Shown in pieces: positions 1 through 64,000 of a stretch of 64,000 nt of DNA. Numbering within the stretch: the first letter of the stretch is position 1; each line of letters begins with the position of its first letter. Origin of the DNA: Mycolicibacterium sp. HK-90 (GTDB taxonomy: Bacteria; Actinomycetota; Actinomycetes; Mycobacteriales; Mycobacteriaceae). The notes under the pieces were generated by a model. The model was not told the origin of the DNA and did no database searches. It was given only the letters and a program-made list of their open reading frames with translations. The translations under genes were made by a program, and so were the position numbers. The stretch covers positions 3,224,001 through 3,288,000 of the forward strand of contig NZ_CP129613.1 of the NCBI RefSeq assembly GCF_030486405.1, in the 5' to 3' direction.

Positions 1-3000
1 GAGGACCGTCCCGGTGACAAGCGCCTGGTCGGCTACATCACCGGCAGCGCCGACCCGTCGGCGGCGCGCGCCGCACTGGGCGACACGTTGCCGCCCTACA
101 TGGTCCCCACGGCCATCGTCACCATCGACGCGCTACCCCTGACCGTCAACGGCAAACTCGATATTCGCGCGCTGCCTGCGCCCGAATACCAGGACGTCGA
201 CCACTACCGCGCCCCGGCAACCCGCGTCGAGGAAATCCTGGCCGGCATCTTCGCCCAGGTCCTCGGGCTCGAGCAGGTCGGCGTCGACGACTCGTTCTTC
301 GACCTTGGCGGCGACAGCATCTCGGCCATCCAGGTGATCTGGCGTGCCCACGCTGCCGGTCTGACAGGTCGCCCCCGCGACATCTTCGTCCAACAGACCG
401 TGGCCCGGCTGGCGCGGGTGGTCAGGATGGCCGACACCGCCGGCCGGGTGATCGACGATGGGCTCGGCCCGGTGGTGGCGACCCCGATCATGCGCTGGCT
501 CAAGAGCCTGGAAACTGCCGATGGCCCGATCGACGAGTTCAATCAGACCGTGGTGCTGCAGGCTCCCGCCGGTGCCTGCGAGGACGACGTCGTAATTCTG
601 TTGCAGGCCTTGCTCGATCGACACGGCATGCTCCGCCTGCGTGCCGAGGACGACGGCGCCGCCGGATGGTCGATGAGCGTTCCTGAAGCCGACACGGTGG
701 ACGCCCGCGGGTACCTGCAGACGGTGAACCTCCTGACCGAAGACGTACTGGCGGCCGCCCGCTCGCGGTTGAACCCCGCGGCCGGGGCGATGCTCAGCGC
801 CGTGTGGAGTTCCACCACGGGTCAACTGGCATTGGTGGTTCACCATCTGGCGGTCGACGGAGTTTCGTGGCGAATTGTGTTGGAGGACCTCAACATCGCC
901 TGGACTCAGCATCGAGGCGGGCAACCGGTGCTGTTGCCGCCGGCCGGAACGTCGTTCACCGGCTGGGCGAACGTACTGGCTGAGTACGCACACCACCCCG
1001 ACGTGATCAGCCAGGCACACGCGTGGCGGGAGGTGACATCGATCCCCGCGGCGTTGCCGGCACCGCAACCCGCCGAGGACACGTTCGCGACGGCCGGATA
1101 CCTGACGGAGCTCCTGGACGCCGAGACCACCCACATGCTGCTCGGCGACGTGCCGGCGGCATTCCATGCCGGGGTACACGAGATCCTGCTGATCGCCTTC
1201 GGTTTGGCGTGGGCGCAGTACCTGGGCACCGGCGGTACGCCCATCACGATCGATGTGGAGGGGCACGGGCGTCACGAGGACTTGGCCGGCGTCGGCGACA
1301 CGGAAGTCGACCTGTCGCGCACGGTCGGGTGGTTCACCACCAAGTACCCGGTGTCGCTGAACTTCGGCGGGCGCGACGGCGGGCTGCGCTGGACGCAGGT
1401 GGTGGCCGGCGATGCAGCGCTCGGAACGGTGATCAAAGGCGCCAAAGAGCAGCTTCGCGCCCTTCCGGACGGGCTGACCTATGGTCTGCTGCGATATCTC
1501 AACCCCGACGTGGACCTGGCCGGAGCCGATCCCGTCATCGGCTTCAACTACCTCGGACGGTTGGGCTCCCCGGCAGCGTATGCCTCGGGTGACGTGTGGC
1601 GTTTCAGCCAGGAAGGGTTGTCGCTGACCGGCGCTGCCGGGGCGATGCCCATCGCACTGGCACACTCGGTCGAGCTCAACGCGGTCACCATCGACACCGA
1701 CACGGGCCCGCATCTGAACGCCACCTGGACGTGGGCGCCCACCGTGCTGGACCGCACGGCCGTGACCCGGATCAGCCGGTTGTGGTTCGACGCCCTGGCG
1801 GGCATCTGTGCCCATGTCAGGCGCGGCGGCGGCGGGCCGAGTCCGTCGGACATCGCGCCGGCCCGGTTGAGCCAACAGCAGATCGACGCCCTGCACGGCG
1901 AAGACCCCATCGCCGACGTGCTGTTGTTGACGCCGTTGCAGCAGGGACTGCTGTACCACGCCGGCATCGCGAACAGCTCCGGCGACGATGTCTATGCGGT
2001 GCAGCTCGATCTGGCGTTGAGCGGCCCGCTCGACGCGCACCGGCTTCGCGATGCCGTGCAGGCGGTGGTCGGCAGGCATCCGCATCTGGCGGCCCGCTTC
2101 TACCCGCAATTCGAGCAACCGGTGCAGGTGATTCCCGCGGATCCGGTGGCGCCCTGGCGGTATATCACGTTGGACACCAACGGTATTGGCGTCGATGCGC
2201 AGATCGGGGAGATCTGCGCGGCCGAACGCTCGGCGGTGTGCGACCTGGAGAACCAGCCCGCGTTCCGGGCCGCCTTGATTCGCGTCGCGCACGACCGGCA
2301 CCGGTTCGTCCTGACCAATCACCACATCGTGCTCGACGGGTGGTCGATGCCGATCCTGATGCAGGAGATCTTCGCCGGCTACCAGGGGCTGCGTTTGCCC
2401 GCGGCCTCGCCATATCGCAGTTTCATGACGTGGCTGGCCGAACGCGACCACCACGCCGCCCGGGCGGCATGGCGTGAGGTGCTGGCCGGCTTCGACACCC
2501 CGATCCTGGTCGGACCGCCGCAGAGGCTGCGGTTCGGGGAGCGTCGCGTCGCCTCGTATCGGGTGCCCGCGAAGACCACCCGGGCGCTCACCAAGCTGGC
2601 GCGTTCGCACCGCACCACCGTCAATGTGGCGCTGCAGGGCGCCTGGGCACTCCTGCTCAGCTCGTTGACCGGTCAGCCCGACGTCGCGTTCGGCTCTGTC
2701 GTCTCGGGCAGGTCCGCCGAGGTCGACGGCGCCGATTCGATGGTCGGTCTGCTGATCAACACCGTGCCGGTACGGGCCACCTTCACCGCCGACACGACCA
2801 CGGCAGATCTGCTGGATCAACTGCAGCGCACCCACAACGACACGCTCGAGCATCAGCACGTGGCACTCAGCGACATCCACCGGATCACCGGCCAGGACCG
2901 GCTTTTCGACACAGTCTTCGTCTATGAGAACTATCCGACCGAGGGCGGCACGCAACCGGGCGGGGACGGGCTGGCCATCACCGGGTTCAGCAGTCGCGAC

Positions 3001-3516
3001 TACTACCACTACCCGATCTCGGTGCAAGCCGGGCCGGGCCGCGAGTTGGAACTGCGTGTCCAGTACGACACCGACGTGTTCGACGCGGAAACCATCGATG
3101 CGTTGATGGCGCGGTTCAAGCAGGTGCTGGTGGAGATGACCGCCCATCCTGGGCGCCGGTTGTCATCTCTCGATCTCGTCAAAGGCTCAGCGCAGCCGCG
3201 GCTGGCCGGCTGGGTCGGCGGGGCTCAGCCCGAGACTGCGGCGGCTCCCGAGGCCGGCGCGACCGACGATGCGTACTGCCCGCCGGCCACCTTGATCGAG
3301 CAGATCCTGGCCAGCATCTACGCCGAGGTACTGGGTGTGGACCGGGTCGGGGTGGAGGAGTCGTTCTTCGATGCGGGCGGCGATTCGATCTCGGCGATGC
3401 GTGCCATCGCGGCGATCAACGGAGCCCTCGACGTCGACCTCACGATCCTGACGCTGTTCGACGCCCCGTCCGTGCGCGGCCTGGCCCAGCAGTTGGAGAA
3501 CACACCCGCTCGGTGA
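1..3516 (+). CDS. Non-ribosomal peptide synthetase, C-terminal part (A fragment-T-E-C-T)
   Basis: The reading frame is open from base 1, so the 5' end lies outside the window. Visible order: tail of an adenylation domain (A10-like NGKLDIRALP, near base 160), a carrier domain with the phosphopantetheine serine in GGDSISA (Ser codon at 316), an epimerization domain (HHLAVDGVSW at about 841, VGWFTTKYPVSL, GFNYLG), a condensation domain (TPLQQGLLYH, NHHIVLDGWS at about 2314, GLLINTVPVR) and a second carrier domain (GGDSISA, Ser codon at 3385). The protein stops right after this carrier: there is no adenylation domain in the last module and no thioesterase. The E-then-C order implies a D-residue is passed to the last condensation domain. 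In mycobacteria such synthetases make siderophores (exochelin, mycobactin) or glycopeptidolipids; the product here is not known. Confidence 0.93.
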   Translation, partial: EDRPGDKRLVGYITGSADPSAARAALGDTLPPYMVPTAIVTIDALPLTVNGKLDIRALPAPEYQDVDHYRAPATRVEEILAGIFAQVLGLEQVGVDDSFFDLGGDSISAIQVIWRAHAAGLTGRPRDIFVQQTVARLARVVRMADTAGRVIDDGLGPVVATPIMRWLKSLETADGPIDEFNQTVVLQAPAGACEDDVVILLQALLDRHGMLRLRAEDDGAAGWSMSVPEADTVDARGYLQTVNLLTEDVLAAARSRLNPAAGAMLSAVWSSTTGQLALVVHHLAVDGVSWRIVLEDLNIAWTQHRGGQPVLLPPAGTSFTGWANVLAEYAHHPDVISQAHAWREVTSIPAALPAPQPAEDTFATAGYLTELLDAETTHMLLGDVPAAFHAGVHEILLIAFGLAWAQYLGTGGTPITIDVEGHGRHEDLAGVGDTEVDLSRTVGWFTTKYPVSLNFGGRDGGLRWTQVVAGDAALGTVIKGAKEQLRALPDGLTYGLLRYLNPDVDLAGADPVIGFNYLGRLGSPAAYASGDVWRFSQEGLSLTGAAGAMPIALAHSVELNAVTIDTDTGPHLNATWTWAPTVLDRTAVTRISRLWFDALAGICAHVRRGGGGPSPSDIAPARLSQQQIDALHGEDPIADVLLLTPLQQGLLYHAGIANSSGDDVYAVQLDLALSGPLDAHRLRDAVQAVVGRHPHLAARFYPQFEQPVQVIPADPVAPWRYITLDTNGIGVDAQIGEICAAERSAVCDLENQPAFRAALIRVAHDRHRFVLTNHHIVLDGWSMPILMQEIFAGYQGLRLPAASPYRSFMTWLAERDHHAARAAWREVLAGFDTPILVGPPQRLRFGERRVASYRVPAKTTRALTKLARSHRTTVNVALQGAWALLLSSLTGQPDVAFGSVVSGRSAEVDGADSMVGLLINTVPVRATFTADTTTADLLDQLQRTHNDTLEHQHVALSDIHRITGQDRLFDTVFVYENYPTEGGTQPGGDGLAITGFSSRDYYHYPISVQAGPGRELELRVQYDTDVFDAETIDALMARFKQVLVEMTAHPGRRLSSLDLVKGSAQPRLAGWVGGAQPETAAAPEAGATDDAYCPPATLIEQILASIYAEVLGVDRVGVEESFFDAGGDSISAMRAIAAINGALDVDLTILTLFDAPSVRGLAQQLENTPAR

Positions 3517-3538
3517 TGTTGCCCGGCCGCGGGCAGCG

Positions 3539-4213
3539 TCACCACATATACGGCACCAGGCGGTATCGGGCCTTCTGCGCGTATTCGCGGTATCCGTCCA
3601 ACTCCTCGACCAGCAGCTTCTCTTCGTCGCGGATGCGGACGACAAGCAGGACGAGGCCGGCCACGACGGGCAGCAGCCCCCAGTACGAGCCGAGCGCGAG
3701 GGGGAAGCCGACGATCGTCAGCAGGTTGCCGGTGTACATGGGGTGGCGCACCACCCCGTACAGGCCGGTGGAGACGACCTTCTGGCCCGACTCCACCTGA
3801 ACCGTCGAGGCCGCGAAGCTGTTCTGGATGACCACCAGGCTGGTGACCCCCAACCCGACGACGACCAGGACGTCACCGGCCACGCAGATCGCGGCCGGAA
3901 CCGACGACCAGCCGAATCGATGGTCCAGGCCGCTGATCACCACCATTGCCGCCAGCGAGAGGTACCAGCCGCCGATGAGGACCTTCTGCACGATCCGGGT
4001 TTCGGCGGCCGGCCCGGCGCGCTTGCGCCGTCGATGTGCCTCAGGGTCTGCGCGCTGCAGGAAGATGCTCGGGATCCAGGTCGACAGGGCGAACACCACG
4101 AGAAAGACCCAGGCCTGCCAGAAGTCGAGTGTGCCGGCGAGGGAGAACAGCACCAAGCCGAATACGAAGAGTTCGACAATCCCGAATGCCACCACTCTCG
4201 CAACGGCTTTCAC
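3539..4213 (-). CDS. Isoprenylcysteine carboxyl methyltransferase (ICMT/PEMT)-family membrane methyltransferase
   Basis: 224 residues with about five hydrophobic segments. The C-terminal third carries the ICMT/PEMT signature: a GLYGVVRHPMYTGN segment followed by a hydrophobic stretch and RIRDEEKLLVEELDGYREYA, the region that binds S-adenosylmethionine in the family. It therefore probably methylates a small or lipid-linked substrate at the membrane; bacterial members mostly have no known substrate. It ends 22 bp from the end of the synthetase gene (tail to tail) and lies 100 bp downstream of the lacI-type gene on the same strand. A role in tailoring the NRPS product is possible but only by adjacency. 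Confidence 0.8.
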   Translation of the reverse strand: MKAVARVVAFGIVELFVFGLVLFSLAGTLDFWQAWVFLVVFALSTWIPSIFLQRADPEAHRRRKRAGPAAETRIVQKVLIGGWYLSLAAMVVISGLDHRFGWSSVPAAICVAGDVLVVVGLGVTSLVVIQNSFAASTVQVESGQKVVSTGLYGVVRHPMYTGNLLTIVGFPLALGSYWGLLPVVAGLVLLVVRIRDEEKLLVEELDGYREYAQKARYRLVPYMW

Positions 4214-4313
4214 GCATCCTCCTGTCGGACACCGCAGCGCCGACGGTCGGCAGCCACAACGAATTGCAGGCTTAAACTACCGTCGCTCGCACGCGGGACG
4301 GGTGCGATTGACC

Positions 4314-5333
4314 TCAACGCATCCGTATCGAACTGGCCCGCACCTGCAGCGTGCTGGGTACGTGCACCGGCCCTGCCGGGGCATGCCCCTCGACCCGGTC
4401 GATCAGGAGCTGTATGGCCGCTTCGGCCTGACGGTCGGGATGCAGGTCGATGGCGGTGACGGCCGGCTCGCTTTCCCGAGCCTCCCGGCCGTCGATACCG
4501 CCGACCACGAGGACGTCGTCTGGAATGCGGAGTCCGCGGTCACGGCAGGCCGCCACCACACCGTTGGTGTACCCCTCGGCCGGAGCGTAGATGGCGTCGG
4601 GAGGTGTTGCGCTGTCCAGCAATTGGCATGCGGTCTGATAGGCGGCGCGATTGTCGAACTGCACCGGGACGAGCACCCGCAGATCCGGGAATCCGGTTTC
4701 GCCGCACCAGGTTCGGTAGGCGTCGTCGATGTCGATCGACCAGGCCCGGGTCCACTCGGTCGTGAGCAGTGCGATACGTCGAGCGCCCTGTGCGCGCAGG
4801 TGTTCCAATACCACCCGGGTGTTCGCCGCGTTGTCGCCCGAAACGTAGTGGATGCGCCCGGGTCTGCCCGCGTCACGCTCGATCGTCACCACCGGGACCC
4901 CGATGCTCTCCAGAAGGTCGATCTGAGGGTCCGAGGCGATCGGGTCACACAGAAGCACCCCGTCGGGATTGATGGCCTCCCACTCCGCGGCGGTGGTGAG
5001 TTCCGGCGGGAGTACCAGCGCCCGGTTGTGCTCGAACGCCGCCGATGCCGCCGTGGCGGCGATGGCCATGTAGTAATCGAGCGCCACGATCTGCCGCGCG
5101 ACCTCCCGCCCGTCCTCGCGGGGGAGGATCAGCACCAGCGAACCAGTACGCCCCCGTCGCAGCGCCTGGGCCGTCGCGCTGGGCCGGTAGCCGAGACGAT
5201 GCGCGACAGCCCTGACGCGTTCGACCGTGGCCGGACTGACCTCGCCCTTGCCGTTGAGAGCGTGCGACACCGTGGTGGCCGAGACGCCGACGGCGTCGGC
5301 CACATCGCGGATGGTCACCCGAGTCCTCGCCAT
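4314..5333 (-). CDS. LacI-family transcriptional repressor
   Basis: 339 residues, the usual length of the family. The N-terminal LacI helix-turn-helix and hinge are clear (TIRDVADAVGVSATTVSHALNG, residues 7-28, then RLGYRPSATAQALR), followed by a periplasmic-binding-protein-like sensor domain. ATG start at 5333. The gene diverges from the amidohydrolase/permease operon across a 71-bp gap that holds two AAATCGAT-centred palindromes, so it most likely represses that operon and itself. The inducer is probably the substrate or product of the neighbouring amidohydrolase, which is unknown. Confidence 0.93.
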   Translation of the reverse strand: MARTRVTIRDVADAVGVSATTVSHALNGKGEVSPATVERVRAVAHRLGYRPSATAQALRRGRTGSLVLILPREDGREVARQIVALDYYMAIAATAASAAFEHNRALVLPPELTTAAEWEAINPDGVLLCDPIASDPQIDLLESIGVPVVTIERDAGRPGRIHYVSGDNAANTRVVLEHLRAQGARRIALLTTEWTRAWSIDIDDAYRTWCGETGFPDLRVLVPVQFDNRAAYQTACQLLDSATPPDAIYAPAEGYTNGVVAACRDRGLRIPDDVLVVGGIDGREARESEPAVTAIDLHPDRQAEAAIQLLIDRVEGHAPAGPVHVPSTLQVRASSIRMR

Positions 5334-5350
5334 GCTCCGACCTTACGCGG

Positions 5351-5388
5351 CCCAAATCGATATGGGCCTTGACCTAAATCGATTTGGG
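5351..5388. promoter_or_regulatory. Twin LacI-type operators in the divergent lacI / amidohydrolase promoter
   Basis: Two 16-bp near-perfect palindromes: CCCAAATCGATATGGG at 5351-5366 and CCTAAATCGATTTGGG at 5373-5388, each with one mismatched pair. The central ATCGAT with A/T flanks fits the usual LacI-family operator core (AAnCGnTT). Their centres are 22 bp apart, about two helical turns, which would let two dimers bind the same face of the DNA. The second site lies in the spacer of the promoter at 5369-5396. Confidence 0.8.
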
Positions 5389-5396
5389 TCTACGAT
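5369..5396 (+). promoter_or_regulatory. Putative promoter of the amidohydrolase operon, probably leaderless
   Basis: TTGACC at 5369-5374, a 16-bp spacer and TACGAT at 5391-5396. The ATG at 5405 lies 8 nt after the -10 box and no Shine-Dalgarno sequence is present, so transcription would begin at or next to the start codon. Leaderless mRNAs are common in mycobacteria. Confidence 0.6.
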
Positions 5397-5404
5397 TTGT
5401 CGCC

Positions 5405-7027
5405 ATGGTATCTGTGTTGCCGGTCACATCGAGATCGGGGCTCATCGTCAACGCCAACATCCGCACCCTCGACCCCGACGTGCCAGGGGCCGAGGCACTC
5501 AGCTGGGTGGACGGACGGATCATCGCCCTCGGCAGCACTGCCGAGGTATTGACCGCGGCGCCCGCGGGCGTCGATGCCATCGACCTGGGCGGCGCCACCC
5601 TGACACCCGGGCTCATCGATTCCCACTTTCATCCGGCGTGGGGCGCCGAACTCTCCCGAGGCGCCGACCTGGCCGGGCTCACCACCCTCGAGCAGGTGCG
5701 GGACGCCCTGCGCGCGGAGACCGCGCGCACGCCCGAATCCAAGTGGGTACGTGCGTGGAACGTCGATTACGCCGCGTTCGGACCGACCGGAATCCGGGCC
5801 GAAATCATCGACGAGGCGGTCGGGGGCCGAGCGTTCATCGGCGTGTTCTACGACCTGCACACCGCGGTGATCTCGACCGCGGCCATCCGCGAGAGCAACC
5901 TGACCGGGCGCGAGACGTTTCCCGACGCAGCCGCGGTGGTTGTCGACGAGGCGGGCCGTCCGACCGGTGAGCTCAAGGAACCGTCCGCGTACCTGCCGTT
6001 GACGGCCGCGCAGGCTGAGACAGACGCCGAGGCCGTCCTGGACCGTCTCGCGGGTGTCCTGAGCGGGCTCAACCGGCGCGGCGTGACCGGTGGCGTGGTC
6101 ATGGACGCCGATGCCGATGCACTCGACACGTACGCCGCTCTCGAAGCCGCGGGCCGGCTGTCGGTACGGCTGGTCGCCGCACTGTGGCACCACCCAGACC
6201 GGGACGACGCCGGGATTGCCGAGTTCGTCGACCTTGCCGCCCGCCGCGGCCGGCGCTGGCGCTCGGGAATGGTGAAGATCTTCAGCGATGGCGTGATCGA
6301 CACGGGGACCGCGTGGTTGCGTGAACCAGACACGTGCGGATGCGGGTCGCATCCGTTCTGGCCGGATCCCGAACGGTTGCGCGACGTCGTAGCCCAATAC
6401 ACCGCCGCCGGAATACAACTCGCGATTCACGCGGTCGGCGATCAGGCTGTCTCGTTCGTCCTGGATTGTTACCGCGATGCCGGCGCTTCGGTGCGCCACC
6501 GGCTGGAGCATCTGGAGTTGTTGGAAGACGACGACGTGAAACGTCTTGCCGCCCTCCAAGTCGCCGCGTCGATGCAGCCGCTGCACATGCAGTGGCGCCA
6601 AGCCGACCACTCCGATTCCTTCGCCCGGCGACTCGGGCGCCGCCGCGCGGCAAAGGCCTTCCGCATCGCGGACGTCATCGCCGCCGGGGGTCCGGTGTGC
6701 CTCGGCTCCGACTGGCCGGTGGCCGATCCCGATCCGCGTTATGGGATGGCGTGGGCCCGCTTGCGCCGTCGTCCCGGAGATCGCGGGGGCCATGTCTTCG
6801 AGCCTGATCAACGCCTGACCGGAGAGCAGGCGCTGCGCGGCTACACCGCCTGGGCGGCCGATGCCCTCGGCGAGTCCGATCGCGGCCGGATCCGGGTCGG
6901 GGCCAGGGCCGACCTGACCGCATTCGCCGAAGATCCGGTGGCCGTGGACGCCGACGATCTGATCGACCTACCGATACCGCTCACCGTCGTCGACGGCGAG
7001 ATCGTTCACCGAGAGGACATCCGATGA
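5405..7027 (+). CDS. Amidohydrolase family protein (YtcJ-like, Amidohydro_3)
   Basis: 540 residues from the ATG at 5405. Metal-binding and family motifs of the amidohydrolase superfamily are visible: GLIDSHFHPAWG (HxH), a lysine region VKIFSDGVIDTGT, AIHAVGDQAV, HRLEHLELL and GSDWPVADPDPR near the C-terminus. YtcJ-type enzymes hydrolyse amide or related bonds of small substrates in the cytoplasm; substrates are rarely known. It is the first gene of a LacI-controlled operon, overlapping the permease gene by 4 bp, which suggests uptake and hydrolysis of one compound class, probably an amidated or amino-acid-like one. Confidence 0.88.
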   Translation: MVSVLPVTSRSGLIVNANIRTLDPDVPGAEALSWVDGRIIALGSTAEVLTAAPAGVDAIDLGGATLTPGLIDSHFHPAWGAELSRGADLAGLTTLEQVRDALRAETARTPESKWVRAWNVDYAAFGPTGIRAEIIDEAVGGRAFIGVFYDLHTAVISTAAIRESNLTGRETFPDAAAVVVDEAGRPTGELKEPSAYLPLTAAQAETDAEAVLDRLAGVLSGLNRRGVTGGVVMDADADALDTYAALEAAGRLSVRLVAALWHHPDRDDAGIAEFVDLAARRGRRWRSGMVKIFSDGVIDTGTAWLREPDTCGCGSHPFWPDPERLRDVVAQYTAAGIQLAIHAVGDQAVSFVLDCYRDAGASVRHRLEHLELLEDDDVKRLAALQVAASMQPLHMQWRQADHSDSFARRLGRRRAAKAFRIADVIAAGGPVCLGSDWPVADPDPRYGMAWARLRRRPGDRGGHVFEPDQRLTGEQALRGYTAWAADALGESDRGRIRVGARADLTAFAEDPVAVDADDLIDLPIPLTVVDGEIVHREDIR

Positions 7028-8460
7028 CCGACCGCATCACTCCGCGCCGCTCGATCGGAGTATGGGACCTGGTGTTTTTCGTCGTCGCTGCGGCCGCGCC
7101 ACTGGCGGTGATGTCGGGTGTCGCGCCGCTTGCCGTGATGTTCGGCGGCGTCGGCGCACCCGGCGGCTACCTGCTGGGCGGTATCGTCATGGCGATCTTC
7201 GCGGTCGGTTTCACCGCGATGAGCCGTCATGTCGACAGCCCGGGCGCGTTCTACGCGTACATATCGCGCGGGCTGGGCCGGACGGCCGGGCTGGGCGCGG
7301 CGTTCGTCGCGGTGTTGTCCTATGTGCTCATCGCCGTCAGTTTCGTCCCCGCGATCGGTGTCTTCGCCCACGACACCGCACTGTCACTGACCGGCCTCGA
7401 CATTCCCTGGCAGCTCTGGGCCGTCGCAGGTTGGCTCATCGTCGGCGCGCTCGGCTACATGAACATCACACTGAGCGCCAAAGTGCTCGGCGTGCTGCTG
7501 GGCCTGGAAGTTCTGGTGCTGGTGATGTTCGCGGTGCCGATTCTGGCCCAGGGTGGTGCTGAGGGGCTGAGTTTCGGCAGCTTCAACCCGGCGAACGTGT
7601 TCGGCCCCGGTGTGGGTGCGTTGTTCGTGTTGGCTTTCGGCGCCTTCCTTGGCTTCGAGTCGACCGCGATTTACAGCGAGGAAGCCAAGGACCCCAAACG
7701 TACTGTGCCGCAGTCGACTTACATCGCCGTCGGCTTTCTCGCACTGTTCTACACGGTGGTGTTGTGGGCGGCGATCATGGCCTACGGGCCGGAGCGCGCC
7801 GTAGAAGTGGCGACCCAAGATCCAACCGGAATGTTCTTCACTGCTACCGAACAGTGGTCGGGCACAGCAGTTTCCAACGCCATGCACGTGCTGATCGTTA
7901 CCAGCGCCCTGGCCGCGGCGCTGGCGTTCCACAACGCCAGCGCGCGTTACTTGTCGGCACTGGCTCAAGAGCGGGCACTGCCGTCCTGGCTCGGCCGCCG
8001 CACTCCGGCGGGTTCACCGGGTGCTGCCAGTCTCGCGGTCTCCGTGACCGCGGCGGTCATCGTCGTCGCCTTCACCCTCGCGGGTGCCGATCCGTACACC
8101 CAGACGTTCATCTGGCTGAACGCGATCGGTATCCCTGGCATCATCGGCCTGCAGGCGCTGTGCTCGGCGGCCGTGGTCGCCTTCTTCCGTCGCGACCCGC
8201 ACGGCCACGGGGTCTTCACCCGGCTCATCGCACCGACCGTTGCCACCGTGGCGCTGGCCGGCACGGTGATCCTCATCGTCGTGAACTACGACCTGCTCAC
8301 CGGGGCCGACGGAGTCACCAACACGGTGCTGCTGCTGATACTGCCGGTGACGTTCCTGGTGGGTGTGCTCGTCGCCCGCATGATGCGTGCGCGACGGCCC
8401 GCGGACTACCACCAGCTGGCCACCGTGCGCCCGGATGAGCCGACGAGCGTCGGTTCATGA
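7024..8460 (+). CDS. APC-superfamily amino acid permease
   Basis: 478 residues with about twelve hydrophobic segments. The first segment region has the APC-type glycine/alanine-rich stretch, and FGAFLGFESTAIYSEEAKDPKRTVP is the typical E-E-A/x-x-x-P block after helix 6. It should import an amino acid or related cation/zwitterion. ATGA overlap with the amidohydrolase gene upstream and with the small membrane gene downstream shows translational coupling in the LacI-controlled operon. Confidence 0.88.
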   Translation: MTDRITPRRSIGVWDLVFFVVAAAAPLAVMSGVAPLAVMFGGVGAPGGYLLGGIVMAIFAVGFTAMSRHVDSPGAFYAYISRGLGRTAGLGAAFVAVLSYVLIAVSFVPAIGVFAHDTALSLTGLDIPWQLWAVAGWLIVGALGYMNITLSAKVLGVLLGLEVLVLVMFAVPILAQGGAEGLSFGSFNPANVFGPGVGALFVLAFGAFLGFESTAIYSEEAKDPKRTVPQSTYIAVGFLALFYTVVLWAAIMAYGPERAVEVATQDPTGMFFTATEQWSGTAVSNAMHVLIVTSALAAALAFHNASARYLSALAQERALPSWLGRRTPAGSPGAASLAVSVTAAVIVVAFTLAGADPYTQTFIWLNAIGIPGIIGLQALCSAAVVAFFRRDPHGHGVFTRLIAPTVATVALAGTVILIVVNYDLLTGADGVTNTVLLLILPVTFLVGVLVARMMRARRPADYHQLATVRPDEPTSVGS

Positions 8461-8831
8461 ATCCGTTCGTGACGGCGGGCGTACTCGAGCTCACCGCGGG
8501 CGTTTTGACCGGCTGGCTGATGGTGGCGGCCGGATCCGAAGCATGGCGAAACAGGCTGCGGCTGGCCGACACTCGCCGGATCCGTCAAGGACACCTCGAG
8601 CTGTTGATGATGGGCGCGATCCTGGTCGCGCTGGGGGCCGCCGACCTGCACCTGCCCGCAGCGGCGACGGTGCTCATCATCAGCGGGTCGTGGATCGCTC
8701 CAGTCTTGTTCTTTCCGCTGGCCTGGAATCCCGCGCTGGGGGACTGCCGCCCGTTGAACTGGCTCGATCGCGCCGGATTCGTCATGCTCACGGTGGGTTA
8801 TCTCACCGCTGCCGTGACGGTGATCAGGTGA
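8457..8831 (+). CDS. Small hypothetical membrane protein
   Basis: 124 residues, four hydrophobic segments, no motif that I recognise. It overlaps the permease stop codon by 4 bp, so it is the last gene of the LacI-controlled amidohydrolase operon. It might be an accessory membrane component or unrelated to transport; the sequence alone does not decide. Confidence 0.7.
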   Translation: MNPFVTAGVLELTAGVLTGWLMVAAGSEAWRNRLRLADTRRIRQGHLELLMMGAILVALGAADLHLPAAATVLIISGSWIAPVLFFPLAWNPALGDCRPLNWLDRAGFVMLTVGYLTAAVTVIR

Positions 8832-8856
8832 GAACAATTGCTGAACCTGCGACGCG

Positions 8857-8933
8857 TGGTGCCCTCGGTGAGATTCGAACTCACACTGTACGGGTTTTGA
8901 ATCCGTTTCCTCTGCCAGTTGGGATACGAGGGC
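8857..8933 (-). tRNA. tRNA-Leu (CAA anticodon), class I shape, CCA encoded
   Basis: On the minus strand the acceptor stem GCCCTCG (8933-8927) pairs with CGAGGGC (8867-8861), followed by discriminator A and an encoded CCA (8859-8857). The T arm is GTGAG/CTCAC around TTCGAAT. The anticodon loop reads TTCAAAA, giving CAA, which decodes the leucine codon TTG. The variable region is only about 5 nt, unlike the long arm of normal bacterial leucine tRNAs, and the anticodon stem ends in an A-C mismatch. In M. tuberculosis a tRNA-Leu(CAA) gene also lies beside Rv1626, as I recall it, which agrees with the neighbour here. Confidence 0.85.
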
Positions 8934-9016
8934 GTCCCGATCGGTACTGCGGCCTACCACCATAGAGGATGGCCCCGCGGTCGCCGAACAGCGGCCTCCA
9001 CGACACAATGTTCCCC

Positions 9017-9643
9017 ATGACCGGCTCACCGACAGACGCTGACCGACCCCGCCGTGTGCTCGTGGCCGAGGACGAAGCGCTCATCCGCCTCGATCTCGCC
9101 GAGATGCTCCGTGAGGAGGGCTACGAGGTGGTCGGTGAGGCCGGCGACGGTCAGGAGGCCGTCGAGCTCGCCGAGGCCCTGCGCCCGGACCTGGTGATCA
9201 TGGACGTGAAGATGCCGCGCCGCGACGGCATCGATGCCGCCTCGGAGATCGCCAGCAAGCGCATCGCCCCCATCGTGATCCTCACCGCGTTCAGCCAGCG
9301 GGAGTTGGTGGAGCGGGCCCGGGACGCCGGGGCGATGGCGTACCTGGTCAAGCCCTTCAACATCACCGATCTGGTGCCCGCCATCGAGGTGGCGGTCAGC
9401 CGGTTCAGCGAGATCGCCGCATTGGAGAACGAGGTGGCGACGCTGGGCGACCGGCTGGAGACCCGCAAGCTGGTGGAGCGGGCCAAGGGTTTGCTGCAGA
9501 GCAAGCATCAGATGACCGAGCCCGAGGCGTTCAAGTGGATTCAGCGGGCCGCGATGGACCGCAGAACCACCATGAAACGGGTGGCCGAGGTGGTCCTGGA
9601 AACCCTCGAGGACGCCGAGGAAGAACCGGCCCAAGAGAACTGA
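9017..9643 (+). CDS. pdtaR: Two-component response regulator with ANTAR RNA-binding domain (Rv1626/PdtaR type)
   Basis: 208 residues from ATG 9017; this start reproduces the MTG-start of Rv1626, whereas an upstream in-frame ATG at 8969 adds an unlike extension. Receiver domain residues 10-125 with the acidic pair in VAEDEALIRLD, the phosphoacceptor Asp in VIMDVKMPR, the conserved Thr in ILTAFS and Lys in YLVKPF. The C-terminal ANTAR domain (ERAKGLLQSKHQMTEPEAF, then RRTTMKRVAEVVLE) binds paired hexaloop RNA hairpins in target mRNAs and antiterminates transcription. In M. tuberculosis PdtaR works with the kinase PdtaS, encoded elsewhere, and controls genes such as PE/PPE and heme/nitric-oxide response genes. 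Confidence 0.96.
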   Translation: MTGSPTDADRPRRVLVAEDEALIRLDLAEMLREEGYEVVGEAGDGQEAVELAEALRPDLVIMDVKMPRRDGIDAASEIASKRIAPIVILTAFSQRELVERARDAGAMAYLVKPFNITDLVPAIEVAVSRFSEIAALENEVATLGDRLETRKLVERAKGLLQSKHQMTEPEAFKWIQRAAMDRRTTMKRVAEVVLETLEDAEEEPAQEN

Positions 9644-9648
9644 TCGAC

Positions 9649-9684
9649 CGGCCCGGTTGTTAATTGTGGGTTTCTGCCGGGCCG
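9649..9684 (+). terminator. Possible weak terminator after pdtaR
   Basis: An 8-bp perfect inverted repeat, CGGCCCGG at 9649-9656 and CCGGGCCG at 9677-9684, with a 20-nt loop directly after the pdtaR stop codon. No T-run follows, so termination efficiency is uncertain. Confidence 0.35.
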
Positions 9685-9841
9685 ATATTGCGCGTTCAGC
9701 CAGTACGCGCTGCAGCAGCATTCCCTCAACATCCCGCACTCGGGCCGGTGGTTGGCTATGTTCTACCCCGAAGCTCCGGCGCCCACCCTTCAGAAGGTCA
9801 GGGCGCCGGTGCCGCTGACTACTCTGACCCGGAGGTGAAGC

Positions 9842-11056
9842 GTGCGCGGTCGCGTGGCACGGAAAGCATTTGCTCTCGGAAGTGCGGGTGTGGTTGCGCT
9901 GGCGATTGCCGGCTGTAACCAGTCCGCGCCGGGGGGAGGCGAGGCATCGCCGACCGATTTGAAGATCGTCGAGAAGGTCCAGATCGACGAGAACGGTGCC
10001 GAGGTCAAGGCCGCCGAGGGCGTCACGCCGGCCGATCCGGCGGGTGACGGCAAGGCCACCTGCCCGCCGGTGATGATCGGCATGATGGGCGCCCTCAACG
10101 GTCCGGACGCGGCCCTGGGCATCAACATCAAGAACGGTGTGCAGCTCGCGATCGACAAGCACAATGCCGCCAATCCCGGTTGCCAGGTGCAGCTCAAGAG
10201 CTTTGACACCGAGGGCGACCCGCAGAAGGCCACGGGTGTGGCACCGCAGATCGTCGACGAGCCGTTCATCATCGGTCTGGTCGGGCCTGCCTTCTCCGGG
10301 GAGACCAAGGCCACCGGCGATGTCTTCAACCAGGCCGGCCTGGTGGCCGCCACCGCATCGGCCACCAACGTCACGTTGAGCGAGAACGGGTGGCGGACCT
10401 TCTTCCGGGGCCTGGCCAACGACGGTGTCCAGGGCCCCTCGGTCGCCAATTACCTCAAGAACACGCTGGGTCACAAGAAGGTCTGTGTGGTCGACGACAG
10501 CACCGACTACGGGCTCGGGCTGGCCGAGGCGGTGCGCGAAACCCTTGGCCCGGTGGCTGATTCGGCGTGCAACATCTCGGTGAAGAAGGGCGACAAGGAG
10601 TTCTCGGCCGCGGTCACCCAGATCAAGGGGGCCGCTCCGGAGTCGGTGTTCTACAGCGGCTACTACTCCGAGGCCGCGCCGTTCGTGCAGCAGCTCAAGG
10701 ACGGTGGTGTGACGGCGACGTTCGTCAGCGCCGACGGCACCAAGGATCCCGAGTTCGTCAAGCAGGCCGGCGGGTCGTCGCAGGGCTCGTTGCTGTCCTG
10801 CCCGTGCGGTCCGGCGTCCGGGGCGTTCGCCGACGAGTACACCCAGAAGTTCGGCCAGGCACCCGGCACGTACAGCACCGAGGGCTATGACCTCGGCACG
10901 ATCCTGCTCAAGGGCATCGACTCCGGTGCGATCACCCGGCCCGCACTGTTGGACTTCGTCCGCAAGTACGACGGCCAGGGCGTGGCCCGCAAGTACCAGT
11001 GGACGGACAAGGGTGAGCTGACCACCACTCTGATCTGGATGTACGAAGTCCAGTAG
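9842..11056 (+). CDS. livJ: Branched-chain amino acid ABC transporter, substrate-binding lipoprotein
   Basis: 404 residues from GTG 9842, with Shine-Dalgarno GGAGGTGA at 9831-9838. The N-terminus is a lipoprotein signal peptide with lipobox LAIAGC (Cys near residue 24). The rest is a type I periplasmic-binding fold of the LivJ/K family (VMIGMMGALNGPDAALGIN; VGPAFSGETKATG; FYSGYYSEAAPFVQQL). Role: capture of leucine/isoleucine/valine or a related amino acid outside the membrane and delivery to LivHM. It heads the liv cluster; a long perfect hairpin separates it from livH, which would allow more binding protein than permease to be made. Confidence 0.9.
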   Translation: MRGRVARKAFALGSAGVVALAIAGCNQSAPGGGEASPTDLKIVEKVQIDENGAEVKAAEGVTPADPAGDGKATCPPVMIGMMGALNGPDAALGINIKNGVQLAIDKHNAANPGCQVQLKSFDTEGDPQKATGVAPQIVDEPFIIGLVGPAFSGETKATGDVFNQAGLVAATASATNVTLSENGWRTFFRGLANDGVQGPSVANYLKNTLGHKKVCVVDDSTDYGLGLAEAVRETLGPVADSACNISVKKGDKEFSAAVTQIKGAAPESVFYSGYYSEAAPFVQQLKDGGVTATFVSADGTKDPEFVKQAGGSSQGSLLSCPCGPASGAFADEYTQKFGQAPGTYSTEGYDLGTILLKGIDSGAITRPALLDFVRKYDGQGVARKYQWTDKGELTTTLIWMYEVQ

Positions 11057-11063
11057 CCACCAG

Positions 11064-11108
11064 GCGAAACGCGTCCGAGACCGGCACCAGGACTCGGACG
11101 CGTTTCGC
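11064..11108 (+). terminator. Perfect 16-bp stem-loop between livJ and livH
   Basis: GCGAAACGCGTCCGAG at 11064-11079 and CTCGGACGCGTTTCGC at 11093-11108 are exact reverse complements with a 13-nt loop. It begins 7 bp after the livJ stop. No long T-run follows, so it is more likely a partial (intercistronic) terminator or an mRNA 3'-end stabiliser than a full stop. Confidence 0.75.
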
Positions 11109-11139
11109 TTCCACACACGGAGTCAGGAGCCGCCACCGG

Positions 11140-12177
11140 ATGATCCACCAGTGCGTCGAGCAGTCCGCCTGCCTGGCAGCCAATATCAGCTTCAACCTGG
11201 ACGGCCTGCGAGACGGCTTCTGGCAGTTGACGATCGACGGCCTGTCCTGGGGCGCGATCTACGCGCTGGTGGCGGTGGGCTACACCCTGGTCTTCGGCGT
11301 GCTGCGCCTGATCAACTTCGCCCATTCCGAGATCTTCATGCTCGGCATGTTCGGCGCGTACTTCTGCCTGGACGTGATCCTGGGCTTCACGCCGAGCGGC
11401 AACGCCTACAACAAGGGCATCGCGCTGACGGTGCTGTACCTCGGGATCGCGATGCTGTTCGCGATGCTGGTCTCGGGGTCGGCCGCAGTCGGTCTGGAGC
11501 TGGTCGCGTACCGGCCGCTGCGCAAGCGCAACGCCCGCGCCCTGACCTTCCTCATCACCGCGATCGGCATGTCGTTCGTGCTGCAGGAGTTCGTGCACTT
11601 CGTGCTGCCGAAGCTGATGAAGGGCTACGGCGGAAGCAACGCGCAACAACCGATCGTCCTGGTCCAGCCGAAGGCCCAGTTCACGATTTTCGGCGCCACG
11701 GTTTCGAACGTGACGCTGGTGATCGTGGGCGCGGCGCTGGTGCTCGCGCTGCTGACCGACATCGCCATCAACCGCACCAAGTTCGGCCGCGGTATCCGCG
11801 CTGTGGCCCAGGATCCGACCACTGCCACGTTGATGGGCGTCTCCCGGGAACGCATCATCATGCGGACGTTCCTCATCGGTGGTCTGCTGGCCGGCGCCGC
11901 GGCGCTGCTCTACACGCTGAAGGTGCCGCAGGGCATCATCTACTCGGGCGGCTTCCTGCTCGGCATCAAGGCATTCTCGGCGGCGGTGCTCGGCGGCATC
12001 GGCAATCTCCGCGGAGCCCTGCTGGGCGGTCTGCTGCTCGGAATCATGGAGAACTACGGACAGGCCGTGTTCGGGACCCAGTGGCGCGACGTCGTCGCGT
12101 TCGTGCTGCTGGTGCTGGTGCTGCTGTTCCGGCCGACCGGCATACTCGGTGAAAGCCTCGGGAAGGCGCGGGTATGA
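11140..12177 (+). CDS. livH: Branched-chain amino acid ABC transporter permease LivH
   Basis: 345 residues, about eight hydrophobic segments. LivH-type features: GAIYALVAVGYTLVFGVLRLINFAH at the start of the membrane domain (NFAH is the family hallmark), and the conserved cytoplasmic loop GRGIRAVAQDPTTATLMG that contacts the ATPase. Compared with typical LivH (about 290-310 residues) it carries a longer N-terminus and a long first loop. Start at ATG 11140, preceded by CAGGAG. Overlaps livM by 4 bp. Confidence 0.93.
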   Translation: MIHQCVEQSACLAANISFNLDGLRDGFWQLTIDGLSWGAIYALVAVGYTLVFGVLRLINFAHSEIFMLGMFGAYFCLDVILGFTPSGNAYNKGIALTVLYLGIAMLFAMLVSGSAAVGLELVAYRPLRKRNARALTFLITAIGMSFVLQEFVHFVLPKLMKGYGGSNAQQPIVLVQPKAQFTIFGATVSNVTLVIVGAALVLALLTDIAINRTKFGRGIRAVAQDPTTATLMGVSRERIIMRTFLIGGLLAGAAALLYTLKVPQGIIYSGGFLLGIKAFSAAVLGGIGNLRGALLGGLLLGIMENYGQAVFGTQWRDVVAFVLLVLVLLFRPTGILGESLGKARV

Positions 12178-13376
12178 GCGAGCATCACGGTTCAGAGTCC
12201 GCGGGCTCGATGACCAGAACGCTGCTGGCCCCCGGCGACGCCATCCGGGAATCGTGGTCGGGCCTGCCGCGGGTGGGCAAATGGCTCGTCGGCGTGGTGG
12301 GGTTCACCCTGCTCGGCCTGCTGCCGCTGTTCACCCCGGGCTTCCTCAACACCCCGGGCATCAGTTTCGGCGGCACCATGGCACAGTTCGCGATGGTCGC
12401 GATCATCGCGATCGGCCTGAACGTGGTCGTCGGCCAGGCCGGCCTGCTCGATCTCGGCTATGTCGGGTTCTATGCCGTCGGCGCCTATACCGTCGCCCTG
12501 CTGACCAGCCCGGACAGCCCGTGGAACAAAGTGGGTCCCGACGGGTTCTTCAGCAAGGACTGGGCTTGGCTCTCGTGCGTACCGCTCGCCATGGCCGTCA
12601 CCGCACTGGCCGGTCTGATCCTGGGCACGCCCACCCTGCGGCTACGGGGTGACTATCTGGCCATCGTCACGCTCGGCTTCGGCGAGATCATCCGGCTGCT
12701 GGCCGACAACCTGTCCGACGTCACCAACGGTTCCCGCGGGCTCAACCAGGTCGCGTATCCGCGGGTGGGGGAAAGCGAGAAGCTGCCCAACGGGGTGTTC
12801 TCCAGCGGCAATTCGGCCGGTGAGGCGAACTACGGCACCTGGTGGTTCTGGCTGGGCCTGATCCTGATGATCGGCATCCTGTTGTTGGTCGGCAACCTCG
12901 AGCGCAGTCGTGTCGGGCGGGCCTGGGTGGCCATCCGGGAAGACGAGGATGCCGCAGAGGTGATGGGCGTCAACACCTTCCGGTTCAAGCTATGGGCGTT
13001 CGTGATCGGCGCCGCGATCGGCGGCCTGTCCGGGGCGCTCTACGCGGGCCAGGTCCAGTACGTCGCGCCGCCGACGTTCAACATCATCAACTCGATGCTG
13101 TTCCTGTGTGCGGTGGTGCTCGGCGGGCAGGGCAACAAGCTCGGCGTCATCTTCGGCGCCTTCATCATCGTGTACCTGCCCAACCGGCTGCTGGGGGTGG
13201 AGTTCCTCGGGATCAACCTCGGTGACCTGAAATATCTGTTCTTCGGTCTGGCGTTGGTGGTGCTGATGATCTTCCGGCCGCAGGGTCTGTTCCCGGTCCG
13301 GCAGCAGCTGCTGACCTACGGCCGATCGGCCCGAGCGCTGTTGCGCGGCAACACGGACAAGGAGCCGGTGCTGTGA
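12174..13376 (+). CDS. livM: Branched-chain amino acid ABC transporter permease LivM
   Basis: 400 residues with about nine hydrophobic segments. LivM features: GLNVVVGQAGLLDLGYVGFYAVGAY and the ATPase-coupling loop GRAWVAIREDEDAAEVMGVN. It forms the membrane channel with LivH. The start ATGA overlaps the livH stop, and its own stop overlaps the GTG of livG, so the operon is tightly coupled. Confidence 0.93.
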   Translation: MSEHHGSESAGSMTRTLLAPGDAIRESWSGLPRVGKWLVGVVGFTLLGLLPLFTPGFLNTPGISFGGTMAQFAMVAIIAIGLNVVVGQAGLLDLGYVGFYAVGAYTVALLTSPDSPWNKVGPDGFFSKDWAWLSCVPLAMAVTALAGLILGTPTLRLRGDYLAIVTLGFGEIIRLLADNLSDVTNGSRGLNQVAYPRVGESEKLPNGVFSSGNSAGEANYGTWWFWLGLILMIGILLLVGNLERSRVGRAWVAIREDEDAAEVMGVNTFRFKLWAFVIGAAIGGLSGALYAGQVQYVAPPTFNIINSMLFLCAVVLGGQGNKLGVIFGAFIIVYLPNRLLGVEFLGINLGDLKYLFFGLALVVLMIFRPQGLFPVRQQLLTYGRSARALLRGNTDKEPVL

Positions 13377-14227
13377 CCGATCCCATGCCCGGTGCGACGG
13401 AGAGCGTCGAGGAACTGGCCGGGGTGCACCGCGACATCCAGGCCGCCGAGGGTGAGGTGCTGCTCGAGACACAGGACCTCACGGTCAAATTCGGTGGCCT
13501 GGTGGCGCTGGACTCGGTGAGCTTCAACATCCGCCGCGGGGAGATCCTCGGCCTGATCGGTCCCAACGGCGCCGGAAAGACCACGTGCTTCAACGCGATC
13601 ACCGGGGTGTACCGGCCGAGCTCGGGATCGGTGATGTTCGACGGCGCCCCGCTGGGCCGGATCAAACGCCACCAGATCACCCGCCGCGGCATCGCCCGCA
13701 CGTTCCAGAACATCCGGCTCTTCGGTGAGATGACGGCGCTGGAGAACGTCATGGTGGGAACCGATGCGCGACACAAGACCTCGGTGCCGGGCGCGCTCGT
13801 CCGGTCGCCACGGCACCGCCGCGAAGAGTGGTCGGCGATCGAGCGAGCGGCGGCACTGTTGCATTTCGTCGGGATCGCGCACCGCGGCGAGGAGAAGGCC
13901 AAGAACCTTCCCTACGGGGATCAGCGCCGATTGGAGATCGCCCGCGCACTGGCGACCGAGCCCAAACTGTTGTGCCTCGATGAGCCGGCAGCCGGATTCA
14001 ATCCGGCAGAGAAGGCGTCGCTGATCGAGCTGATCCGCAAGATCCGTGATGACGGCTACACGGTGCTGCTGATCGAGCACGACATGCGGCTGGTGATGGG
14101 GGTGACCGACCGGATCGTGGTGCTGGAGTTCGGCCGCAAGATCGCCGAGGGATTGCCGCACGAAATCCGCGAGGACCCGAAGGTCATCGCCGCATATCTG
14201 GGGGTTCCCGATGACGAACTCGGCTGA
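13373..14227 (+). CDS. livG: Branched-chain amino acid ABC transporter ATP-binding protein LivG
   Basis: 284 residues from GTG 13373. Walker A GPNGAGKTT, Q-loop region ARTFQNIRLF, the LivG-variant signature region LPYGDQRRLEIARAL, Walker B LLCLDEP, and the H-loop LLIEHDM. One of two nucleotide-binding subunits powering LivHM. An N-terminal extension of about 30 residues precedes the ABC domain. Overlaps livF by 17 bp. Confidence 0.94.
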   Translation: MTDPMPGATESVEELAGVHRDIQAAEGEVLLETQDLTVKFGGLVALDSVSFNIRRGEILGLIGPNGAGKTTCFNAITGVYRPSSGSVMFDGAPLGRIKRHQITRRGIARTFQNIRLFGEMTALENVMVGTDARHKTSVPGALVRSPRHRREEWSAIERAAALLHFVGIAHRGEEKAKNLPYGDQRRLEIARALATEPKLLCLDEPAAGFNPAEKASLIELIRKIRDDGYTVLLIEHDMRLVMGVTDRIVVLEFGRKIAEGLPHEIREDPKVIAAYLGVPDDELG

Positions 14228-14957
14228 GACCGGCCCGCGGGTGCTGCTCGAGGTGCGTGACGCGGTGGTGCACTACGGCAGGATCAAGGCACTGCACGGG
14301 GTTTCGCTCGTGGTGCACGAGGGCGAGTTGGTCACGCTGCTCGGCTCCAACGGGGCGGGCAAGACCACGATGATGCGGGCGATCTCGGGTCTGCGGCCGC
14401 TGACGTCGGGCTCGATCTGGTTCGAAGGCCGTGACATCTCCCGGGTCAAGGCCCATCAACGTGCCATCGACGGGCTGGTCCAGGCGCCCGAGGGACGCGG
14501 CGTGTTTCCCGGCATGACGGTCCTGGAGAACCTGGAGATGGGTTGCTACGGACGCAAGTTCGCGTCGCGCCAGGAGCATGTCGAGCGGCTGGACTGGGTG
14601 TACGAGACCTTCCCCAGACTCGCTGAGCGGCGCAGCCAGGTGGGCGGCACCCTGTCCGGCGGGGAACAGCAGATGTTGGCCATCGGGCGGGCGCTGATGG
14701 CCCGGCCCAGGGTCCTGCTGCTCGACGAGCCGTCGATGGGCCTGGCGCCGATGGTGATCTCGCAGATCTTCAAGATCATCTCGGAGATCAACGCCCAGGG
14801 CACCACGGTGCTGCTGGTCGAGCAGAACGCCCAGCAGGCACTGAGCCGGTCAGACCGGGCCTACATCCTGGAGACCGGAAACGTGACCCGCACCGGCAAC
14901 GCGCGGGAGTTGTTGGCAGACGACAGTATTCGCGCCGCCTACCTCGGAGTGGCCTAG
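14211..14957 (+). CDS. livF: Branched-chain amino acid ABC transporter ATP-binding protein LivF
   Basis: 248 residues. Walker A GSNGAGKTT, Q-loop LVQAPEGRGVFPGMT (the EGRxxF block is typical of LivF), signature LSGGEQQMLAIGRALM, Walker B VLLLDEPSMGLAP, and VLLVEQN. Second ATPase of the transporter, last gene of the liv cluster. Start inside the end of livG. Confidence 0.94.
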   Translation: MTNSAETGPRVLLEVRDAVVHYGRIKALHGVSLVVHEGELVTLLGSNGAGKTTMMRAISGLRPLTSGSIWFEGRDISRVKAHQRAIDGLVQAPEGRGVFPGMTVLENLEMGCYGRKFASRQEHVERLDWVYETFPRLAERRSQVGGTLSGGEQQMLAIGRALMARPRVLLLDEPSMGLAPMVISQIFKIISEINAQGTTVLLVEQNAQQALSRSDRAYILETGNVTRTGNARELLADDSIRAAYLGVA

Positions 14958-14960
14958 CTC

Positions 14961-15287
14961 ATGGTAGGCAGATCGATCGTGCTGTTCGTGCTCGCGGCGG
15001 TCCTGGAGATCGGCGGCGCCTGGCTGGTGTGGCAGGGCGTGCGCGAACATCGCGGCTGGCTCTGGGTCGGCGCGGGCGTGCTGGCGCTCGGCGCCTACGG
15101 TTTCGTTGCGGCGTTCCAGCCCGACGCCCACTTCGGCCGGGTGCTGGCGGCGTACGGAGGTGTGTTCATCGCCGGATCGTTGGCGTGGGGCATGGTGGCC
15201 GACGGCTTCCGCCCCGACCGCTGGGACATCGCGGGCGCGCTGGTCGCCCTCGCCGGCGTCGGGCTGATCATGTACGCGCCGCGCTGA
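14961..15287 (+). CDS. YnfA/UPF0060-family small membrane protein
   Basis: 108 residues, four hydrophobic segments. The family pattern is clear: [15 protein letters not shown] in the first helix, [26 protein letters not shown] in the middle and [16 protein letters not shown] near the end. YnfA proteins are small-multidrug-resistance-like membrane proteins with little known physiology. It starts 3 bp after livF on the same strand but need not belong to the transporter. Confidence 0.9.
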
Positions 15288-15289
15288 TC

Positions 15290-16177
15290 TCAGCTCAGAT
15301 GGGCGCTGTCGTCGTCGAGTTCGTCGCGGTTCAGGCCCATCGGTGTGGTGGCCGGAACGTCGCCGGCGGCCACCACCTGGCGGGTGATCGGGGTCAGCAC
15401 TCTGAACAGCGTGGTGACCTCGTCATCGGTCAACGCCTCCAGCGCCCCCAGGGCCAGTGCGTCGGTGCGGTCTTCGATGGACTGCTTGACCTCACGCCCG
15501 GCGGCCGTCAGCTCGCCGTCGCGGTCGAGCCAACCGCGTGAGCGCAACCGGTCGGCGTAGTGCTCCCACTGCTCGTCGTCGTAGTCGCGGCTGCGCATGA
15601 TCATGTCGCGGGGCACCCGGCCGGCCGCGGCGTGCAGCACGTTGGATTCCCGGCCACTGATCCCCTCGGCGACGAGCACGGCGATGTGGGCGTCGCCGCG
15701 CTCCTCGCGCAGGAGCGTCGCCGCGTGCCAGAGCTTGGCGACCGGCTCGTCCGGCCAGGGCAGTGCCCGATTCGCCGCGTAGAGGGGCCGGCCGTCCAAC
15801 GGCGCCGTGCGGGCCGCCCTTGCCGCGAGGTCGGCTGCCAGGCGGGTGGCTTCGGAGTCGGTCACCCCGGATCGCCGCAGCGCCGCGACGGCCGAACTCG
15901 ACCGCAACTCCAGGACCTGGGCCGGCGTGGACGTTTCCCAGACCGCGGGCAGCGCTTTGGCCACCCGCTCGGTGGTGAAGTTGTAGAACGCCGCGGCGAC
16001 GACCTCGGGCGGCACGATGCCGAACGGTGCCGAGCGGGCGGCGAAGTAACCCATCCAGAAGCCGCGGTAGCCCACGGCGTCGAGGGCCGCACGGCATTCC
16101 GGGGCGAAGTAGGTGACTCCGTGGACCGGCTCGAACCGGTCGAAGAATCGGCGTGCCAATGCGGGAGGGCGACCCAT
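15290..16177 (-). CDS. SCO6745-family hypothetical protein
   Basis: 295 residues from ATG 16177. The N-terminal half matches the actinobacterial SCO6745 type (HGVTYFAPECRAALDAVGYRGFWMGYFAARSAP, described in two parts in the family as a helical domain). The C-terminal part looks like a winged helix (YADRLRSRGWLDRDGELTAAGREVK). Biochemical role unknown. It is tail to tail with the ynfA-like gene and 8 bp downstream of the GntR-type regulator on the same strand. Confidence 0.75.
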   Translation of the reverse strand: MGRPPALARRFFDRFEPVHGVTYFAPECRAALDAVGYRGFWMGYFAARSAPFGIVPPEVVAAAFYNFTTERVAKALPAVWETSTPAQVLELRSSSAVAALRRSGVTDSEATRLAADLAARAARTAPLDGRPLYAANRALPWPDEPVAKLWHAATLLREERGDAHIAVLVAEGISGRESNVLHAAAGRVPRDMIMRSRDYDDEQWEHYADRLRSRGWLDRDGELTAAGREVKQSIEDRTDALALGALEALTDDEVTTLFRVLTPITRQVVAAGDVPATTPMGLNRDELDDDSAHLS

Positions 16178-16185
16178 TCCGCTAG

Positions 16186-16902
16186 TTAAGCATCGCGGCT
16201 CTCGTGATCGCGCACCGCGGTGGCGGCCTCGTCGATGATGGCCCGCATCGCCCGCTCGGCGGCATCCTCGTCGCGCAGCCGGATGGCCCGGGCCACCTCG
16301 TCGTGCAGCGCGATGGCCGCGGGTTCGGGGGAGTCCGGCATCAGGCCGTGCTGGGTGCGTCCGGCCAGTACCTCTGCCACGACGTCGTTGAGCGCCCGGA
16401 ACATCTCGTTGCCGCTGGCCTCCAACAGTGTCTGATGGAAAAGCTTGTCCGCCAACAGGTATGACTCGAGATCGCCGGACCGGCCGTGGACCACCATGTC
16501 GGAAACCGCGGCGGCCAGGATGCGGCATTGGTCCGGATTCGCCCGCCGGGCGGCGAGAGCGGCGGCCGCCGGTTCGAAACCCCGCCGGAGTTCGGACAGC
16601 GACGCGAGTTGTGCGGCGCGGTCCCCGGCGTGCAGGCGCCATCGAATCAGCCTGGGGTCGAAGACATTCCACCTTCGCGCGGGCAGGACGGTGATCCCGA
16701 CCCGGCGTCGTGACTCCACCATGCCCATCGATTCCAGTACCCGGATCACCTCGCGGGCGACGCTGCGCGACACGTCGTGCTCGGCGCTGAGCCGGTCCAG
16801 GGTCAACACCTGGTCGGCCGCGAGTTCACCGGAGACGATTCCGGTGCCGAGCGCGGTCAACAGGGTGGCATGCAGCGCGCCGACGTTTGAAGGCGAGGAC
16901 AC
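16186..16902 (-). CDS. FadR/GntR-family regulator, probable gluconate repressor
   Basis: 238 residues from GTG 16902. An N-terminal winged helix (VSGELAADQVLTLDRLSAEHDVSRSVAREVIRVLESMGMV, in two stretches) is followed by an FCD ligand-binding helical domain (EAVxxFH-type: ADKLFHQTLLEASGNEMF, then HDEVARAIRLRDEDAAERAM). It is divergent from gntK-gntP, the arrangement usual for gluconate repressors in actinobacteria, so regulation of those genes by gluconate or 6-phosphogluconate is likely by context. Confidence 0.88.
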   Translation of the reverse strand: MSSPSNVGALHATLLTALGTGIVSGELAADQVLTLDRLSAEHDVSRSVAREVIRVLESMGMVESRRRVGITVLPARRWNVFDPRLIRWRLHAGDRAAQLASLSELRRGFEPAAAALAARRANPDQCRILAAAVSDMVVHGRSGDLESYLLADKLFHQTLLEASGNEMFRALNDVVAEVLAGRTQHGLMPDSPEPAAIALHDEVARAIRLRDEDAAERAMRAIIDEAATAVRDHESRDA

Positions 16903-16962
16903 AGATACATCTTGTCATATCGAGCAGTCGGCACCTTAAAAACAGATGTATTGACCAAGTCG

Positions 16963-17008
16963 TTGCAAACGTATGCCTTTTGCGTCATGATGTGTGACGG
17001 CAAACACA
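16963..17008 (+). promoter_or_regulatory. Candidate gntK promoter with CRP-like site
   Basis: TTGCAA at 16963-16968 and CATGAT at 16986-16991 with 17-bp spacing could be the -35 and -10 boxes. TGTGACGGCAAACACA at 16993-17008 differs by one base from the CRP consensus TGTGA-N6-TCACA. In this position it would cover the transcription start. All three are read by eye and remain unproven. Confidence 0.4.
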
Positions 17009-17024
17009 TTTGTGAGGCGGTTTC

Positions 17025-17540
17025 ATGGGTGCACCAGTCGTGGTCATGGGCGTATCGGGGTCCGGCAAGTCGACGGTCGGCGCCGCACTGGCGCAGCGGA
17101 TGCGGGTCCCGTTCGCCGACGCCGACGACTTCCATCCGGAGGCCAACATCGCCAAGATGTCCGCCGGGCATCCGCTGGACGACGATGACCGCTTCCCGTG
17201 GCTGGAAGCGATCGGCGAGTGGCTCGCCGACCACCACGACGGTGGGGTGATGAGCTGCTCGGCGCTCAAACGCAAGTATCGCGACCAGTTGCGCCGGCAC
17301 TGCCGCGACGTCGTCTTCCTGCATCTGAGCGGATCCCCGGAAGTGATCCGTCGCCGTCAGGCCAGCCGGCCGGGGCACTTCATGCCGCCCGCACTTCTCG
17401 ATTCTCAATTCGCGACGCTCGAGCCGCTCGGCCCTGAGGAAGATGGCGTCGCCATCGACGTGGATCAGAGCATCGACGCCATCGTCCATCAGTACGTAGC
17501 TCAATCTGCCACTGCGACAACAGAACAGGAGAACCGATGA
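17025..17540 (+). CDS. gntK: Gluconokinase (GntK type)
   Basis: 171 residues, normal for bacterial thermosensitive/thermoresistant-type gluconokinase. Walker A GVSGSGKST at residues 9-17; substrate region DADDFHPEANIAKMSAGHPL with the family hallmark DDxxP (DDDDRFPW); CSALKRKYRDQLR; and VFLHLSG. Phosphorylates gluconate with ATP to 6-phosphogluconate, feeding the pentose phosphate pathway. Preceded by GTGAGG as ribosome site; ATGA overlap with gntP. Confidence 0.95.
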   Translation: MGAPVVVMGVSGSGKSTVGAALAQRMRVPFADADDFHPEANIAKMSAGHPLDDDDRFPWLEAIGEWLADHHDGGVMSCSALKRKYRDQLRRHCRDVVFLHLSGSPEVIRRRQASRPGHFMPPALLDSQFATLEPLGPEEDGVAIDVDQSIDAIVHQYVAQSATATTEQENR

Positions 17541-18985
17541 CCTCGGAGCTCACCCACCTCGCGGCCGGGACCGACCTGGTGCAGCCGGTGGCGGGCGGCG
17601 CGCAGCTGGTGCTGGCCGCCCTCGCCGGCATCGCATTGATCGTCGTGCTCATCACGATCGCCAAACTGCACCCGTTCCTGGCCCTGATCTTCGGTGCGCT
17701 GACGGTGGGCGTGGTCGCGGGGGAGAACGTGGGCGACGTGCTCAAGTCGTTCTCCAGCGGGTTTGGCAGCACCGCCGCCAGCGTCGGCATCCTGATCGCG
17801 CTCGGCGCCATGTTCGCCAAACTCCTGGCCGATTCCGGGGGCGCCGACGAGATCGTGGACACCATCGTCGGGCACGCCTCGCCGAGGGCGCTGCCGTGGG
17901 CCATGGCCCTCGTCGGGGCGATCATCGGCCTGCCGATGTTCTTCGAGATCGGCCTGGTGCTGTTGATGCCGGTGATCTACCTGGTGGCCCGCCGTTCCCA
18001 ACTGTCCTTGATCACGGTGGGCATTCCCGCGCTGGCCGGCCTGTCGGCCATGCACGGATTCGTGCCACCGCACCCGGGACCGGTCGCCGCGATCTCGTTG
18101 CTCAACGCCGACCTCGGCGTCACGCTGGCGCTGGGCGTGCTGGTCGCGATCCCGACGATCGTGGTGGCCGGTCCACTGTTCGGCAAGTTGGCCGGGCGTT
18201 GGGTGGTGCTCGAGGTCCCGGACCGGTTCGACAGCACGGACACCGCGGACACCACGGACGCCACGGCAGCTGGTTCCGGCGATGGCGGCACCGCCACTGC
18301 CACGGAGACCCGGACGCGACCGAGCTTCGGAGTCACCATCTTCAGTGTCTTGCTGCCGGTGGCGCTGATGATGGGCAAGGCGCTCGTCGACATCTTCGTC
18401 GACGACGAATCGCAGGTGTTACGTCAAATCTTCGACATCCTCGGACAACCGGTGATGGCGTTGCTGATCGCCGTCGTGGTCGGGATGTTCACCCTCGGCG
18501 GCGGCGCCAGGATGACTCGCGACCAGATCGTGAAGAGCATCGAGGCGTCGCTGCCGCCGGTGGCCGGCATCATCCTGATCGTCGCCGCCGGTGGCGGTTT
18601 CAAACAGGTTCTGGTCGACACCGGCATCGGGACCCTGCTCGCCGAGTGGGCCAAACAGGCCAATTTCTCGGTGATACTGCTGGCCTGGGTGCTGGCCGTG
18701 CTGATCCGGTTGGCCACCGGATCGGCCACCGTCGCCACCATCACCGCGTCGTCGCTGATGCTCGGCCTGGTCGAGGGGATGAGCTCCGGACAGGTTTCGC
18801 TCGTGGTGCTCGCGGTGGGCGCCGGTTCGCTGTTCTTCTCCCACGTCAACGACGCTGGATTCTGGCTGGTGAAAGAGTATTTCGGGATGTCAGTCGGCCA
18901 GACGATCAAATCCTGGTCGCTGATGGAGACCGCGCTGTCGGTGTCCGGACTGATCGTCGTCCTGTTGCTCGGATTGGTGATCTGA
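17537..18985 (+). CDS. gntP: GntP-family gluconate:H+ permease
   Basis: 482 residues with about twelve to thirteen hydrophobic segments. Family motifs: LAGLSAMHGFVPPHPGPVAA and SHVNDAGFWLVKEYFGMSV. A hydrophilic Asp/Thr-rich loop (about residues 235-255) divides the protein. Imports gluconate (or a related sugar acid) for GntK, with which it is translationally coupled. A strong hairpin terminator follows. Confidence 0.94.
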   Translation: MTSELTHLAAGTDLVQPVAGGAQLVLAALAGIALIVVLITIAKLHPFLALIFGALTVGVVAGENVGDVLKSFSSGFGSTAASVGILIALGAMFAKLLADSGGADEIVDTIVGHASPRALPWAMALVGAIIGLPMFFEIGLVLLMPVIYLVARRSQLSLITVGIPALAGLSAMHGFVPPHPGPVAAISLLNADLGVTLALGVLVAIPTIVVAGPLFGKLAGRWVVLEVPDRFDSTDTADTTDATAAGSGDGGTATATETRTRPSFGVTIFSVLLPVALMMGKALVDIFVDDESQVLRQIFDILGQPVMALLIAVVVGMFTLGGGARMTRDQIVKSIEASLPPVAGIILIVAAGGGFKQVLVDTGIGTLLAEWAKQANFSVILLAWVLAVLIRLATGSATVATITASSLMLGLVEGMSSGQVSLVVLAVGAGSLFFSHVNDAGFWLVKEYFGMSVGQTIKSWSLMETALSVSGLIVVLLLGLVI

Positions 18986-19004
18986 GCCGTTGCACGGCAC
19001 CGCC

Positions 19005-19040
19005 GCGTGAGGTGCCTGTCGACGAACAGGCACCTCACGC
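19005..19040. terminator. Bidirectional terminator between gntP and the RDD gene
   Basis: GCGTGAGGTGCCTGT at 19005-19019 and ACAGGCACCTCACGC at 19026-19040 form a perfect 15-bp stem with a 6-nt loop, followed by ACCGGTTTTC. It sits between two converging genes, so it can serve both. Confidence 0.85.
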
Positions 19041-19048
19041 ACCGGTTT

Positions 19049-19561
19049 TCAGCTCCGGACCACCTGTGTGCCGCCGGCGAGTTCGTCGTGCTTGCCCTGC
19101 TTGGTCGCGCTGGCGCTGATGGTCACCGCGATCACGATCATCGCGATGACGCCCAAGAATCCGCCCACGAACGGGATGATCGGCAGCAGCGTGAAGGCAT
19201 TGCGAATCGCCGACTCCTTGGCCGTCGGCTTGGGTGTGTTGCCCGCGCCGTGCACCGCCAGCCCGAGCAGCTTCTTGCCCGGCGTCGCGCCCGTCGCCAC
19301 TTCGAGACCGACGAAGTACACGAACATCAACAGTCCGCTGAACAAGCCGGTCACCCAGTAATTCGACAGTGAGTCGGTGATGAACGACAGGAAGAACGCC
19401 ACGACCCCGACGATGATGCCGTCGATCACGCGCGCGAAGAAGCGGCGGCCCAAACCTCCCGGTGCCTGCGTGGTGTAAGGCGGTGGCACCTGGCCGCCGT
19501 ACGGCGGTGGGTAGCCGCCCGGTTGCCCGTACTGTCCCGGTTGAAAGTCACCCGTTGTCAT
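19049..19561 (-). CDS. RDD-family membrane protein
   Basis: 170 residues from ATG 19561. A Pro/Gly/Tyr/Gln-rich cytoplasmic N-terminus (residues 1-32) is followed by an RDD domain with its namesake region GGLGRRFFARVIDGIIVG, and TGATPGKKLLGLAVHG before the last two helices; three to four transmembrane segments. RDD proteins are membrane proteins with diverse suggested roles (transport, Na+/H+ antiport). Low-complexity N-termini of this kind are usual in mycobacterial members. Confidence 0.88.
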   Translation of the reverse strand: MTTGDFQPGQYGQPGGYPPPYGGQVPPPYTTQAPGGLGRRFFARVIDGIIVGVVAFFLSFITDSLSNYWVTGLFSGLLMFVYFVGLEVATGATPGKKLLGLAVHGAGNTPKPTAKESAIRNAFTLLPIIPFVGGFLGVIAMIVIAVTISASATKQGKHDELAGGTQVVRS

Positions 19562-19571
19562 GCCCTCAACG

Positions 19572-20375
19572 CTACCGACCGCGCCGCTGGTCGAGTTGGG
19601 TTCGAGCGAGATCGGCGACCGCGGCCGACCGTTCGCGGGCCGCCTCGGCGAGTTCGGGTGCGCGCTCGCGTGCGGTGTGGGCCAACTCGGTGGCGCGTTC
19701 GCGGGCCGCCTCCGCCACCTCGGGTCCGTGTTCCCGTGCGGCCTGGGCCAACCCCGACGCCAACTCGCCGGCCCGCTCGATCGCGGCGTCGGCCAGCTCA
19801 CGGCCCCGCTCGCTACCGACGGCGAGTCCGTGGCCGATCTTCTCGGCCATGGCGCTGTCGGTCAGGGACTTGTTGTTGAGGCCGCCCGCCGCCACGCCGG
19901 GTACAGCGGCCGCGACGCTGGCCGAGACCTGCCGTGCGGCACGTCGACCCCGCCAGGCCAGTGACGGTTTTCCTGCCGTATCGGCGGCGGCGATGATCAG
20001 CCCGCCGAGCAGGCTCACGTCGGTGAGGAACTCACGGCGCTGGTCAGGCGATCGCTGCGGGTCGGAATCCTTCAAGAAGGCCTGAGCACCAAGACTTCCC
20101 GGAATCATCGTGACGGCCAGCGCCGCCGCGGTGAGGCGCGGTGCCCGGCCGGTCGCCAGCAAGAGCCCGCCGGCCACCTGCACCGCGGCGTTGACCCGTG
20201 CGACCGCGCGGGCATCGGTGGGCACGCCGGCGCCCACGGGTCCGGGCAGCACGCTCAGTGCACCGAGCGTGCTGCGGGTCGTCTCGGTGGCAGTACTGGG
20301 GTCTCGCAGGGTCTCGATACCGCGGGCGATGAACGTGGCAGACAACATAGGGCGGGCGATTCGTCTGATCAACAT
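19572..20375 (-). CDS. DoxX-family protein with C-terminal 11-residue helical repeats
   Basis: 267 residues. Residues 1 to about 160 form a DoxX-like membrane domain ([59 protein letters not shown]). The last 100 residues are Ala/Glu/Arg-rich and lie in register as 11-residue units beginning with Ala-Arg: [44 protein letters not shown]. This is the periodicity of LEA-type or apolipoprotein-like amphipathic helices. The repeat tail is not part of the standard DoxX family. Function unknown; DoxX proteins are linked to redox or thiol stress in mycobacteria. Confidence 0.82.
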
Positions 20376-20506
20376 GGGGTAGGAGTTCCCGTAGCCCGCC
20401 AGGGCAAACCTGTGTGGTGCGGGAACGTCTGCTCGGCGGAAACGGCCGAGGGGAAAGCGCTGCGGACGCCCTGTTCGCGCGGCCGCACAGGAGTAACTTC
20501 GCAGGC

Positions 20507-21904
20507 GTGAGTCTCGTGGCCGGCATCGACTCTTCGACGCAATCGTGCAAGATCGTCGTCTGCGATGCCGAAACCGGCGCGGTGCTGCGGTCGGCGTCGT
20601 CGCCGCATCCCGGTGGTACCGAGATCGATCCCCAGCATTGGTGGGATGCGTTGCAGAACACCGTCGCCGCGGTCGGCGGGCTCGATGATGTCGACGGGGT
20701 GTCGGTCGGGGCCCAGCAACATGGCATGGTGTGCATCGACGAGTCGGGCAAAGTCGTACGGGATGCCTTGCTGTGGAACGACACTCGTTCCGCCTCGAGT
20801 GCCCGCGACCTGGTGGGCGAATTGGGTGGGGCCGCCGAATGGGCCAACGCCGTCGGGGTGGTGCCGGTCGCCGCGATCACTGCCGCCAAATTGCGGTGGC
20901 TGGCCGACGAGGAGCCGGCCCATGCCGACGCAACCGCCGCGGTCTGCCTGCCGCACGACTGGCTGACCTGGCGGTTGTCCGGGTCGACGGATCCCGGCGA
21001 GTTGCGGACCGACCGCAGTGATGCCAGCGGCACCGGCTACTTTTCCGCGGCCGACGACACCTACCGCCACGATCTTCTCGAGCTGGCGATGCGCGGTAGG
21101 TCACCGCGGCTCCCGACGGTGCTGGGGCCTCACGCATCCGCCGGCCGAACCTCCAGCGGGGCAGTGCTCGGGCCCGGTGCCGGGGACAACGCGGCGGCCG
21201 CTCTCGGCCTCGGGGCCGGTCCGGGCGATTGCATTGTCTCGCTCGGGACCTCCGGTGTCGTCAGTGCCGTGGGTGACGCGGTGGCCCGTGACGTCGGGGG
21301 GATCGTCGCCGGCTTCGCCGACGCCACCGGGCGCCAGTTGCCGCTGGTCTGCACGCTCAACGGCGCCCCCGTCCTGGCGGCGACCGCCGCCATGCTGCAG
21401 GTTGATTTCGCCGAGTTCGACCGTTTGGCGCTGTCGGCGCCGCCGGGCGCCGACGGGCTGGTGCTGGTGCCGTACCTCGAAGGCGAGCGTTCCCCGAACC
21501 TGCCGCAGGCTCGTGGTGCACTGCACGGCATCACGACCCGGAACTTCAACTCGGCCAACGTGGCCCGCGCAACGGTCGAGGGCCTGCTGGCATCGATGGC
21601 CTACTGCATCGACAAGATCGTCGATCACGGCATACCGATCGACCGCATCATCCTGGTCGGTGGCGGCGCCCGTTCGGACGCGGTGCGCAGACTGGCCCCG
21701 GCGATCTGGGGCCGGCCGGTCGACGTCCCGTCACCCGGAGAGTATGTGGCGCTGGGTGCGGCCCGTCAGGCGGCATGGGCGCTGAGCGGACAGGACGCTC
21801 CGCCGGTGTGGGATGCCGGTGACGGCATCACGTATCGCGCCGACGCCACGCCGGGGGTGGTCGACCGGTACCTGGCCGCGCAACCGCTGACCCTCGGGCG
21901 ATGA
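20507..21904 (+). CDS. xylB: FGGY-family carbohydrate kinase, xylulokinase-like
   Basis: 465 residues from GTG 20507, which places the FGGY motif [12 protein letters not shown] at the N-terminus; an upstream in-frame ATG at 20414 adds 31 unlike residues. Other features: [20 protein letters not shown] (xylulokinase substrate loop), [10 protein letters not shown], the ATP-binding [15 protein letters not shown] and [20 protein letters not shown] and GGGARSD. Predicted to phosphorylate a ketopentose such as D-xylulose. It overlaps the next gene by 4 bp. Confidence 0.87.
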
Positions 21905-22599
21905 ACTACGACTGGGAACCGCTGGGGCCCGGCGTGTGGCGCACCCGATTGCCGTTTCTGGACGTGACGGTCGGACTGGTAGGCGGCAGTTCGTGCGCGA
22001 TGCTGATCGATTCCGGCACCACGTCGACCGAGGCTCGGGGCATCGAGGCCGACGTCGCCACTCTGACCGGACATCGCGTCGAACACATCGCCCTCACGCA
22101 CAACCACTTTGACCACATCCTCGGAGCCTCGTGGTTCCGCGGCGCCGAAATATGTTGTGCCCCTGAGGTTGCCGTGACCCTGTCGTCGGGCCGCGCGCGT
22201 CTGCGCGCCGACGCGATCCGCCACGGCGCAGACGCCGCCGAGGTCGACCGAGCGATCGCCGCGATGTCGGTGCCTGCGCATCCGGTGTCGTGCGGCGACA
22301 TCGATCTCGGCGGCAGGACTCTCGCGATCCGACACCCGGGTCGCGGACACACCACCCACGATCTGATCGTGACGGTGCCGACGGAGCCCACCGTCGTGTT
22401 CTGCGGTGATCTCGTCGAGCAGTCCGGTGATCCGGTGATCGACGCCGATTCGGATCTGGAGTCCTGGCCGGCCACGTTGGAGGCGGTCTTGGCCGCAGGC
22501 GGCGACGACGCGGTATTCGTCCCGGGGCATGGCGCCGTGGTGGACGCCGCGTTCGTCCGGCGTCAGCAGCGGTGGCTGAGAGCTCGCCACAGTTCGTGA
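21901..22599 (+). CDS. MBL-fold metallo-hydrolase
   Basis: 232 residues. The metallo-beta-lactamase zinc motif HNHFDH is at residues 67-72, followed by the downstream ligands [10 protein letters not shown] and CGDLVEQ and the last His in [11 protein letters not shown]. No signal peptide, so a cytoplasmic hydrolase; glyoxalase-II-like or thioester-cleaving activities are usual for the family. Coupled to the kinase gene by an ATGA overlap, so it may act on the same pathway, but the substrate is not clear. Confidence 0.88.
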
Positions 22600-22642
22600 T
22601 CCCGCCGGTGGATTTAGTTAGCCCATATGCGACGATTCGCCG

Positions 22643-23461
22643 ATGACCGAGGTTGTCGCCCATTTCGTGCAGTCCGAGCAGGACCGGTTCCAGCCGACCC
22701 GCTTCGCCCAGAGCCACTGGGGTGAGGACCATCTGAACGGTCCGGCGCTGGTGGGGTTGGCCGCCACGGCGCTGGAGACGGCCTTCGGGCTCCCGGAGTT
22801 TCTGCCGGCCCGGTTGACCGTCGATCTGTTCAAGGCCGCGCGCGGGGTGCCGACCACGACGAAAGTGGCGTTGATCCGTGACGGCCGGCGGGTTCGCAAC
22901 TCCGAGTGCGAGCTGGTGCAGGAGGGCGTGACGGTGGCGCGCGCGACGCTGGTGCAATACCGGCTGAGTGCGCCCCCGCGTGGCGAGGAGTGGATCGCCC
23001 CGACGAACTTCGAGGCCCCGGCGACACTCGACGGCGACCGCACCACCTACATGGGCAGCGATGCCGGTGGGTGGGGGCGAGCGATCGCCGACCATCAGAA
23101 CGCGTCCCGCAAACGGTTCATGAACCGGACCATCACCGTGGTGCAGGACCGGTCGAACTCGCCTTTCGTGCGGGCGGCGATGGCGGCCGAGGGCACCAGC
23201 CTGGTGACCAATCTCGGCACCGCGGGGGTCGGGTACATCAACGGCGACCTCACCGTGGCGTTGTCCCGGTTGCCCGGCGACGACTGGATCGGTGTGCAGG
23301 CCGACTCGCATTGGGCCTCCGACGGGGTCGCCGTGGGTGCGTCGACGTTGTTCGACAGCGCGGGCGCGTTCGGCACCGGTCTGATCACCGCCATCAGTAA
23401 CCCGGCCGCTCAGATCGATTTCTCCGACGACCCGTTCCCGGAGCGCACTGCACCGAGGTGA
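22643..23461 (+). CDS. Acyl-CoA thioesterase-like double-hotdog protein
   Basis: 272 residues. Two hotdog-like halves can be followed: ARLTVDLFKAARGVPTTT with VRNSECELVQEGVTVARATLVQY in the first, and VGYINGDLTVALSRLPGDDWIGVQA with SDGVAVGASTLFDSAGAFGTG in the second. This is the pattern of mycobacterial TesB-like thioesterase family proteins, which cleave acyl-CoA thioesters. Monocistronic by spacing, 43 bp after the MBL gene. Confidence 0.8.
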   Translation: MTEVVAHFVQSEQDRFQPTRFAQSHWGEDHLNGPALVGLAATALETAFGLPEFLPARLTVDLFKAARGVPTTTKVALIRDGRRVRNSECELVQEGVTVARATLVQYRLSAPPRGEEWIAPTNFEAPATLDGDRTTYMGSDAGGWGRAIADHQNASRKRFMNRTITVVQDRSNSPFVRAAMAAEGTSLVTNLGTAGVGYINGDLTVALSRLPGDDWIGVQADSHWASDGVAVGASTLFDSAGAFGTGLITAISNPAAQIDFSDDPFPERTAPR

Positions 23462-23517
23462 CCTGCTGAGCAGGGTCCGCAGGTTTCCGCGCCCGCGTTA
23501 CCGGCAACCCAGCCGGT

Positions 23518-24588
23518 ATGGCGGGGCGGGACGAGGACTTCGAGGGTGATCTGCTGCAGGAGCTGTTGTGGGCCTACGGTCCGTGCGGCCAGGAAGACGC
23601 GGTCCGTGAGGTCTGCCGTCGGGAGCTGGGACCGTACGCCGACGAGCTCTGGACCGATGCCGCCGGTAATCTCGTCGCCACCTTCGGCGGGACGGAGGGC
23701 GGGGCTCCGGCCGTCAGGGTGCTGGCCCACCTCGACGAACTGTCGATGCTCGTCAAACGGGTGGAGCCCGACGGCACCCTGCGACTGACTCCGCTGGGCA
23801 CGATGTATCCGGCGAACTTCGGTCTGGGTCCCGTCGCCGTCCTCGGTGACAACGAAACCCTTTGTGGTGTCCTCGCACTGGGTTCAGAACACACGACCCA
23901 GGAGTCGGAACGCATCTGGCGGACGAAACCCGATCAAGGCGACAAGGCGCTGGACTGGCCGGATGTCTATGTGTTCGCCGGCCTGGAGCCCGACCAGCAG
24001 GCGAAGTCGGGAATCGGGCCGGGTACCCGGGTGTGCATCGACCGCAGCAAGCGCGACCTCATCGAGGTCGGCGACTATGTCGGCTGCTATTTCATGGACG
24101 ATCGCGCTGCGGTGTTGGCCCTGTTGCTCCTTGCTCGTCGGATACACCGGACCGGTCGCCGGCCCGCCGGCGACCTCTATCTGGTGTTCACCGCGAACGA
24201 AGAGGTCGGTGGGGTGGGAGCGGCATATGCCTGCCGGACGCTGCCCGGCGAGGTCACTCTCGCCGTGGAAGTCGGTCCGACCGAGGCCGAATACGGCACC
24301 ACGGTGGCCGGCGGGCCGATCATCGCCTACAGCGACGCGCAGTGTGTGTACGACAAAGCGGTCGCGGACCGCCTGTGTGTGATCGCCCGCGATCTGGGCC
24401 ACGCACCGCAGGCTGCCGTGCTCGGCGCGTTCGAATCGGATGCGTCCCACACGAAGGCGGCCGGATTGTCGCCCCGCGCGGGGCTGCTGTGTCTGCCGAC
24501 GCTGAGCACCCACGGCTACGAGGTGATAGCCAGGGCCGCGATCGCTGCGGTCACCGACGTGCTGATGGACTTCGTGGTCCATCGTTGA
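23518..24588 (+). CDS. M42-family metallo-aminopeptidase
   Basis: 356 residues. The dinuclear metal site of M42/M20 peptidases is visible: AHLDELSM (H71, D73), FMDDRAAV (bridging Asp), the catalytic EEVGGVGA, a further acidic ligand in LAVEVGPTE, and the last His in TLSTHGYEV. Glutamyl/leucyl aminopeptidase-like enzymes of this class form large tetrahedral complexes and remove N-terminal residues from peptides in the cytoplasm. Ends 12 bp before the end of the converging GtrA gene. Confidence 0.88.
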   Translation: MAGRDEDFEGDLLQELLWAYGPCGQEDAVREVCRRELGPYADELWTDAAGNLVATFGGTEGGAPAVRVLAHLDELSMLVKRVEPDGTLRLTPLGTMYPANFGLGPVAVLGDNETLCGVLALGSEHTTQESERIWRTKPDQGDKALDWPDVYVFAGLEPDQQAKSGIGPGTRVCIDRSKRDLIEVGDYVGCYFMDDRAAVLALLLLARRIHRTGRRPAGDLYLVFTANEEVGGVGAAYACRTLPGEVTLAVEVGPTEAEYGTTVAGGPIIAYSDAQCVYDKAVADRLCVIARDLGHAPQAAVLGAFESDASHTKAAGLSPRAGLLCLPTLSTHGYEVIARAAIAAVTDVLMDFVVHR

Positions 24589-24600
24589 TCGCCGCGCCGG

Positions 24601-25068
24601 TCACCGTCGGAACACCACCCACCGCATGGCGCTGTACATGTAGATCGCCTCGCAGCCGCCGGCGACGATTCTGGCCAGGTGGTACTCCACGCCCAGGGCG
24701 GCCAGACCACTCGACACTCCCAGGATGAACGCCAGGTAGTTCACTATCACCACCGCCACGTACACCGTCAGCTGCGGACCGACAGCCGCATGTGAACGGA
24801 AGTTCAAGGTGCGATTCAGGTAGTAGGCCAGGCCGAAGGCTCCGGCGTACCCGACTGTCACCGCTACGGGCAGCGGCACCCGGAACCCGCCGTGCAGGAC
24901 GGTCAGGACCGCCAGGTCGACACCGAAGGTGAACGTGTTGATCAGGACGAAGCCGAGAAATGTCGGTGCCACCACGGAGTTCAGCGGCGCGGGCAGCCTG
25001 CGCACGACGAGCACACAAAAGCGGTGGAACCGCTCGGCGGCGGATACCCGGCTCGTGTCGCCTCGCAC
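24601..25068 (-). CDS. GtrA-family membrane protein
   Basis: 155 residues from GTG 25068, four hydrophobic segments. GtrA hallmarks are the motif AYYLNRTLNFRS in the cytoplasmic loop and the aromatic, positively charged end MRWVVFRR. GtrA proteins take part in flipping polyprenyl-phosphate-linked sugars in cell-wall polysaccharide synthesis. A glycosyltransferase partner is not seen next to it. Confidence 0.88.
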   Translation of the reverse strand: MRGDTSRVSAAERFHRFCVLVVRRLPAPLNSVVAPTFLGFVLINTFTFGVDLAVLTVLHGGFRVPLPVAVTVGYAGAFGLAYYLNRTLNFRSHAAVGPQLTVYVAVVIVNYLAFILGVSSGLAALGVEYHLARIVAGGCEAIYMYSAMRWVVFRR

Positions 25069-25119
25069 CTGGACACCGTGGCATCGGAAGGTGTCAGCAC
25101 CGTGAGCAGAGAGCGAACT

Positions 25120-25629
25120 TCACTCCGAGATCTCTACTCCTTCATAGCTGGTCAGCATCTCGGCGTTGGGCACCGCCATCTGCAGGTACAGGTCGATGTG
25201 CCGGATCTTGTCGTCGGTGGTGAACTCGTATACCGAGATCGAGTTGACGACCGATTCGAAATCGCCCATCTTCGTGTGTTCCTCGAGCTCGAGGAACACC
25301 ACCCCCTCGACCTCGCTCACCCGTTTGAACAGGCCGGTCCACTCCGCGGCGGGTGCCCAGTTGGTCATGAAGGCGATGTACTGATCCCAGTTCATCACCT
25401 CCTTGAAGTTGCCGACCCGTTCGAACTCGTCGACGGCGACCAGAGCAGCCAACGGCGCCCACCCGGTGGTGTCGAACCCCGGTTGTTTGGCGGCCACGAC
25501 CAATTGCGCGGTGGTGACGGCATACTGCAGCACCACGCGGCAGCGGCCGCGGTAGTCATCGACGACCTCACTGACGTCCTTCAACGAAAAGCCTTCTTCC
25601 GTCGTGATTCCAGACCTTGAAACGTTCAC
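25120..25629 (-). CDS. NTF2/SnoaL-fold protein, partner of the Rieske oxygenase
   Basis: 169 residues from GTG 25629, which overlaps the Rieske gene stop by 4 bp (GTGA). The C-terminal part has the NTF2-like pattern (VVFLELEEHTKMGDF, SVYEFTTDDKIRHIDLYLQM). It is longer than a simple SnoaL protein and is too unlike classical ring-hydroxylating beta subunits to name it so. By coupling it probably works with the oxygenase upstream, as a small subunit or as an isomerase/cyclase for its product. Confidence 0.78.
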   Translation of the reverse strand: MNVSRSGITTEEGFSLKDVSEVVDDYRGRCRVVLQYAVTTAQLVVAAKQPGFDTTGWAPLAALVAVDEFERVGNFKEVMNWDQYIAFMTNWAPAAEWTGLFKRVSEVEGVVFLELEEHTKMGDFESVVNSISVYEFTTDDKIRHIDLYLQMAVPNAEMLTSYEGVEISE

Positions 25630-26978
25630 GACCGGGCCGCCTGGAGATACTTGTCGACCACCGAATGGAAGTGTGCGATGACGACTTCCTCCTTGACCAA
25701 CGCCATGTGGTCCAGTGCCGTGTTGCGCAACCCGATCTGCTGGCGTGGCATCTGCTCGTAATCCTGTTGCAGCGCCTCGAAATATTTGAAGCTGCCCGGT
25801 TCGTCCACCACGATCGGCACGGCGGTGAACGCTGCCTTGTGTTCGTCGGGCAACCACATGTAGCTGGCGACGTGCCAGATGCATCGATTGGGATCGCCGT
25901 CCGGGTGAGGCAGCGCCATGATGATCGTGGCCTCGCCGGCCCGGATGGTCATGAAGAAGTTCGGGAACCAGACCCAGCCGTGGTTGTCGCTCATCTGGGC
26001 GTCGGTCAGCCCGCTGACGTCAAGGCCCATGCCGGTCAAGGTGTCTCGTGTCGCCGTCTGCAACAGGGTGCGGGCGGTGACCCCGTCGGGGAATGTCAGC
26101 GAACCGTCGTCGGCGCGGTACTCGGCGACGAGTTCGGAGAAGCGGGGGAGCACCGCGATGGTCGACGGGAACGTCTCAGGCAGGTCCATGATTCCGTCGA
26201 CCTGCTGTTCCGGGGTGGCGCCGACGACGTCGAACGGCGCCATCGACACGCTGTGCCGGTCGAAAAACCGGTACCGGCTGGTGGCCGGGTCGATGTTGAT
26301 CACCCGTAGCAGTTGCGGGTGAATACCGTTGATGTGGTAGCCCTCTTGGAAGGCGTCGAGGACGACCTTCCAGTTGCAGTCGATGGCCTCGGTCACGTCC
26401 ATCACGGTGACCATCTCGTCGAGGTGGTAGGGCTCCAGCATGGTGGCGACGTCCGCACCGATGAATTCCGCGAGAGGTTGAGCGTTCGGGTCAGGGTTGA
26501 GGAAGATGAACCCGGCGAAGGTGTCCACCGAGACCTCGATCAGACCGTGGGTGTCTTTGTCGATCGGCCCGGCCAGTGCCTCTCGCAGCATGCCCTTGAG
26601 TCGTCCGTCCAGGTCGTACGACCAAAGGTGGTACTGGCACAGGAATCCGCGCTTGGCGTTCCCGCGAGCATCGCGGCACAGCACGTTGCCCCGGTGCCGG
26701 CAGGCGTTGACGAACCCGCGGAGCCTGTCGTCCTTGCCCCGGACGATCAGGTAGGACTGGTCGAAGATCTGGTACTGCTTCCAGTCGCCGGGCCCGGTCA
26801 GCTCGTCGACCCGGCCGACCACCTGCCAGACCTTCTTCCAGATCGAATCTCGCTCCTGGGCAACGAATTCCGGTGCGATATAGCGGCTGGTGGGGATCTC
26901 CATGCGATAGGCGTCGGGCGCGATGTCGTCCAGGCCGGTGGCGTTCTCGACCCAATTTCCGGGACGTGCTGTCTGCAC
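25626..26978 (-). CDS. Rieske non-heme iron oxygenase, alpha subunit
   Basis: 450 residues. The Rieske [2Fe-2S] ligands are C93/H95 (ACRHRGNVLC) and C114/H117 (FLCQYHLWSY). The mononuclear iron site begins with H215 and H220 in FQEGYHINGIH, with the electron-bridging Asp just before (VVLDAF). Such enzymes hydroxylate aromatic rings, steroids or amines using electrons from a ferredoxin reductase, which is not encoded nearby. First gene of a two-gene operon, divergent from a TetR regulator whose operator overlaps its promoter. Confidence 0.93.
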   Translation of the reverse strand: MQTARPGNWVENATGLDDIAPDAYRMEIPTSRYIAPEFVAQERDSIWKKVWQVVGRVDELTGPGDWKQYQIFDQSYLIVRGKDDRLRGFVNACRHRGNVLCRDARGNAKRGFLCQYHLWSYDLDGRLKGMLREALAGPIDKDTHGLIEVSVDTFAGFIFLNPDPNAQPLAEFIGADVATMLEPYHLDEMVTVMDVTEAIDCNWKVVLDAFQEGYHINGIHPQLLRVINIDPATSRYRFFDRHSVSMAPFDVVGATPEQQVDGIMDLPETFPSTIAVLPRFSELVAEYRADDGSLTFPDGVTARTLLQTATRDTLTGMGLDVSGLTDAQMSDNHGWVWFPNFFMTIRAGEATIIMALPHPDGDPNRCIWHVASYMWLPDEHKAAFTAVPIVVDEPGSFKYFEALQQDYEQMPRQQIGLRNTALDHMALVKEEVVIAHFHSVVDKYLQAARS

Positions 26979-27032
26979 TGGCGGACCTCCTGGTTGCTGG
27001 CTGGGCTGTGGGCGCGTGTGAGCGGCATCACT

Positions 27033-27070
27033 ACTATACGACGACGTATATTCAATACAAGAATGAATAT
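27033..27070. promoter_or_regulatory. Rieske promoter with TetR-type operators
   Basis: On the minus strand TTGTAT (27060-27055), a 16-bp spacer and TATAGT (27038-27033) make a good promoter for the Rieske gene. A palindrome with perfect half-sites, TATACG-ACGA-CGTATA (27035-27050), overlaps the spacer and -10 box. A second inverted repeat, ATATTCA (27048-27054) and TGAATAT (27064-27070), overlaps the -35 region. This is the classical layout for a repressor such as the adjacent TetR protein. Confidence 0.7.
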
Positions 27071-27169
27071 TTGTGGGTCAGGTCACACCGGGGCCGCACG
27101 GCGTGGACACCCTCCACGGGGTCGGCGGTGCCGCCACGGGCGCTGGCTAACGTTTGACAGGATGGGGCC

Positions 27170-27787
27170 ATGGCCGAACGCTGGACGAAGCAACGCCGCT
27201 TGGAGCACACCCGCAACGTCCTGCTGGATGCTGCCGAGGAGGTGTTCGCGCGCAAGGGGTTTGACGGTGCGGCACTCGAGGACATCGCCGAGGTTGCCGG
27301 CTACACCCGGGGCGCCATCTACTCGCACTTCGGGAGCAAGGCGGAGATGTTCCTGGCGGTGGTCGAACGGCAACGCCAGCAGTTTCTCGACGGGTTCGCC
27401 GACGTCATCGCGACATTCAACCGGCTCGACGATCTCGACGCCGACGAACTCGGCGACCGGTGGCGCGATCTGGTGACCGCCGAGGGGTCCGACCGGGCGG
27501 CCCTCGGTTCCGAGTACACGCTGTTCCTCCTGCGCAATCCCGAGGCGCGGGAACGCGTGGCCGCGCAGCGGGAGGAGACGGTGCGCGCCCTCGCCGACTA
27601 CATCTCCAAGGGTGTGGTTCGTCTCGGCGGACAGCTGACCATCCCGGCGATGGACCTGGCGCGGGTCGTGTTGGCGGCCAACGACGGCGTGACGCTCAAC
27701 AGCTTCGTCGACGAACAGGCGGTCTACCGTCCGTTCCTGCGCATGGTGCTCGCGAACATCGTTGTGCCCAAGGGTCATGGCTCGTGA
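27170..27787 (+). CDS. TetR-family regulator
   Basis: 205 residues. The N-terminal TetR helix-turn-helix is plain ([27 protein letters not shown], residues 41-67 in two stretches). The C-terminal ligand domain is unassigned. It diverges from the Rieske operon across 191 bp containing TetR-type palindromes, and overlaps the EamA exporter gene by 4 bp (GTGA). It probably represses both directions and responds to a small aromatic or the oxygenase substrate. Confidence 0.92.
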
Positions 27788-28656
27788 CCAAGACCGCACA
27801 TCCAGCGCGCACCGGAGCGCTGATGGCGATGGCCTCGATGCTGTGTGTGCAGATCGGTCTGGCCGTCGCCGTCGGACTGATCGACGACATCGGCGCCGAG
27901 GGCGCCGCATGGCTGCGCCTGGCCTGGGCCGGGGTTCTGATGCTGGTGATCGTGCGCCCACGCCCGTCGGCGTTCACCAAGTCCGCATTCTGGACCTGCG
28001 TCGCGCTCGGCGTCGTCACTGCCGGCGTCACGATCCTGTTCATGGCCGCGCTGTCGCGGATCCCGCTCGGCACGGCCAGTGCCCTGGAATTCCTCGGCCC
28101 ACTCGGCGTCGCGGTAGCGCACGGCAAGGGCCGCAATCGCGTGCTGTGGCCCGGGCTGGCGGCGGCCGGCGTGGTACTGCTCACCGAACCCTGGACGGGC
28201 CATGTCGATTTGCTCGGCGTGATGTACGCGTTGGGCGCCGCGCTGTGCTGGGCCTGCTACATCTTGTTGACCCAGCGGGTGGGCGACGAGGTGGCCGGCA
28301 TCAAGGGCCTGGCGGTGTCCATGCCGGTCGCCGGGTTGGTCGCCACCGCGGCTGTCGGGCCCTCGGTTTTCGGCCAGATGACACCGCAGTTGCTGTTGGT
28401 TGGCGTCGGATTGGCGATCCTGTTGCCGGTGGTGCCGTTCGCCCTCGAGATGTCCGCACTGCGCTACCTGAGCACCGCGGCGTTCGGCACGCTGATGGCC
28501 CTGGAGCCGGGCTTCGCGATGTTGGTGGGTCTGGTGATGCTCCGCCAGGTGCCGAGCCCCGCCGCCGTTGCCGGCATCTGTCTGGTGGTGGCGGCGGGGA
28601 TCGGTGCGGCGCGTACCGGAGCGCGGGCCAAGCCCGTCCCGGCTGAGATCGGCTGA
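27784..28656 (+). CDS. EamA-family (RhtA-like) exporter
   Basis: 290 residues from GTG 27784; this start overlaps the regulator stop codon. Ten hydrophobic segments in two EamA repeats, with RhtA-like motifs ([13 protein letters not shown] in the first half; [21 protein letters not shown] in the second). Family members export amino acids such as threonine and homoserine or other metabolites. Coupled to tetR, so its expression may follow the Rieske system. Confidence 0.87.
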
Positions 28657-28675
28657 ACTGGCTACCCTGGGGCCA

Positions 28676-29032
28676 ATGGCACGCGGAATCTTCAATTCCC
28701 CAGTCGTCCGCTGGTTCAACGCGGCAGCGGTCGGCCTCACCCGTCTACCCGGGCTCGACCGGTTGATCGGCCACGGAGTGGTGGTGATCCGCTATACCGG
28801 GCGCAGGTCGGGCCGGACGTTCGAGACGCCTGTTTCGGTGCGGCGCGACGGCACACAGGTGACCATCAACGTGATGACACCGGACAGCAAGAACTGGTGG
28901 CGCAACTTCCTCGGCGCGGGCGGCCCGATCACCCTGGTGAACCTGGACGGCAAGGACCACACCGGCCACGCGGTCGCCCACCGCGACGGACAGGGCAAGG
29001 TGGCCGTCACCGTGCGGCTCGACGAACCCTGA
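28676..29032 (+). CDS. Deazaflavin (F420)-dependent nitroreductase-like protein (DUF385/nitroreductase family)
   Basis: 118 residues from ATG 28676. The family hallmark is the YTGRRSGRTFETPVSV segment (residues 41-56) followed by VNLDGKDHTGHAV. Actinobacterial members bind F420 or FMN, or heme-degradation substrates; short ones like this are often of unknown role. TACCCT at 28663-28668 lies 7 nt before the ATG and no Shine-Dalgarno is seen, so it may be leaderless. Confidence 0.78.
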   Translation: MARGIFNSPVVRWFNAAAVGLTRLPGLDRLIGHGVVVIRYTGRRSGRTFETPVSVRRDGTQVTINVMTPDSKNWWRNFLGAGGPITLVNLDGKDHTGHAVAHRDGQGKVAVTVRLDEP

Positions 29033-29035
29033 CCG

Positions 29036-29881
29036 TCAGACGTCGATGCGCTTGCGCCGATACAGCGTTCCGGCCATCAGCAGCAGCAGACTCACCACCA
29101 GGATCGCCGTGGCCAGCACGTTGATCTGCGGAGGTACGGCGGCTTTGACGGCAGCATTGACGTACAGCGGATAGGTGACCTCGGAGCCGCTGACGAAGTA
29201 GGTGATGATGAAGTCGTCCAGCGACAGCGCGAACGACAACATCGCCGCGGCCACGATTCCCGGAACGATCAGCGGCAGAGTCACTTTGAAGAACGTCCGG
29301 GTGGGACTGGCCCCGAGGTCCATCGAAGCGTCCTCGAGAGTCCAGTCGAACCCGCGCACCCGGGCCCGCACCGTCATCGCGATGAAGCTGACTTGGAAGG
29401 CGATGTGCGCCAACACGATCGTGGTGTAGCCCGTCGCCCAGCCCAGATCGAGGAACAGGGTCAGCAGCGATGCGCCCATGACCACCTCGGGGGCGGTCAG
29501 CGGCAGCACCAGGAAGGTGTCGACCGCCTTCTGGCCGCGGAATCGTTGGCGCACCAGAGCAATTGCCACCAGGGTGCCCAGCACCAGGGCCGCCGCGGTG
29601 GACACCGCGGCGACATTGAGGCTGAGTTTGAGCGCCTCGGTCAGTGCCGGGTACTTGAACGGATTGGCCCAGTTGTCGAACGTGAATCCCTGCCAGGTGT
29701 AGTTGAACTTGCCTGCCGGCTTGTTGAACGAGAACAGCACGATCACGAAGATCGGCAGGAACAGGTACAGCAACACCAGTCCGGCGGACAGCCGCAGCAC
29801 CAGGTCGCCCCATCTGGGGGAGCCTTTGACGACCTTGGGTTGCGGCTGGTCCAGCGCCTCGGTCATGGCCTGGGTGGTCAT
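29036..29881 (-). CDS. potC: Polyamine-type ABC transporter permease (PotC-like)
   Basis: 281 residues from ATG 29881, overlapping the PotB-like stop by 4 bp. Six hydrophobic segments and the binding-protein-dependent permease loop EDASMDLGASPTRTFFKVTLPLIVPGI (EAA motif). The C-terminal SLDDFIITYFVSG is typical of PotC/YdcV. Forms the channel with the PotB-like protein for import of spermidine, putrescine or a related compound. Confidence 0.9.
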   Translation of the reverse strand: MTTQAMTEALDQPQPKVVKGSPRWGDLVLRLSAGLVLLYLFLPIFVIVLFSFNKPAGKFNYTWQGFTFDNWANPFKYPALTEALKLSLNVAAVSTAAALVLGTLVAIALVRQRFRGQKAVDTFLVLPLTAPEVVMGASLLTLFLDLGWATGYTTIVLAHIAFQVSFIAMTVRARVRGFDWTLEDASMDLGASPTRTFFKVTLPLIVPGIVAAAMLSFALSLDDFIITYFVSGSEVTYPLYVNAAVKAAVPPQINVLATAILVVSLLLLMAGTLYRRKRIDV

Positions 29882-30753
29882 ACCAGATCCTCCGTACCCA
29901 GGGCGCGGGTGTAGAGCAGCACTCCGGCCAGAATGATCGCCATCAACACCATGCTGAGCGCGGCGGCGGCGGGATAGTCCTTGACCACCAGGAACTGTTT
30001 CTGGATCACGTTGCCGATCATGGTGGTCTGCGTGCTGCCCAGGTAGTCGGCGTTGATGAAGTCGCCGGCGGCGGGGATGAATACCAGCAGGCTGCCCGCC
30101 AGCACCCCCGGCATCGACAGCGGCAGAATCACTTTGGTGAAGCTGCGCCGGTTCGACGAGTACAGGTCCTTGGACGCCTCGATCAGGCGAGGGTCGATCT
30201 TGTCCAGGCTCACGTACAGCGGCAGGATCATGAAGATGATCCAGTTGTAGGTGAGGCCACCGATCACGGCCCAGCTCGTCGACAACAGCCGTCCCTCGCT
30301 CGGCAGCAATCCGATGGCCCCGAGCGCGCTGACCACCAACCCGTCGTCGGCGAGGATCGTCTTCCACGCGATGGTGCGGATCAGAAAGGTGACGAAGAAC
30401 GGCAGGATCACCAGGCCCAGGATCAGGTTCTTGTACCGGCCGGCCTTGAACGCGATGACATAGGCCAGCGGAAAGGCGAGTAGCGCGCACAGCACGGTGG
30501 CTGCCAGTGCGTAACCGAAGGTCCGCACTATCTGATCCTGGTACTCGGTGAACGCGTGCGTGTAGTTGCCGAAGTTCCAGTCGAACGTCAGCGTCGGCAG
30601 GTAGACCGAACCACCCGCGGATGACAACGAGGTACGCGCCAGCGAGAACAACGGCACCACGAAGAAGATCCCGAGGTACACCAACGCCGGCAGGATCATC
30701 AGGTACGGGGCGATCTTGCTCCGCTGTCGACTACTGGTGGCTACTCCCGCCAT
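29878..30753 (-). CDS. potB: Polyamine-type ABC transporter permease (PotB-like)
   Basis: 291 residues, six hydrophobic segments. EAA loop IEASKDLYSSNRRSFTKVILPLSMPGV and the following FIPAAGDFINADYLGS are typical of PotB. It starts 5 bp downstream of the binding-protein gene and is coupled to the PotC-like gene. Confidence 0.9.
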   Translation of the reverse strand: MAGVATSSRQRSKIAPYLMILPALVYLGIFFVVPLFSLARTSLSSAGGSVYLPTLTFDWNFGNYTHAFTEYQDQIVRTFGYALAATVLCALLAFPLAYVIAFKAGRYKNLILGLVILPFFVTFLIRTIAWKTILADDGLVVSALGAIGLLPSEGRLLSTSWAVIGGLTYNWIIFMILPLYVSLDKIDPRLIEASKDLYSSNRRSFTKVILPLSMPGVLAGSLLVFIPAAGDFINADYLGSTQTTMIGNVIQKQFLVVKDYPAAAALSMVLMAIILAGVLLYTRALGTEDLV

Positions 30754-30758
30754 CCGCG

Positions 30759-31952
30759 TCAGCCTCCGGTCACTGCGGCGTAGATGCTGTTGAACTCCTG
30801 GGTCTGCTCGTCAGTCAGTGCCGCCCACGACTTGAGCTTTGCGCTCATCTCGGCCGGCGGGTTGATCAACGGGTTGCCAGCGATCTTGGGATCGATCTTG
30901 GCGAGCTCGTCGGTCATATCCGACAGAACCGGAACGAACTGGGTGAAGGCGATGAGCTTGGCGTAGTTCGCCCGGTCGTAGACGTAGTCGATCCACGATT
31001 CGGCAGCCTTCTGGTTCTGCGTGGTGTAGGGGATCACCATGGTGTCGATGAACCAGTCGCCGCCGGATTCGGGCACGATGAACTTGAGGTCCGGATTGTC
31101 GGCCTGCAACTGCACCACATCGCCCGAATATGCCTGGGCGACAGCGATATTGCCGGCCGCCAGGTCGTCGGCATAGTCGTTGCCGGTGAACCGGCGGATC
31201 TGGCCCTTGTCCTTCTGCTCGCGGATGAAATCAACGGCCTTCGTGACGGCTTCGGTGGTCGGCTCCTCGACGGAGTTGCCCTGCCACTGCATGATCATGC
31301 CGAGACCGTCCTGGACATCGGACAACAGGCTGACCCGACCCTTGAATGCCGGATCCCACAGATCGTCGATCTTGGTGATGTCACGACCGGTGGCGGCGCG
31401 GTTGTAGGCAAGGCCGACCATGCCGGTCATGTACGGAGCGGTGAACTTGCGGCCCGGATCGGCCTTGGAGTTGAGGAGATCCTCGCGCAGGTTCTTCTTG
31501 TTGGGGACGCGGGAATCGCTGATCTCGTTCAGCCACTTGAGCCCGGCGAGCCGGACCGCCATGAACTCCGTGGGCACGACAAGGTCGGCGCCGATGTCCT
31601 GCTTGCGCGACAACGGTTCTTTCGCCTTGGCGAACCACTGCTCGTTGTCGTTGAAGTCTTCCTTGTAGTCCACCGTCAGGCCGGTGGCCGTCTGGAACGC
31701 GGCGACGAAACCGTCGGCCATGTAGAGGGGCCAGTTGGAGATGCGGACGGTGCCCGTCGCCGGCGAGCCGTCGTCGGGCGCGGTCGTGGTGGCCGTGGTG
31801 CTGGAGTCCTCACTCGAACCGCACGCGGCGAGGACCGAGGGGCCCAGCGCGAGTGCCGCCGCGGCAGCGGCGCCGCCACCCAGGAATCGACGACGCGACG
31901 TCCGGTTGGCGGTGAGTCTGGCGAGCAGTCGGGGGTCAAAGTTGTCGGGCAT
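30759..31952 (-). CDS. potD: Polyamine-type ABC transporter, substrate-binding Tat lipoprotein (PotD-like)
   Basis: 397 residues. The N-terminus has a twin-arginine signal (TSRRRFLGGGA) ending in lipobox VLAACG, so it is exported folded and lipid-anchored. The mature part follows the PotD/PotF fold (RISNWPLYMADGFVAAFQ; GADLVVPTEFMAVRLAGLKWL; QAYSGDVVQLQADNPDLKFIVPESGGDWF in parts; MVIPYTTQNQKAAESWIDYV). The EAxQ-type acidic ligands for the polyamine amino groups could not be checked. Second gene of the pot operon. Confidence 0.9.
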   Translation of the reverse strand: MPDNFDPRLLARLTANRTSRRRFLGGGAAAAAALALGPSVLAACGSSEDSSTTATTTAPDDGSPATGTVRISNWPLYMADGFVAAFQTATGLTVDYKEDFNDNEQWFAKAKEPLSRKQDIGADLVVPTEFMAVRLAGLKWLNEISDSRVPNKKNLREDLLNSKADPGRKFTAPYMTGMVGLAYNRAATGRDITKIDDLWDPAFKGRVSLLSDVQDGLGMIMQWQGNSVEEPTTEAVTKAVDFIREQKDKGQIRRFTGNDYADDLAAGNIAVAQAYSGDVVQLQADNPDLKFIVPESGGDWFIDTMVIPYTTQNQKAAESWIDYVYDRANYAKLIAFTQFVPVLSDMTDELAKIDPKIAGNPLINPPAEMSAKLKSWAALTDEQTQEFNSIYAAVTGG

Positions 31953-32000
31953 GGGCGACAGTGCCTTTCGTCGTGGAGGGGTGGCGGGGCTGCCGGGAGA

Positions 32001-33209
32001 TCAGGCGTCGTCGAGCATCTCTTCGAGGTCTTCGGTGGTCGGGATGTCCGCGGCCGGAAGCACCCGCGAAGCCTCCGGCGACCAGCTGACATGCACGGGG
32101 TCACCCGGACGCAGCATGGGTAGATCCTGTTCTGGGCCGACGTGGGCAATGATCACCGAATCGTCCGGTGCGGCAAGGGAAAGCCGGAGCACCGGCCCCT
32201 GAAAGGTCAGATCCTTGACCGTCGCGGCCACTGTCGCCACATCGCCGGTGGGCTGGTCCACTGAAACCCGCACCCGCTCAGGGCGAATCATCAAGGTGGC
32301 GTGGCCGCCCGGTTCGATCGTGGTGTCGCCGGGCTTGGCCTTGAGCGTCGTTCCGAGAACATCGATTTCGACGAAGTCCCGGTTCGCCCGGCCCGTCTGA
32401 CGGCCCGGCCACAAGTTCGCCTGACCGATGAAGCTGGCGACGAACACTGTCGCCGGACGGTCGTAGATCTCGGTGGGGCTGCCGATCTGTTCGACGTTTC
32501 CGTTGTTCATCACCGCGATCCGGTCGCTCATCGTGAGCGCCTCTTCCTGATCGTGGGTGACATAGATGAACGTGATGCCGACCTCGCGCTGGATGCGTTT
32601 GAGCTCGAACTGCATCGCATGACGCAGTTTGAGATCGAGGGCGCCGAGCGGCTCGTCGAGCAGCAGCGCGCTCGGGTAGTTGACCAACGCCCGCGCCAGT
32701 GCGACCCGCTGTTGCTGGCCCCCGGACAGCTGGCCCGGCTTGCGCTTGGCGAAGTCGGTGAGCCGCACGATCTCCAGCAGCTCGTCGACGCTGCGTTTGA
32801 TCTCGGCTGCGTCCTTCTTGGCGGCCTTCTTCCTACTCCGCGGCCCGTAAGCCACGTTGTCCCACACCGTCATGTGCGGGAACAGCGCGTAGTGCTGGAA
32901 GACGGTGTTGACGTTGCGCTTGTGCGGTGGCACGCGGGAGACGTCGACTCCCTCCAGCCGGATTGCGCCCTCGGTGGGGCTTTCGAATCCGGCGATCATG
33001 CGCAGCGTGGTGGTCTTCCCGCAGCCTGAGGGGCCGAGCATCGAGAAGAACTCGCCCGATGCGATGGAGAAGTCCGCGTCGGCCACTGCCACGTAGTCGG
33101 CGAACCGCTTCGTGACATGGTCGATCTCGATGACGGGCGTGCCGCTCTCGCGGGGCGCGCCGTCCTGTCCCGTCGGTGTGTCGACGGCGGTGATGTCTGG
33201 GCCGGTCAG
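32001..33209 (-). CDS. potA: Polyamine-type ABC transporter ATP-binding protein (PotA-like), probable CTG start
   Basis: 402 residues if translation begins at the CTG at 33209. Walker [11 protein letters not shown]-loop [15 protein letters not shown], signature [15 protein letters not shown], Walker [13 protein letters not shown]-loop VTHDQEEAL and a C-terminal TOBE domain (MIRPERVRV). Start choice: the coding sequence upstream of the ABC domain contains no ATG, GTG or TTG near the strong ribosome site GGAGGAGGAG (33224-33215); only CTG stands at proper spacing. An in-frame ATG exists at 33350 but would make an unlike N-terminus from AT-rich, promoter-like DNA. First gene of the pot operon. 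Confidence 0.9.
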
Positions 33210-33464
33210 CGGTCTCCTCCTCCGGTGCAGCCGTGGCAGCTGTCGGTAAACAATCGCGGATTCCACCGGCCTGCGCAAGTGATTCCGCAACGATTTAACA
33301 TTTTTACAATGGATTCCTTCGTTGAGTGGCGCTTTGACTGCTTGTTCCATAGTTGAGCCGCCACGGATGCCATGGTCGGCCCGACGTCAGGCGGCAGTGC
33401 CCGGCGGGCTCAAGTTTCGCAGTTCAGCGGGGTGTCCTGGCCGAAAAACCGGCGACTGGAGGGA

Positions 33465-34931
33465 TCAGCCCCACTCGTGGTTCATCGCGCGGGACTCCGA
33501 CAGCGTGCGCACCGACTCGCCGTGGCGGTCCGGCGCGCGGGAGACCGCGATCAGGGCCATCGCCAACGCGGCGGTCACCGCACCGGCGACGAAGATCGTC
33601 ACGAAGCTGACCTCTGACGGCACCACGCGATGTCCCAACAGCACCGCCACGATCGCGGCCGCCGCGGAACTGCCGATGGTGCGTGCGATCGCGTTCATGC
33701 TCGTGGCGATGCCCGTCTCACCCGCATCCACCTCACTGACGACGAGTGCGGGTAATGCGCCGTATCCCAGGCTGATGTAGGCATTGGCCAAGACGCCGGC
33801 CACGACGACCTGCCACGGACGATCGTGGGCGACCGCGAGCATGACGAACCCGGCGATGCCGGCCACCGCGGCCACCACCAACACCCGCCGGGCGCCGTAG
33901 CGGTCGATGTAGCGGCCGCTGACGAGGGCGACGAGAAAACCGGTGAGCGCTCCGGGCAGCAGGAAGTACACGCTGGCCTGGAGCACAGTGGCTCCGAACC
34001 CGTAGCCGGCGGCCTGGCGCGAAGTCTGCACGAACTGGGTCAGGCCGAGGAAGGCGAAGTACAGGCCCATGCCGACCAGGATCGTGGCCAGGTTGGTCAA
34101 CAGGATGGGCCGGCGCGCCAGCATCGTGGTCGACACCAGCGGGTCGGTGGCGCGGCGCTCCCACCACCACCAGCCGATCAGCACACCCACCCCGCCGATC
34201 AGGAATCCAAGGGTGCCGGGATGGCGCCAGCCCCAGGAGTTGCCCTGCGTGATCGCCAGCAGGACCGACGACAGGCCGATCGCCAGCCCCACCGCACCCA
34301 GCCAGTCGATCGCCCCGCGGGCATCAGGTCGTCGGTTGGGCACGACCGACACGGCCACCACGATCACCACGACCGTGAATGCGGTGGTGAGCCAGAAGAC
34401 CCGGTGATAGCCGGCGTCGCCGGACATCAGCAGTCCGGTGACGACGAGGCCGACCCCGCCGCCGAAACCCAGCGTGCCGGACAGCACCGACATCGCTCCC
34501 ACCAAGCGGTCCTCGGGGAGTTCTTCGCGCAGGATCGCGATGCTGATCGGGTAGAGCGCATACGAGGCGCCCTGCAGGACGCGGGCCGCCACCAACAGCG
34601 GGACCGATGCCGTGACTGCGGCCAGGACCGAGCCCGCCAGCACGACTGCCAGCACGCCGAGCAAGACGTGCTTCTTGCTGTGGATGTCGGCCAGTCGCCC
34701 GATCAGCGGTGTGGTGGCGGCCGCGGCCAGCAGGTTGGCGGTGACGGCCCAGCTGACCGCCACCGACGAGGTGTTGAGCTGTTGGGCGATGATGCCGAGG
34801 ACGGGGACCACCGCGGTCTGCAGGATGGCGACGGTGAGTGCCACCAGGCTGAGGCCGGCGATCAGGACACCGGGGCGAGGGGCTGACCGGATAGCGGGGG
34901 AGTCGGACCGGTTGGTTTCGGTCCTGGCCAC
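33465..34931 (-). CDS. MFS transporter, DHA2-like (14 helices)
   Basis: 488 residues with about fourteen hydrophobic segments. Motif A appears as GRLADIHSKKHVLL after helix 2, and RVLQGASYALYPISIAIL and the motif C-like GTLGFGGGVGLVVTG follow, as in drug:H+ antiporters of the EmrB/QacA kind. Substrate unknown. It stands alone between the pot operon and a dehydrogenase gene. Confidence 0.88.
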   Translation of the reverse strand: MARTETNRSDSPAIRSAPRPGVLIAGLSLVALTVAILQTAVVPVLGIIAQQLNTSSVAVSWAVTANLLAAAATTPLIGRLADIHSKKHVLLGVLAVVLAGSVLAAVTASVPLLVAARVLQGASYALYPISIAILREELPEDRLVGAMSVLSGTLGFGGGVGLVVTGLLMSGDAGYHRVFWLTTAFTVVVIVVAVSVVPNRRPDARGAIDWLGAVGLAIGLSSVLLAITQGNSWGWRHPGTLGFLIGGVGVLIGWWWWERRATDPLVSTTMLARRPILLTNLATILVGMGLYFAFLGLTQFVQTSRQAAGYGFGATVLQASVYFLLPGALTGFLVALVSGRYIDRYGARRVLVVAAVAGIAGFVMLAVAHDRPWQVVVAGVLANAYISLGYGALPALVVSEVDAGETGIATSMNAIARTIGSSAAAAIVAVLLGHRVVPSEVSFVTIFVAGAVTAALAMALIAVSRAPDRHGESVRTLSESRAMNHEWG

Positions 34932-35005
34932 TTCCGCTCCGATCGTTAGCTCATCTCGATGTTTCTCGATTATGGCGTTCGTCGGTCACGGGCTGTCACA
35001 CCGGG

Positions 35006-36076
35006 CTACGCCTCCGGCAGGGCGGCAATGACGTGGCGGGTGAACGAGGAGGTCGACGCGCTGCCGCCGATGTCGGCCGTGCCCACGCCGGTGTCGAGGG
35101 TGCGGCGGACGGCGTCCTCGATGCGGTCCGCGGCCACCCGCAGGGCGGGTGTCCCGCCGTCGCGGTCCGCGAGCCACCGCAGCAGCATTGCGCTCGACAA
35201 GATCATCGCGACCGGGTTGGCGACGTCGCGTCCGGCGATGTCGGGGGCCGACCCGTGGGCGGCCTGGGCCATCGCATGGGTGCGCGAGGCGTTGACGGAC
35301 GGAGCCATCCCGAGTGAGCCGCTGAGCTGGCCGGCCAGGTCGGACAGGATGTCGCCGAACATGTTCTCGGCCACGATCACGTCGAAAGATCCGGGATGGC
35401 TGACGAGACGGGCCGCCAGTGCATCGATGTGCTCGCCACGGACGTCGACGTCTGGATAGTGCGCGGCCACCGTCAGGCACGAATCGCGGAACAGCCCGGT
35501 GGTCTTGGCCAGCACGTTGGCCTTGTGTGCGATGGTCACCGACTTCCGCCGGGCCGACGCCAGGCGGAAGGCCTCGTGGGCGATCCGTTCTGCCGCGGCC
35601 CGGGTGAACACGCCCACCGCGAGCGCGACGTCGGGCGTCGGCATGAATTCGCCTGCCCCGTCATACATATTGCGGTCGGCGTAGAAACCCTCGGTGTTCT
35701 CCCGAACGATGACCACATCGAGATCCGGGCACACCGCCGTGACAGTTTCGCTGAGGGCGCGGGCCGGCCGGATGTTGGCGAACAGATTGAAGTGCTTTCG
35801 GATTGCCCCGCCGGGCGACAGCGTGCCCCGGAACCGGTCGGGATAGCCGGCATTGTCGTGCGGTCCGAGGATCCATCCGGAGAGCCCGGCCAGTTCGGTG
35901 AGCGTCGACTCCGGAAGCGGCGTGCCGTACTCGGCGATCGCCGGCAGTCCGAAGGGGAGTTCGCGCCACCGCACGCCGACCGAGACACCACGCAGAGCCT
36001 GTTCGGTGACGCCGACGGCCGAGGACACGATCTCGGGTCCGATACCGTCGCCGGCCAGCACTCCCAGGGTCAGCAC
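35006..36076 (-). CDS. Isocitrate/isopropylmalate dehydrogenase-family enzyme
   Basis: 356 residues. N-terminal LTLGVLAGDGIGPEIV, substrate-binding arginines and VIVRENTEGFYADR, metal-binding DVIVAENMFGDILSDLAGQLSGSLG (two parts) and HGSAPDIAGRDVANP are the family signatures. It lacks context with leu genes, so it may instead act on tartrate, homoisocitrate-like or other beta-decarboxylated hydroxyacids. Its start is 14 bp downstream of the alpha/beta hydrolase gene stop, so the two are probably cotranscribed. Confidence 0.87.
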   Translation of the reverse strand: MLTLGVLAGDGIGPEIVSSAVGVTEQALRGVSVGVRWRELPFGLPAIAEYGTPLPESTLTELAGLSGWILGPHDNAGYPDRFRGTLSPGGAIRKHFNLFANIRPARALSETVTAVCPDLDVVIVRENTEGFYADRNMYDGAGEFMPTPDVALAVGVFTRAAAERIAHEAFRLASARRKSVTIAHKANVLAKTTGLFRDSCLTVAAHYPDVDVRGEHIDALAARLVSHPGSFDVIVAENMFGDILSDLAGQLSGSLGMAPSVNASRTHAMAQAAHGSAPDIAGRDVANPVAMILSSAMLLRWLADRDGGTPALRVAADRIEDAVRRTLDTGVGTADIGGSASTSSFTRHVIAALPEA

Positions 36077-36090
36077 TGCTCACCTTCCGC

Positions 36091-36945
36091 TCAGACGGGA
36101 TGGTCGGCCATCCACTGCAACAACATCTCCGCGATCTCGGCCGGCTTCTCCTCCGGAAGCCAGTGCGAGGCCCCGCCGAGTATCTCGAAACGGTAGGGGC
36201 CGGTCACGTACCGCGCGGTGTCGTGGGCCGGCTTGGCGGTGATCGCGATGTCGCGGTCGCTCCAGACATACAGCGTCGGCACGGTGATCTTCGGCGGCGG
36301 CGCCGACCCCAGACCGGATCGGCTCAGCGGCATGGCCCGATACCAGTTGAGCGCGGCGGTCAGGGCCCCCGGCTCAGCCATGTGTCGCGCATCGCGTTCG
36401 GCCGCCGCGGGGGACAGTCCGCTGCGGATCAGAGCGTTGGCCATGCCCCGGCCGGTGCTGTCCCGCCCGAGCATGAGCCGCTCGGACAGCCACGGCAGTT
36501 GGTTGACGTACATGTACCACGACGCCAGACCCTGTCGGCTGGTGACCATGGACCGCAGGAATGCCATCGGGTGGGGCACCGACAGAGCGGTCAACGAGGC
36601 CAGCCGCTCGGGTGCGTACCCGGCCAGGCCCCAGGCCACGGCCGCACCCCAGTCATGACCGACGAGATGGACCCGATCGGCGCCGCTGGCATCGATCAGC
36701 GCGAGCGTGTCCTTTACCAGTTCCGCGGCGCGGTAGTCGCGGCGGCGCGAGGGCCGCGCTCCGGGTGAATATCCGCGCTGATTGGGGGCCAAGCACCGGA
36801 AACCCTGCCCGGTCAGCGTCGAGATGATCGGCAGCCAGCTGGAATTCTGCTGCGGGAAGCCGTGCAGCAGGACGACCACCGGACCGTCGGCGGGACCGGA
36901 ATCGAGGACGTCGAAGACGTATTCCCCGCGGTGGTACTGATCCAT
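36091..36945 (-). CDS. Alpha/beta hydrolase (epoxide hydrolase-like)
   Basis: 284 residues from ATG 36945, preceded by GAGGTG; an upstream in-frame ATG at 37005 is less well placed. The nucleophile elbow GHDWGAAVAWG contains Asp, as in epoxide hydrolases and haloalkane dehalogenases; oxyanion region HGFPQQNSSW; the acid in WSDRDIAI and the last His in GASHWLPEEKP. The GHDWG motif and HGFP loop favour epoxide hydrolase. Likely in one transcript with the dehydrogenase downstream. Confidence 0.87.
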   Translation of the reverse strand: MDQYHRGEYVFDVLDSGPADGPVVVLLHGFPQQNSSWLPIISTLTGQGFRCLAPNQRGYSPGARPSRRRDYRAAELVKDTLALIDASGADRVHLVGHDWGAAVAWGLAGYAPERLASLTALSVPHPMAFLRSMVTSRQGLASWYMYVNQLPWLSERLMLGRDSTGRGMANALIRSGLSPAAAERDARHMAEPGALTAALNWYRAMPLSRSGLGSAPPPKITVPTLYVWSDRDIAITAKPAHDTARYVTGPYRFEILGGASHWLPEEKPAEIAEMLLQWMADHPV

Positions 36946-37039
36946 TCGCACCTCGTTCGGCAGATCTGGTGACCAGTTCAGGAGGGCGCCGAGCGCCCCG
37001 CCCATCCCGCATCATGCCAAGTCCACCGCCGGTGTGCGG

Positions 37040-37951
37040 TCAGGCCGCACCCACCAGGAGCGGTGACGGGGTCAGGTTGAGCCGGGCGACCGCCTCGCGG
37101 ACGTCGGCCTGCCACAACCACAATCGGTAGACCGGGTCGATCTCGAAGTAGTCCTCGGGTCCGAACAACACCCGGGTCCGCATGTCCACGCAGTAGCGTT
37201 CACGCCACCCGAAGCGATCGCCGACAGGTTCGCCGTCCACGATGATCGCCTTGGCGATGGCATACAGGCGCTCGGCCGAGCGGTACTCATAGGCCGGCAA
37301 CGAATGCTCGTCAGCCCAGATCCCGAGCTTGCTCTCAGCCGCGTTCGCGGCGGCCTCGAGCATCAGCGGCAGGTCCAGTTCGCCCGGAATCGACGGGTAG
37401 AGGATGAACGGCACGGCCCACCCCGCGCGCACCATGTCCAGATTGAACGTGGACCGTTCGGCGCGCGGAATCGACTGGAGCTCAGCCTTGGAATAGTTCG
37501 GGGCGACGTAGGCCAGCAGTCGGCCGTGACCCTCGAACGGGGTATCTGCGGTACGTACGAACAGCAGGCGCTTGGTGCCGTTCGGACGGGTAAGTCGTTG
37601 TTCGGCATTGGATTTCGCGAAGTCCGCGGCTGCGGTGCCCTGGGTGAACTGCAGCGTGCCCGCGGTGCCGGTGGTCAACTTGGGCAGCAGGTGGTCGGCG
37701 AACCGGCGCGAGATCGGAACCTCGCCGGGGCGATCCTGGATCCACTGCGCCAGCTGGGCCAGTTTGACGTCCATGCGGGCGGCGCCCTCGGTGGATCGGG
37801 CGGTGACCTCGGGGGTGTCGATCGACAGCATGCGTACCGGCATGCGGATCGACGGGGTGTCGCCGTCGTGAATGTCGACCAGTGACTTGGTGTCCAACGA
37901 CGGCAGACTCACACCGCTGGGAGACCAGAAGATCTGTACCGCGTCAATCAC
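37040..37951 (-). CDS. Staphylococcal-nuclease-like (SNase) domain protein, cytoplasmic
   Basis: 303 residues without signal peptide. IHDGDTPSIRMPVRMLSIDTPEV (residues 27-49, two parts) and GHGRLLAYV (141-149) match the thermonuclease pattern: Arg40, Asp45, Glu48 and Arg144 correspond to the catalytic Arg35, Asp40, Glu43 and Arg87, with the same Arg-to-Glu spacing. A long helical insert (about 55-125) separates the two blocks, and LDMVRAGWA and ESKLGIWA follow as in the SNase fold. It could cut DNA or RNA inside the cell, or be a SNase-fold protein with another role. Confidence 0.7.
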   Translation of the reverse strand: MIDAVQIFWSPSGVSLPSLDTKSLVDIHDGDTPSIRMPVRMLSIDTPEVTARSTEGAARMDVKLAQLAQWIQDRPGEVPISRRFADHLLPKLTTGTAGTLQFTQGTAAADFAKSNAEQRLTRPNGTKRLLFVRTADTPFEGHGRLLAYVAPNYSKAELQSIPRAERSTFNLDMVRAGWAVPFILYPSIPGELDLPLMLEAAANAAESKLGIWADEHSLPAYEYRSAERLYAIAKAIIVDGEPVGDRFGWRERYCVDMRTRVLFGPEDYFEIDPVYRLWLWQADVREAVARLNLTPSPLLVGAA

Positions 37952-37996
37952 GATCGCTTCCTTTTCTGTGGGCCGGCCTGGGCCGGGTGACGCGAG

Positions 37997-38028
37997 CCTG
38001 ACACCACCACGCTAGGTGCGGTGTCAGG
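37997..38028 (-). terminator. Hairpin between the membrane-protein gene and the SNase-like gene
   Basis: CCTGACACC at 37997-38005 and GGTGTCAGG at 38020-38028 form a perfect 9-bp stem with a 14-nt loop, placed after the stop of the minus-strand gene 38076-39098 and 45 bp before the next start. No T-run, so it is a weak candidate. Confidence 0.35.
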
Positions 38029-38075
38029 GCGGACGCGCGCGTAGTCCGCTACTCGAATTCGAGGGTCGGCCGGCA

Positions 38076-39098
38076 TCACGAGTTGTCTTTGGACGCGACG
38101 TTGTCGAGCAGACTTTGGGTTTGGCGGTCCACCAATCCGGTAATGCCCTGCTGCGATGCCCCGAACAGCAGCGAGTACCCGACCAGATGGGCGTTGGTGG
38201 TGAGGTTGACGCCGTCGCCGGCGATGCCCGCCTTGACCATCAGCAAGCCGGCGACGGCAGTGAGCGCGCCGGTCGGCAGCTTCAGCAGCAACGACGCCAT
38301 CGGCAGCGCGTATGCCGTGGACGTCCCCTTCATCCGGCGGATGGCCACCGCACCAACCAGACTGGCACTCACCAAACCCAGTAGTGCTGCGATGGCGATG
38401 TCGGCACGGGGCATCGAATTGCCGGTTGACACCAGGCCGAACGTGTCGGGTCGCAGCGCGCCCACGACACCGAAGCAGACGGCCAGCAATGCCAGCGCCG
38501 CAGTGGCCCCGAGCAGGATGTTGCGGTAACTGCGCAGCCGGATGCTCTCACTGTCGGAGGCGGCGTGCACCGCCTTGGCGCTGTGCGCCAAGGTTTCCCG
38601 GTCTTGTCCGGTCCACTCCGCGCGTTCCATGACGGCACGGAGGGTCGCCACGGCCTCATGGTCGTCGCCCAGCAGATCCTTTCCGGTGGAGACGATCTCG
38701 GGCAGCCGGGCCCGGACCAGCTCCGGCCCCGCGAGTCGCAGGACTGCGACGTCGATGGCGTGGATCCGAATCCAGCTGGCCTCGACCGCCGCCCCGTTCA
38801 GCAGCCCACGCAGGCTGGGCGGTGCGTTGACGATCTCTTCGGCCTCCGTCAGCCGGTGCTGCGCATCAAGGAATCGAGGGTCGGCACGACACTCTGCCGG
38901 GAGCCCGTCGAGATCGGCACGCAGGTCGGCGAGCCTGCCGCGGGCGATCTCCCGCCACACGGAGGACGGCCGGTGGCGCAACGTGTTTCGAACGCCGATG
39001 ACCGACTGGTCGTCACCTGTCGGCGTTGATTCGGCGCGGTCGAGGATGAGCGTCGGGCGCTCAACGGCCGTCGGGTGTTCAGTCGCCAGCGCAGTCAT
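38076..39098 (-). CDS. Hypothetical membrane protein with soluble N-terminal helical domain
   Basis: 340 residues from ATG 39098, with GAGGTG four bases upstream; an in-frame ATG at 39167 is also open. Residues 1-190 are soluble and helical, rich in Glu/Arg/Ala; the second half has four hydrophobic segments (for example GATAALALLAVCFGVVGAL and AIAALLGLVSASLVGAVAI). No family recognised. Divergent from the LysM gene across 216 bp. Confidence 0.7.
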   Translation of the reverse strand: MTALATEHPTAVERPTLILDRAESTPTGDDQSVIGVRNTLRHRPSSVWREIARGRLADLRADLDGLPAECRADPRFLDAQHRLTEAEEIVNAPPSLRGLLNGAAVEASWIRIHAIDVAVLRLAGPELVRARLPEIVSTGKDLLGDDHEAVATLRAVMERAEWTGQDRETLAHSAKAVHAASDSESIRLRSYRNILLGATAALALLAVCFGVVGALRPDTFGLVSTGNSMPRADIAIAALLGLVSASLVGAVAIRRMKGTSTAYALPMASLLLKLPTGALTAVAGLLMVKAGIAGDGVNLTTNAHLVGYSLLFGASQQGITGLVDRQTQSLLDNVASKDNS

Positions 39099-39314
39099 CG
39101 CGGCACCTCGTACCTCATTGTCATCACCGTCCGGTATCGAACTGACAGGTGGAAGCCATCCCAGCATCGCTCCGGCCGGTTTCTGCAGTCATGCGTAGCG
39201 GGCTACCTCAATCCGGCGTCGCGTTTTCGGGTAGCCGGCTACGCGCGACGATGAGCTGCCCGGCACCGGACACTGAGCCGATCGACGCCTCACACGACCA
39301 GAAAGGCGGCCCAG

Positions 39315-39962
39315 ATGAAGAACTACATCGTGGCTCCGGGGGACACCTTGTTCGGAATCGCGCAACGCGAGTACGGCGACGGTGGTCTCTATCCCGTCAT
39401 CGCCGAACAGAATCACCTCAGCAACCCGGATCTGATCAGCGTCGGCCAGGAACTGCTGATCCCTTACGTCACCTATCGCCACCTGTTCGCGAGCGACGAC
39501 GGAACCGCGGCTCGCAGACAACTCACCGAGTCGTTCTACGGGACCCCGGATCCGGGTATTCAGTTCATCTGGGAAGTGGTCAACGGTGTGGCCCAGCGAC
39601 AGATCCACCGGGGCGCGTGGTTGCTGCTGCCGGAACTCGCCGATGTCGGACACCACACTGTCGTGGCCGGGGAGAGCTTTGCGGGGCTGGCGGGACGGTG
39701 GTACGGCGACGACCATCTGTCGGTGGTCATCGCCAATGCCAACCGGCTCGATCCGGCCACCGATCCGGCGCCCGGGCAGGTGCTGATCATTCCCGGACTC
39801 AACCGGCGTCGCCATGTTGCCGGCGACACCCTCGAATCACTGTGCGTCGATGAGTACGGCGATCACGATGTGGCCACCCGGGCGGCGGTCGTCGCCGCCG
39901 CCAATCACCTCGGCCGGCCACACTCGCTGTTCGCCAATCAAGTGGTGTACTTCCCGTCGTAG
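39315..39962 (+). CDS. LysM-repeat protein without signal peptide
   Basis: 215 residues. The first LysM is canonical (YIVAPGDTLFGIAQREYGDG ... LISVGQELLIP, residues 4-50). Three more LysM-like units follow, the third clear (HTVVAGESFAGLAGRWYGDD ... APGQVLIIPG), the second and fourth degenerate (FYGTPD ... GAWLLLPE; HVAGDTLESLCVDEYGD ... VVYFPS). The protein starts directly with the first LysM, and no signal peptide or membrane segment is visible. LysM domains usually bind peptidoglycan outside the cell; cytoplasmic LysM proteins occur in phage tail and contractile injection systems. Confidence 0.82.
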   Translation: MKNYIVAPGDTLFGIAQREYGDGGLYPVIAEQNHLSNPDLISVGQELLIPYVTYRHLFASDDGTAARRQLTESFYGTPDPGIQFIWEVVNGVAQRQIHRGAWLLLPELADVGHHTVVAGESFAGLAGRWYGDDHLSVVIANANRLDPATDPAPGQVLIIPGLNRRRHVAGDTLESLCVDEYGDHDVATRAAVVAAANHLGRPHSLFANQVVYFPS

Positions 39963-40138
39963 TGCGAGAGTGGTTGTTTGCCAGGCGATCCCACTTCCAC
40001 ACTGAACCGGAGGGTCGTGATCTTCCGGTGGCTCACTTGTGATCGCAACGTGGCGTTGATCGGGCGCTCGTCCGGTTGCAGCGCATGCACAGGGTGTTGT
40101 ACCAATCATCAGGTGTGCGCGGGAAGAAGGGCGATCGG

Positions 40139-41017
40139 ATGACCGGGGTTGGCACAGAAGGCGTTCCAGGGCACTGGCTGACCGCGGCCGAGGTCGCACG
40201 GGCATCGCAGTTGCGCGAGGATCTGGTCGCGCGTTTTCTGCCCGCCACGCCACCGCAGGAAAGTCTCTACAGCCGCGATCTCGTATCGGTCGCCCGCTTC
40301 GTCAAGGCACTCACCGATCTGGGTACCCCTACTGCCGCCGTCGAGGTGGCTGTCGCCGAACTCCGCGCTCGCCCGGATGCCGCGTTCACCGTGGCACTCG
40401 GCAGCGGGAGCGCCGGCCGCCGCCGGCCACTGAGTTCCTTGCTGGGTACCAATCGTTCGCGGGTCTGGACAACGGTCGGCGTCACGACTGCGGCCGCGTT
40501 GATCGTCGGCGGCGTAATGGCCGTCTCAGCACCGGGGCATGAGGGGGAACAGGCCGGCGCCGGTACGGAAGCATCGACTGCGGCCAAACCGGTTCCCGCC
40601 GAGGTGGTTGCGCCGGCCGTCAGGAACGAGTCGGGCGCCCCTGCTGCCCAGGCATTCGCCGCGGCCAAGCCTGATCCGGTGTGCACTCAGTGGCAGCGGG
40701 TCAGTGCGGGATTCGACGGCAAGCAGCAGGCGTGGGCCAAGACCGATCATCGGGTGCCGGCTGCGCGCTGGTCATTCAAGCAGCGGTCGGTGACCATGGC
40801 CGTCATACCGGTGCTGCGGGAGGAGGCTGCCGAACTGCGCCGATTGGCCGACAAGGCCAAGGATCCGCTGCTGATCGGCCTGCTGCGCGCCCAGTCTCGG
40901 TACGTGGACAACTATGCCGGCAAGCTGCCGAAGTTCCAGCCGGGCGACCATGCCGGCTGGAATGCGGCCACCGCGATGGATGGTGCAGTGAAAGCCGTGT
41001 GCTCCACGCCGCGTTGA
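40139..41017 (+). CDS. MerR-like HTH, membrane-anchored hypothetical protein
   Basis: 292 residues from ATG 40139. Residues 13-80 resemble a MerR-type DNA-binding region (LTAAEVARASQLREDLVARF ... RDLVSVARFVKALTDLGTP). One transmembrane segment lies at about 110-131 (VGVTTAAALIVGGVMAVSA). The C-terminal 160 residues would be outside, with two cysteines (near 182 and 288) able to form a disulphide, after an Ala/Pro/Glu-rich linker. The architecture suggests a one-component transmembrane regulator, but similarity of the HTH is partial and the role is inferred. Confidence 0.65.
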   Translation: MTGVGTEGVPGHWLTAAEVARASQLREDLVARFLPATPPQESLYSRDLVSVARFVKALTDLGTPTAAVEVAVAELRARPDAAFTVALGSGSAGRRRPLSSLLGTNRSRVWTTVGVTTAAALIVGGVMAVSAPGHEGEQAGAGTEASTAAKPVPAEVVAPAVRNESGAPAAQAFAAAKPDPVCTQWQRVSAGFDGKQQAWAKTDHRVPAARWSFKQRSVTMAVIPVLREEAAELRRLADKAKDPLLIGLLRAQSRYVDNYAGKLPKFQPGDHAGWNAATAMDGAVKAVCSTPR

Positions 41018-41075
41018 GCATCGACTCGGTCCGTGGCGGGACAGCGCGGCCGGCTCCGATCGGAAACCGGTGCTC

Positions 41076-41381
41076 CTACAGCGGAATCCAGGTGCCGAGA
41101 AACCAGAAACCCCAGCCATGTCCGTCTCCGGCGGGTACCGGTGTCACCCGCTGACCATTCCAATCGAAGGGTTGGTGATCGCGACGTCCCTGATCGATGC
41201 CGCGATTGTGCCACTCTTCGGGCCGGGGGCCTCGGTCGTCGCGACGGTCGCACGGCGCGCCCGGACGGTCGCAGCCCGGCCCGGGATCGGCGCCGGCGGT
41301 GCCGATACCGACGCCGAACAACCCGGCCAGGCCGATGCCTGCCGCGATCGCCGATGCACCCACGGTCTTCTTGAAATACAT
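41076..41381 (-). CDS. Small secreted protein with WGxWxxGxxxP tail (first copy)
   Basis: 101 residues from ATG 41381, preceded by GGAGTAAGG. Signal peptide at residues 1-31 (KKTVGASAIAAGIGLAGLFG, cleavage after AGA). The mature part is Asp/Arg/Gly/Pro-rich with two cysteines (CDRPGAPC) and ends in WGFWFLGTWIPL. The end resembles that of the protein at 43284-43556. No function known. Confidence 0.75.
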   Translation of the reverse strand: MYFKKTVGASAIAAGIGLAGLFGVGIGTAGADPGPGCDRPGAPCDRRDDRGPRPEEWHNRGIDQGRRDHQPFDWNGQRVTPVPAGDGHGWGFWFLGTWIPL

Positions 41382-41514
41382 TGCCTTACTCCGTTTCTCA
41401 CCAGTGCGACGACGGTGCCGCACGGAAGGCAACGCTATTTCGGCCGGTTGTGTCAGCCCTGTGTTGATCGTTGGTGCCGGCTGTGGGAGCTGTGACGGGA
41501 CGACAGCCCGGCGT

Positions 41515-42036
41515 TCACCAGGTGAGGTTGTGTTTCTCGAAGTGGCGGGCCAGCGCCTCCATGTACTCGTCACCGTGGAACGGGCCGCGGGCGCCGATGG
41601 CCCTCTCCAGGAACGGCCCGTACTCCTCGTCGTTGACATAGGTCGACCAGTGCGTGATCTGCCCGTCCTCGTTGGTGTCGATGAAGCTGATCGAGTAGAA
41701 GCCCATCGTCTCGCCGTCGGCGGTCGTGCCTTCCCACCGATAGCGCATGACCAGGCCGTTCTCGGCCGGCCAGAACTTGTGATCGACAGGTTTCCAGTCC
41801 GGGAACACCACCGAGTACGCCTTGGCCTCGACCGTGGCCGCGACATCGAACGAGGTGGCGACATCCTTGAGGACGAGTTCCTGGCCGGCCACGAAGTACG
41901 GCGAGGTGTACACGGCGTCGTCGGTGAACTCCCACTCGTCGTAGGACTCGCCTTCCTGCACCTTCCGTAGCACGTACTTGTCGCGGTAGCTCTCCGCCAT
42001 GCGGCGGTGTTTCGCAATTCTGTCCACCAGATCCAT
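41515..42036 (-). CDS. NTF2/SnoaL-fold protein
   Basis: 173 residues from ATG 42036, preceded by AAGGAC. It follows the nuclear-transport-factor-2-like pattern: N-terminal helix with RMAESYRDKY, W-x-F-x-D-D-A-V-Y start of the cone, and YSISFIDTNEDGQITHWSTYV toward the end. Proteins of this kind are isomerases, dehydratases or cyclases, or have no enzyme function. It has its own promoter with a palindromic operator, 268 bp downstream of a meta-cleavage-type hydrolase gene on the same strand. Confidence 0.75.
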   Translation of the reverse strand: MDLVDRIAKHRRMAESYRDKYVLRKVQEGESYDEWEFTDDAVYTSPYFVAGQELVLKDVATSFDVAATVEAKAYSVVFPDWKPVDHKFWPAENGLVMRYRWEGTTADGETMGFYSISFIDTNEDGQITHWSTYVNDEEYGPFLERAIGARGPFHGDEYMEALARHFEKHNLTW

Positions 42037-42104
42037 TGCAGTCCTTATCAATTGGGGAGCAATAGGGCCACGCCGGAAGGTCGTGTGGCGCAGCGCACAC
42101 ACTG

Positions 42105-42140
42105 AATATACAGATCTGTATCAAAGATTCAACGATGAAT
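42105..42140 (-). promoter_or_regulatory. Promoter of the NTF2-fold gene with perfect palindromes
   Basis: Minus-strand TTGAAT (42132-42127), a 16-bp spacer and TATATT (42110-42105) look like -35 and -10. ATACAGATCTGTAT (42108-42121), a perfect 14-bp palindrome, covers the spacer and the -10 edge. ATTCA-ACGA-TGAAT (42127-42140), also perfect, covers the -35 box. A TetR-type repressor is likely, but no regulator gene is adjacent. The rest of the 268-bp gap (42037-42304) shows nothing else. Confidence 0.6.
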
Positions 42141-42304
42141 TTGGGACGGCGAGGCGGGTGCCCGACTGCCACCAGGGTGCACGTGGATGGGCGGGATGAC
42201 ACCGGGCCGCCCAGGGCTCGCGGCGCATCGCCCTTGCCGTGAGGTGGTCGACCAGCTCAAGAGAGTCCAGACTCCCGGAAGCGGGAGCGTTGGATCCGCG
42301 GAGG

Positions 42305-43150
42305 TCAGTCGCGGGTCAAGAATCCCAACACGGTCTGCTCGAAGGCCGCTTTGGCCTCGATCATTGCCCAGTGTCCCCAGTTGGGGAACACATGCAGTTC
42401 GGCGTTCGGGATCGTCCGCATCGGGATCAGCGCCATGTCGAGCGGACTGACCCGGTCATCCCGGCCCCAGGTCAACAGGGTGGGCGCGGCGACCTTGTGC
42501 ATCTGAGCCCAGGGCATGGGCACATCGGAGGCACGCATGGCGGCCATCATCCCGGCGAATGCGGCCTTGCCGTACATGCGTTTGGCCGCCGCCAGCGTCT
42601 TGGGATCGGTCGCCAGTTCCCAGCGCTGCTCGATGAGCTCATCGGTGACCAGCGCGGGGTCGTAGACCATCGAGTTCAGCCAATCGACCAGGCGCTGGCG
42701 CGTCGGATCCTCGGTGAACTCCTGCAGCAGCCGAATGCCTTCGCTCGGCCCAGGGCTGAACACGTTGGTTCCGATACCGCCAATCGTGACGAGCTTGCGA
42801 ACGCGGCCGGGCTGATGGATCGCGAAGTTGATCCCGACGCCGCCGCCCATCGAGTTGCCGACGATGTGGACACGCTCGACACCGAGGGCGTCCAGGAAGG
42901 GTCCGACCACGGCTTGGGCGGTCACCATCGGATGACCGCCGATGTCGTCGGTGACGCCGAACCCCGGGAATTCGAGGATGAGACAACGGAAATGGCGTAC
43001 GAATGTGGGCAGAATCCCGTGGAAATTGCGCCAACCCGTCACGCCAGGACCTGAGCCGTGCAGAAACAGCAGGGCCGGTCCCTCGCCGGCGTCGTAGTAC
43101 CGCAATACGCCGGCGGGTGTCTCGATCTCCCTCAGCTCCAGGTCGGTCAT
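42305..43150 (-). CDS. Alpha/beta hydrolase, meta-cleavage product hydrolase-like (BphD/HsaD type)
   Basis: 281 residues from ATG 43150. Nucleophile elbow GNSMGGG, oxyanion region LHGSGPGVTGWRNF (the HGSGPG loop is typical of C-C bond hydrolases), acid in GRDDRVS and catalytic His in NWGHWAMIE. Such enzymes cut vinylogous diketones made by extradiol ring cleavage, in aromatic or steroid degradation. No ring-cleavage dioxygenase is adjacent; the Rieske oxygenase lies 16 kb away. Confidence 0.87.
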   Translation of the reverse strand: MTDLELREIETPAGVLRYYDAGEGPALLFLHGSGPGVTGWRNFHGILPTFVRHFRCLILEFPGFGVTDDIGGHPMVTAQAVVGPFLDALGVERVHIVGNSMGGGVGINFAIHQPGRVRKLVTIGGIGTNVFSPGPSEGIRLLQEFTEDPTRQRLVDWLNSMVYDPALVTDELIEQRWELATDPKTLAAAKRMYGKAAFAGMMAAMRASDVPMPWAQMHKVAAPTLLTWGRDDRVSPLDMALIPMRTIPNAELHVFPNWGHWAMIEAKAAFEQTVLGFLTRD

Positions 43151-43283
43151 GCCGACAAACTTACGGGTCGGCGAGCCGCACCCGGATCGCAGTCCCGCCC
43201 GATGGAACACGATCCGCTACTGCTGAGCGAAGACTCCGCCACCGCAGGCCGCACCTGCGATGACGGAGAGCGGATGATCCCGA

Positions 43284-43556
43284 CTAGAACGTCGGCACGA
43301 ACACGCCGTTCATCCAGACGCCCCAGTGATTCCAACCCTCATCCCAAACCTGAGGGTTGCCAGAACCCCATGCCGGCGCTGCCGGGGTCGGTGGGGCCCA
43401 TGCAGGCGGTGTGCCCGGATTCGGGCCCCCAGGGATCGTCATACCAATCATCGGCTGCGGTGGCGCGGCGCTTCCCGTGGCTGCGCTCAGCCCGACGGCC
43501 CCGGCCGCCATTGCACCTGCAACAGCTGCGGTTCCAATGATCTTGGTGATCTTCAT
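43284..43556 (-). CDS. Small secreted protein with WGxWxxGxxxP tail (second copy)
   Basis: 90 residues from ATG 43556, preceded by GGAGGT. Signal peptide at 1-31 (KITKIIGTAAVAGAMAAGAV, Ala-X-Ala cleavage region SAAP). The mature part is Pro/Gly/Trp-rich and ends in WGVWMNGVFVPTF, matching the end of the protein at 41076-41381. Likely extracellular or cell-wall associated; function unknown. Confidence 0.75.
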   Translation of the reverse strand: MKITKIIGTAAVAGAMAAGAVGLSAATGSAAPPQPMIGMTIPGGPNPGTPPAWAPPTPAAPAWGSGNPQVWDEGWNHWGVWMNGVFVPTF

Positions 43557-43739
43557 GCCGTAGACCTCCAATCCGTATTCGGATGAATCTCACGGACCCG
43601 TTGGCTATCCGGTCTCGGCGCGCGGTAAACCTCGTGAAGTCAAAGAAAATTCGTTCGAAGGATGGCAGTTCTTCGCCACCGCCGGGATGCCGATTGCACT
43701 GGTCGAAGAGGTGAGCGCGCGCCCGACTACAGTGTCGGC

Positions 43740-45041
43740 ATGACGCTGCACGCCGACGCCACCCATCCGGACCTGGTTACCGTCGAGGTGCCTACGCACT
43801 GGTACAACCTCGCAGCCGAACTCGATCAGCCGATCCCTCCGCACCTGCACCCCGGCACCAAGGAGCCGGTCGGCCCGGACGATCTGGCGGCGCTCTTCCC
43901 GACCGGATTGATCGCGCAGGAGGTGTCGACCGAGGCCTACATCGCGATCCCTGACGTGGTGCGAGACATCTATTCGATGTGGCGGCCATCGCCGTTGATC
44001 AGGGCCCGGAGGTTCGAGAAATCGCTCAACACCGGAGCCCATATCTACGTCAAGTACGAAGGTGTCAGCCCGGTGGGCAGCCACAAGACCAATTCCGCTG
44101 TGGCACAGGCTTATTACAACAGCATCGACGGGGTCCGGAAACTGACCACCGAGACCGGTGCCGGTCAGTGGGGCAGCGCATTGTCCTTCGCCGGAGCTCA
44201 GTTCGGTCTTGAGGTCGAGGTGTGGCAGGTCCGCGCGTCCTACGAATCGAAGCCCTACCGCGGGCATCTGATGCGGACGTACGGCGGCACCGTCCACTCG
44301 AGCCCGTCGAACCTCACCGCGGCGGGCCGCGCGATCCTGGCGCAGCACCCCGACACCACCGGCAGCCTCGGTATGGCCGTCAGCGAGGCGGTCGAGGTGG
44401 CCGCCGGCGACCCCGATACGCGCTACGCCCTCGGTAGCGTGCTCAATCACGTGGTGCTCCACCAGAGTGTCATCGGCCTGGAAGCCGTGGCGCAACTCGC
44501 CGCGTTCGAGCCGGACGGTGCGGATGTCGTCTTCGGCTGCGCCGGCGGTGGTTCCAACCTCGCCGGGTTGGCGTTCCCGTTCCTGCGCGAGAAGATCCAC
44601 GGCCGGTCGAATCCGAAGGTGGTGGCCGCGGAGCCGGCAGCGTGTCCGTCGATCACACAGGGGGAGTACCGCTACGACCATGGCGACGTGGCCGGGTTGA
44701 CGCCGCTGCTAAAGATGCACACGCTCGGTATGGATTTCGTGCCGGATCCAATCCACGCCGGCGGACTGCGCTACCACGGCATGGCACCGGCTCTCAGCCA
44801 CACCGTCGAACTGGGTCTGGTCGAGGGCATCGCCATCTCGCAGCACGATGCGTTCTCAGCCGGCGTCCAGTTCGCCCGCACCCAAGGCATCGTGCCTGCG
44901 CCGGAGGCAACGCACGCCATCGCGGCCGCCGCCGCGCACGTGGCCGACGACGCGTCCGAGCAGGTGGTCGTGATCGGGCTGTCGGGCCACGGTCAACTCG
45001 ACCTGCCCGCGTACGCGGAATTTCTCGACGGCAATTTCTGA
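43740..45041 (+). CDS. TrpB2-type tryptophan synthase beta-like enzyme
   Basis: 433 residues from ATG 43740, the length of the TrpB2 subgroup rather than TrpB1 (about 400). The PLP lysine is Lys116 in VGSHKTNSA; TETGAGQWG, the phosphate-binding CAGGGSNLAG, and the C-terminal IGLSGHGQLD are further signatures. TrpB2 enzymes make tryptophan from indole and serine, often without TrpA; none of the trp operon genes are nearby, so a role in indole salvage or another beta-replacement reaction is possible. Converges with the L,D-transpeptidase gene (13-bp gap). Confidence 0.9.
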   Translation: MTLHADATHPDLVTVEVPTHWYNLAAELDQPIPPHLHPGTKEPVGPDDLAALFPTGLIAQEVSTEAYIAIPDVVRDIYSMWRPSPLIRARRFEKSLNTGAHIYVKYEGVSPVGSHKTNSAVAQAYYNSIDGVRKLTTETGAGQWGSALSFAGAQFGLEVEVWQVRASYESKPYRGHLMRTYGGTVHSSPSNLTAAGRAILAQHPDTTGSLGMAVSEAVEVAAGDPDTRYALGSVLNHVVLHQSVIGLEAVAQLAAFEPDGADVVFGCAGGGSNLAGLAFPFLREKIHGRSNPKVVAAEPAACPSITQGEYRYDHGDVAGLTPLLKMHTLGMDFVPDPIHAGGLRYHGMAPALSHTVELGLVEGIAISQHDAFSAGVQFARTQGIVPAPEATHAIAAAAAHVADDASEQVVVIGLSGHGQLDLPAYAEFLDGNF

Positions 45042-45054
45042 GCCGGCGTCACGC

Positions 45055-45987
45055 TCAGATCTGCCAGTCGTTCGCCCCGTCTGGCTGGGTGTAGACGCCG
45101 ACCGAGTTCTTGACGACTACCGGGTCGCCACTGCCGAAGTTGTCGAAGAACCATTGGGCGTTCTCGGGGCTGAGGTTCGGGCAGCCGTGGCTGACATTGC
45201 GCTTGCCCTGATCGGCGACCGACCAGGGGGCGCTGTGCACGAAAATGCCGCCGTTGCTGAGGCGCACCGCGTTCTTGACCTTGAGTCGGTAGCCTTCGGC
45301 CGAATTCACGGGGACGCCATAGGTTGACGAGTCCATGACGATGTCGGAGAACTTCTCCAGGACGTAATAGGTGCCGTTGGGTGTTTCGTAGCCAGGCTTC
45401 CCCAGGGACACGGGAAAAGTCTTCTCCAGCCGGCCGTTACGGTGAACCTGCATCTGGTGAGTCGCGTCATCGATCGTGGCCACCACCGAATCGCCCACGC
45501 GGAAGCTGGACTTCGTGCCGGCCGCGTCAATGTTGACCACTGCGCCTGCCGGCCAGAAATCAATTGGCCGCCAACGGACCTGAGTGTCACTCATCCAATA
45601 GAACTTGCCGGGCACCGGTGGGTTGGAGGAGATGTGGATGGCATCTTCGGCCAGTTGACGGTCGGCGATGGGCTGCTGGAACGTGACGTAAATCGGCTTT
45701 GCCACGCCGACCATCGAGCCGTTGGCCGGATTGAACACGGGCGGCAGGAACGGCGGCCGGCCGGTGAAAGGTAGTGGGTTCTGCCCGACCGGGATTCCGG
45801 GGCTGGCCATCTCGCCGGCCGACGTTCCGAAAGGTAGCGGCGGCGACCCGAGGTGTGATGCCGGCTCGGCGGGCTGCGGTGATCCGTCGGGCTCGGCCAG
45901 CGCGGAAGTGGCGGCGGCCGTTGATGCGCCGAGCATCACGGTCGCGACGATCGCGGTGATCCACAGGGGTCTGCTGGGGTGCTGCAC
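45055..45987 (-). CDS. L,D-transpeptidase (YkuD) with Ig-like domain
   Basis: 310 residues from GTG 45987, preceded by GGAGG. An uncleaved or cleaved signal segment lies at residues 8-31 ([22 protein letters not shown]). A Pro-rich linker leads to an Ig-like domain (about 95-175) and a YkuD domain with the catalytic motif SHGCPNLS (Cys269) and the upstream His in IFVHSAPWS. It forms 3-3 cross-links in peptidoglycan and is of the carbapenem-sensitive enzyme class. Shorter than LdtB (Rv2518c) of M. tuberculosis. The upstream region is shared with a multicopper oxidase and holds repeated TACGTA-type palindromes. Confidence 0.93.
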
Positions 45988-46060
45988 GAGGCCTCCATCG
46001 ACGAGTTGTCGTTGACGACCGCGCCCGATCGGGCGGATCCACAACCTTGTCCGACACAGT

Positions 46061-46128
46061 CTACTAGTTACGTACGTGGATAGTAGGTAGGTGAGCTCGC
46101 TCACTGGTTACGTGCGTACGTAGTTACC
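46061..46128. promoter_or_regulatory. Divergent Ldt / multicopper oxidase control region with repeated TACGTA motifs
   Basis: Contains GTTACGTACGT (46067-46077) and GTTACGTGCGTACGT (46107-46121) as direct repeats, an inverted GTGAG-CTCG-CTCAC (46091-46104), and, on the minus strand, TAACTACGTACGC (46126-46114). The ACTACGTA core recurs before the blaI-type gene and the NlpC/P60 gene. It lies 74-140 bp before the transpeptidase start and 145-210 bp before the oxidase start. Confidence 0.55.
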
Positions 46129-46272
46129 CAATACGGCCTAGCTCAGTAACCCGGTGCGGGCTTCTTCAACGAACCTTCACACAACCCATACCGATTCCCT
46201 GTTCTCCGGTAGCCATGGTGGAGGCGAGGCCGTACGCCGACGGCCACGTACGAACACTGGAGAGCCCACGTC

Positions 46273-47775
46273 ATGCCCGAGATCGCCAACCCACCGTCTG
46301 TCAGTCGTCGCGGCTTCCTCGTGGCCACCGCTGCGCTGGGTGCGACAGCGGTCGCGGGTTGCGGTCGCGACGCGGGCGCGTCGAGCACCGCGGCCCCCCG
46401 TGATGCGATTGCCGCGGTTGAGGCCCGTCGCCCACACAGTGGCCGCACCGTGTCCACCACCCTGACCGCACAGCGCACGCGCGTGGATCTCGGCGGCACC
46501 GTTGCCGACACGATCGCCTACAACGATGTCGTGCCCGGGCCGCTCCTGCGGGCGTCGGTCGGAGACGAACTGGAGATCACGGTGCGCAACCGGCTCGGCC
46601 GACCGACCTCGATGCACTGGCACGGCATCGCTCTCCGCAACGACATGGACGGAGCGTCACCTGCCACCCCCGACATCCCCGACGGCCGGGATTTCACCTA
46701 CCGGTTCTCGGTGCCTCATCCGGGTACGTACTGGGCCCATCCGCACACGGGGCTGGATGCCGATACCGGCTTGTACTTCCCGGTGATCGTCGACGACCCG
46801 AACGACCCGGGCCGCTACGACGAGGAGTGGGTGGTGATGCTCGACGACTGGACCGACGGCGTCGGTTCGAGCCCGGCCCAGATATATGACCGTCTGCGCA
46901 AGACCTCGGGAGCCGGGCACCATATGCCCGGGATGGGAGAGATGCCGGGCATGGGTGGTGGAGGCCGGGCGCCACTGGGCGGCGACGCCGGTGACGTCGA
47001 CTATCCGATGTACGTGATCAACGGCCGTGATCCCAGGAATCCCACCAGTTTTCGGGTACGACCTGGGCAGCGAGTGCGGATCCGGTTGATCAACGCCGGA
47101 TCCGACACCGCGTTCCGGGTGGCACTGGCCGGGCACCGCATGACCGTCACCCACACGGACGGTTTCCCGGTCGTTCCCACCGAGGTGGATGCGCTGCTGA
47201 TCGGGATGGGTGAGCGCTACGACGTCGTCGTCACCGCACGAGATGGAGTGTTCCCACTGGTGGCCGCCGCGGAGGGCAAGAATGCATCGACACGGGCCCT
47301 GTTGGTGACCGCCGCGGGCACGAATCCGCCGCTCGACTTCGCGCCGCGGGAGTTGCGCGGCCGACTCGGCACGGTCGGATCATTCAGCGCGCCGCCGGAA
47401 GCGTCGTTCGACTCCACACCGGCTGATGCCGAACTACCCGTCGAGCTGGGCGGTTCGATGGCGAACTATCGGTGGACGATCAATGGTCGGGCATTCGCAC
47501 AGGCACAGCCACTCGCCGTGCGCGAAGGGCAGCGCGTCGCCCTGACTTTCCGGAACTCGACGATGATGTGGCATCCGATGCATCTGCACGGACACACGTT
47601 TCAGGTTGTCGGCGCCGACAACCGTCCGGGCGCACGCAAGGACACGGTGGCCGTCCTGCCGATGCAGAAGCTTCGCGTGATATTCGACGCCGACAACCCC
47701 GGAGTATGGATGTTGCACTGCCACAACACCTATCACCAGGAGGCGGGCATGATGACCACCCTCGACTACCGATGA
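46273..47775 (+). CDS. Multicopper oxidase, Tat-exported lipoprotein
   Basis: 500 residues. Tat signal SRRGFLVATAALGATAVAGC, with the Cys as likely lipidation site. All four copper-ligand blocks are present: HWHG, HPH (in WAHPHTGL), HPMHLHGH and HCHNTYHQEAGM (type 1 axial Met). A His/Met-rich loop (HHMPGMGEMPGMGGG) lies near residue 220, as in copper-tolerance oxidases of the CueO and MmcO kind. Predicted to oxidise Cu(I) or phenolic/metal substrates outside the membrane. Divergent from the L,D-transpeptidase and followed by the blaI-type operon. Confidence 0.93.
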   Translation: MPEIANPPSVSRRGFLVATAALGATAVAGCGRDAGASSTAAPRDAIAAVEARRPHSGRTVSTTLTAQRTRVDLGGTVADTIAYNDVVPGPLLRASVGDELEITVRNRLGRPTSMHWHGIALRNDMDGASPATPDIPDGRDFTYRFSVPHPGTYWAHPHTGLDADTGLYFPVIVDDPNDPGRYDEEWVVMLDDWTDGVGSSPAQIYDRLRKTSGAGHHMPGMGEMPGMGGGGRAPLGGDAGDVDYPMYVINGRDPRNPTSFRVRPGQRVRIRLINAGSDTAFRVALAGHRMTVTHTDGFPVVPTEVDALLIGMGERYDVVVTARDGVFPLVAAAEGKNASTRALLVTAAGTNPPLDFAPRELRGRLGTVGSFSAPPEASFDSTPADAELPVELGGSMANYRWTINGRAFAQAQPLAVREGQRVALTFRNSTMMWHPMHLHGHTFQVVGADNRPGARKDTVAVLPMQKLRVIFDADNPGVWMLHCHNTYHQEAGMMTTLDYR

Positions 47776-47787
47776 CTGCCATAGGGG

Positions 47788-47800
47788 AGTACTACGTACT
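47788..47800. promoter_or_regulatory. ACTACGTA palindrome upstream of the blaI-type gene
   Basis: AGTAC-TAC-GTACT, a 13-bp palindrome that contains ACTACGTA, 90 bp upstream of the blaI-type GTG start. The ribosome site GGAGGGG is at 47880-47886. Resembles sites at 46114-46126 and 50533-50545. Confidence 0.5.
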
Positions 47801-47890
47801 GACCTAACCAGTAGCATCCGTGCCCGCGTCGGGCCGTGGTATGCGCCTCGCTCCGAGGTAGTCTCAGAAGACCGATCGTGGAGGGGTGCA

Positions 47891-48280
47891 GTGCGGGTAC
47901 GAGGATTTGGCGAACTCGAGGCCGACATCATGGATCGCATCTGGAACCGCGATCCCGCGGCCGTCACCGTGCGTGAGGTGTTCGATGAGCTCTCCCGTGA
48001 GCGCCGCATCGCCTACACCACCGTGATGTCCACGATGGACAATCTGCATACCAAAGGGTGGCTGGAGCGTGACCGTGACGGCCGGGCCTACCGCTATTGG
48101 GCCACGTTGAACCGCGAGCAGCACACGGCCCGATTGATGCGCGAGGCACTCGACGGCGGGGGCCGCTCCGATCTGGTGCTCAGTTACTTCATCGAGCAGA
48201 TCGATCCGCAGGACTCCGACCGCTTGCGGGCCGCGCTCCGCACCTTGGCCAGACGGTCTTCGAGGGCGAAGAAGCAGTGA
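47891..48280 (+). CDS. BlaI/MecI/CopY-family repressor
   Basis: 129 residues from GTG 47891 with Shine-Dalgarno GGAGGGG. The penicillinase-repressor winged helix is clear: FGELEADIMDRIWNRDPAAVTVREVFDEL, then IAYTTVMSTMDNLHTKGWLERDRDGRAYRY (both in parts). The C-terminal helices serve for dimerisation and would be cut by the partner protease. Paired with an M56 protease gene through a 4-bp overlap, as Rv1846c/Rv1845c in M. tuberculosis. Such repressors respond to beta-lactams, cell-wall damage or copper. Confidence 0.94.
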   Translation: MRVRGFGELEADIMDRIWNRDPAAVTVREVFDELSRERRIAYTTVMSTMDNLHTKGWLERDRDGRAYRYWATLNREQHTARLMREALDGGGRSDLVLSYFIEQIDPQDSDRLRAALRTLARRSSRAKKQ

Positions 48281-49215
48281 ATGTTGCCGCGGGCCTGCTG
48301 ATCTACAGCGCGGCGATGGTGGTGCTGGCACCGCCGCTGCTCGGTGCCCTGACCCGCGGCGGGTCGGCTCCGAGGTTCGGTGTGGCGGTGTGGCTCATCG
48401 CGATCGTCAGTGTGTTGGCCACCTGGGTTGCGATTCCCGCACTGATCCTGGCCGACGTGGTGTTCCACGATGGCCGACGCGGGTCGTTGCTGTCTTCCTG
48501 TGTGCGATTCCTCTGTGAACTCGCGGCCGGACGGGTGGGCATCGCGGCGCAGCTGACGGTGGTGGCCGTCGCAGTCGGCCTGCTCGCGGCCGGGACCGGT
48601 GTGGCGATCAGGGTGGCCGGCACCATTCGGCGACTGCACGCCCACGCTCATGACCACGCGCAAGCGGTGCGGCTCGTCGGACGTCCCGCCGGGCAGCCCG
48701 ATGTCTTCATCGTCGACTCCGGTGAGCGCACCGCCTACTGCGTGGCGGGTCGGCCTCCGGCGATCGTGGTCACCAGTGGTGCGCTGGCCGCGCTGGACCG
48801 GGACGGCTTGCAGGCGGTACTGGCCCATGAGCGGGCGCACCTGGATGGGCACCATCCGGCGATCGTGACCGCCCTGCGCGGATTGGCCACGGTCTTCCCC
48901 CGGATGAAGCTGATCACCAGTGGGGCCCGCGAGATCCCACGGCTGTTGGAGATGTGCGCCGACGATGCCGCGGTGCGCCACCACGGGCAGCACCCGCTCC
49001 TGACGGGGTTGATGGCCCTCGCGGGGGCGACGCCGGCCCAAGCCCTTGGCGCCGCCGATGTGGCGTTGCTGAGCCGTGCCGAGCGTCTGGTGCTTCCTCC
49101 GGCCGCATGGTCACGGATCAGCACCCGGGTGGGTCTCTGCGGTGCGATGACCGTGATTTTCCTGGTACCGGTCGCGACCTTCGTGCTGGGCACGTCGGGT
49201 CTGTTCTGCCGCTGA
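48277..49215 (+). CDS. M56-family membrane protease (BlaR1-like, without sensor domain)
   Basis: 312 residues from GTG 48277 (GTGA overlap with the repressor gene). Three hydrophobic segments, then a cytoplasmic gluzincin domain with the zinc motif HERAH in VLAHERAHLDGHH and a later acidic ligand in EMCADDAAV, and a last transmembrane segment near the C-terminus. Unlike staphylococcal BlaR1/MecR1 there is no penicillin-binding sensor domain, as is usual for the actinobacterial short forms. Likely cleaves or inactivates the adjacent repressor after an unknown signal. Confidence 0.92.
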   Translation: MNVAAGLLIYSAAMVVLAPPLLGALTRGGSAPRFGVAVWLIAIVSVLATWVAIPALILADVVFHDGRRGSLLSSCVRFLCELAAGRVGIAAQLTVVAVAVGLLAAGTGVAIRVAGTIRRLHAHAHDHAQAVRLVGRPAGQPDVFIVDSGERTAYCVAGRPPAIVVTSGALAALDRDGLQAVLAHERAHLDGHHPAIVTALRGLATVFPRMKLITSGAREIPRLLEMCADDAAVRHHGQHPLLTGLMALAGATPAQALGAADVALLSRAERLVLPPAAWSRISTRVGLCGAMTVIFLVPVATFVLGTSGLFCR

Positions 49216-49217
49216 CG

Positions 49218-49655
49218 TCAGTGCTCGCGGTCGAAAAGCACCAGCGTGTCGACCAGGTTGCCGTCGACGAAATAGGCCCGGCAGGTGAAGGGGTCGTGGA
49301 TCGTGCTGCCGACCTCGGTCTGGGCCTCAACCGTTCCGGAGACATTCCATACGGTGATACGTGACTGATCCACACCCTTGAGCGGTTCATCGGTGGTCAG
49401 CGCGAACAGGTCACGACTGTCGGGCTCGAGATCGGCGACCGTCGCCTGCACGCCAGCAAGCTGTGCGGTCTGCGGTGACGCCAACTTGCCCCGTACATCT
49501 GTTTCGCAGCGGTCCTGCACTGCCCGTTCCGTCGTGTTCGTGACACCGAAGACGTTGGTTTTCACCGCGATTGCCGCGATGACGCCGACGATGACGGCAC
49601 ATGCCAGCAGCCACATCCGGGCCCGCGGCCTGTTCGGAGATGGCTGGTGACGCAT
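49218..49655 (-). CDS. Hypothetical membrane-anchored protein
   Basis: 145 residues from ATG 49655. A short cytoplasmic Arg/Pro-rich N-terminus, one transmembrane segment (LLACAVIVGVIAAIAV, about 16-31) and an extracytoplasmic domain with two cysteines (DRCETD; FTCRAYF). No family recognised. It converges with the M56 gene, 2 bp apart. Confidence 0.7.
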   Translation of the reverse strand: MRHQPSPNRPRARMWLLACAVIVGVIAAIAVKTNVFGVTNTTERAVQDRCETDVRGKLASPQTAQLAGVQATVADLEPDSRDLFALTTDEPLKGVDQSRITVWNVSGTVEAQTEVGSTIHDPFTCRAYFVDGNLVDTLVLFDREH

Positions 49656-49733
49656 GTCCACACCTTTCCCGATTCCTGGTCCTGGCAAACCATACAACGA
49701 CGGTGCGCCACGCCAAGCCGGGCCGTCACGCGG

Positions 49734-50468
49734 TCAGTATTCGATGATGCGCGTGACGAACGGCGTCATTCCCGACGTGCGAACGGGCGAGATCTTGACC
49801 GGGACACCGGTCTGCTGTGCCTCGAGCATCTGACCACCGCCGAGGTAGAGCGCTTCGTGCTGCCCGCCACCGGGCCCCCAGAACAGCAGGTCACCGCGCT
49901 TGGCCTGGGACGGCGGCAGCTGACGGCCCGCGGTGTACTGGTCGCCTGAGTAGCGGGGGAGCAGGATGCCGACACCGGCGAACGCGTACCGGACGAGCCC
50001 GGAGCAGTCGAAACCGACGGTGTTGGCGCCAGAGTCGACTCCGCGGCTCGGGCCGGTGAGACTGCCGCCGCCCCAGGAGTAGGGCACGCCGAGTTGGCTG
50101 CCGGCCCGCCGGATGACGTACTCGACCGCCTGTCTGCCATACACCCGGTTGACGCGAAGGGCGGGGCCCGTGGCACCGGAGTCTGCGGGCACAAGTCCCA
50201 GGCTCCCCAGGAACTTTCGGCCCAGGTCGAAGGTCGTCTGTGCGGCCCGCGCGCTTGCCTGCAACGAGGCGTTGGCGATGGCGACCGGATCTCCGGGGGC
50301 GCCTGCGCTCAGCAGGTTGGGCAGCGTGGGATCCCACTGGCCGGCCGTGGGATCGGCGTGCGCGACAGGCGCTCCCATCGAGGCCAGCGACACGGCCGCC
50401 AAAAGTCCGGTGCGCAACACGGTTCGACGATTCCAGGGGGTGGGCGTTGCGCGCGCAGGTGAAGCCAT
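49734..50468 (-). CDS. NlpC/P60-family peptidoglycan hydrolase
   Basis: 244 residues. Signal peptide at 1-38 with an NRRTVLRTGLL start (Tat-like) and AHA cleavage site. The C-terminal NlpC/P60 domain has the catalytic Cys155 in VGFDCSGLVRYAF, His204 in GGQHEALYLG and a third polar residue after it. The layout recalls the mycobacterial RipD protein, whose catalytic residues are changed in M. tuberculosis; here Cys and His are intact, so activity as D,L-endopeptidase is expected. Its promoter contains a long inverted repeat. Confidence 0.92.
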   Translation of the reverse strand: MASPARATPTPWNRRTVLRTGLLAAVSLASMGAPVAHADPTAGQWDPTLPNLLSAGAPGDPVAIANASLQASARAAQTTFDLGRKFLGSLGLVPADSGATGPALRVNRVYGRQAVEYVIRRAGSQLGVPYSWGGGSLTGPSRGVDSGANTVGFDCSGLVRYAFAGVGILLPRYSGDQYTAGRQLPPSQAKRGDLLFWGPGGGQHEALYLGGGQMLEAQQTGVPVKISPVRTSGMTPFVTRIIEY

Positions 50469-50518
50469 GGTGGCCTCCCTCCCGCGTAGGCTCGGCGGTC
50501 GACGTGTCCGAGCCGGGC

Positions 50519-50549
50519 ACGTACCTACGTAATAACTACGTAGGTACGT
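50519..50549. promoter_or_regulatory. Long perfect inverted repeat upstream of the NlpC/P60 gene
   Basis: Two 13-bp exact arms, ACGTACCTACGTA (50519-50531) and TACGTAGGTACGT (50537-50549), around a 5-bp ATAAC spacer. ACTACGTA is at 50535-50542. It lies 51 bp upstream of the start codon, where a repressor site would be expected. It may bind two repressor dimers. Confidence 0.65.
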
Positions 50550-50642
50550 ACTCTATACCTCAGTAGTCACAGGCGTCCCATCAGTTACCAAATCACAACA
50601 TTGCGAGGCGATCACCAACCGATTCCGCGCACCGCCCTGTTG

Positions 50643-51683
50643 TCAGGCCCGGTTCGGCTCATTGATCTTCACCAGCATCTTGCCGATGTTGGCCCCGGTG
50701 AACAGCCCGTTGAGTGCCTCGATACTGGATTCGATTCCCTCGTAGACGGTTTCGCGGTGCACCAGAAGTCCCTTCTGCTCCCAGCCGCGGAGTGCGTCGA
50801 ACGCCTCGTCGAAGTGCGCCCACTCGTCGAGTGCGTTGAAGCCCTGCATCGTCGCCGTCTTGGACAGCAGGTTGACGTAGTTCGACGGGCCGGGATGGTC
50901 GCCGTTCAGGTAGCTGGAGATGATGCCGCACATCACCACACGCGCCTTGTGCGCAAGGTTGCCCAGTACCGCGTTGAGGATGTCGCCACCGACGTTGTCG
51001 AAGTAGACGTTCACCCCGTCGGGGCACTGCTCCTTGAGTGCGGCGGCGAGGTTGCCGGTCTTGTAGTCGATGCAAGCGTCGAAGCCGAAATCCTCGACCA
51101 CTGCGCGGCATTTGTCCGGGCCGCCTGCGATACCCACCACCCGGGCTCCGGCGATCTTGGCGATCTGGCCGGCCACCGAGCCGGTGGCGCCGGCCGCGGC
51201 CGATACGACGACCGTTTCCCCTGCCTGGGGATTGCCGACACCCTTCATGCCGAAATAGGCCGTCGCGCCGGTGGGCCCGTAGATCGACATCACGGCCAGC
51301 GGATCGGTGTAGCCGACCACCGGTGTGCTGAACAGGTCGTCGCGGATGATCGCGTAGTCCTGCATCCCGGTCAGGGTGGTGACGACGTCGCCGACTTTGT
51401 AGGCGTCGCAGCGCGATTCGACGACCTCGCCGATCCCGGCCACCCGGACCACCTCATCGAGCTGGAGAGGCGGAAGGTAACCGGGCTCGCCGTCCAGCCA
51501 CGTACGGGCGGCGGCGTCGATCCCGACGTATGTCGTGCGCAGCAGCGCCTCACCCTCGGCGGGGACGGGCGCGGCCGTGGTCACCATCTCCGTGTCGCCG
51601 GGGGAGACCAGCCCATCGGGGCGGCGCCGCAACAGGACCTGACGGTTCTGGCGAAGTGCGGGGTCAGTCATGGTGCTGCTCAT
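50643..51683 (-). CDS. NADP-dependent medium-chain oxidoreductase (CurA/prostaglandin reductase-like)
   Basis: 346 residues. It follows the NADP-dependent MDR family: GEALLRTTYVGIDAAARTWL, cofactor-binding VVVSAAAGATGSVAGQIAKIAG, FDACIDYKTGN, VNVYFDNVGGDILNAVL and VMCGIISSYN-like (MCGIISSYLNG). No zinc ligands, in keeping with enoyl/alkenal double-bond reductases that use NADPH. 62 bp upstream of it on the same strand is an SDR gene. Confidence 0.9.
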   Translation of the reverse strand: MSSTMTDPALRQNRQVLLRRRPDGLVSPGDTEMVTTAAPVPAEGEALLRTTYVGIDAAARTWLDGEPGYLPPLQLDEVVRVAGIGEVVESRCDAYKVGDVVTTLTGMQDYAIIRDDLFSTPVVGYTDPLAVMSIYGPTGATAYFGMKGVGNPQAGETVVVSAAAGATGSVAGQIAKIAGARVVGIAGGPDKCRAVVEDFGFDACIDYKTGNLAAALKEQCPDGVNVYFDNVGGDILNAVLGNLAHKARVVMCGIISSYLNGDHPGPSNYVNLLSKTATMQGFNALDEWAHFDEAFDALRGWEQKGLLVHRETVYEGIESSIEALNGLFTGANIGKMLVKINEPNRA

Positions 51684-51745
51684 TTCTGTGGCAGTGCGAG
51701 ATGGTGATCCGAATTCTCATATTGATTCTCGCCAGAACCCGTGGA

Positions 51746-52828
51746 TTAGCTCCCAGGCATACGGCGGACCAGGCCGTCGTCGAGCATCTGCTGGAAGTGA
51801 TCGATGACCGTCTGTGCGGCCGGACGGTACTCCAGTGCCAGCTCGTCGCGACTGCGGCTGTTGTCGAACACGAGCGGGTAACCCACATTGCGGTCGACGA
51901 ACTTTCGCGTCAGCCCGGCGAGGGGAGCGATGGCCTTCACGACCACCTTGGGTGCAGTCATCCTCGGGAATGGGTAGAACGGGCCGAACCTGCGGCGCAG
52001 CACCCTGCCGATCTCCAGCAGGGTCAGCGAGTCGGCGTTGACGATGTAGCGGCCGTGAGCCTCGGGGGTGAACCCGGCCCGTAGGTGAGCGTCGGCGACG
52101 TCACGCACGTCGACCACGCCCATGGTCAACGCGGGCGCGCCGGTCAGCAGCGTGCCGTCGGTGAACTGCTTTATCGTGCTCAGGCTGGCCGAGTCGCTGG
52201 CGCTGGTCAGGGAGGGGCCGAGCACCAGGCCCGGGTGGATCGTGACCATGTCCCAGCGCTCCTGCGCCTTCTGATACCGCCAGGCCTCCTGCTCGGCCAC
52301 CGTCTTGGAGTACGAGTACGGCTGATGGTCGACGCTGCTTGTGGTGTTCCAGTGCTCGTCGGTGAAGACGCCACCGGGGACTTCCCGCGACTCACACGTG
52401 TCGCCGTAGATCGCGACCACACTGCTGGTCAGGACCACACGTTTGACGGTCTCGGTGCGGTTGACCGAGTCCAGCACATTGCGGGTGCCCTCGAGCGCCG
52501 GACGGATCAGCGCCTCCTGCGCATCAGTGAAACCCGAAAGCAGGAACGGCGAGGCGGTGTGCATGACCACCTCGCAGCCGTCCATGGCCTCGTCGAAGCT
52601 GCCCGGCTCGAGCAGGTCCGCCTTGAACAGCTTCAACCGGCCGGGATGGTCGGCCGAGAGCTTGTGGAGATGCTCCAACCCGGAGGTCTTCTGCGGGTTG
52701 CGCACCGTGCCGTGCACGGTGTGGCCGGCTTCGAGCAGGTACCGGACGATCCAACTGCCGATGTAGCCGCTGGCGCCGGTCACGAGCACCGGCGCGTCCG
52801 GGTCGATCGGGCTCCGGGATGTGCTCAT
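51746..52828 (-). CDS. NAD(P)-dependent extended SDR (dihydroflavonol reductase / aldehyde reductase-like)
   Basis: 360 residues from ATG 52828, preceded by GAGGAAC. Rossmann motif VTGASGYIGSWIVRYLLEAGH near the N-terminus, VVMHTASPF, RVVLTSSVVAIYG and the catalytic YSYSKTVAEQ (YxxxK). Such enzymes reduce aldehydes or ketones of hydrophobic substrates. Transcribed toward the CurA-like gene (62-bp gap). Confidence 0.9.
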   Translation of the reverse strand: MSTSRSPIDPDAPVLVTGASGYIGSWIVRYLLEAGHTVHGTVRNPQKTSGLEHLHKLSADHPGRLKLFKADLLEPGSFDEAMDGCEVVMHTASPFLLSGFTDAQEALIRPALEGTRNVLDSVNRTETVKRVVLTSSVVAIYGDTCESREVPGGVFTDEHWNTTSSVDHQPYSYSKTVAEQEAWRYQKAQERWDMVTIHPGLVLGPSLTSASDSASLSTIKQFTDGTLLTGAPALTMGVVDVRDVADAHLRAGFTPEAHGRYIVNADSLTLLEIGRVLRRRFGPFYPFPRMTAPKVVVKAIAPLAGLTRKFVDRNVGYPLVFDNSRSRDELALEYRPAAQTVIDHFQQMLDDGLVRRMPGS

Positions 52829-52995
52829 GGTGGGTTCCTCTCGTGCGGTCCGGCTTCGAGCATAGGGCGAAGATCCCTCTGCCCGATGTTCGCTGGACGT
52901 TGACGTACCGGTAGGCGCGTCGGCTGCGCAATCCGCCACGACGTGTGTCGTCGATATCGGGGACGGCCTGGCCGATGTGGGGGACAGTTACCAAT

Positions 52996-53382
52996 ATGAG
53001 TAGCCAGAAGGTACCTAAACCCAGCGACCTGAAATCGGCCGCTCAGTCCGCGGTCGAAACGGCGCAATCCGCCGTGGGAGCCGCCCAGGCGGTGGCGAGC
53101 GGCGCGATGCGTATTCCTCCGGCGTCGGCCCAAATCGTCGCCCAGTTACCCGATCTGCTGGAGAATCTCGCCGTCGCGACCGAACGGCTCAACACCACGA
53201 TCGACCGGACCGAACGCTACATGGCGATGGCCGATCCGATGTTTCGTACGTTGGACCGCCTGCTGCCACAGCTCGAAGCGTTGATCAATACGGGCAACGA
53301 CGTCTTCCGGACGTTGACCAACCTCCCGGGCATCTCCGCCCTGAACCGGATCACCGGTCGCGGTCAGGACGACCGGCGCTGA
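52996..53382 (+). CDS. Hypothetical helical protein
   Basis: 128 residues from ATG 52996. Mostly helical: Ala/Gln-rich N-terminal third (SAAQSAVETAQSAVGAAQAV) and a second helix region with a Leu/Thr pattern (LLENLAVATERLNTTIDRTE). No signal peptide or clear transmembrane helix. The pattern is of a phasin-like or membrane-associated amphipathic protein, but I do not recognise a family. No ribosome site, so translation may be leaderless. Confidence 0.65.
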   Translation: MSSQKVPKPSDLKSAAQSAVETAQSAVGAAQAVASGAMRIPPASAQIVAQLPDLLENLAVATERLNTTIDRTERYMAMADPMFRTLDRLLPQLEALINTGNDVFRTLTNLPGISALNRITGRGQDDRR

Positions 53383-53407
53383 GTCCGGTGCGGCAGGCCC
53401 CCCCGGC

Positions 53408-53983
53408 CTACGCGATGCCGAGAACGGCGGCGGTGAAACGCCAGAGCGTCTGCGTGGCCTCGTCGGGGTTGGGCGTCGGGGTGACCCGGAGCTGTTGCGC
53501 GATGCCGTGGCGCAGACCGCCGATGACGTAGGCGCCCGCGCTGTCGGGATCCAGCTCGGCGGGAAGTTCACCCCGCTGCTGGCCGTGGCGGATGTTGGCG
53601 GCGGCGTTGTCGATGAGGTCGTGAATGTAGGCGGCTTCGAGTTCGGTCAGTTGTGGGTCGCTGGCGGTGCGGTTGAGCAGGATCGGCGCCAGTGGGTCGG
53701 CGAGGTGGTAGGCGACGAAACGGTGGGTGCGGTCGCGTTCGCGGGTGGCCCAGTCGCCGGTGGGCAGGAGGGCGTCGGCGATCGCGTGGCGAAGCCCGTC
53801 GTAGAACTCGTCGTAGATGGCCGCCAGCAGACCACTCTTGGATCCGAAGTGGTGGTAGAGGGCGCCGGTGCTGAGCCCGGCGCGGCGGGTCAGTCCGCTG
53901 AGTTCGATGGCACCGTTTCCGTGGACGAGCTCGTCGCGGGCGGCGTCGAGCAACTGTTGACGTCCGATCGGGGCCCGTGCCAT
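53408..53983 (-). CDS. TetR-family regulator
   Basis: 191 residues from ATG 53983; a second ATG four codons upstream (53995) lies inside the operator. Helix-turn-helix SGLTRRAGLSTGALYHHFGSKSGLL at 30-54 (two parts), then a ligand domain ending ARGLRHGI-like (GGLRHGIAQQL). Divergent from a PhyH-family oxygenase gene with a clean 20-bp palindrome between, so it likely represses that gene and itself. Confidence 0.9.
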   Translation of the reverse strand: MARAPIGRQQLLDAARDELVHGNGAIELSGLTRRAGLSTGALYHHFGSKSGLLAAIYDEFYDGLRHAIADALLPTGDWATRERDRTHRFVAYHLADPLAPILLNRTASDPQLTELEAAYIHDLIDNAAANIRHGQQRGELPAELDPDSAGAYVIGGLRHGIAQQLRVTPTPNPDEATQTLWRFTAAVLGIA

Positions 53984-54012
53984 AGTGCGAACCATAACAG
54001 AAGTCAGTTATG
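53957..54012. promoter_or_regulatory. phyH promoter and TetR operator
   Basis: TTGACG (53957-53962), 18 bp, CATAGT (53981-53986) make a plus-strand promoter inside the start of the tetR gene. CATAAC-N8-GTTATG at 53993-54012 is a perfect palindrome located at the expected transcription start and just upstream of both genes. Confidence 0.65.
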
Positions 54013-54030
54013 TTTCGGGTAGGGGCAGCC

Positions 54031-54876
54031 ATGAGCACCGAAGTGACGTCGTTGACCGAATTGGCCGGTGACCTGGCGGGCACATACCGGCGAACCCCCA
54101 GCAGTGGCGAGCAGGTCGACCCAACGGTCGCCGAGGCCGATTTGGAGGCAGTGCTGCGCGACGGGTACGTGATCCTGCCCGACCTGCTCACCGCGGTCGA
54201 ACTCGACACGATCCGAGCGGATGTCGAGCCGCTGCTGGATCGCAAGGGCCGCAACGGATTCGAAGGCCGTACCACCCAGAGGGTGTACAGCGTGTTGAAC
54301 AAGACCCGTAGTTGCGATCGGATCGCCGACCATCCGCGCGTGCTGGCGCTGCTGGATCGGCTGTTGATGCCGAATTATCTGTTGTCGATGCTGCAGGCGA
54401 TCAACATCCTGCCTGGGGAGCAGGCCCAGTTCCTGCACACCGACGACGGCTTCTACCCGCTGCCCAGGCCGCGAAAAGCGTTGAGTGCGGCCACGATCTG
54501 GGCGATCGACGAGTTCACCGCAGAAAACGGCGCCACCGACATCGTCGCCGGTAGTCACGAGTGGGGCGACCGACTGCCCGAACCCGCCGAACGCGAACCG
54601 GTGGTGATGAGCGCCGGGTCGTGCGTGTTTTTCCTCGGGACCTTGTGGCACGGCGGCGGCGCCAACCGAACGGCGAACGCCCGGATGGCCGTGACCGCGC
54701 AGTATTGCGAACCGTGGCTGCGCCCGCAGGAGGCGTTCACCTTGTCGATGACCCGCGACACGGTGCGCGTCGTGTCCGAGGACATCCGCCGCATGCTCGG
54801 CTACAGCATCCATCCACCGTTCATCGGCCAGGTCGACGGCATGCACCCGAAACGACTGCTCGAACCGGACGGCTGA
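54031..54876 (+). CDS. Phytanoyl-CoA dioxygenase (PhyH)-family Fe(II)/2-oxoglutarate oxygenase
   Basis: 281 residues from ATG 54031, preceded by GGGGCAG. Iron ligands are H136 and D138 (FLHTDDGFYPLP) and H207 (LWHGGGANRT), with the 2-oxoglutarate Arg in the following ANRTANARM. The enzyme hydroxylates a lipid or small molecule; mycobacterial PhyH proteins have varied substrates. Expression is probably controlled by the divergent TetR protein. Ends next to the kinase gene end (tail to tail, no gap). Confidence 0.9.
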   Translation: MSTEVTSLTELAGDLAGTYRRTPSSGEQVDPTVAEADLEAVLRDGYVILPDLLTAVELDTIRADVEPLLDRKGRNGFEGRTTQRVYSVLNKTRSCDRIADHPRVLALLDRLLMPNYLLSMLQAINILPGEQAQFLHTDDGFYPLPRPRKALSAATIWAIDEFTAENGATDIVAGSHEWGDRLPEPAEREPVVMSAGSCVFFLGTLWHGGGANRTANARMAVTAQYCEPWLRPQEAFTLSMTRDTVRVVSEDIRRMLGYSIHPPFIGQVDGMHPKRLLEPDG

Positions 54877-56706
54877 TCAATCGGCCATGGCCCGCAGCGT
54901 GATCTCTGGGATGTTCGTGCGGCTCTGCCCATCGAGGTTGCCCAATTTCGAAATCCACACCAGCACATTGGGTGTTTCCGTCTGATTGTCGACGCGGATG
55001 GTGTTTTGGCCCGGCTGTAACGCCACGTTCGGGGTCAGCTCGGTGGTGTCGGCCAGGCTGTTCGGGTGGGCACTGTCGGCCGCACGAATCTGGACTTCTG
55101 TTCCGGTGCTGGGCACGTCGATCGCCACCTCGCTCAAAGCGGTCGGCGACGGGAGCTGAAGCATCAAGCCGACGCCTTGTTTGAAGGCCGGGAACGGCGC
55201 GGCATCTTGGTAGATGTCGGTGGGCCACGACGTGTCGGGATTGCCGTCGATGGCCAGGCTCGCCTGATCCGGATGGTCTGGTGAGCCGCCGGGGGAGAAC
55301 ACCGTCGCACTCTCGGGCTTCACGATCGGCCCCGGAGTGGTGCTGTGCTCCGACGACGAGCCCAAACCGCGGATGAGAATGACGGACGTCGTAACGATCA
55401 TCGCGACCACGGCCAGAACCAACACGATGCGCACCGGACGCGACGTCAGTGCACGGCGGCGGTTACCTGGCTTCACTTCGAACGAGTTGCGGCGGCGGCG
55501 TCCGCGGGTACCGGCCGAATGATTGACCACCGAGTCGGCGAACAGCGTTCGGTCGTCCCAGGGGCCACTGACCTCGACCACGTCTCCGTTGGAGAGTTCG
55601 CCCGTGATGGAGTTGCCACGGAGCTCGACCGGCACGACGGTGTGCGCTTCACCGGTCGACTCGTATCGCTCCACGCGGAACGTCAAGACCTCTTCCTCGC
55701 CGTCGGGCCCGGATGATGTCTTCTGCACGTCGCGCGCGGTCCCGAGGATCGTGAGCATGGCCAACCGCTTGGTCTCCGGTGAGCTGCTCCGCTCGCGGAT
55801 ATCAGGGATCTCCAGCGGGGCGGTGTGGGCACCGGTACCAGGCGCAACCGGCTGGGGCGCGGTCGACGCATCCGTGCTCCCACCCAGCGCCCGGGCGAAG
55901 TCCAGGCACCGCGCGTAGCGCTTGTCGGGTTGCTTGGCCAGCGCCTTCGCCATCACGGCATCCAGATGGGCGAGGTCGCGGCGACGCTCGGACAGCCGGG
56001 GCGGTGGCGCATAGAGGTGGTTGCCGGCCTGGACGATGCGATTGGTGTCGTCGAAGACAGGCGAGCCGGTCAACAGATGGAACGCGGTCGCCGCCAGGGC
56101 GTACTGGTCTGCCCGGCCATCGAGCGACTTACCGGTGAGCTGCTCGGGCGCGACATACGCGACGGTACCGATGGCCACGTCGGTCTCCGTGAGGCCATTC
56201 GCGTCGTCGGCTTCTCGGGCGATGCCGAAATCGGTGAGCAATATGCGTCGCCGGGCACTTCCCGACGGCGTGGTGACCAGGATGTTCGCCGGTTTCACGT
56301 CGCGGTGCAGCAGGTTCCGTTCATGCGCGACGTCGAGCGCTTCGGCGACTGCCGTGACGATCTCCACCACATCCGGCAGGGGCATCCCAGCGGGGTGCTG
56401 CTCGATCAAGTGCTTGGCGTCGGTGCCCTCGACGTAGTCCATCGAGATCCACAGCCGGCCGTCGAACTCGCCCCGGTCGTGCACCCCGACGATGTGCGGA
56501 TGCCACAACGATGCGGCCAACTCCGCCTCTCGGTTGAACCGGGCGCGGAACTCCTCATCGCGCGTGGTGCTCACCGAAAGGATCTTGAGTGCGTCCAGAC
56601 GGGGAAGGCGAGGATGCTGGGCCAGGTAGACCTCGCCCATTCCGCCGGCGCCCAGGAGCCGCTGAATGGTGTACCCGGCAAAGACGTCACCGGCATTGAA
56701 CGGCAT
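54877..56706 (-). CDS. Serine/threonine protein kinase with OB-like and discoidin-like domains
   Basis: 609 residues. Kinase domain 10-275: Gly loop [13 protein letters not shown], Lys41 (ALKIL), HRDVKPAN with Asp136, DFG with Asp159, [11 protein letters not shown] in the activation segment (with Thr-Glu-Thr before it). After a Pro-rich linker, residues about 310-395 form a beta-rich domain that looks OB-like ([15 protein letters not shown] ... [19 protein letters not shown]). One transmembrane helix at about 430-450. The outer part (480-609) resembles an F5/8 discoidin-type domain ([18 protein letters not shown] ... [20 protein letters not shown]), as in mycobacterial MviN, which points to sugar or wall binding as the signal. 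Confidence 0.9.
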
Positions 56707-56952
56707 GTTCGAAGCCTACAAACCAGGGCAAATGGAGAGCGCGCAGGTGTTCGTCAGGGCTGCGACGTTCGAAACAGCATCAGCCGAGCCCGTCCCGGAA
56801 CCGGGTGAGACCCGTCTGCGTGCACGGGAACTCCGCACGCCTGCGAGTGGCAGCCGCGCATCTACACTTTGCGGCAGGGGTATCTGGAGTCGTCGAGCTC
56901 GCGCCGGGGCGTTGGTGGGTCAGGAGTTTCTGCATGATGCGAGTGGCACACG

Positions 56953-57720
56953 ATGTCGGAAAGTGGGGATGACGACGTGGGTACCGTTCCCACTGCCTCC
57001 AACGACAGTGCCGGCGAGGCGCATCCGATCCACGATGCGCGTTGGTCCGAACACAATTCCGCTCGGCGTGCACGTCTGGTCGAAGCCGCGGTGGCGTTGT
57101 TGGACGAGAAGCCCGTAGGCCGCGATGTGAGCGTCGAGGAGATCGCCAACCGGGCCGGTCTGGCCCGGTCGGTATTCTACCGGCAATTCGACAGCCGGGA
57201 CGTCTTCGACTGTCGTGTCAGGACATTCATTCTCGATCAGTGCTTCGAGATGTATGCGGCGAACCTGGATTTCTCGACGGGATCGATCGATGAGATCGTC
57301 ACCAGAACCGCCGGCTCCCTGCTCACCTGGCGGATCGACCACCCTGCCTGGTATGCGTTTCTCGGCACCGGCCCGACTGACTCCGACAATCCGGAGTTGG
57401 ACGCGGTACAGAGCCTCAGTCGCCGCTTCGAGACGCTCATCGACGCACGGCTGTCCGAAATCGCGCAGCTGGTCGGCGTCGATTACGAACCGTTGCGCAC
57501 GTTGCCGTTTGCCGTGGTGACCATGGTCGACGGTACCTTCACGCGATGGCTGTCGGATCCGTCGCCGGTGCGGAACAGGGCGCAGATCGTTCGTGACGTT
57601 GCCGACTACGCGTGGTACATGCTCGACGGCGCGGCTCGGCGCAGGGGATTGTGCGTGGACCGCGACCGAACGGTTGCAGAAGTGATCGACAGCGTGTCTG
57701 GTCCCGCAGCTTCGCAGTGA
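56953..57720 (+). CDS. TetR-family regulator
   Basis: 255 residues. An unusually long N-terminal extension of about 30 Asp/Glu/Ser/Thr-rich residues precedes the helix-turn-helix (SVEEIANRAGLARSVFYRQFDSRDVF, two parts). The ligand-binding domain is unassigned (PAWYAFLGTGPT). It stands upstream of an AurF-like diiron oxygenase on the same strand; the 267-bp gap has palindromes with ATGGGACA half-sites. The long gap suggests that the oxygenase has its own regulated promoter. Confidence 0.88.
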   Translation: MSESGDDDVGTVPTASNDSAGEAHPIHDARWSEHNSARRARLVEAAVALLDEKPVGRDVSVEEIANRAGLARSVFYRQFDSRDVFDCRVRTFILDQCFEMYAANLDFSTGSIDEIVTRTAGSLLTWRIDHPAWYAFLGTGPTDSDNPELDAVQSLSRRFETLIDARLSEIAQLVGVDYEPLRTLPFAVVTMVDGTFTRWLSDPSPVRNRAQIVRDVADYAWYMLDGAARRRGLCVDRDRTVAEVIDSVSGPAASQ

Positions 57721-57884
57721 CTTGTCCCATCTGAGGTCGCACCTCGTTTCGTCTGCAGAGTGCGCCGACCTCGAGACGCATTGCGCCCGGCGCGGATTGG
57801 CTGTCGTCCCGATCTGGACGGGCCCCGGCCGAACGCCGCCATCAACTGACGCCTGGCCGCCAGGTTGCCGTCTGGCGGCCACCC

Positions 57885-57942
57885 TTGACAGCCGTATGGG
57901 ACAGGGTGTCTCATACAATTAACGAATGGGACTCGTTGTCCC
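57885..57942 (+). promoter_or_regulatory. Operator-rich promoter upstream of the diiron oxygenase
   Basis: TATGGGACA-GGG-TGTCTCATA at 57895-57915 is a 21-bp palindrome with one mismatched pair. GGGAC-TCGTT-GTCCC at 57928-57942 is a second. A lone half-site TGTCCCAT lies at 57723-57730. TTGACA (57885-57890) and TACAAT (57914-57919) flank the first palindrome with a 23-bp spacing, too long for a usual promoter, so the exact -10 is unclear. The rest of the 267-bp gap (57721-57987) shows nothing else. Confidence 0.6.
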
Positions 57943-57987
57943 GATAAATGGGCCCGGGGTGCTCAACTGCCGAGGAGAAGCGACGTC

Positions 57988-59004
57988 ATGGCATTAACGA
58001 AGGCGGTCCGTCGGTGGCGGGACGGAATGCAGGTCAGCGACGACGCGGACTACTGCGCGAGGTTGGAGACCCTCTCCGAGGGATCGGTCCGCCGCAACTT
58101 CAATCCGTATCTGGACATCCCGTGGGACTCGCCAGAGTTCAAGGTGACCGCGAACGACCCGCGCTGGGTGCTGGCGGAGGACAGTGACCCCATCGGGATG
58201 AGCCCGTGGTACCAGGCGCAGCCGCTGGAGAAGCAGATCGCGATCGGCATGTGGCGTCAGGCCAATGTCGCCAAGGCCGGCCTGCAATTCGAGAACATGC
58301 TGATCCGAGGAATCCTGAACTACACGTTCTGGGTGCCCAACGGCAGCCCCGAATACCGGTACTGCCTGCACGAGGCGGTGGAGGAGTGCAACCACACCCT
58401 GATGTTCCAGGAGATGGTGAATCACGCCGGCGTGGATGTCCCAGGGCTGGTGCGGTGGCTCCGATGGATGCACTGGCTGCCGCCGCTGTTCGCGAGCCCG
58501 ATGCCCGTGTTCTTCTTCATGATGGTGCTGTGCGGCGAGGAGCCGATCGACCACATGCAGAAATCCATCCTGCGCGAGGGTAAACCGATACACCCCGTCA
58601 TGGAACGCGTGATGGCGATCCACGTCGCCGAGGAAGCCCGGCACATCTCGTTTGCCCATGAATTCCTGCGCCGCCGGATTCCGGAGATGCGGCGGCTCAA
58701 CCGATTCGGGCTGTCGATCATCTATCCGCTCAGCTTCCGTCTCGCGGCTTCCCTCATCGCCAAGCCTCCGCGCTCGTTCTGGCGCGAGTTCGAGATCCCG
58801 CGATCGGTGAAGAAGGAGATCTACTGGCGGGCACCCGAATCCAGGGCGATGCTCAGGGAGATCTACGGCGATGTGCGGATGCTCGCCGTCGATACGGGCC
58901 TAATGAACCCGATCGCCAAGATCTTGTGGCGGATTCTGCGCATCGACGGTCCGGCGTCGCGTTACCGGAGCGAACCTGTGCGCCAAGCTGTCGGTGCGGC
59001 TTGA
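57988..59004 (+). CDS. AurF-type diiron oxygenase (p-aminobenzoate N-oxygenase-like)
   Basis: 338 residues. The diiron ligands are two helix pairs: E102 (GLQFENML) with the E-x-x-H block EAVEECNHTLMF (E133, H136), and later HVAEEARHISFAHEF (E216, H219) with an extra His/Glu typical of the AurF group. AurF oxidises an aryl amine to nitro; other members act on fatty or amine substrates. Mycobacterial members are poorly characterised. The upstream TetR gene and palindromic operators suggest induction by a small substrate. Confidence 0.88.
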   Translation: MALTKAVRRWRDGMQVSDDADYCARLETLSEGSVRRNFNPYLDIPWDSPEFKVTANDPRWVLAEDSDPIGMSPWYQAQPLEKQIAIGMWRQANVAKAGLQFENMLIRGILNYTFWVPNGSPEYRYCLHEAVEECNHTLMFQEMVNHAGVDVPGLVRWLRWMHWLPPLFASPMPVFFFMMVLCGEEPIDHMQKSILREGKPIHPVMERVMAIHVAEEARHISFAHEFLRRRIPEMRRLNRFGLSIIYPLSFRLAASLIAKPPRSFWREFEIPRSVKKEIYWRAPESRAMLREIYGDVRMLAVDTGLMNPIAKILWRILRIDGPASRYRSEPVRQAVGAA

Positions 59005-59081
59005 GCGCTCTCGGCCAAACCCCTTCCCGCACAAGCTGAAGCCACGCAGTATCGTCCCTCGGCTGACCGCGGAATCGAGTC

Positions 59082-60326
59082 TCAGCGCCGTGCGTCGAGC
59101 ATCAGATACTGCGACGCGGTGCGTTGGGCGACGTCGAGTTTCTGTCGGGAGAAGACGCGGAAGGCATAGCGGCCGGCGCTGGCGACGCACTGAAACATCT
59201 TGTTTTCGGGCCCGCCGCGACCGGTCGTGCCGTCATAGCACCGGGATTGGGGCAGTCCGGAGACCGGCGGTATGGGTTTGAATTCCGTGTCGTCGTCCGC
59301 GTCTTCGACGAGAACCTCGGTGAAGCGGCGCGCCGATGCAGCATCTTTGGTCTGGTACACGACGGTCGCTCCCCGTACCACGGTGTCCACGCCGGTCTCG
59401 GTGTAGAGCTCGCCCATGGAGCCGGTGGTGCCCTCATAGGCTAATCCGCCCTGTGGACCATAGACGCCGTGGGTGAAGTCTTTGGCGTCGCTTTCCTGAC
59501 GCAACGTCGCGGCGTAGATGCCGGTGGGGTCGAGTGGAAGTTCACCCAACTTCGCGGGATCCGTCGGAGTGAACCCGTCGATGCGTGGCGCCTGCAGATC
59601 CAGTGTTGCGGCGACGAGATCGGCGGCAGCGGTCAGTGATTCCTGCGAATTGACGAACTGGTACAGAACGTACGGGCCGTGCGCGGTGTAGCTCTCGACG
59701 TAATACGCGCCGTCGTCCGCATCGAATGTGGTGCCCAACGCCGCGGGGTGGCGGGGGATCGGGAGCGGGGTGCGGGATCCGCGTGGGGCCGGCACGGCGG
59801 CCATCTGGTGGGCGGCGTCGGCCGCGGTCTGGCCGTCCGGGAAGCGGGCGATCATCACCGTCATGGCCTTCGTGGGGCCGAATCGCTGCGCGGCGAACCC
59901 GGCCACGTAATCGTGCGATTCAAGGATCCGTTGAGTGTCACTGGTGACGAATCCGTCGACGAGCGCGGCCGTCGGCAGGGGTAAGGCAGTACCCAGACCG
60001 TTGAGGTTGCCCTGGGTCGTGATGGATGTGTCGACATCGCCGGGCAGAACGAGGAACTCCGCCATGCGCTGTGACTCCACAACGTGACCCCGGCCGCCTG
60101 CGGCCCCCAGTGGGTCGACGGGTTTGGTGGGGTAGTTGCCCGGGTCGAGCAGGGCAACTATGGCCCCGTCACTGTTCGCCGTCAGGGCCGGGTCACGCAC
60201 GGCGTGCCCATCCTCCCCGGCTTGCCTGACGGTCGCCAGTATCGCAGAGGTATCGACGCTGCGAACGCGCCAATGTTGCGCCCGATACCGGACGGCCTTG
60301 GGCAGGGGCACCGCACCTTTTGGCAA
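59082..60326 (-). CDS. Mycobacterial lipoprotein-family protein (DUF7373-like) lacking a signal peptide
   Basis: 414 residues from ATG 60326. The body matches a mycobacterial/nocardial lipoprotein-type family: LDPGNYPTKPVDPLG, a middle stretch FPDGQTAADAAHQM, and a C-terminal region NKMFQCVASAGRYAF and QYLMLDARR. Normal members begin with a signal peptide and lipobox; here the N-terminus (MPKGAVPLPKAVRYRAQHWR) is basic and has none. Upstream DNA is AT-rich. It may be a truncated or recombined copy, or the true start may differ. Family assignment is from memory. Confidence 0.6.
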   Translation of the reverse strand: MPKGAVPLPKAVRYRAQHWRVRSVDTSAILATVRQAGEDGHAVRDPALTANSDGAIVALLDPGNYPTKPVDPLGAAGGRGHVVESQRMAEFLVLPGDVDTSITTQGNLNGLGTALPLPTAALVDGFVTSDTQRILESHDYVAGFAAQRFGPTKAMTVMIARFPDGQTAADAAHQMAAVPAPRGSRTPLPIPRHPAALGTTFDADDGAYYVESYTAHGPYVLYQFVNSQESLTAAADLVAATLDLQAPRIDGFTPTDPAKLGELPLDPTGIYAATLRQESDAKDFTHGVYGPQGGLAYEGTTGSMGELYTETGVDTVVRGATVVYQTKDAASARRFTEVLVEDADDDTEFKPIPPVSGLPQSRCYDGTTGRGGPENKMFQCVASAGRYAFRVFSRQKLDVAQRTASQYLMLDARR

Positions 60327-60466
60327 ATGCGTCTGAAATCCATATGAATCGGCGATGCGTTTCCTATGAGGTTAGTTATGCGTCACCTATGAATACCTGG
60401 CGATATATACAAACATGACTAAACTCGATAGAAATTGTGCACGGAATTCGAGTGCGCTGAAGGAAA

Positions 60467-60802
60467 ATGGGAAAGGGAATCAAATTGTCGAGCGGCAGGG
60501 TCGCTGGGAGCGTTGTCGTTGCCTGCGCTGCGGCTGTATTGGGGTTGTGCACATCTGCGCCCGTGTCGGCCGCGCCGACGGGGCAGACGTCAGCGCAAGC
60601 GACAATCAGCCAGCTTGAGGCCCAGGGATTTCGGGTGATCGTCAACAAAGTCGGCAACGCATCGATGGATCAGTGCACGGTCACCGCTGTGCGGCAGGGC
60701 ACTGACGTCAAACACTCGTGGGTGCAGCGCGGTCCAACCGGCAGAGTGAACAACCTCGTGCGGTATACCACCGCGTACGTCGATCTGATGTGTAACCGCT
60801 GA
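60467..60802 (+). CDS. Small secreted protein
   Basis: 111 residues from ATG 60467, after a GAAGGA ribosome site. Signal peptide at 1-36 (AGSVVVACAAAVLGLCTSAP, cleavage at SAA). The mature part of about 75 residues has two cysteines (DQCTV and LMCNR end) and ends in RYTTAYVDLMCNR. This is the pattern of small mycobacterial exported proteins of unknown role. Flanked on both sides by AT-rich DNA. Confidence 0.75.
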   Translation: MGKGIKLSSGRVAGSVVVACAAAVLGLCTSAPVSAAPTGQTSAQATISQLEAQGFRVIVNKVGNASMDQCTVTAVRQGTDVKHSWVQRGPTGRVNNLVRYTTAYVDLMCNR

Positions 60803-60888
60803 ATAATTCGGAGCGCGAATCGCCGCACCAATAATGCGTCGATTCATTTTTGATGAATTTGAATCTGTCTCCGAGAGGAGGATCACCT

Positions 60889-61017
60889 ATGGCGGCCGGG
60901 CGGGTATTCCGCACCGACGTTATTCATTGGACAGTCCGCGAGATCGGCGGATGCTTGCAGCGGTTCGGCAGCCATGTCCACTCCGTCGGCCGCGCGCGGC
61001 GTTCGGTTGTCCGGTGA
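60889..61017 (+). CDS. Possible 42-residue micro-protein with strong ribosome site
   Basis: ATG at 60889 is preceded by GAGAGGAGGATCACCT, containing a near-ideal Shine-Dalgarno (AGGAGG at 60876-60881). It encodes 42 residues, basic at the end (VGRARRSVVR), with one Cys and two Trp/Phe-type aromatics (HWTVREIGGCLQRFG). It stops 1 base before the stop codon of the converging MerR gene. Upstream DNA is AT-rich (60803-60870), as for a promoter. No family known. Confidence 0.45.
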   Translation: MAAGRVFRTDVIHWTVREIGGCLQRFGSHVHSVGRARRSVVR

Positions 61018-61785
61018 TCATTGCATCCGTCGCTCGGCGTAAGCGAGCATCGCTTCGCGCAGGTACTCGGCCAACCGGGGATCCTGGGCATCGTAGTGGG
61101 AGCGTAGATCTGAAGGTTGCCGTAACGCCTCGGCCAAGGCGATGTAGCTGGCCTTGTCGGGACTCCACAGCTTGCGCTGCACGGCCAGATCGTCGTCGAG
61201 AACCGCGAATGTCCGCGCGTCGTCGGCAGCCACACCGTCGCGCAGCAGCACCAGCATGCGTCGGGTCAGATCGGCACCCTCGGCGTTGAAATCCTCGAAG
61301 TCCTGTTCGGACCTTCCGGCGATGTTCCGCTTGATCTCCGATATTTCGGGTTGCTCTGTACTGCCGGTGCTTTCGACACGGCGAGCTTCCAGTTCATCGA
61401 GGTACGCGCGACTCATTTCGAAACCTTCGAAGATGTGCTCTGCGGGCATGTCGGTTCCCTCCTCCAGGTGTTTGATGGTGGCGGCCACCGTGGCCGCCAG
61501 GCGGTCCAACCGGCCTCGTTCGGCAAGAAGCCTGTGGTGATGCTGACGCAATGCGTCGATCGGATCATGTTGTGCGTCAACCACTTTTCCGATCGTCTCC
61601 AGATCCAGCCCGAGCTCGCGGAGCAACAGAATCTGCTGCAGCCTCAGCAACTGCTCCCGCTCGTAATAGCGGTATCCGTTGGCACCGACACGAGCCGGCG
61701 GCAACAGCCCAATCTCGTCGTAGTAGCGCAGCGTCCGAGCCGTCACGCCCGATACCCGCGCTGCTTGCTGGATCGACCAACTCAC
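61018..61785 (-). CDS. MerR-family regulator with TipAS-like domain
   Basis: 255 residues. N-terminal MerR helix-turn-helix (SIQQAARVSGVTARTLRYYDEIGLLPP, 4-30, in two stretches), coiled coil (60-110), then a TipAS-like antibiotic-binding domain (FEGFEMSRAYLDELEARR ... LAVQRKLWSPDKASYIALAEALRQPSDLRSHY, in pieces) ending in EYLREAMLAYAERR. TipA proteins bind thiopeptides and activate multidrug genes; the target genes here are not obvious. Divergent from the phage-spike-like gene (179-bp gap). Confidence 0.92.
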   Translation of the reverse strand: MSWSIQQAARVSGVTARTLRYYDEIGLLPPARVGANGYRYYEREQLLRLQQILLLRELGLDLETIGKVVDAQHDPIDALRQHHHRLLAERGRLDRLAATVAATIKHLEEGTDMPAEHIFEGFEMSRAYLDELEARRVESTGSTEQPEISEIKRNIAGRSEQDFEDFNAEGADLTRRMLVLLRDGVAADDARTFAVLDDDLAVQRKLWSPDKASYIALAEALRQPSDLRSHYDAQDPRLAEYLREAMLAYAERRMQ

Positions 61786-61964
61786 CGAACTGCACCTCTC
61801 TCTCGACCGCCACCATCAACGCTAGAAGTTGCCGCAACGAGAAGGTCAAGACCGTAGGAGCACGCATCCTGTCAACATCCGAACAACGATGTCGAGATCG
61901 GTCAACAGTGCGGATTCGAGGGAAGACTCGGCTTGTCGGTGCCGCAGCGGCGATCATCGATGAC

Positions 61965-62477
61965 ATGAGCAACGAGAAGCTATACGGGGTCTACCGTGGC
62001 CTCGTCGCGGGGAATGTCGATCCCGAGATGGCCGGGAGGGTCTCGGTCGCGTTGCCGGCCGATGCCGGCGGCGGGACACTGTGGGCGCCCGTGGCCCGAC
62101 CCGTCGCGAGCATCGCGGACGAAGTGCCGGAGGTCGGGGCGGAGGTCCTCGTCGCGTTCGAAGCGGGCGACCCCGACCGCCCATTCGTGATCGGTATGGT
62201 ACGGCACGATCCGCAGACGCCTGCCGTCCGGAACTTGAGGATGCGCAGTGGCTACGAGGTGGTGATCGACGAGCCCGGACAGCAACTGCGGCTGCTCCAT
62301 TCCAACGGAACTGAATGCGTGCTGGCGGACGATGGGACTCTGACGATCACCGCACCGGTGCTCAATATCCACACGGGAACAGCACGATTCGACGGCATCA
62401 TCATCTGCACGACCATGATCGCGACCACCGGCGTGATATCGCCGTCCTACACACCGGGCGTGGGCAACCTGATGTGA
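61965..62477 (+). CDS. Phage baseplate spike (gp5/VgrG OB-fold)-like protein
   Basis: 170 residues from ATG 61965. Residues 7-85 match the OB-fold of gp5/VgrG-type spike proteins: YGVYRGLVAGNVDPEMAGRVSV, WAPVARPVA, VPEVGAEVLVAFEAGDPDRP, FVIGMVRHD. After that come beta-strand repeats as in the spike shaft (SGYEVVIDEPGQQLRLLHSNG; DDGTLTITAPVLNIHTG) and a C-terminal SYTPGVGNLM. No signal peptide. In contractile injection systems and phages this is the tip of the tube. No sheath, tube, baseplate or AAA+ gene is nearby, so it is an orphan in this window. Confidence 0.82.
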   Translation: MSNEKLYGVYRGLVAGNVDPEMAGRVSVALPADAGGGTLWAPVARPVASIADEVPEVGAEVLVAFEAGDPDRPFVIGMVRHDPQTPAVRNLRMRSGYEVVIDEPGQQLRLLHSNGTECVLADDGTLTITAPVLNIHTGTARFDGIIICTTMIATTGVISPSYTPGVGNLM

Positions 62478-62528
62478 CGACCTTCGTCACCACCAGAGTC
62501 GCCTCATCCAGCCCTCGGCGGATTCCGG

Positions 62529-63038
62529 TCAGCTGAGAATATGGTTGACCAATTGGACAAGTCCCAGTGCGGCGAAGGTGACCGGGGTGGCCAGGACGGC
62601 GGCCAGGGCCACATTGACCGACCAGGGCTGGCGCTCCTTGAGGCCTTGTTGGCGGGCCACCATGCGGATCAGGTCGCGGCCCTCTTTCGAGTTGAACCGG
62701 TAATCGGCGACCGGTTCGATCCGGCCCCGGTCCGACAGTGCCCAGATCTTCTCCCGAGTGAGAGCAAAAATCCGGCCGCCCCGCATCTCCCAGGAAAGGG
62801 CGAGCCGGGGGACGCCGGCTGACCACTTCATTCGCGTCTGCCGATCGGTAATCGTGTAGTAGGACGCGTGCTCACGGACTCGCCAGCGGAAGCTTGATTG
62901 CAGGCCCGCCCGGTTGAACAGGCCCCACCATTGCGTGTTGACGATGTCGAGTTGGACATCGAATCCGCGCTTGGTGTTGACCACGGTGTACGGGGTGCCC
63001 TCGGCCGCGGCGGCCACAGCATCACGAAACGCGCTCAC
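62529..63038 (-). CDS. Hypothetical protein with C-terminal membrane helix
   Basis: 169 residues from ATG 63038. The first 130 residues are soluble and rich in Arg, Trp and Tyr (FRWRVREHASYYTITDRQTR; GRIFALTREKIWALSDRGR). A hydrophobic segment closes the protein (VALAAVLATPVTFAALGLVQLV). Possibly a tail-anchored membrane protein; no family recognised. It converges with the spike-like gene (51-bp gap). Confidence 0.7.
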   Translation of the reverse strand: MSAFRDAVAAAAEGTPYTVVNTKRGFDVQLDIVNTQWWGLFNRAGLQSSFRWRVREHASYYTITDRQTRMKWSAGVPRLALSWEMRGGRIFALTREKIWALSDRGRIEPVADYRFNSKEGRDLIRMVARQQGLKERQPWSVNVALAAVLATPVTFAALGLVQLVNHILS

Positions 63039-63211
63039 CGCAGACCCGCCACGCCAGCGGGGCTGGAGCTGTACAGGGAGCAGAGGTGGCGAACCGGCTC
63101 ACCGGGTACGAGGCGCATGGATCCAACGTTAGTGCGCGCCGACGGCACAACTGCGCATCAATTTCGCTGGGAGGGTGTTGCGGCCGCAGTGATGGTGGGG
63201 TTGCGGGCGAT

Positions 63212-63547
63212 TCACGGGAAGGGGATAGGCGGAATCGCGGAAGGCAACTGAATCTGCGGAATCGCGGCGGGCAGCTCGACGTGCGGTACGTCTGCCGGAA
63301 GTGGCTCCCGCGGAATCTCATTGGGCAGTTGCACGGTCGGGATGGCGCTCGGCAACGGCACCGGCGGAATGTCGCTCGGCAACGGAGCGGGCGGAATGTT
63401 GGGTGGCACCGGTAGGATCGTCACGGCATCATCAGAGGCCATTGGACGCGTGGCATCGACACCGCAGCCGACCGCGACGACCGATATCGCAGCCGCCCAG
63501 GCCAACGACAGCACTTCTCGGCGCATCCATTCCGTTCGACGTGTCAT
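63212..63547 (-). CDS. Lipoprotein of Pro-rich nonapeptide repeats
   Basis: 111 residues. Lipoprotein signal with lipobox VVAVGC (Cys28). Residues 43-111 consist of 9-residue units, such as APLPSDIPP, VPLPSAIPT, VQLPNEIPR, EPLPADVPH, VELPAAIPQ and IQLPSAIPP, consensus x-x-Leu-Pro-x-x-Ile/Val-Pro-x, ending in IPFP. An extended, wall-spanning or spacer-like structure is likely. No enzymatic domain. Function unknown. Confidence 0.8.
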   Translation of the reverse strand: MTRRTEWMRREVLSLAWAAAISVVAVGCGVDATRPMASDDAVTILPVPPNIPPAPLPSDIPPVPLPSAIPTVQLPNEIPREPLPADVPHVELPAAIPQIQLPSAIPPIPFP

Positions 63548-63674
63548 CTGCCAACCCCTTGCGATTCACCAACGACGCTATCACCGCTACGACACATGGA
63601 GTCGGCGTCAACCGCGTAAACCGGGCCGGTTGTCCTCGCCGGTCGAGTGAGCGGCACTAGTGGGGTCAGCTCCG

Positions 63675-64000
63675 TCAGCGGGAGCGTCGATCTGGCGTAA
63701 TCTGTTGTGCGCCAGTGGTATCACCAGGTTCAGTTTCGAGTTGCAGTTTGAGATTGCGGAGCCCGGTCGTTGCCCGTCGACGTATCACCCGTGCAGCAAC
63801 GGGCAACACCATAAGGGTGGCGAGACGGTTCTCATTGCGACTCATCATCCGCCATCGCACTTCACAGGTGTCCGGTCCGGTGCGAAGAATATCCATTTCC
63901 ATACGTGGCAGCAGCGGGCGCAGATCGCCCTGGGTGGCGATGCAGTGGGGCGCCACGGCATCTGTCACTCGAATGGTGACCGACCGCGTTCCACGTAGCG
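63675..64000 (-). CDS. 3' part of an unidentified gene crossing the right edge
   Basis: The frame on the minus strand is open to the right edge of the window; the start is outside. About 107 residues are visible, ending in a charged tail (LETEPGDTTGAQQITPDRRSR in part). The pattern of alternating strands (MEMDILRTGPDTCEVRWRMM in parts) followed by a basic amphipathic helix (VAARVIRRRATTGLRNLKLQLE) recalls SRPBCC/START-like proteins, but the match is weak. Confidence 0.45.
   Translation of the reverse strand, partial: LRGTRSVTIRVTDAVAPHCIATQGDLRPLLPRMEMDILRTGPDTCEVRWRMMSRNENRLATLMVLPVAARVIRRRATTGLRNLKLQLETEPGDTTGAQQITPDRRSR

Follow-up and report, generated by a model that had tools for sequence, protein, structure and literature searches.

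Results

We analyzed a 64,000-nucleotide stretch of Mycolicibacterium sp. HK-90 DNA (hereafter the window), in which a first-pass annotation had placed close together genes for an L,D-transpeptidase (LDT), a multicopper oxidase, a BlaI-type repressor with its M56 protease and an NlpC/P60 endopeptidase. Pfam and NCBIfam profiles and gene calls confirmed this gene content. The ldt gene (45055..45987, minus strand) encodes a protein of the LdtMt2 class, with Big_10 and YkuD domains (Pfam), a catalytic SHGC motif and LdtMt2 as its relatives in the PDB. Its reading frame is open as far as 46104, and the likely start is the GTG at 45987, which has GGAGG upstream and a signal peptide downstream. The product of the oxidase gene (mco; 46273..47775, plus strand) contains three Cu-oxidase domains (Pfam), a twin-arginine signal plus lipobox, HWH, HPH, HLH and HCH motifs and a Met-rich insert, and scored below the cut-off of the CopA-type profile (TIGR01480, 293.5 bits against 478.95).

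The blaI gene (47891..48280, plus strand, GTG start) encodes a cysteine-free Penicillinase_R protein of 129 amino acids that belongs to the BlaI/MecI family (PF03965, 86 bits against a cut-off of 22.6). As in other members of that family, it adjoins a gene for an HEXXH membrane metalloprotease, here an overlapping M56-type gene (48277..49215, plus strand) with the motif HERAH. The only Pfam match of this protease was Peptidase_M48, its homologs carry the M56 annotation, and hydropathy gave four transmembrane-like stretches, the last of which is the end of the protein; an extracellular beta-lactam sensor domain of the BlaR1 type was not found by Pfam or hydropathy. The endopeptidase gene (49734..50468, minus strand) is of the RipB type (NF033742, 374 bits against a cut-off of 335), with the catalytic Cys155 in FDCSG. 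Both wall genes are extra copies, the nearest ldt paralog in the genome standing at 72% and the other ripB copies at 61-65%. The first-pass annotation had passed over a small membrane-anchored or secreted open reading frame at 49218..49697 (minus strand), which had no Pfam or NCBIfam match and which recurs near Rip genes (6/33 island loci versus 0/20 control loci, p 0.07). We also considered whether the window is near-identical to a known plasmid, and rejected this: megablast returned nine plasmid records, all at 73-76% identity over the oxidase part.

The regulon originally proposed for these genes was built on the 8-mer ACTACGTA, which is indeed present three times in the window, in the positions first given (0.13 expected; at least three in 0 of 100 shuffles). 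The sites had been described as palindromes, and while their occurrence is not due to chance, ACTACGTA itself is no palindrome; the TACGTA within it is. Because a genome scan gave 21 places for ACTACGTA and as many as 51 for its backwards control, and because 9 of the 18 places outside the window lie inside called genes, we rejected this non-specific 8-mer as the operator. The proposal had also been staked on the motif being rarer inside genes than outside, and this is what we found for TACGTA: over 43 loci (the core-BlaI locus and 42 others, all at accessory BlaI islands) its density was 0.71 per kb outside called genes and 0.03 per kb within them. A TAC lies at exactly 11 bp in 153 of 219 noncoding TACGTA sites, where "noncoding" is overstated because our simple gene caller omits genes (61-86% called coding). 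From sequence, the putative operator is a 17-bp dyad, TAC(G/T)(A/T)(A/T)-N5-TACGTA, rather than ACTACGTA.

Two predicted operators of this form flank the wall genes. Operator 1 (46069..46085, minus strand; TACTATCCACGTACGTA on the minus and TACGTACGTGGATAGTA on the plus strand) lies in the divergent region between ldt and mco, with about 90 bp separating it from the likely ldt start and some 200 bp from the start of the oxidase gene; it scores 19.0 with a position weight matrix (PWM) and is conserved in a relative (G021). It is 29 bases outside the first of the original 8-mer sites, whose isolated TACGTA (46117..46122) is likewise conserved in G021 and makes a weak operator (PWM 3.3). A degenerate TAC-N11-GTA, TACGGCCTAGCTCAGTA, at 46132..46148 scores 5.1; the stretch that aligns with it in G021 is a second operator, toward the oxidase, and a strong one (28.3). 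Operator 2 (TACGTAATAACTACGTA, 50526..50542, PWM 32.0) overlaps the third 8-mer site, and its centre is about 66 bp before the ripB ATG; an overlapping extension, TACGTAGGTACGTA (50537..50550), adjoins TAGAGT, which we take to be a TANNNT-type -10 element. The PWM scan found no canonical operator at the blaI promoter of the window. Upstream of this gene is a block conserved in a related species, TACTACGTACT..CCTA...AGTAG (47790..47813; PWM 10.4, where 20 simulated windows reached 14.4 at most), a possible weak autoregulatory site. A PWM site at 27032 (14.4), off the island, is a palindrome ahead of a TetR-like gene and was not counted as an operator.

Across the 6.49-Mb genome the 17-bp pattern occurs at four places (backwards control, one), all within its two accessory-BlaI islands, where they flank ldt/mco, ripB, a blaI and an LDT gene; no beta-lactamase or PBP gene was found under these four operators. 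A pair of TACGTA sequences 10 bp apart lies outside both islands, at 6398377. In 60 genomes of the same genus, the operator was present in 25 of the 26 with an accessory BlaI (best E below 1e-30) and in 6 of the 34 without (Fisher 3e-10). We scored each genome for the operator from the full table and took site positions from the matches listed. Among these matches, in the 8 of 26 genomes where a single chromosome-sized contig carries both BlaI and sites, 38 of the 41 sites are at most 16 kb from an accessory BlaI hit when weak hits are counted, and within 44 kb when only hits below 1e-30 are used. In two of the 25 genomes (G020 and G056) the distance between the accessory BlaI and the sole listed operator is 158 and 966 kb, respectively.

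The PWM found 142 operators in 604 kb of islands (32 loci, 28 of which also served as training loci) versus none in 392 kb of control sequence from the same genomes. It was trained on the island loci except the window, L051 and L071-L073, and these five held-out loci yielded 11 operators, none inside a called gene. Among genes called by us, operators were internal in 0 of 76 cases in ten annotated plasmid loci and 1 of 142 in the 32 genome loci. Distinct operators numbered 71 of the 76 and 133 of the 142, with L069 and L112 appearing to be the same plasmid and L049, L052 and L107 close relatives; shared kinship makes the genome and locus counts non-independent. We conclude that the dyads are present and specific as predicted BlaI operators. 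Their exclusivity and co-occurrence with accessory BlaI strongly support the earlier prediction of a BlaI-type regulon over the cross-linking enzyme and the endopeptidase. The oxidase, which the prediction had also included, is possibly under BlaI control through the divergent region that it shares with ldt; 2 of 5 island oxidase genes have an operator within 350 bp upstream, by position those of the window and its G021 ortholog.

A comparison with Rv1846c, suggested in the first-pass annotation, showed that the window BlaI is not its ortholog (66.6 bits to structure 2g9w, versus 231.3 for the core copy at 3520192, outside the window). The core blaI promoter has the same geometry with other inner bases (TACGAC-N5-GTAGTA). 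The window BlaI has AYTTVMSTMDNL in common with its 52% paralog, and the promoters of the two have the same operator; core BlaI has AYTTIMTVLQRL. The core pattern occurs at seven places in the genome; since its backwards control gives four, some of these are due to chance. One is 307 bp ahead of the atp operon, which EMSA identified as a BlaI target, according to excerpts of PMC12565901. The TAC-N4-GTA spacing of the classical cop box was absent from the five small BlaI loci inspected, of which four are core. The Rv1846c regulon was reportedly defined by Sala et al. in 2009.

Related islands occur next to metal-resistance genes on plasmids of mycobacteria and Rhodococcus. Recurrent in these plasmid islands are genes for CopC, ctaD and heavy-metal or copper ATPases; some of the islands also hold mercury, cadmium and arsenic genes. 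Among the genome loci, 12 of 33 have Cu-ATPase genes. The second island of the HK-90 genome contains OsmC, a DsbA-like thioredoxin, a CcdA-like protein and an LDT; among the called genes listed for the two islands, no metal gene was recognized except the oxidase. Although ctaD is an operator-bearing class, it does not encode a thiol enzyme. Within 350 bp upstream, the limit for genome loci, the operator precedes 18 of 20 NlpC/P60 genes, 15 of 22 LDT genes, 15 of 18 thioredoxin-like genes and 5 of 5 ctaD genes; it is rare before Cu-ATPase genes (3/17), absent before M23 genes (0/8) and present at 48 of 388 unclassified genes. The annotated-plasmid table, with a limit of 300 bp, gave 1/10 for M23; it covers 238 of 344 features, leaving out 106 (hypothetical, mobile-element and some named genes), and its classes are our own sorting, which places lspA, for instance, in the thiol/envelope class although its product is not a thiol enzyme. 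No operator was found upstream of CcdA (0/7), Lnt (0/3), CcsB (0/3) or CtaG (0/9) genes, some of which may be transcribed from the upstream gene. Judged by these classes, the accessory BlaI would chiefly control reactive-cysteine extracytoplasmic enzymes and cytochrome oxidase subunit I.

Discussion

The genes, operators, exclusivity, co-occurrence and target classes can be read from the DNA; from them we infer BlaI binding, proteolysis, an inducer, a benefit and control of the oxidase. We favor, with reasonable confidence, the view that the window is a chromosomal example of a recurrent, partly plasmid-borne accessory BlaI/protease regulon that re-supplies vulnerable envelope enzymes, which on the best reading would be copper- or thiol-vulnerable extracytoplasmic enzymes. 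BlaI dimers would occupy the 17-bp TAC-N11-GTA operators that cover the promoters of ldt and ripB, keeping the spare copies off; a membrane signal would activate the protease, BlaI would be removed and the genes would come on. The regulon would replace those envelope enzymes that copper or other thiophilic metals have poisoned, with the oxidase detoxifying Cu(I). The metal-resistance genes beside the operator-bearing genes mostly lack an operator. More tentatively, and somewhat short of an even chance, this may be mobile target replacement, in which plasmids and islands of mycobacteria and rhodococci hold a BlaI/protease switch beside metal pumps and deploy spares. These spares would, just as tentatively, be LDT, NlpC/P60 and thioredoxin-like cysteine enzymes and ctaD, all poisoned by copper and other thiophilic metals. 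The copper link suggested at the outset draws support from the gene neighborhood, but few metal-export genes carry the operator. Copper inhibits LDTs and no other tested metal salt did, according to excerpts of PMC11390936.

The strongest alternative, to which we give about one chance in four, is that the switch answers general extracytoplasmic thiol or redox stress (oxidants, electrophiles, thiophilic metals) rather than copper specifically. The second island, in whose listed called genes no copper gene was recognized, fits this, as do the mercury, cadmium and arsenic genes of the plasmid islands; the multicopper oxidase in the window and the recurrence of CopC, ctaD and copper ATPase genes elsewhere argue for copper.

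Rather unlikely, in our judgment, is a classical wall-damage or beta-lactam switch, in which beta-lactams or wall fragments sensed by the protease would lead to the cutting of BlaI and the induction of LDT and RipB as a bypass of the PBPs, with the copper genes as bystanders. The BlaI/M56 architecture and the prominence of RIP and LDT genes among the targets are as such a switch would have them, and LDTs resist most beta-lactams. However, our searches of the protease turned up no penicillin-binding sensor domain, M23 wall hydrolase genes rarely have the operator that thioredoxin-like and ctaD genes so often have, and no beta-lactamase was among the genes adjoining the four HK-90 operators. Sensing of wall damage or beta-lactams, as first proposed, is therefore unsupported for this protease and for a BlaI that is not Rv1846c.

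It is improbable that the operators belong to another island regulator, such as a CopRS-type two-component system, even though in several plasmid islands a response regulator and a sensor kinase are encoded near the oxidase. Between ldt and ripB no regulator other than BlaI was recognized, nor, among the called genes listed, was any other common to both HK-90 islands, and the core blaI promoter shares the operator geometry; moreover, C. glutamicum CopR binds a TGAAGATTT direct repeat, according to excerpts of PMC3140484. Clusters of TACGTA that arose by chance or from low complexity (restriction-site remnants, promoter bias) would explain an 8-mer that is also found inside genes and not enriched genome-wide, and are almost certainly not the answer to an exact 11-bp spacing that is near-exclusive to islands and missing from the controls.

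It is mainly from beta-lactam resistance that BlaI regulons are known. One that is accessory and mobile, has an operator code of its own and targets wall cross-linking and thiol enzymes in metal islands would connect metal tolerance with mycobacterial wall cross-linking. It would make the reasons for a possible copper-beta-lactam interaction testable, and the motif would predict the regulon in any mycobacterial genome. If this is target replacement, metal tolerance would depend on the renewal of poisoned envelope targets in addition to pumping metal out. Among the best matches of a literature search that covered few subscription papers, no title or abstract start described such a regulon.

The closest known system is Rv1846c-Rv1845c of M. 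tuberculosis, which also sets a BlaI-fold repressor in tandem with an M56-type protease, shows TAC-N11-GTA upstream of the core blaI genes examined and touches respiration through the atp link. The accessory BlaI differs in being a separate paralog, accessory and mobile, with other targets and with half-sites TACGTA/TACTAT instead of TACGAC/TACTAC. It shares with BlaI-BlaR1 and MecI-MecR1 of staphylococci the Penicillinase_R repressor and HEXXH membrane metalloprotease; unlike them, it has no sensor domain that we found and no beta-lactamase or PBP2a target. CopY/TcrY is of the same superfamily and likewise has a copper neighborhood, but carries a C-terminal cysteine motif, and the cysteine-free window BlaI is not a CopY/TcrY (TIGR02698, 34.3 bits against a cut-off of 121.95); its operator is also not the cop box, TACANNTGTA. 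The C. glutamicum CopRS regulon, in which a multicopper oxidase, TlpA and a copper ATPase are induced together (excerpts of PMC3140484), resembles the plasmid segment with histidine kinase, response regulator and oxidase; it differs in its two-component control and DNA motif. The excerpts include no wall enzymes, and the main text of that paper contains neither "blai" nor "peptidoglycan". The transmissible locus of stress tolerance of Gram-negatives is a mobile island with spare copies of housekeeping quality-control genes. Its genes are different and its role is proteostasis against heat and chlorine, unlike that proposed here, and the likeness lies in the spare copies of housekeeping functions that both would provide.

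Results

The first-pass annotation had proposed ACTACGTA-centred palindromes as the mark of a BlaI regulon joining wall remodeling and copper oxidation. The 8-mer occurs three times in the window, more than chance would give (expected, 0.13). Genome-wide it showed no enrichment (21 occurrences, compared with 51 for the reversed pattern used as a backwards control), and as an operator it was mistaken in both identity and extent, being a fragment of a longer element. Across 43 loci (the core-BlaI locus and 42 from accessory BlaI islands), TACGTA was far from equally frequent inside genes, with 0.71 copies per kb outside and 0.03 per kb inside those predicted by a simple gene caller. The commonest distance between two TACGTA copies was 11 bp, seen in 29 of the 59 distinct pairs spaced no more than 60 bp apart. 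Among 219 distinct noncoding TACGTA sites, drawn from the window and from 42 further loci, 153 were preceded by TAC or followed by the mirrored GTA at a distance of exactly 11 bp, none had both, and the other offsets listed held 0 to 44 sites each. As this spacing is exact, we conclude that the element is a 17-bp dyad, TACKWW-N5-TACGTA, with two half-sites about one helical turn apart.

A genome-wide scan, suggested earlier for the 8-mer, instead singled out the dyad, which occurs in four places, all within two accessory-BlaI islands (backwards control, one match). Two are in the window, operator 1 (46069-46085, ldt/mco) and operator 2 (50526-50542, ripB); one begins 38 bp upstream of the second accessory blaI (at 1590441), and one precedes the L,D-transpeptidase (LDT) gene of that island. 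Exact TACGTA pairs at most 25 bp apart occur in six places, five in the two islands and the sixth at 6398377, outside both. Among 60 same-genus genomes, the pattern was present in 25 of 26 with accessory BlaI versus 6 of 34 without (Fisher 3e-10, kinship ignored), and strict TACGTA-N5-TACGTA in 19 of 26 versus 4 of 34. Four of the six genomes that have the pattern but no accessory BlaI (G001, G036, G038 and G051) share an identical TACGTTAATGTTACGTA site, apparently an unrelated conserved element. Eight of the 26 genomes were selected because a single chromosome-sized contig carries both BlaI and the sites. Of their 41 sites, 38 are no more than 16 kb from an accessory BlaI match when weak matches are counted, and no more than 44 kb from one below 1e-30; the remaining three, at 158-966 kb, include the sole site in G020 and in G056. 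Elsewhere in the window, a TATACGACGACGTATA palindrome (27032-27048) flanked by genes for a Rieske-type oxygenase-like and a TetR-like protein is probably a TetR operator.

A weight matrix (PWM) found 142 operators across 604 kb of island sequence but no operator in 392 kb taken from other parts of the same genomes; 28 of the 32 island loci were also in its training set. In the held-out window, ripB scored 32.0, ldt 19.0 and blaI only 10.4, compared with a maximum of 14.4 across 20 simulated windows. Operators are thus predicted at ldt and ripB. One of them may also govern the oxidase, on whose side the stretch aligned with the operator of genome G021 (46132-46148) is degenerate, scoring 5.1.

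The genome comprises 6,488,666 bases on one contig, of which the window is 3224001-3288000. Judged by related sequences on named plasmids, the window belongs with the mycobacteria. The island (45055-50549) is flanked by genes for a TrpB-like protein and a zinc-type alcohol dehydrogenase, and BlaI, cross-linking and copper do meet here, as first recognized. It encodes an LdtMt2-class LDT (minus strand), a multicopper oxidase with lipobox and twin-Arg (plus), BlaI and a HERAH membrane protease in overlapping genes (both plus), a RipB endopeptidase (minus) and a small membrane-anchored ORF (49218-49697, minus) matching nothing in Pfam or NCBIfam. The LDT ORF is readable from 46104; GTG 45987 is the start with a Shine-Dalgarno sequence and signal peptide, which places operator 1 upstream of the gene rather than inside it. 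G021 (BlaI 94%; locus L051) has the same six genes in identical order with the same flanking genes, and additional sequence at both ends. Island GC equals that of its surroundings (66.1% versus 66.2% for the window). An LDT paralog at 72% and RipB paralogs at 61-65% occur elsewhere in the genome, making the window copies spare. The small ORF recurs in 6 of 33 island loci but in none of the 20 control loci (p 0.07) and is possibly a partner of endopeptidases. Its island copies often lie near RipA/RipB genes.

The genome's second island (L071; G000:C1:1581001-1601000, about 7199-12093) encodes OsmC, a DsbA-like thioredoxin, a CcdA-like protein, BlaI, M56 and a Big_10-YkuD LDT, with operators scoring 22.9, 15.5 and 30.0; no oxidase was recognized in it. 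YkuD is likewise present in all three of the "Ig-like" annotated genes scanned (3 of 7), which are LDTs. Of 72,556 plasmid records, 103 gave a match to window BlaI, and in 44 of these the match spanned at least 80% of the query; the relatives are on plasmids from Rhodococcus, Mycolicibacterium and Mycobacterium, among others. Ten plasmid islands read for gene content held copper/heavy-metal ATPases, CopC, DUF305 and sometimes oxidases or mercury/arsenic genes, together with LDTs, RipA/B/C, M23, TlpA/thioredoxin, CcsB/ResB/CcdA, ctaD/CtaG, Lnt and LspA. Two Rhodococcus plasmids (L113, L114) carry additional lnt, lspA and ctaD beside BlaI/M56 in metal islands, some with operators; the L113 island also has resB/ccsB.

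Operators were unevenly distributed among these genes. In the ten plasmid islands (238 of 344 features classified by annotation), they lay upstream of 21/38 wall, 14/26 thiol/envelope and 7/16 respiratory genes versus 2/50 metal genes (first three classes against metal, Fisher 2e-9), and of 8/25 regulator, 0/15 M56 and 10/68 other genes. In 33 genome loci, with genes classified by BLAST, operators preceded NlpC/P60 (18/20), thioredoxin-like (15/18), LDT (15/22), ctaD (5/5) and ResB (1/1) genes, and were found at oxidase (2/5), CopC (1/3), small ORF (2/6), Cu-ATPase (3/17), DUF305 (1/9) and unclassified (48/388) genes; M23 (0/8), CtaG (0/9), CcdA (0/7), Lnt (0/3) and CcsB (0/3) had none, the last three thus lacking an operator of their own in these loci. 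NlpC/P60 and M23 enzymes are both wall hydrolases of opposite operator status, the former cysteine-dependent and the latter zinc-dependent, which argues that active-site vulnerability, not "wall" as such, may unite the targets.

Window BlaI, at 66.6 bits to 2g9w, is a paralog; the likely Rv1846c ortholog is the copy at 3520192 (231.3 bits). Among the five small BlaI loci examined, four belong to this core type, and each of the four has a TACGAC-N5-GTAGTA site upstream of blaI. In what we take, after MecI/BlaI, to be the recognition-helix region, AYTTVMSTMDNL is common to window BlaI and its 52% paralog, and the core protein reads AYTTIMTVLQRL there. Like helices thus accompany like operators, and we infer that accessory BlaI is the predicted binder of the 17-bp operators. 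The core pattern (TACKAC-N5-GTMGTA) occurs in seven genome places versus four for its backwards control, among them the core blaI promoter, the cydA promoter (L140, 32 bp before cydA), the Caa3_CtaG promoter (L143, between the DUF5134 and Caa3_CtaG genes) and a site 307 bp upstream of the AtpI/ATP-synthase genes, overlapping the preceding gene's end (L144). In this genome the pattern perhaps marks a core regulon for respiration; Rv1303/atp is reported as a BlaI target by EMSA (PMC12565901).

Discussion

By analogy with the BlaI family, BlaI would repress the spare ldt and ripB through their promoter operators, and proteolysis would free these promoters. Sensing of beta-lactams received no support, and no sensor domain was found in the window protease. 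Mycobacteria depend strongly on the 3-3 cross-links that LDTs make. Copper is reported to inhibit V. cholerae LdtA, which the other metal salts in that account did not, and to reduce LD-crosslinking in several species (PMC11390936); C. glutamicum under copper is described as raising oxidase, TlpA and heme/cytochrome c maturation genes (PMC3140484). Together, these observations suggest that the regulon may replace copper-poisoned cysteine enzymes: copper or a related stress would poison exposed cysteine enzymes, and the regulon would provide replacements while oxidase and pumps reduce the metal.

In the comparison with the Rv1846c motif proposed at the outset, the core BlaI site and the accessory operator share the TAC-N11-GTA geometry but differ in their inner bases. 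A link between BlaI and copper also has precedent in M. tuberculosis, where SigC is reported to be a BlaI-regulon member and to act in copper acquisition (PMC8265638, PMC7924339).
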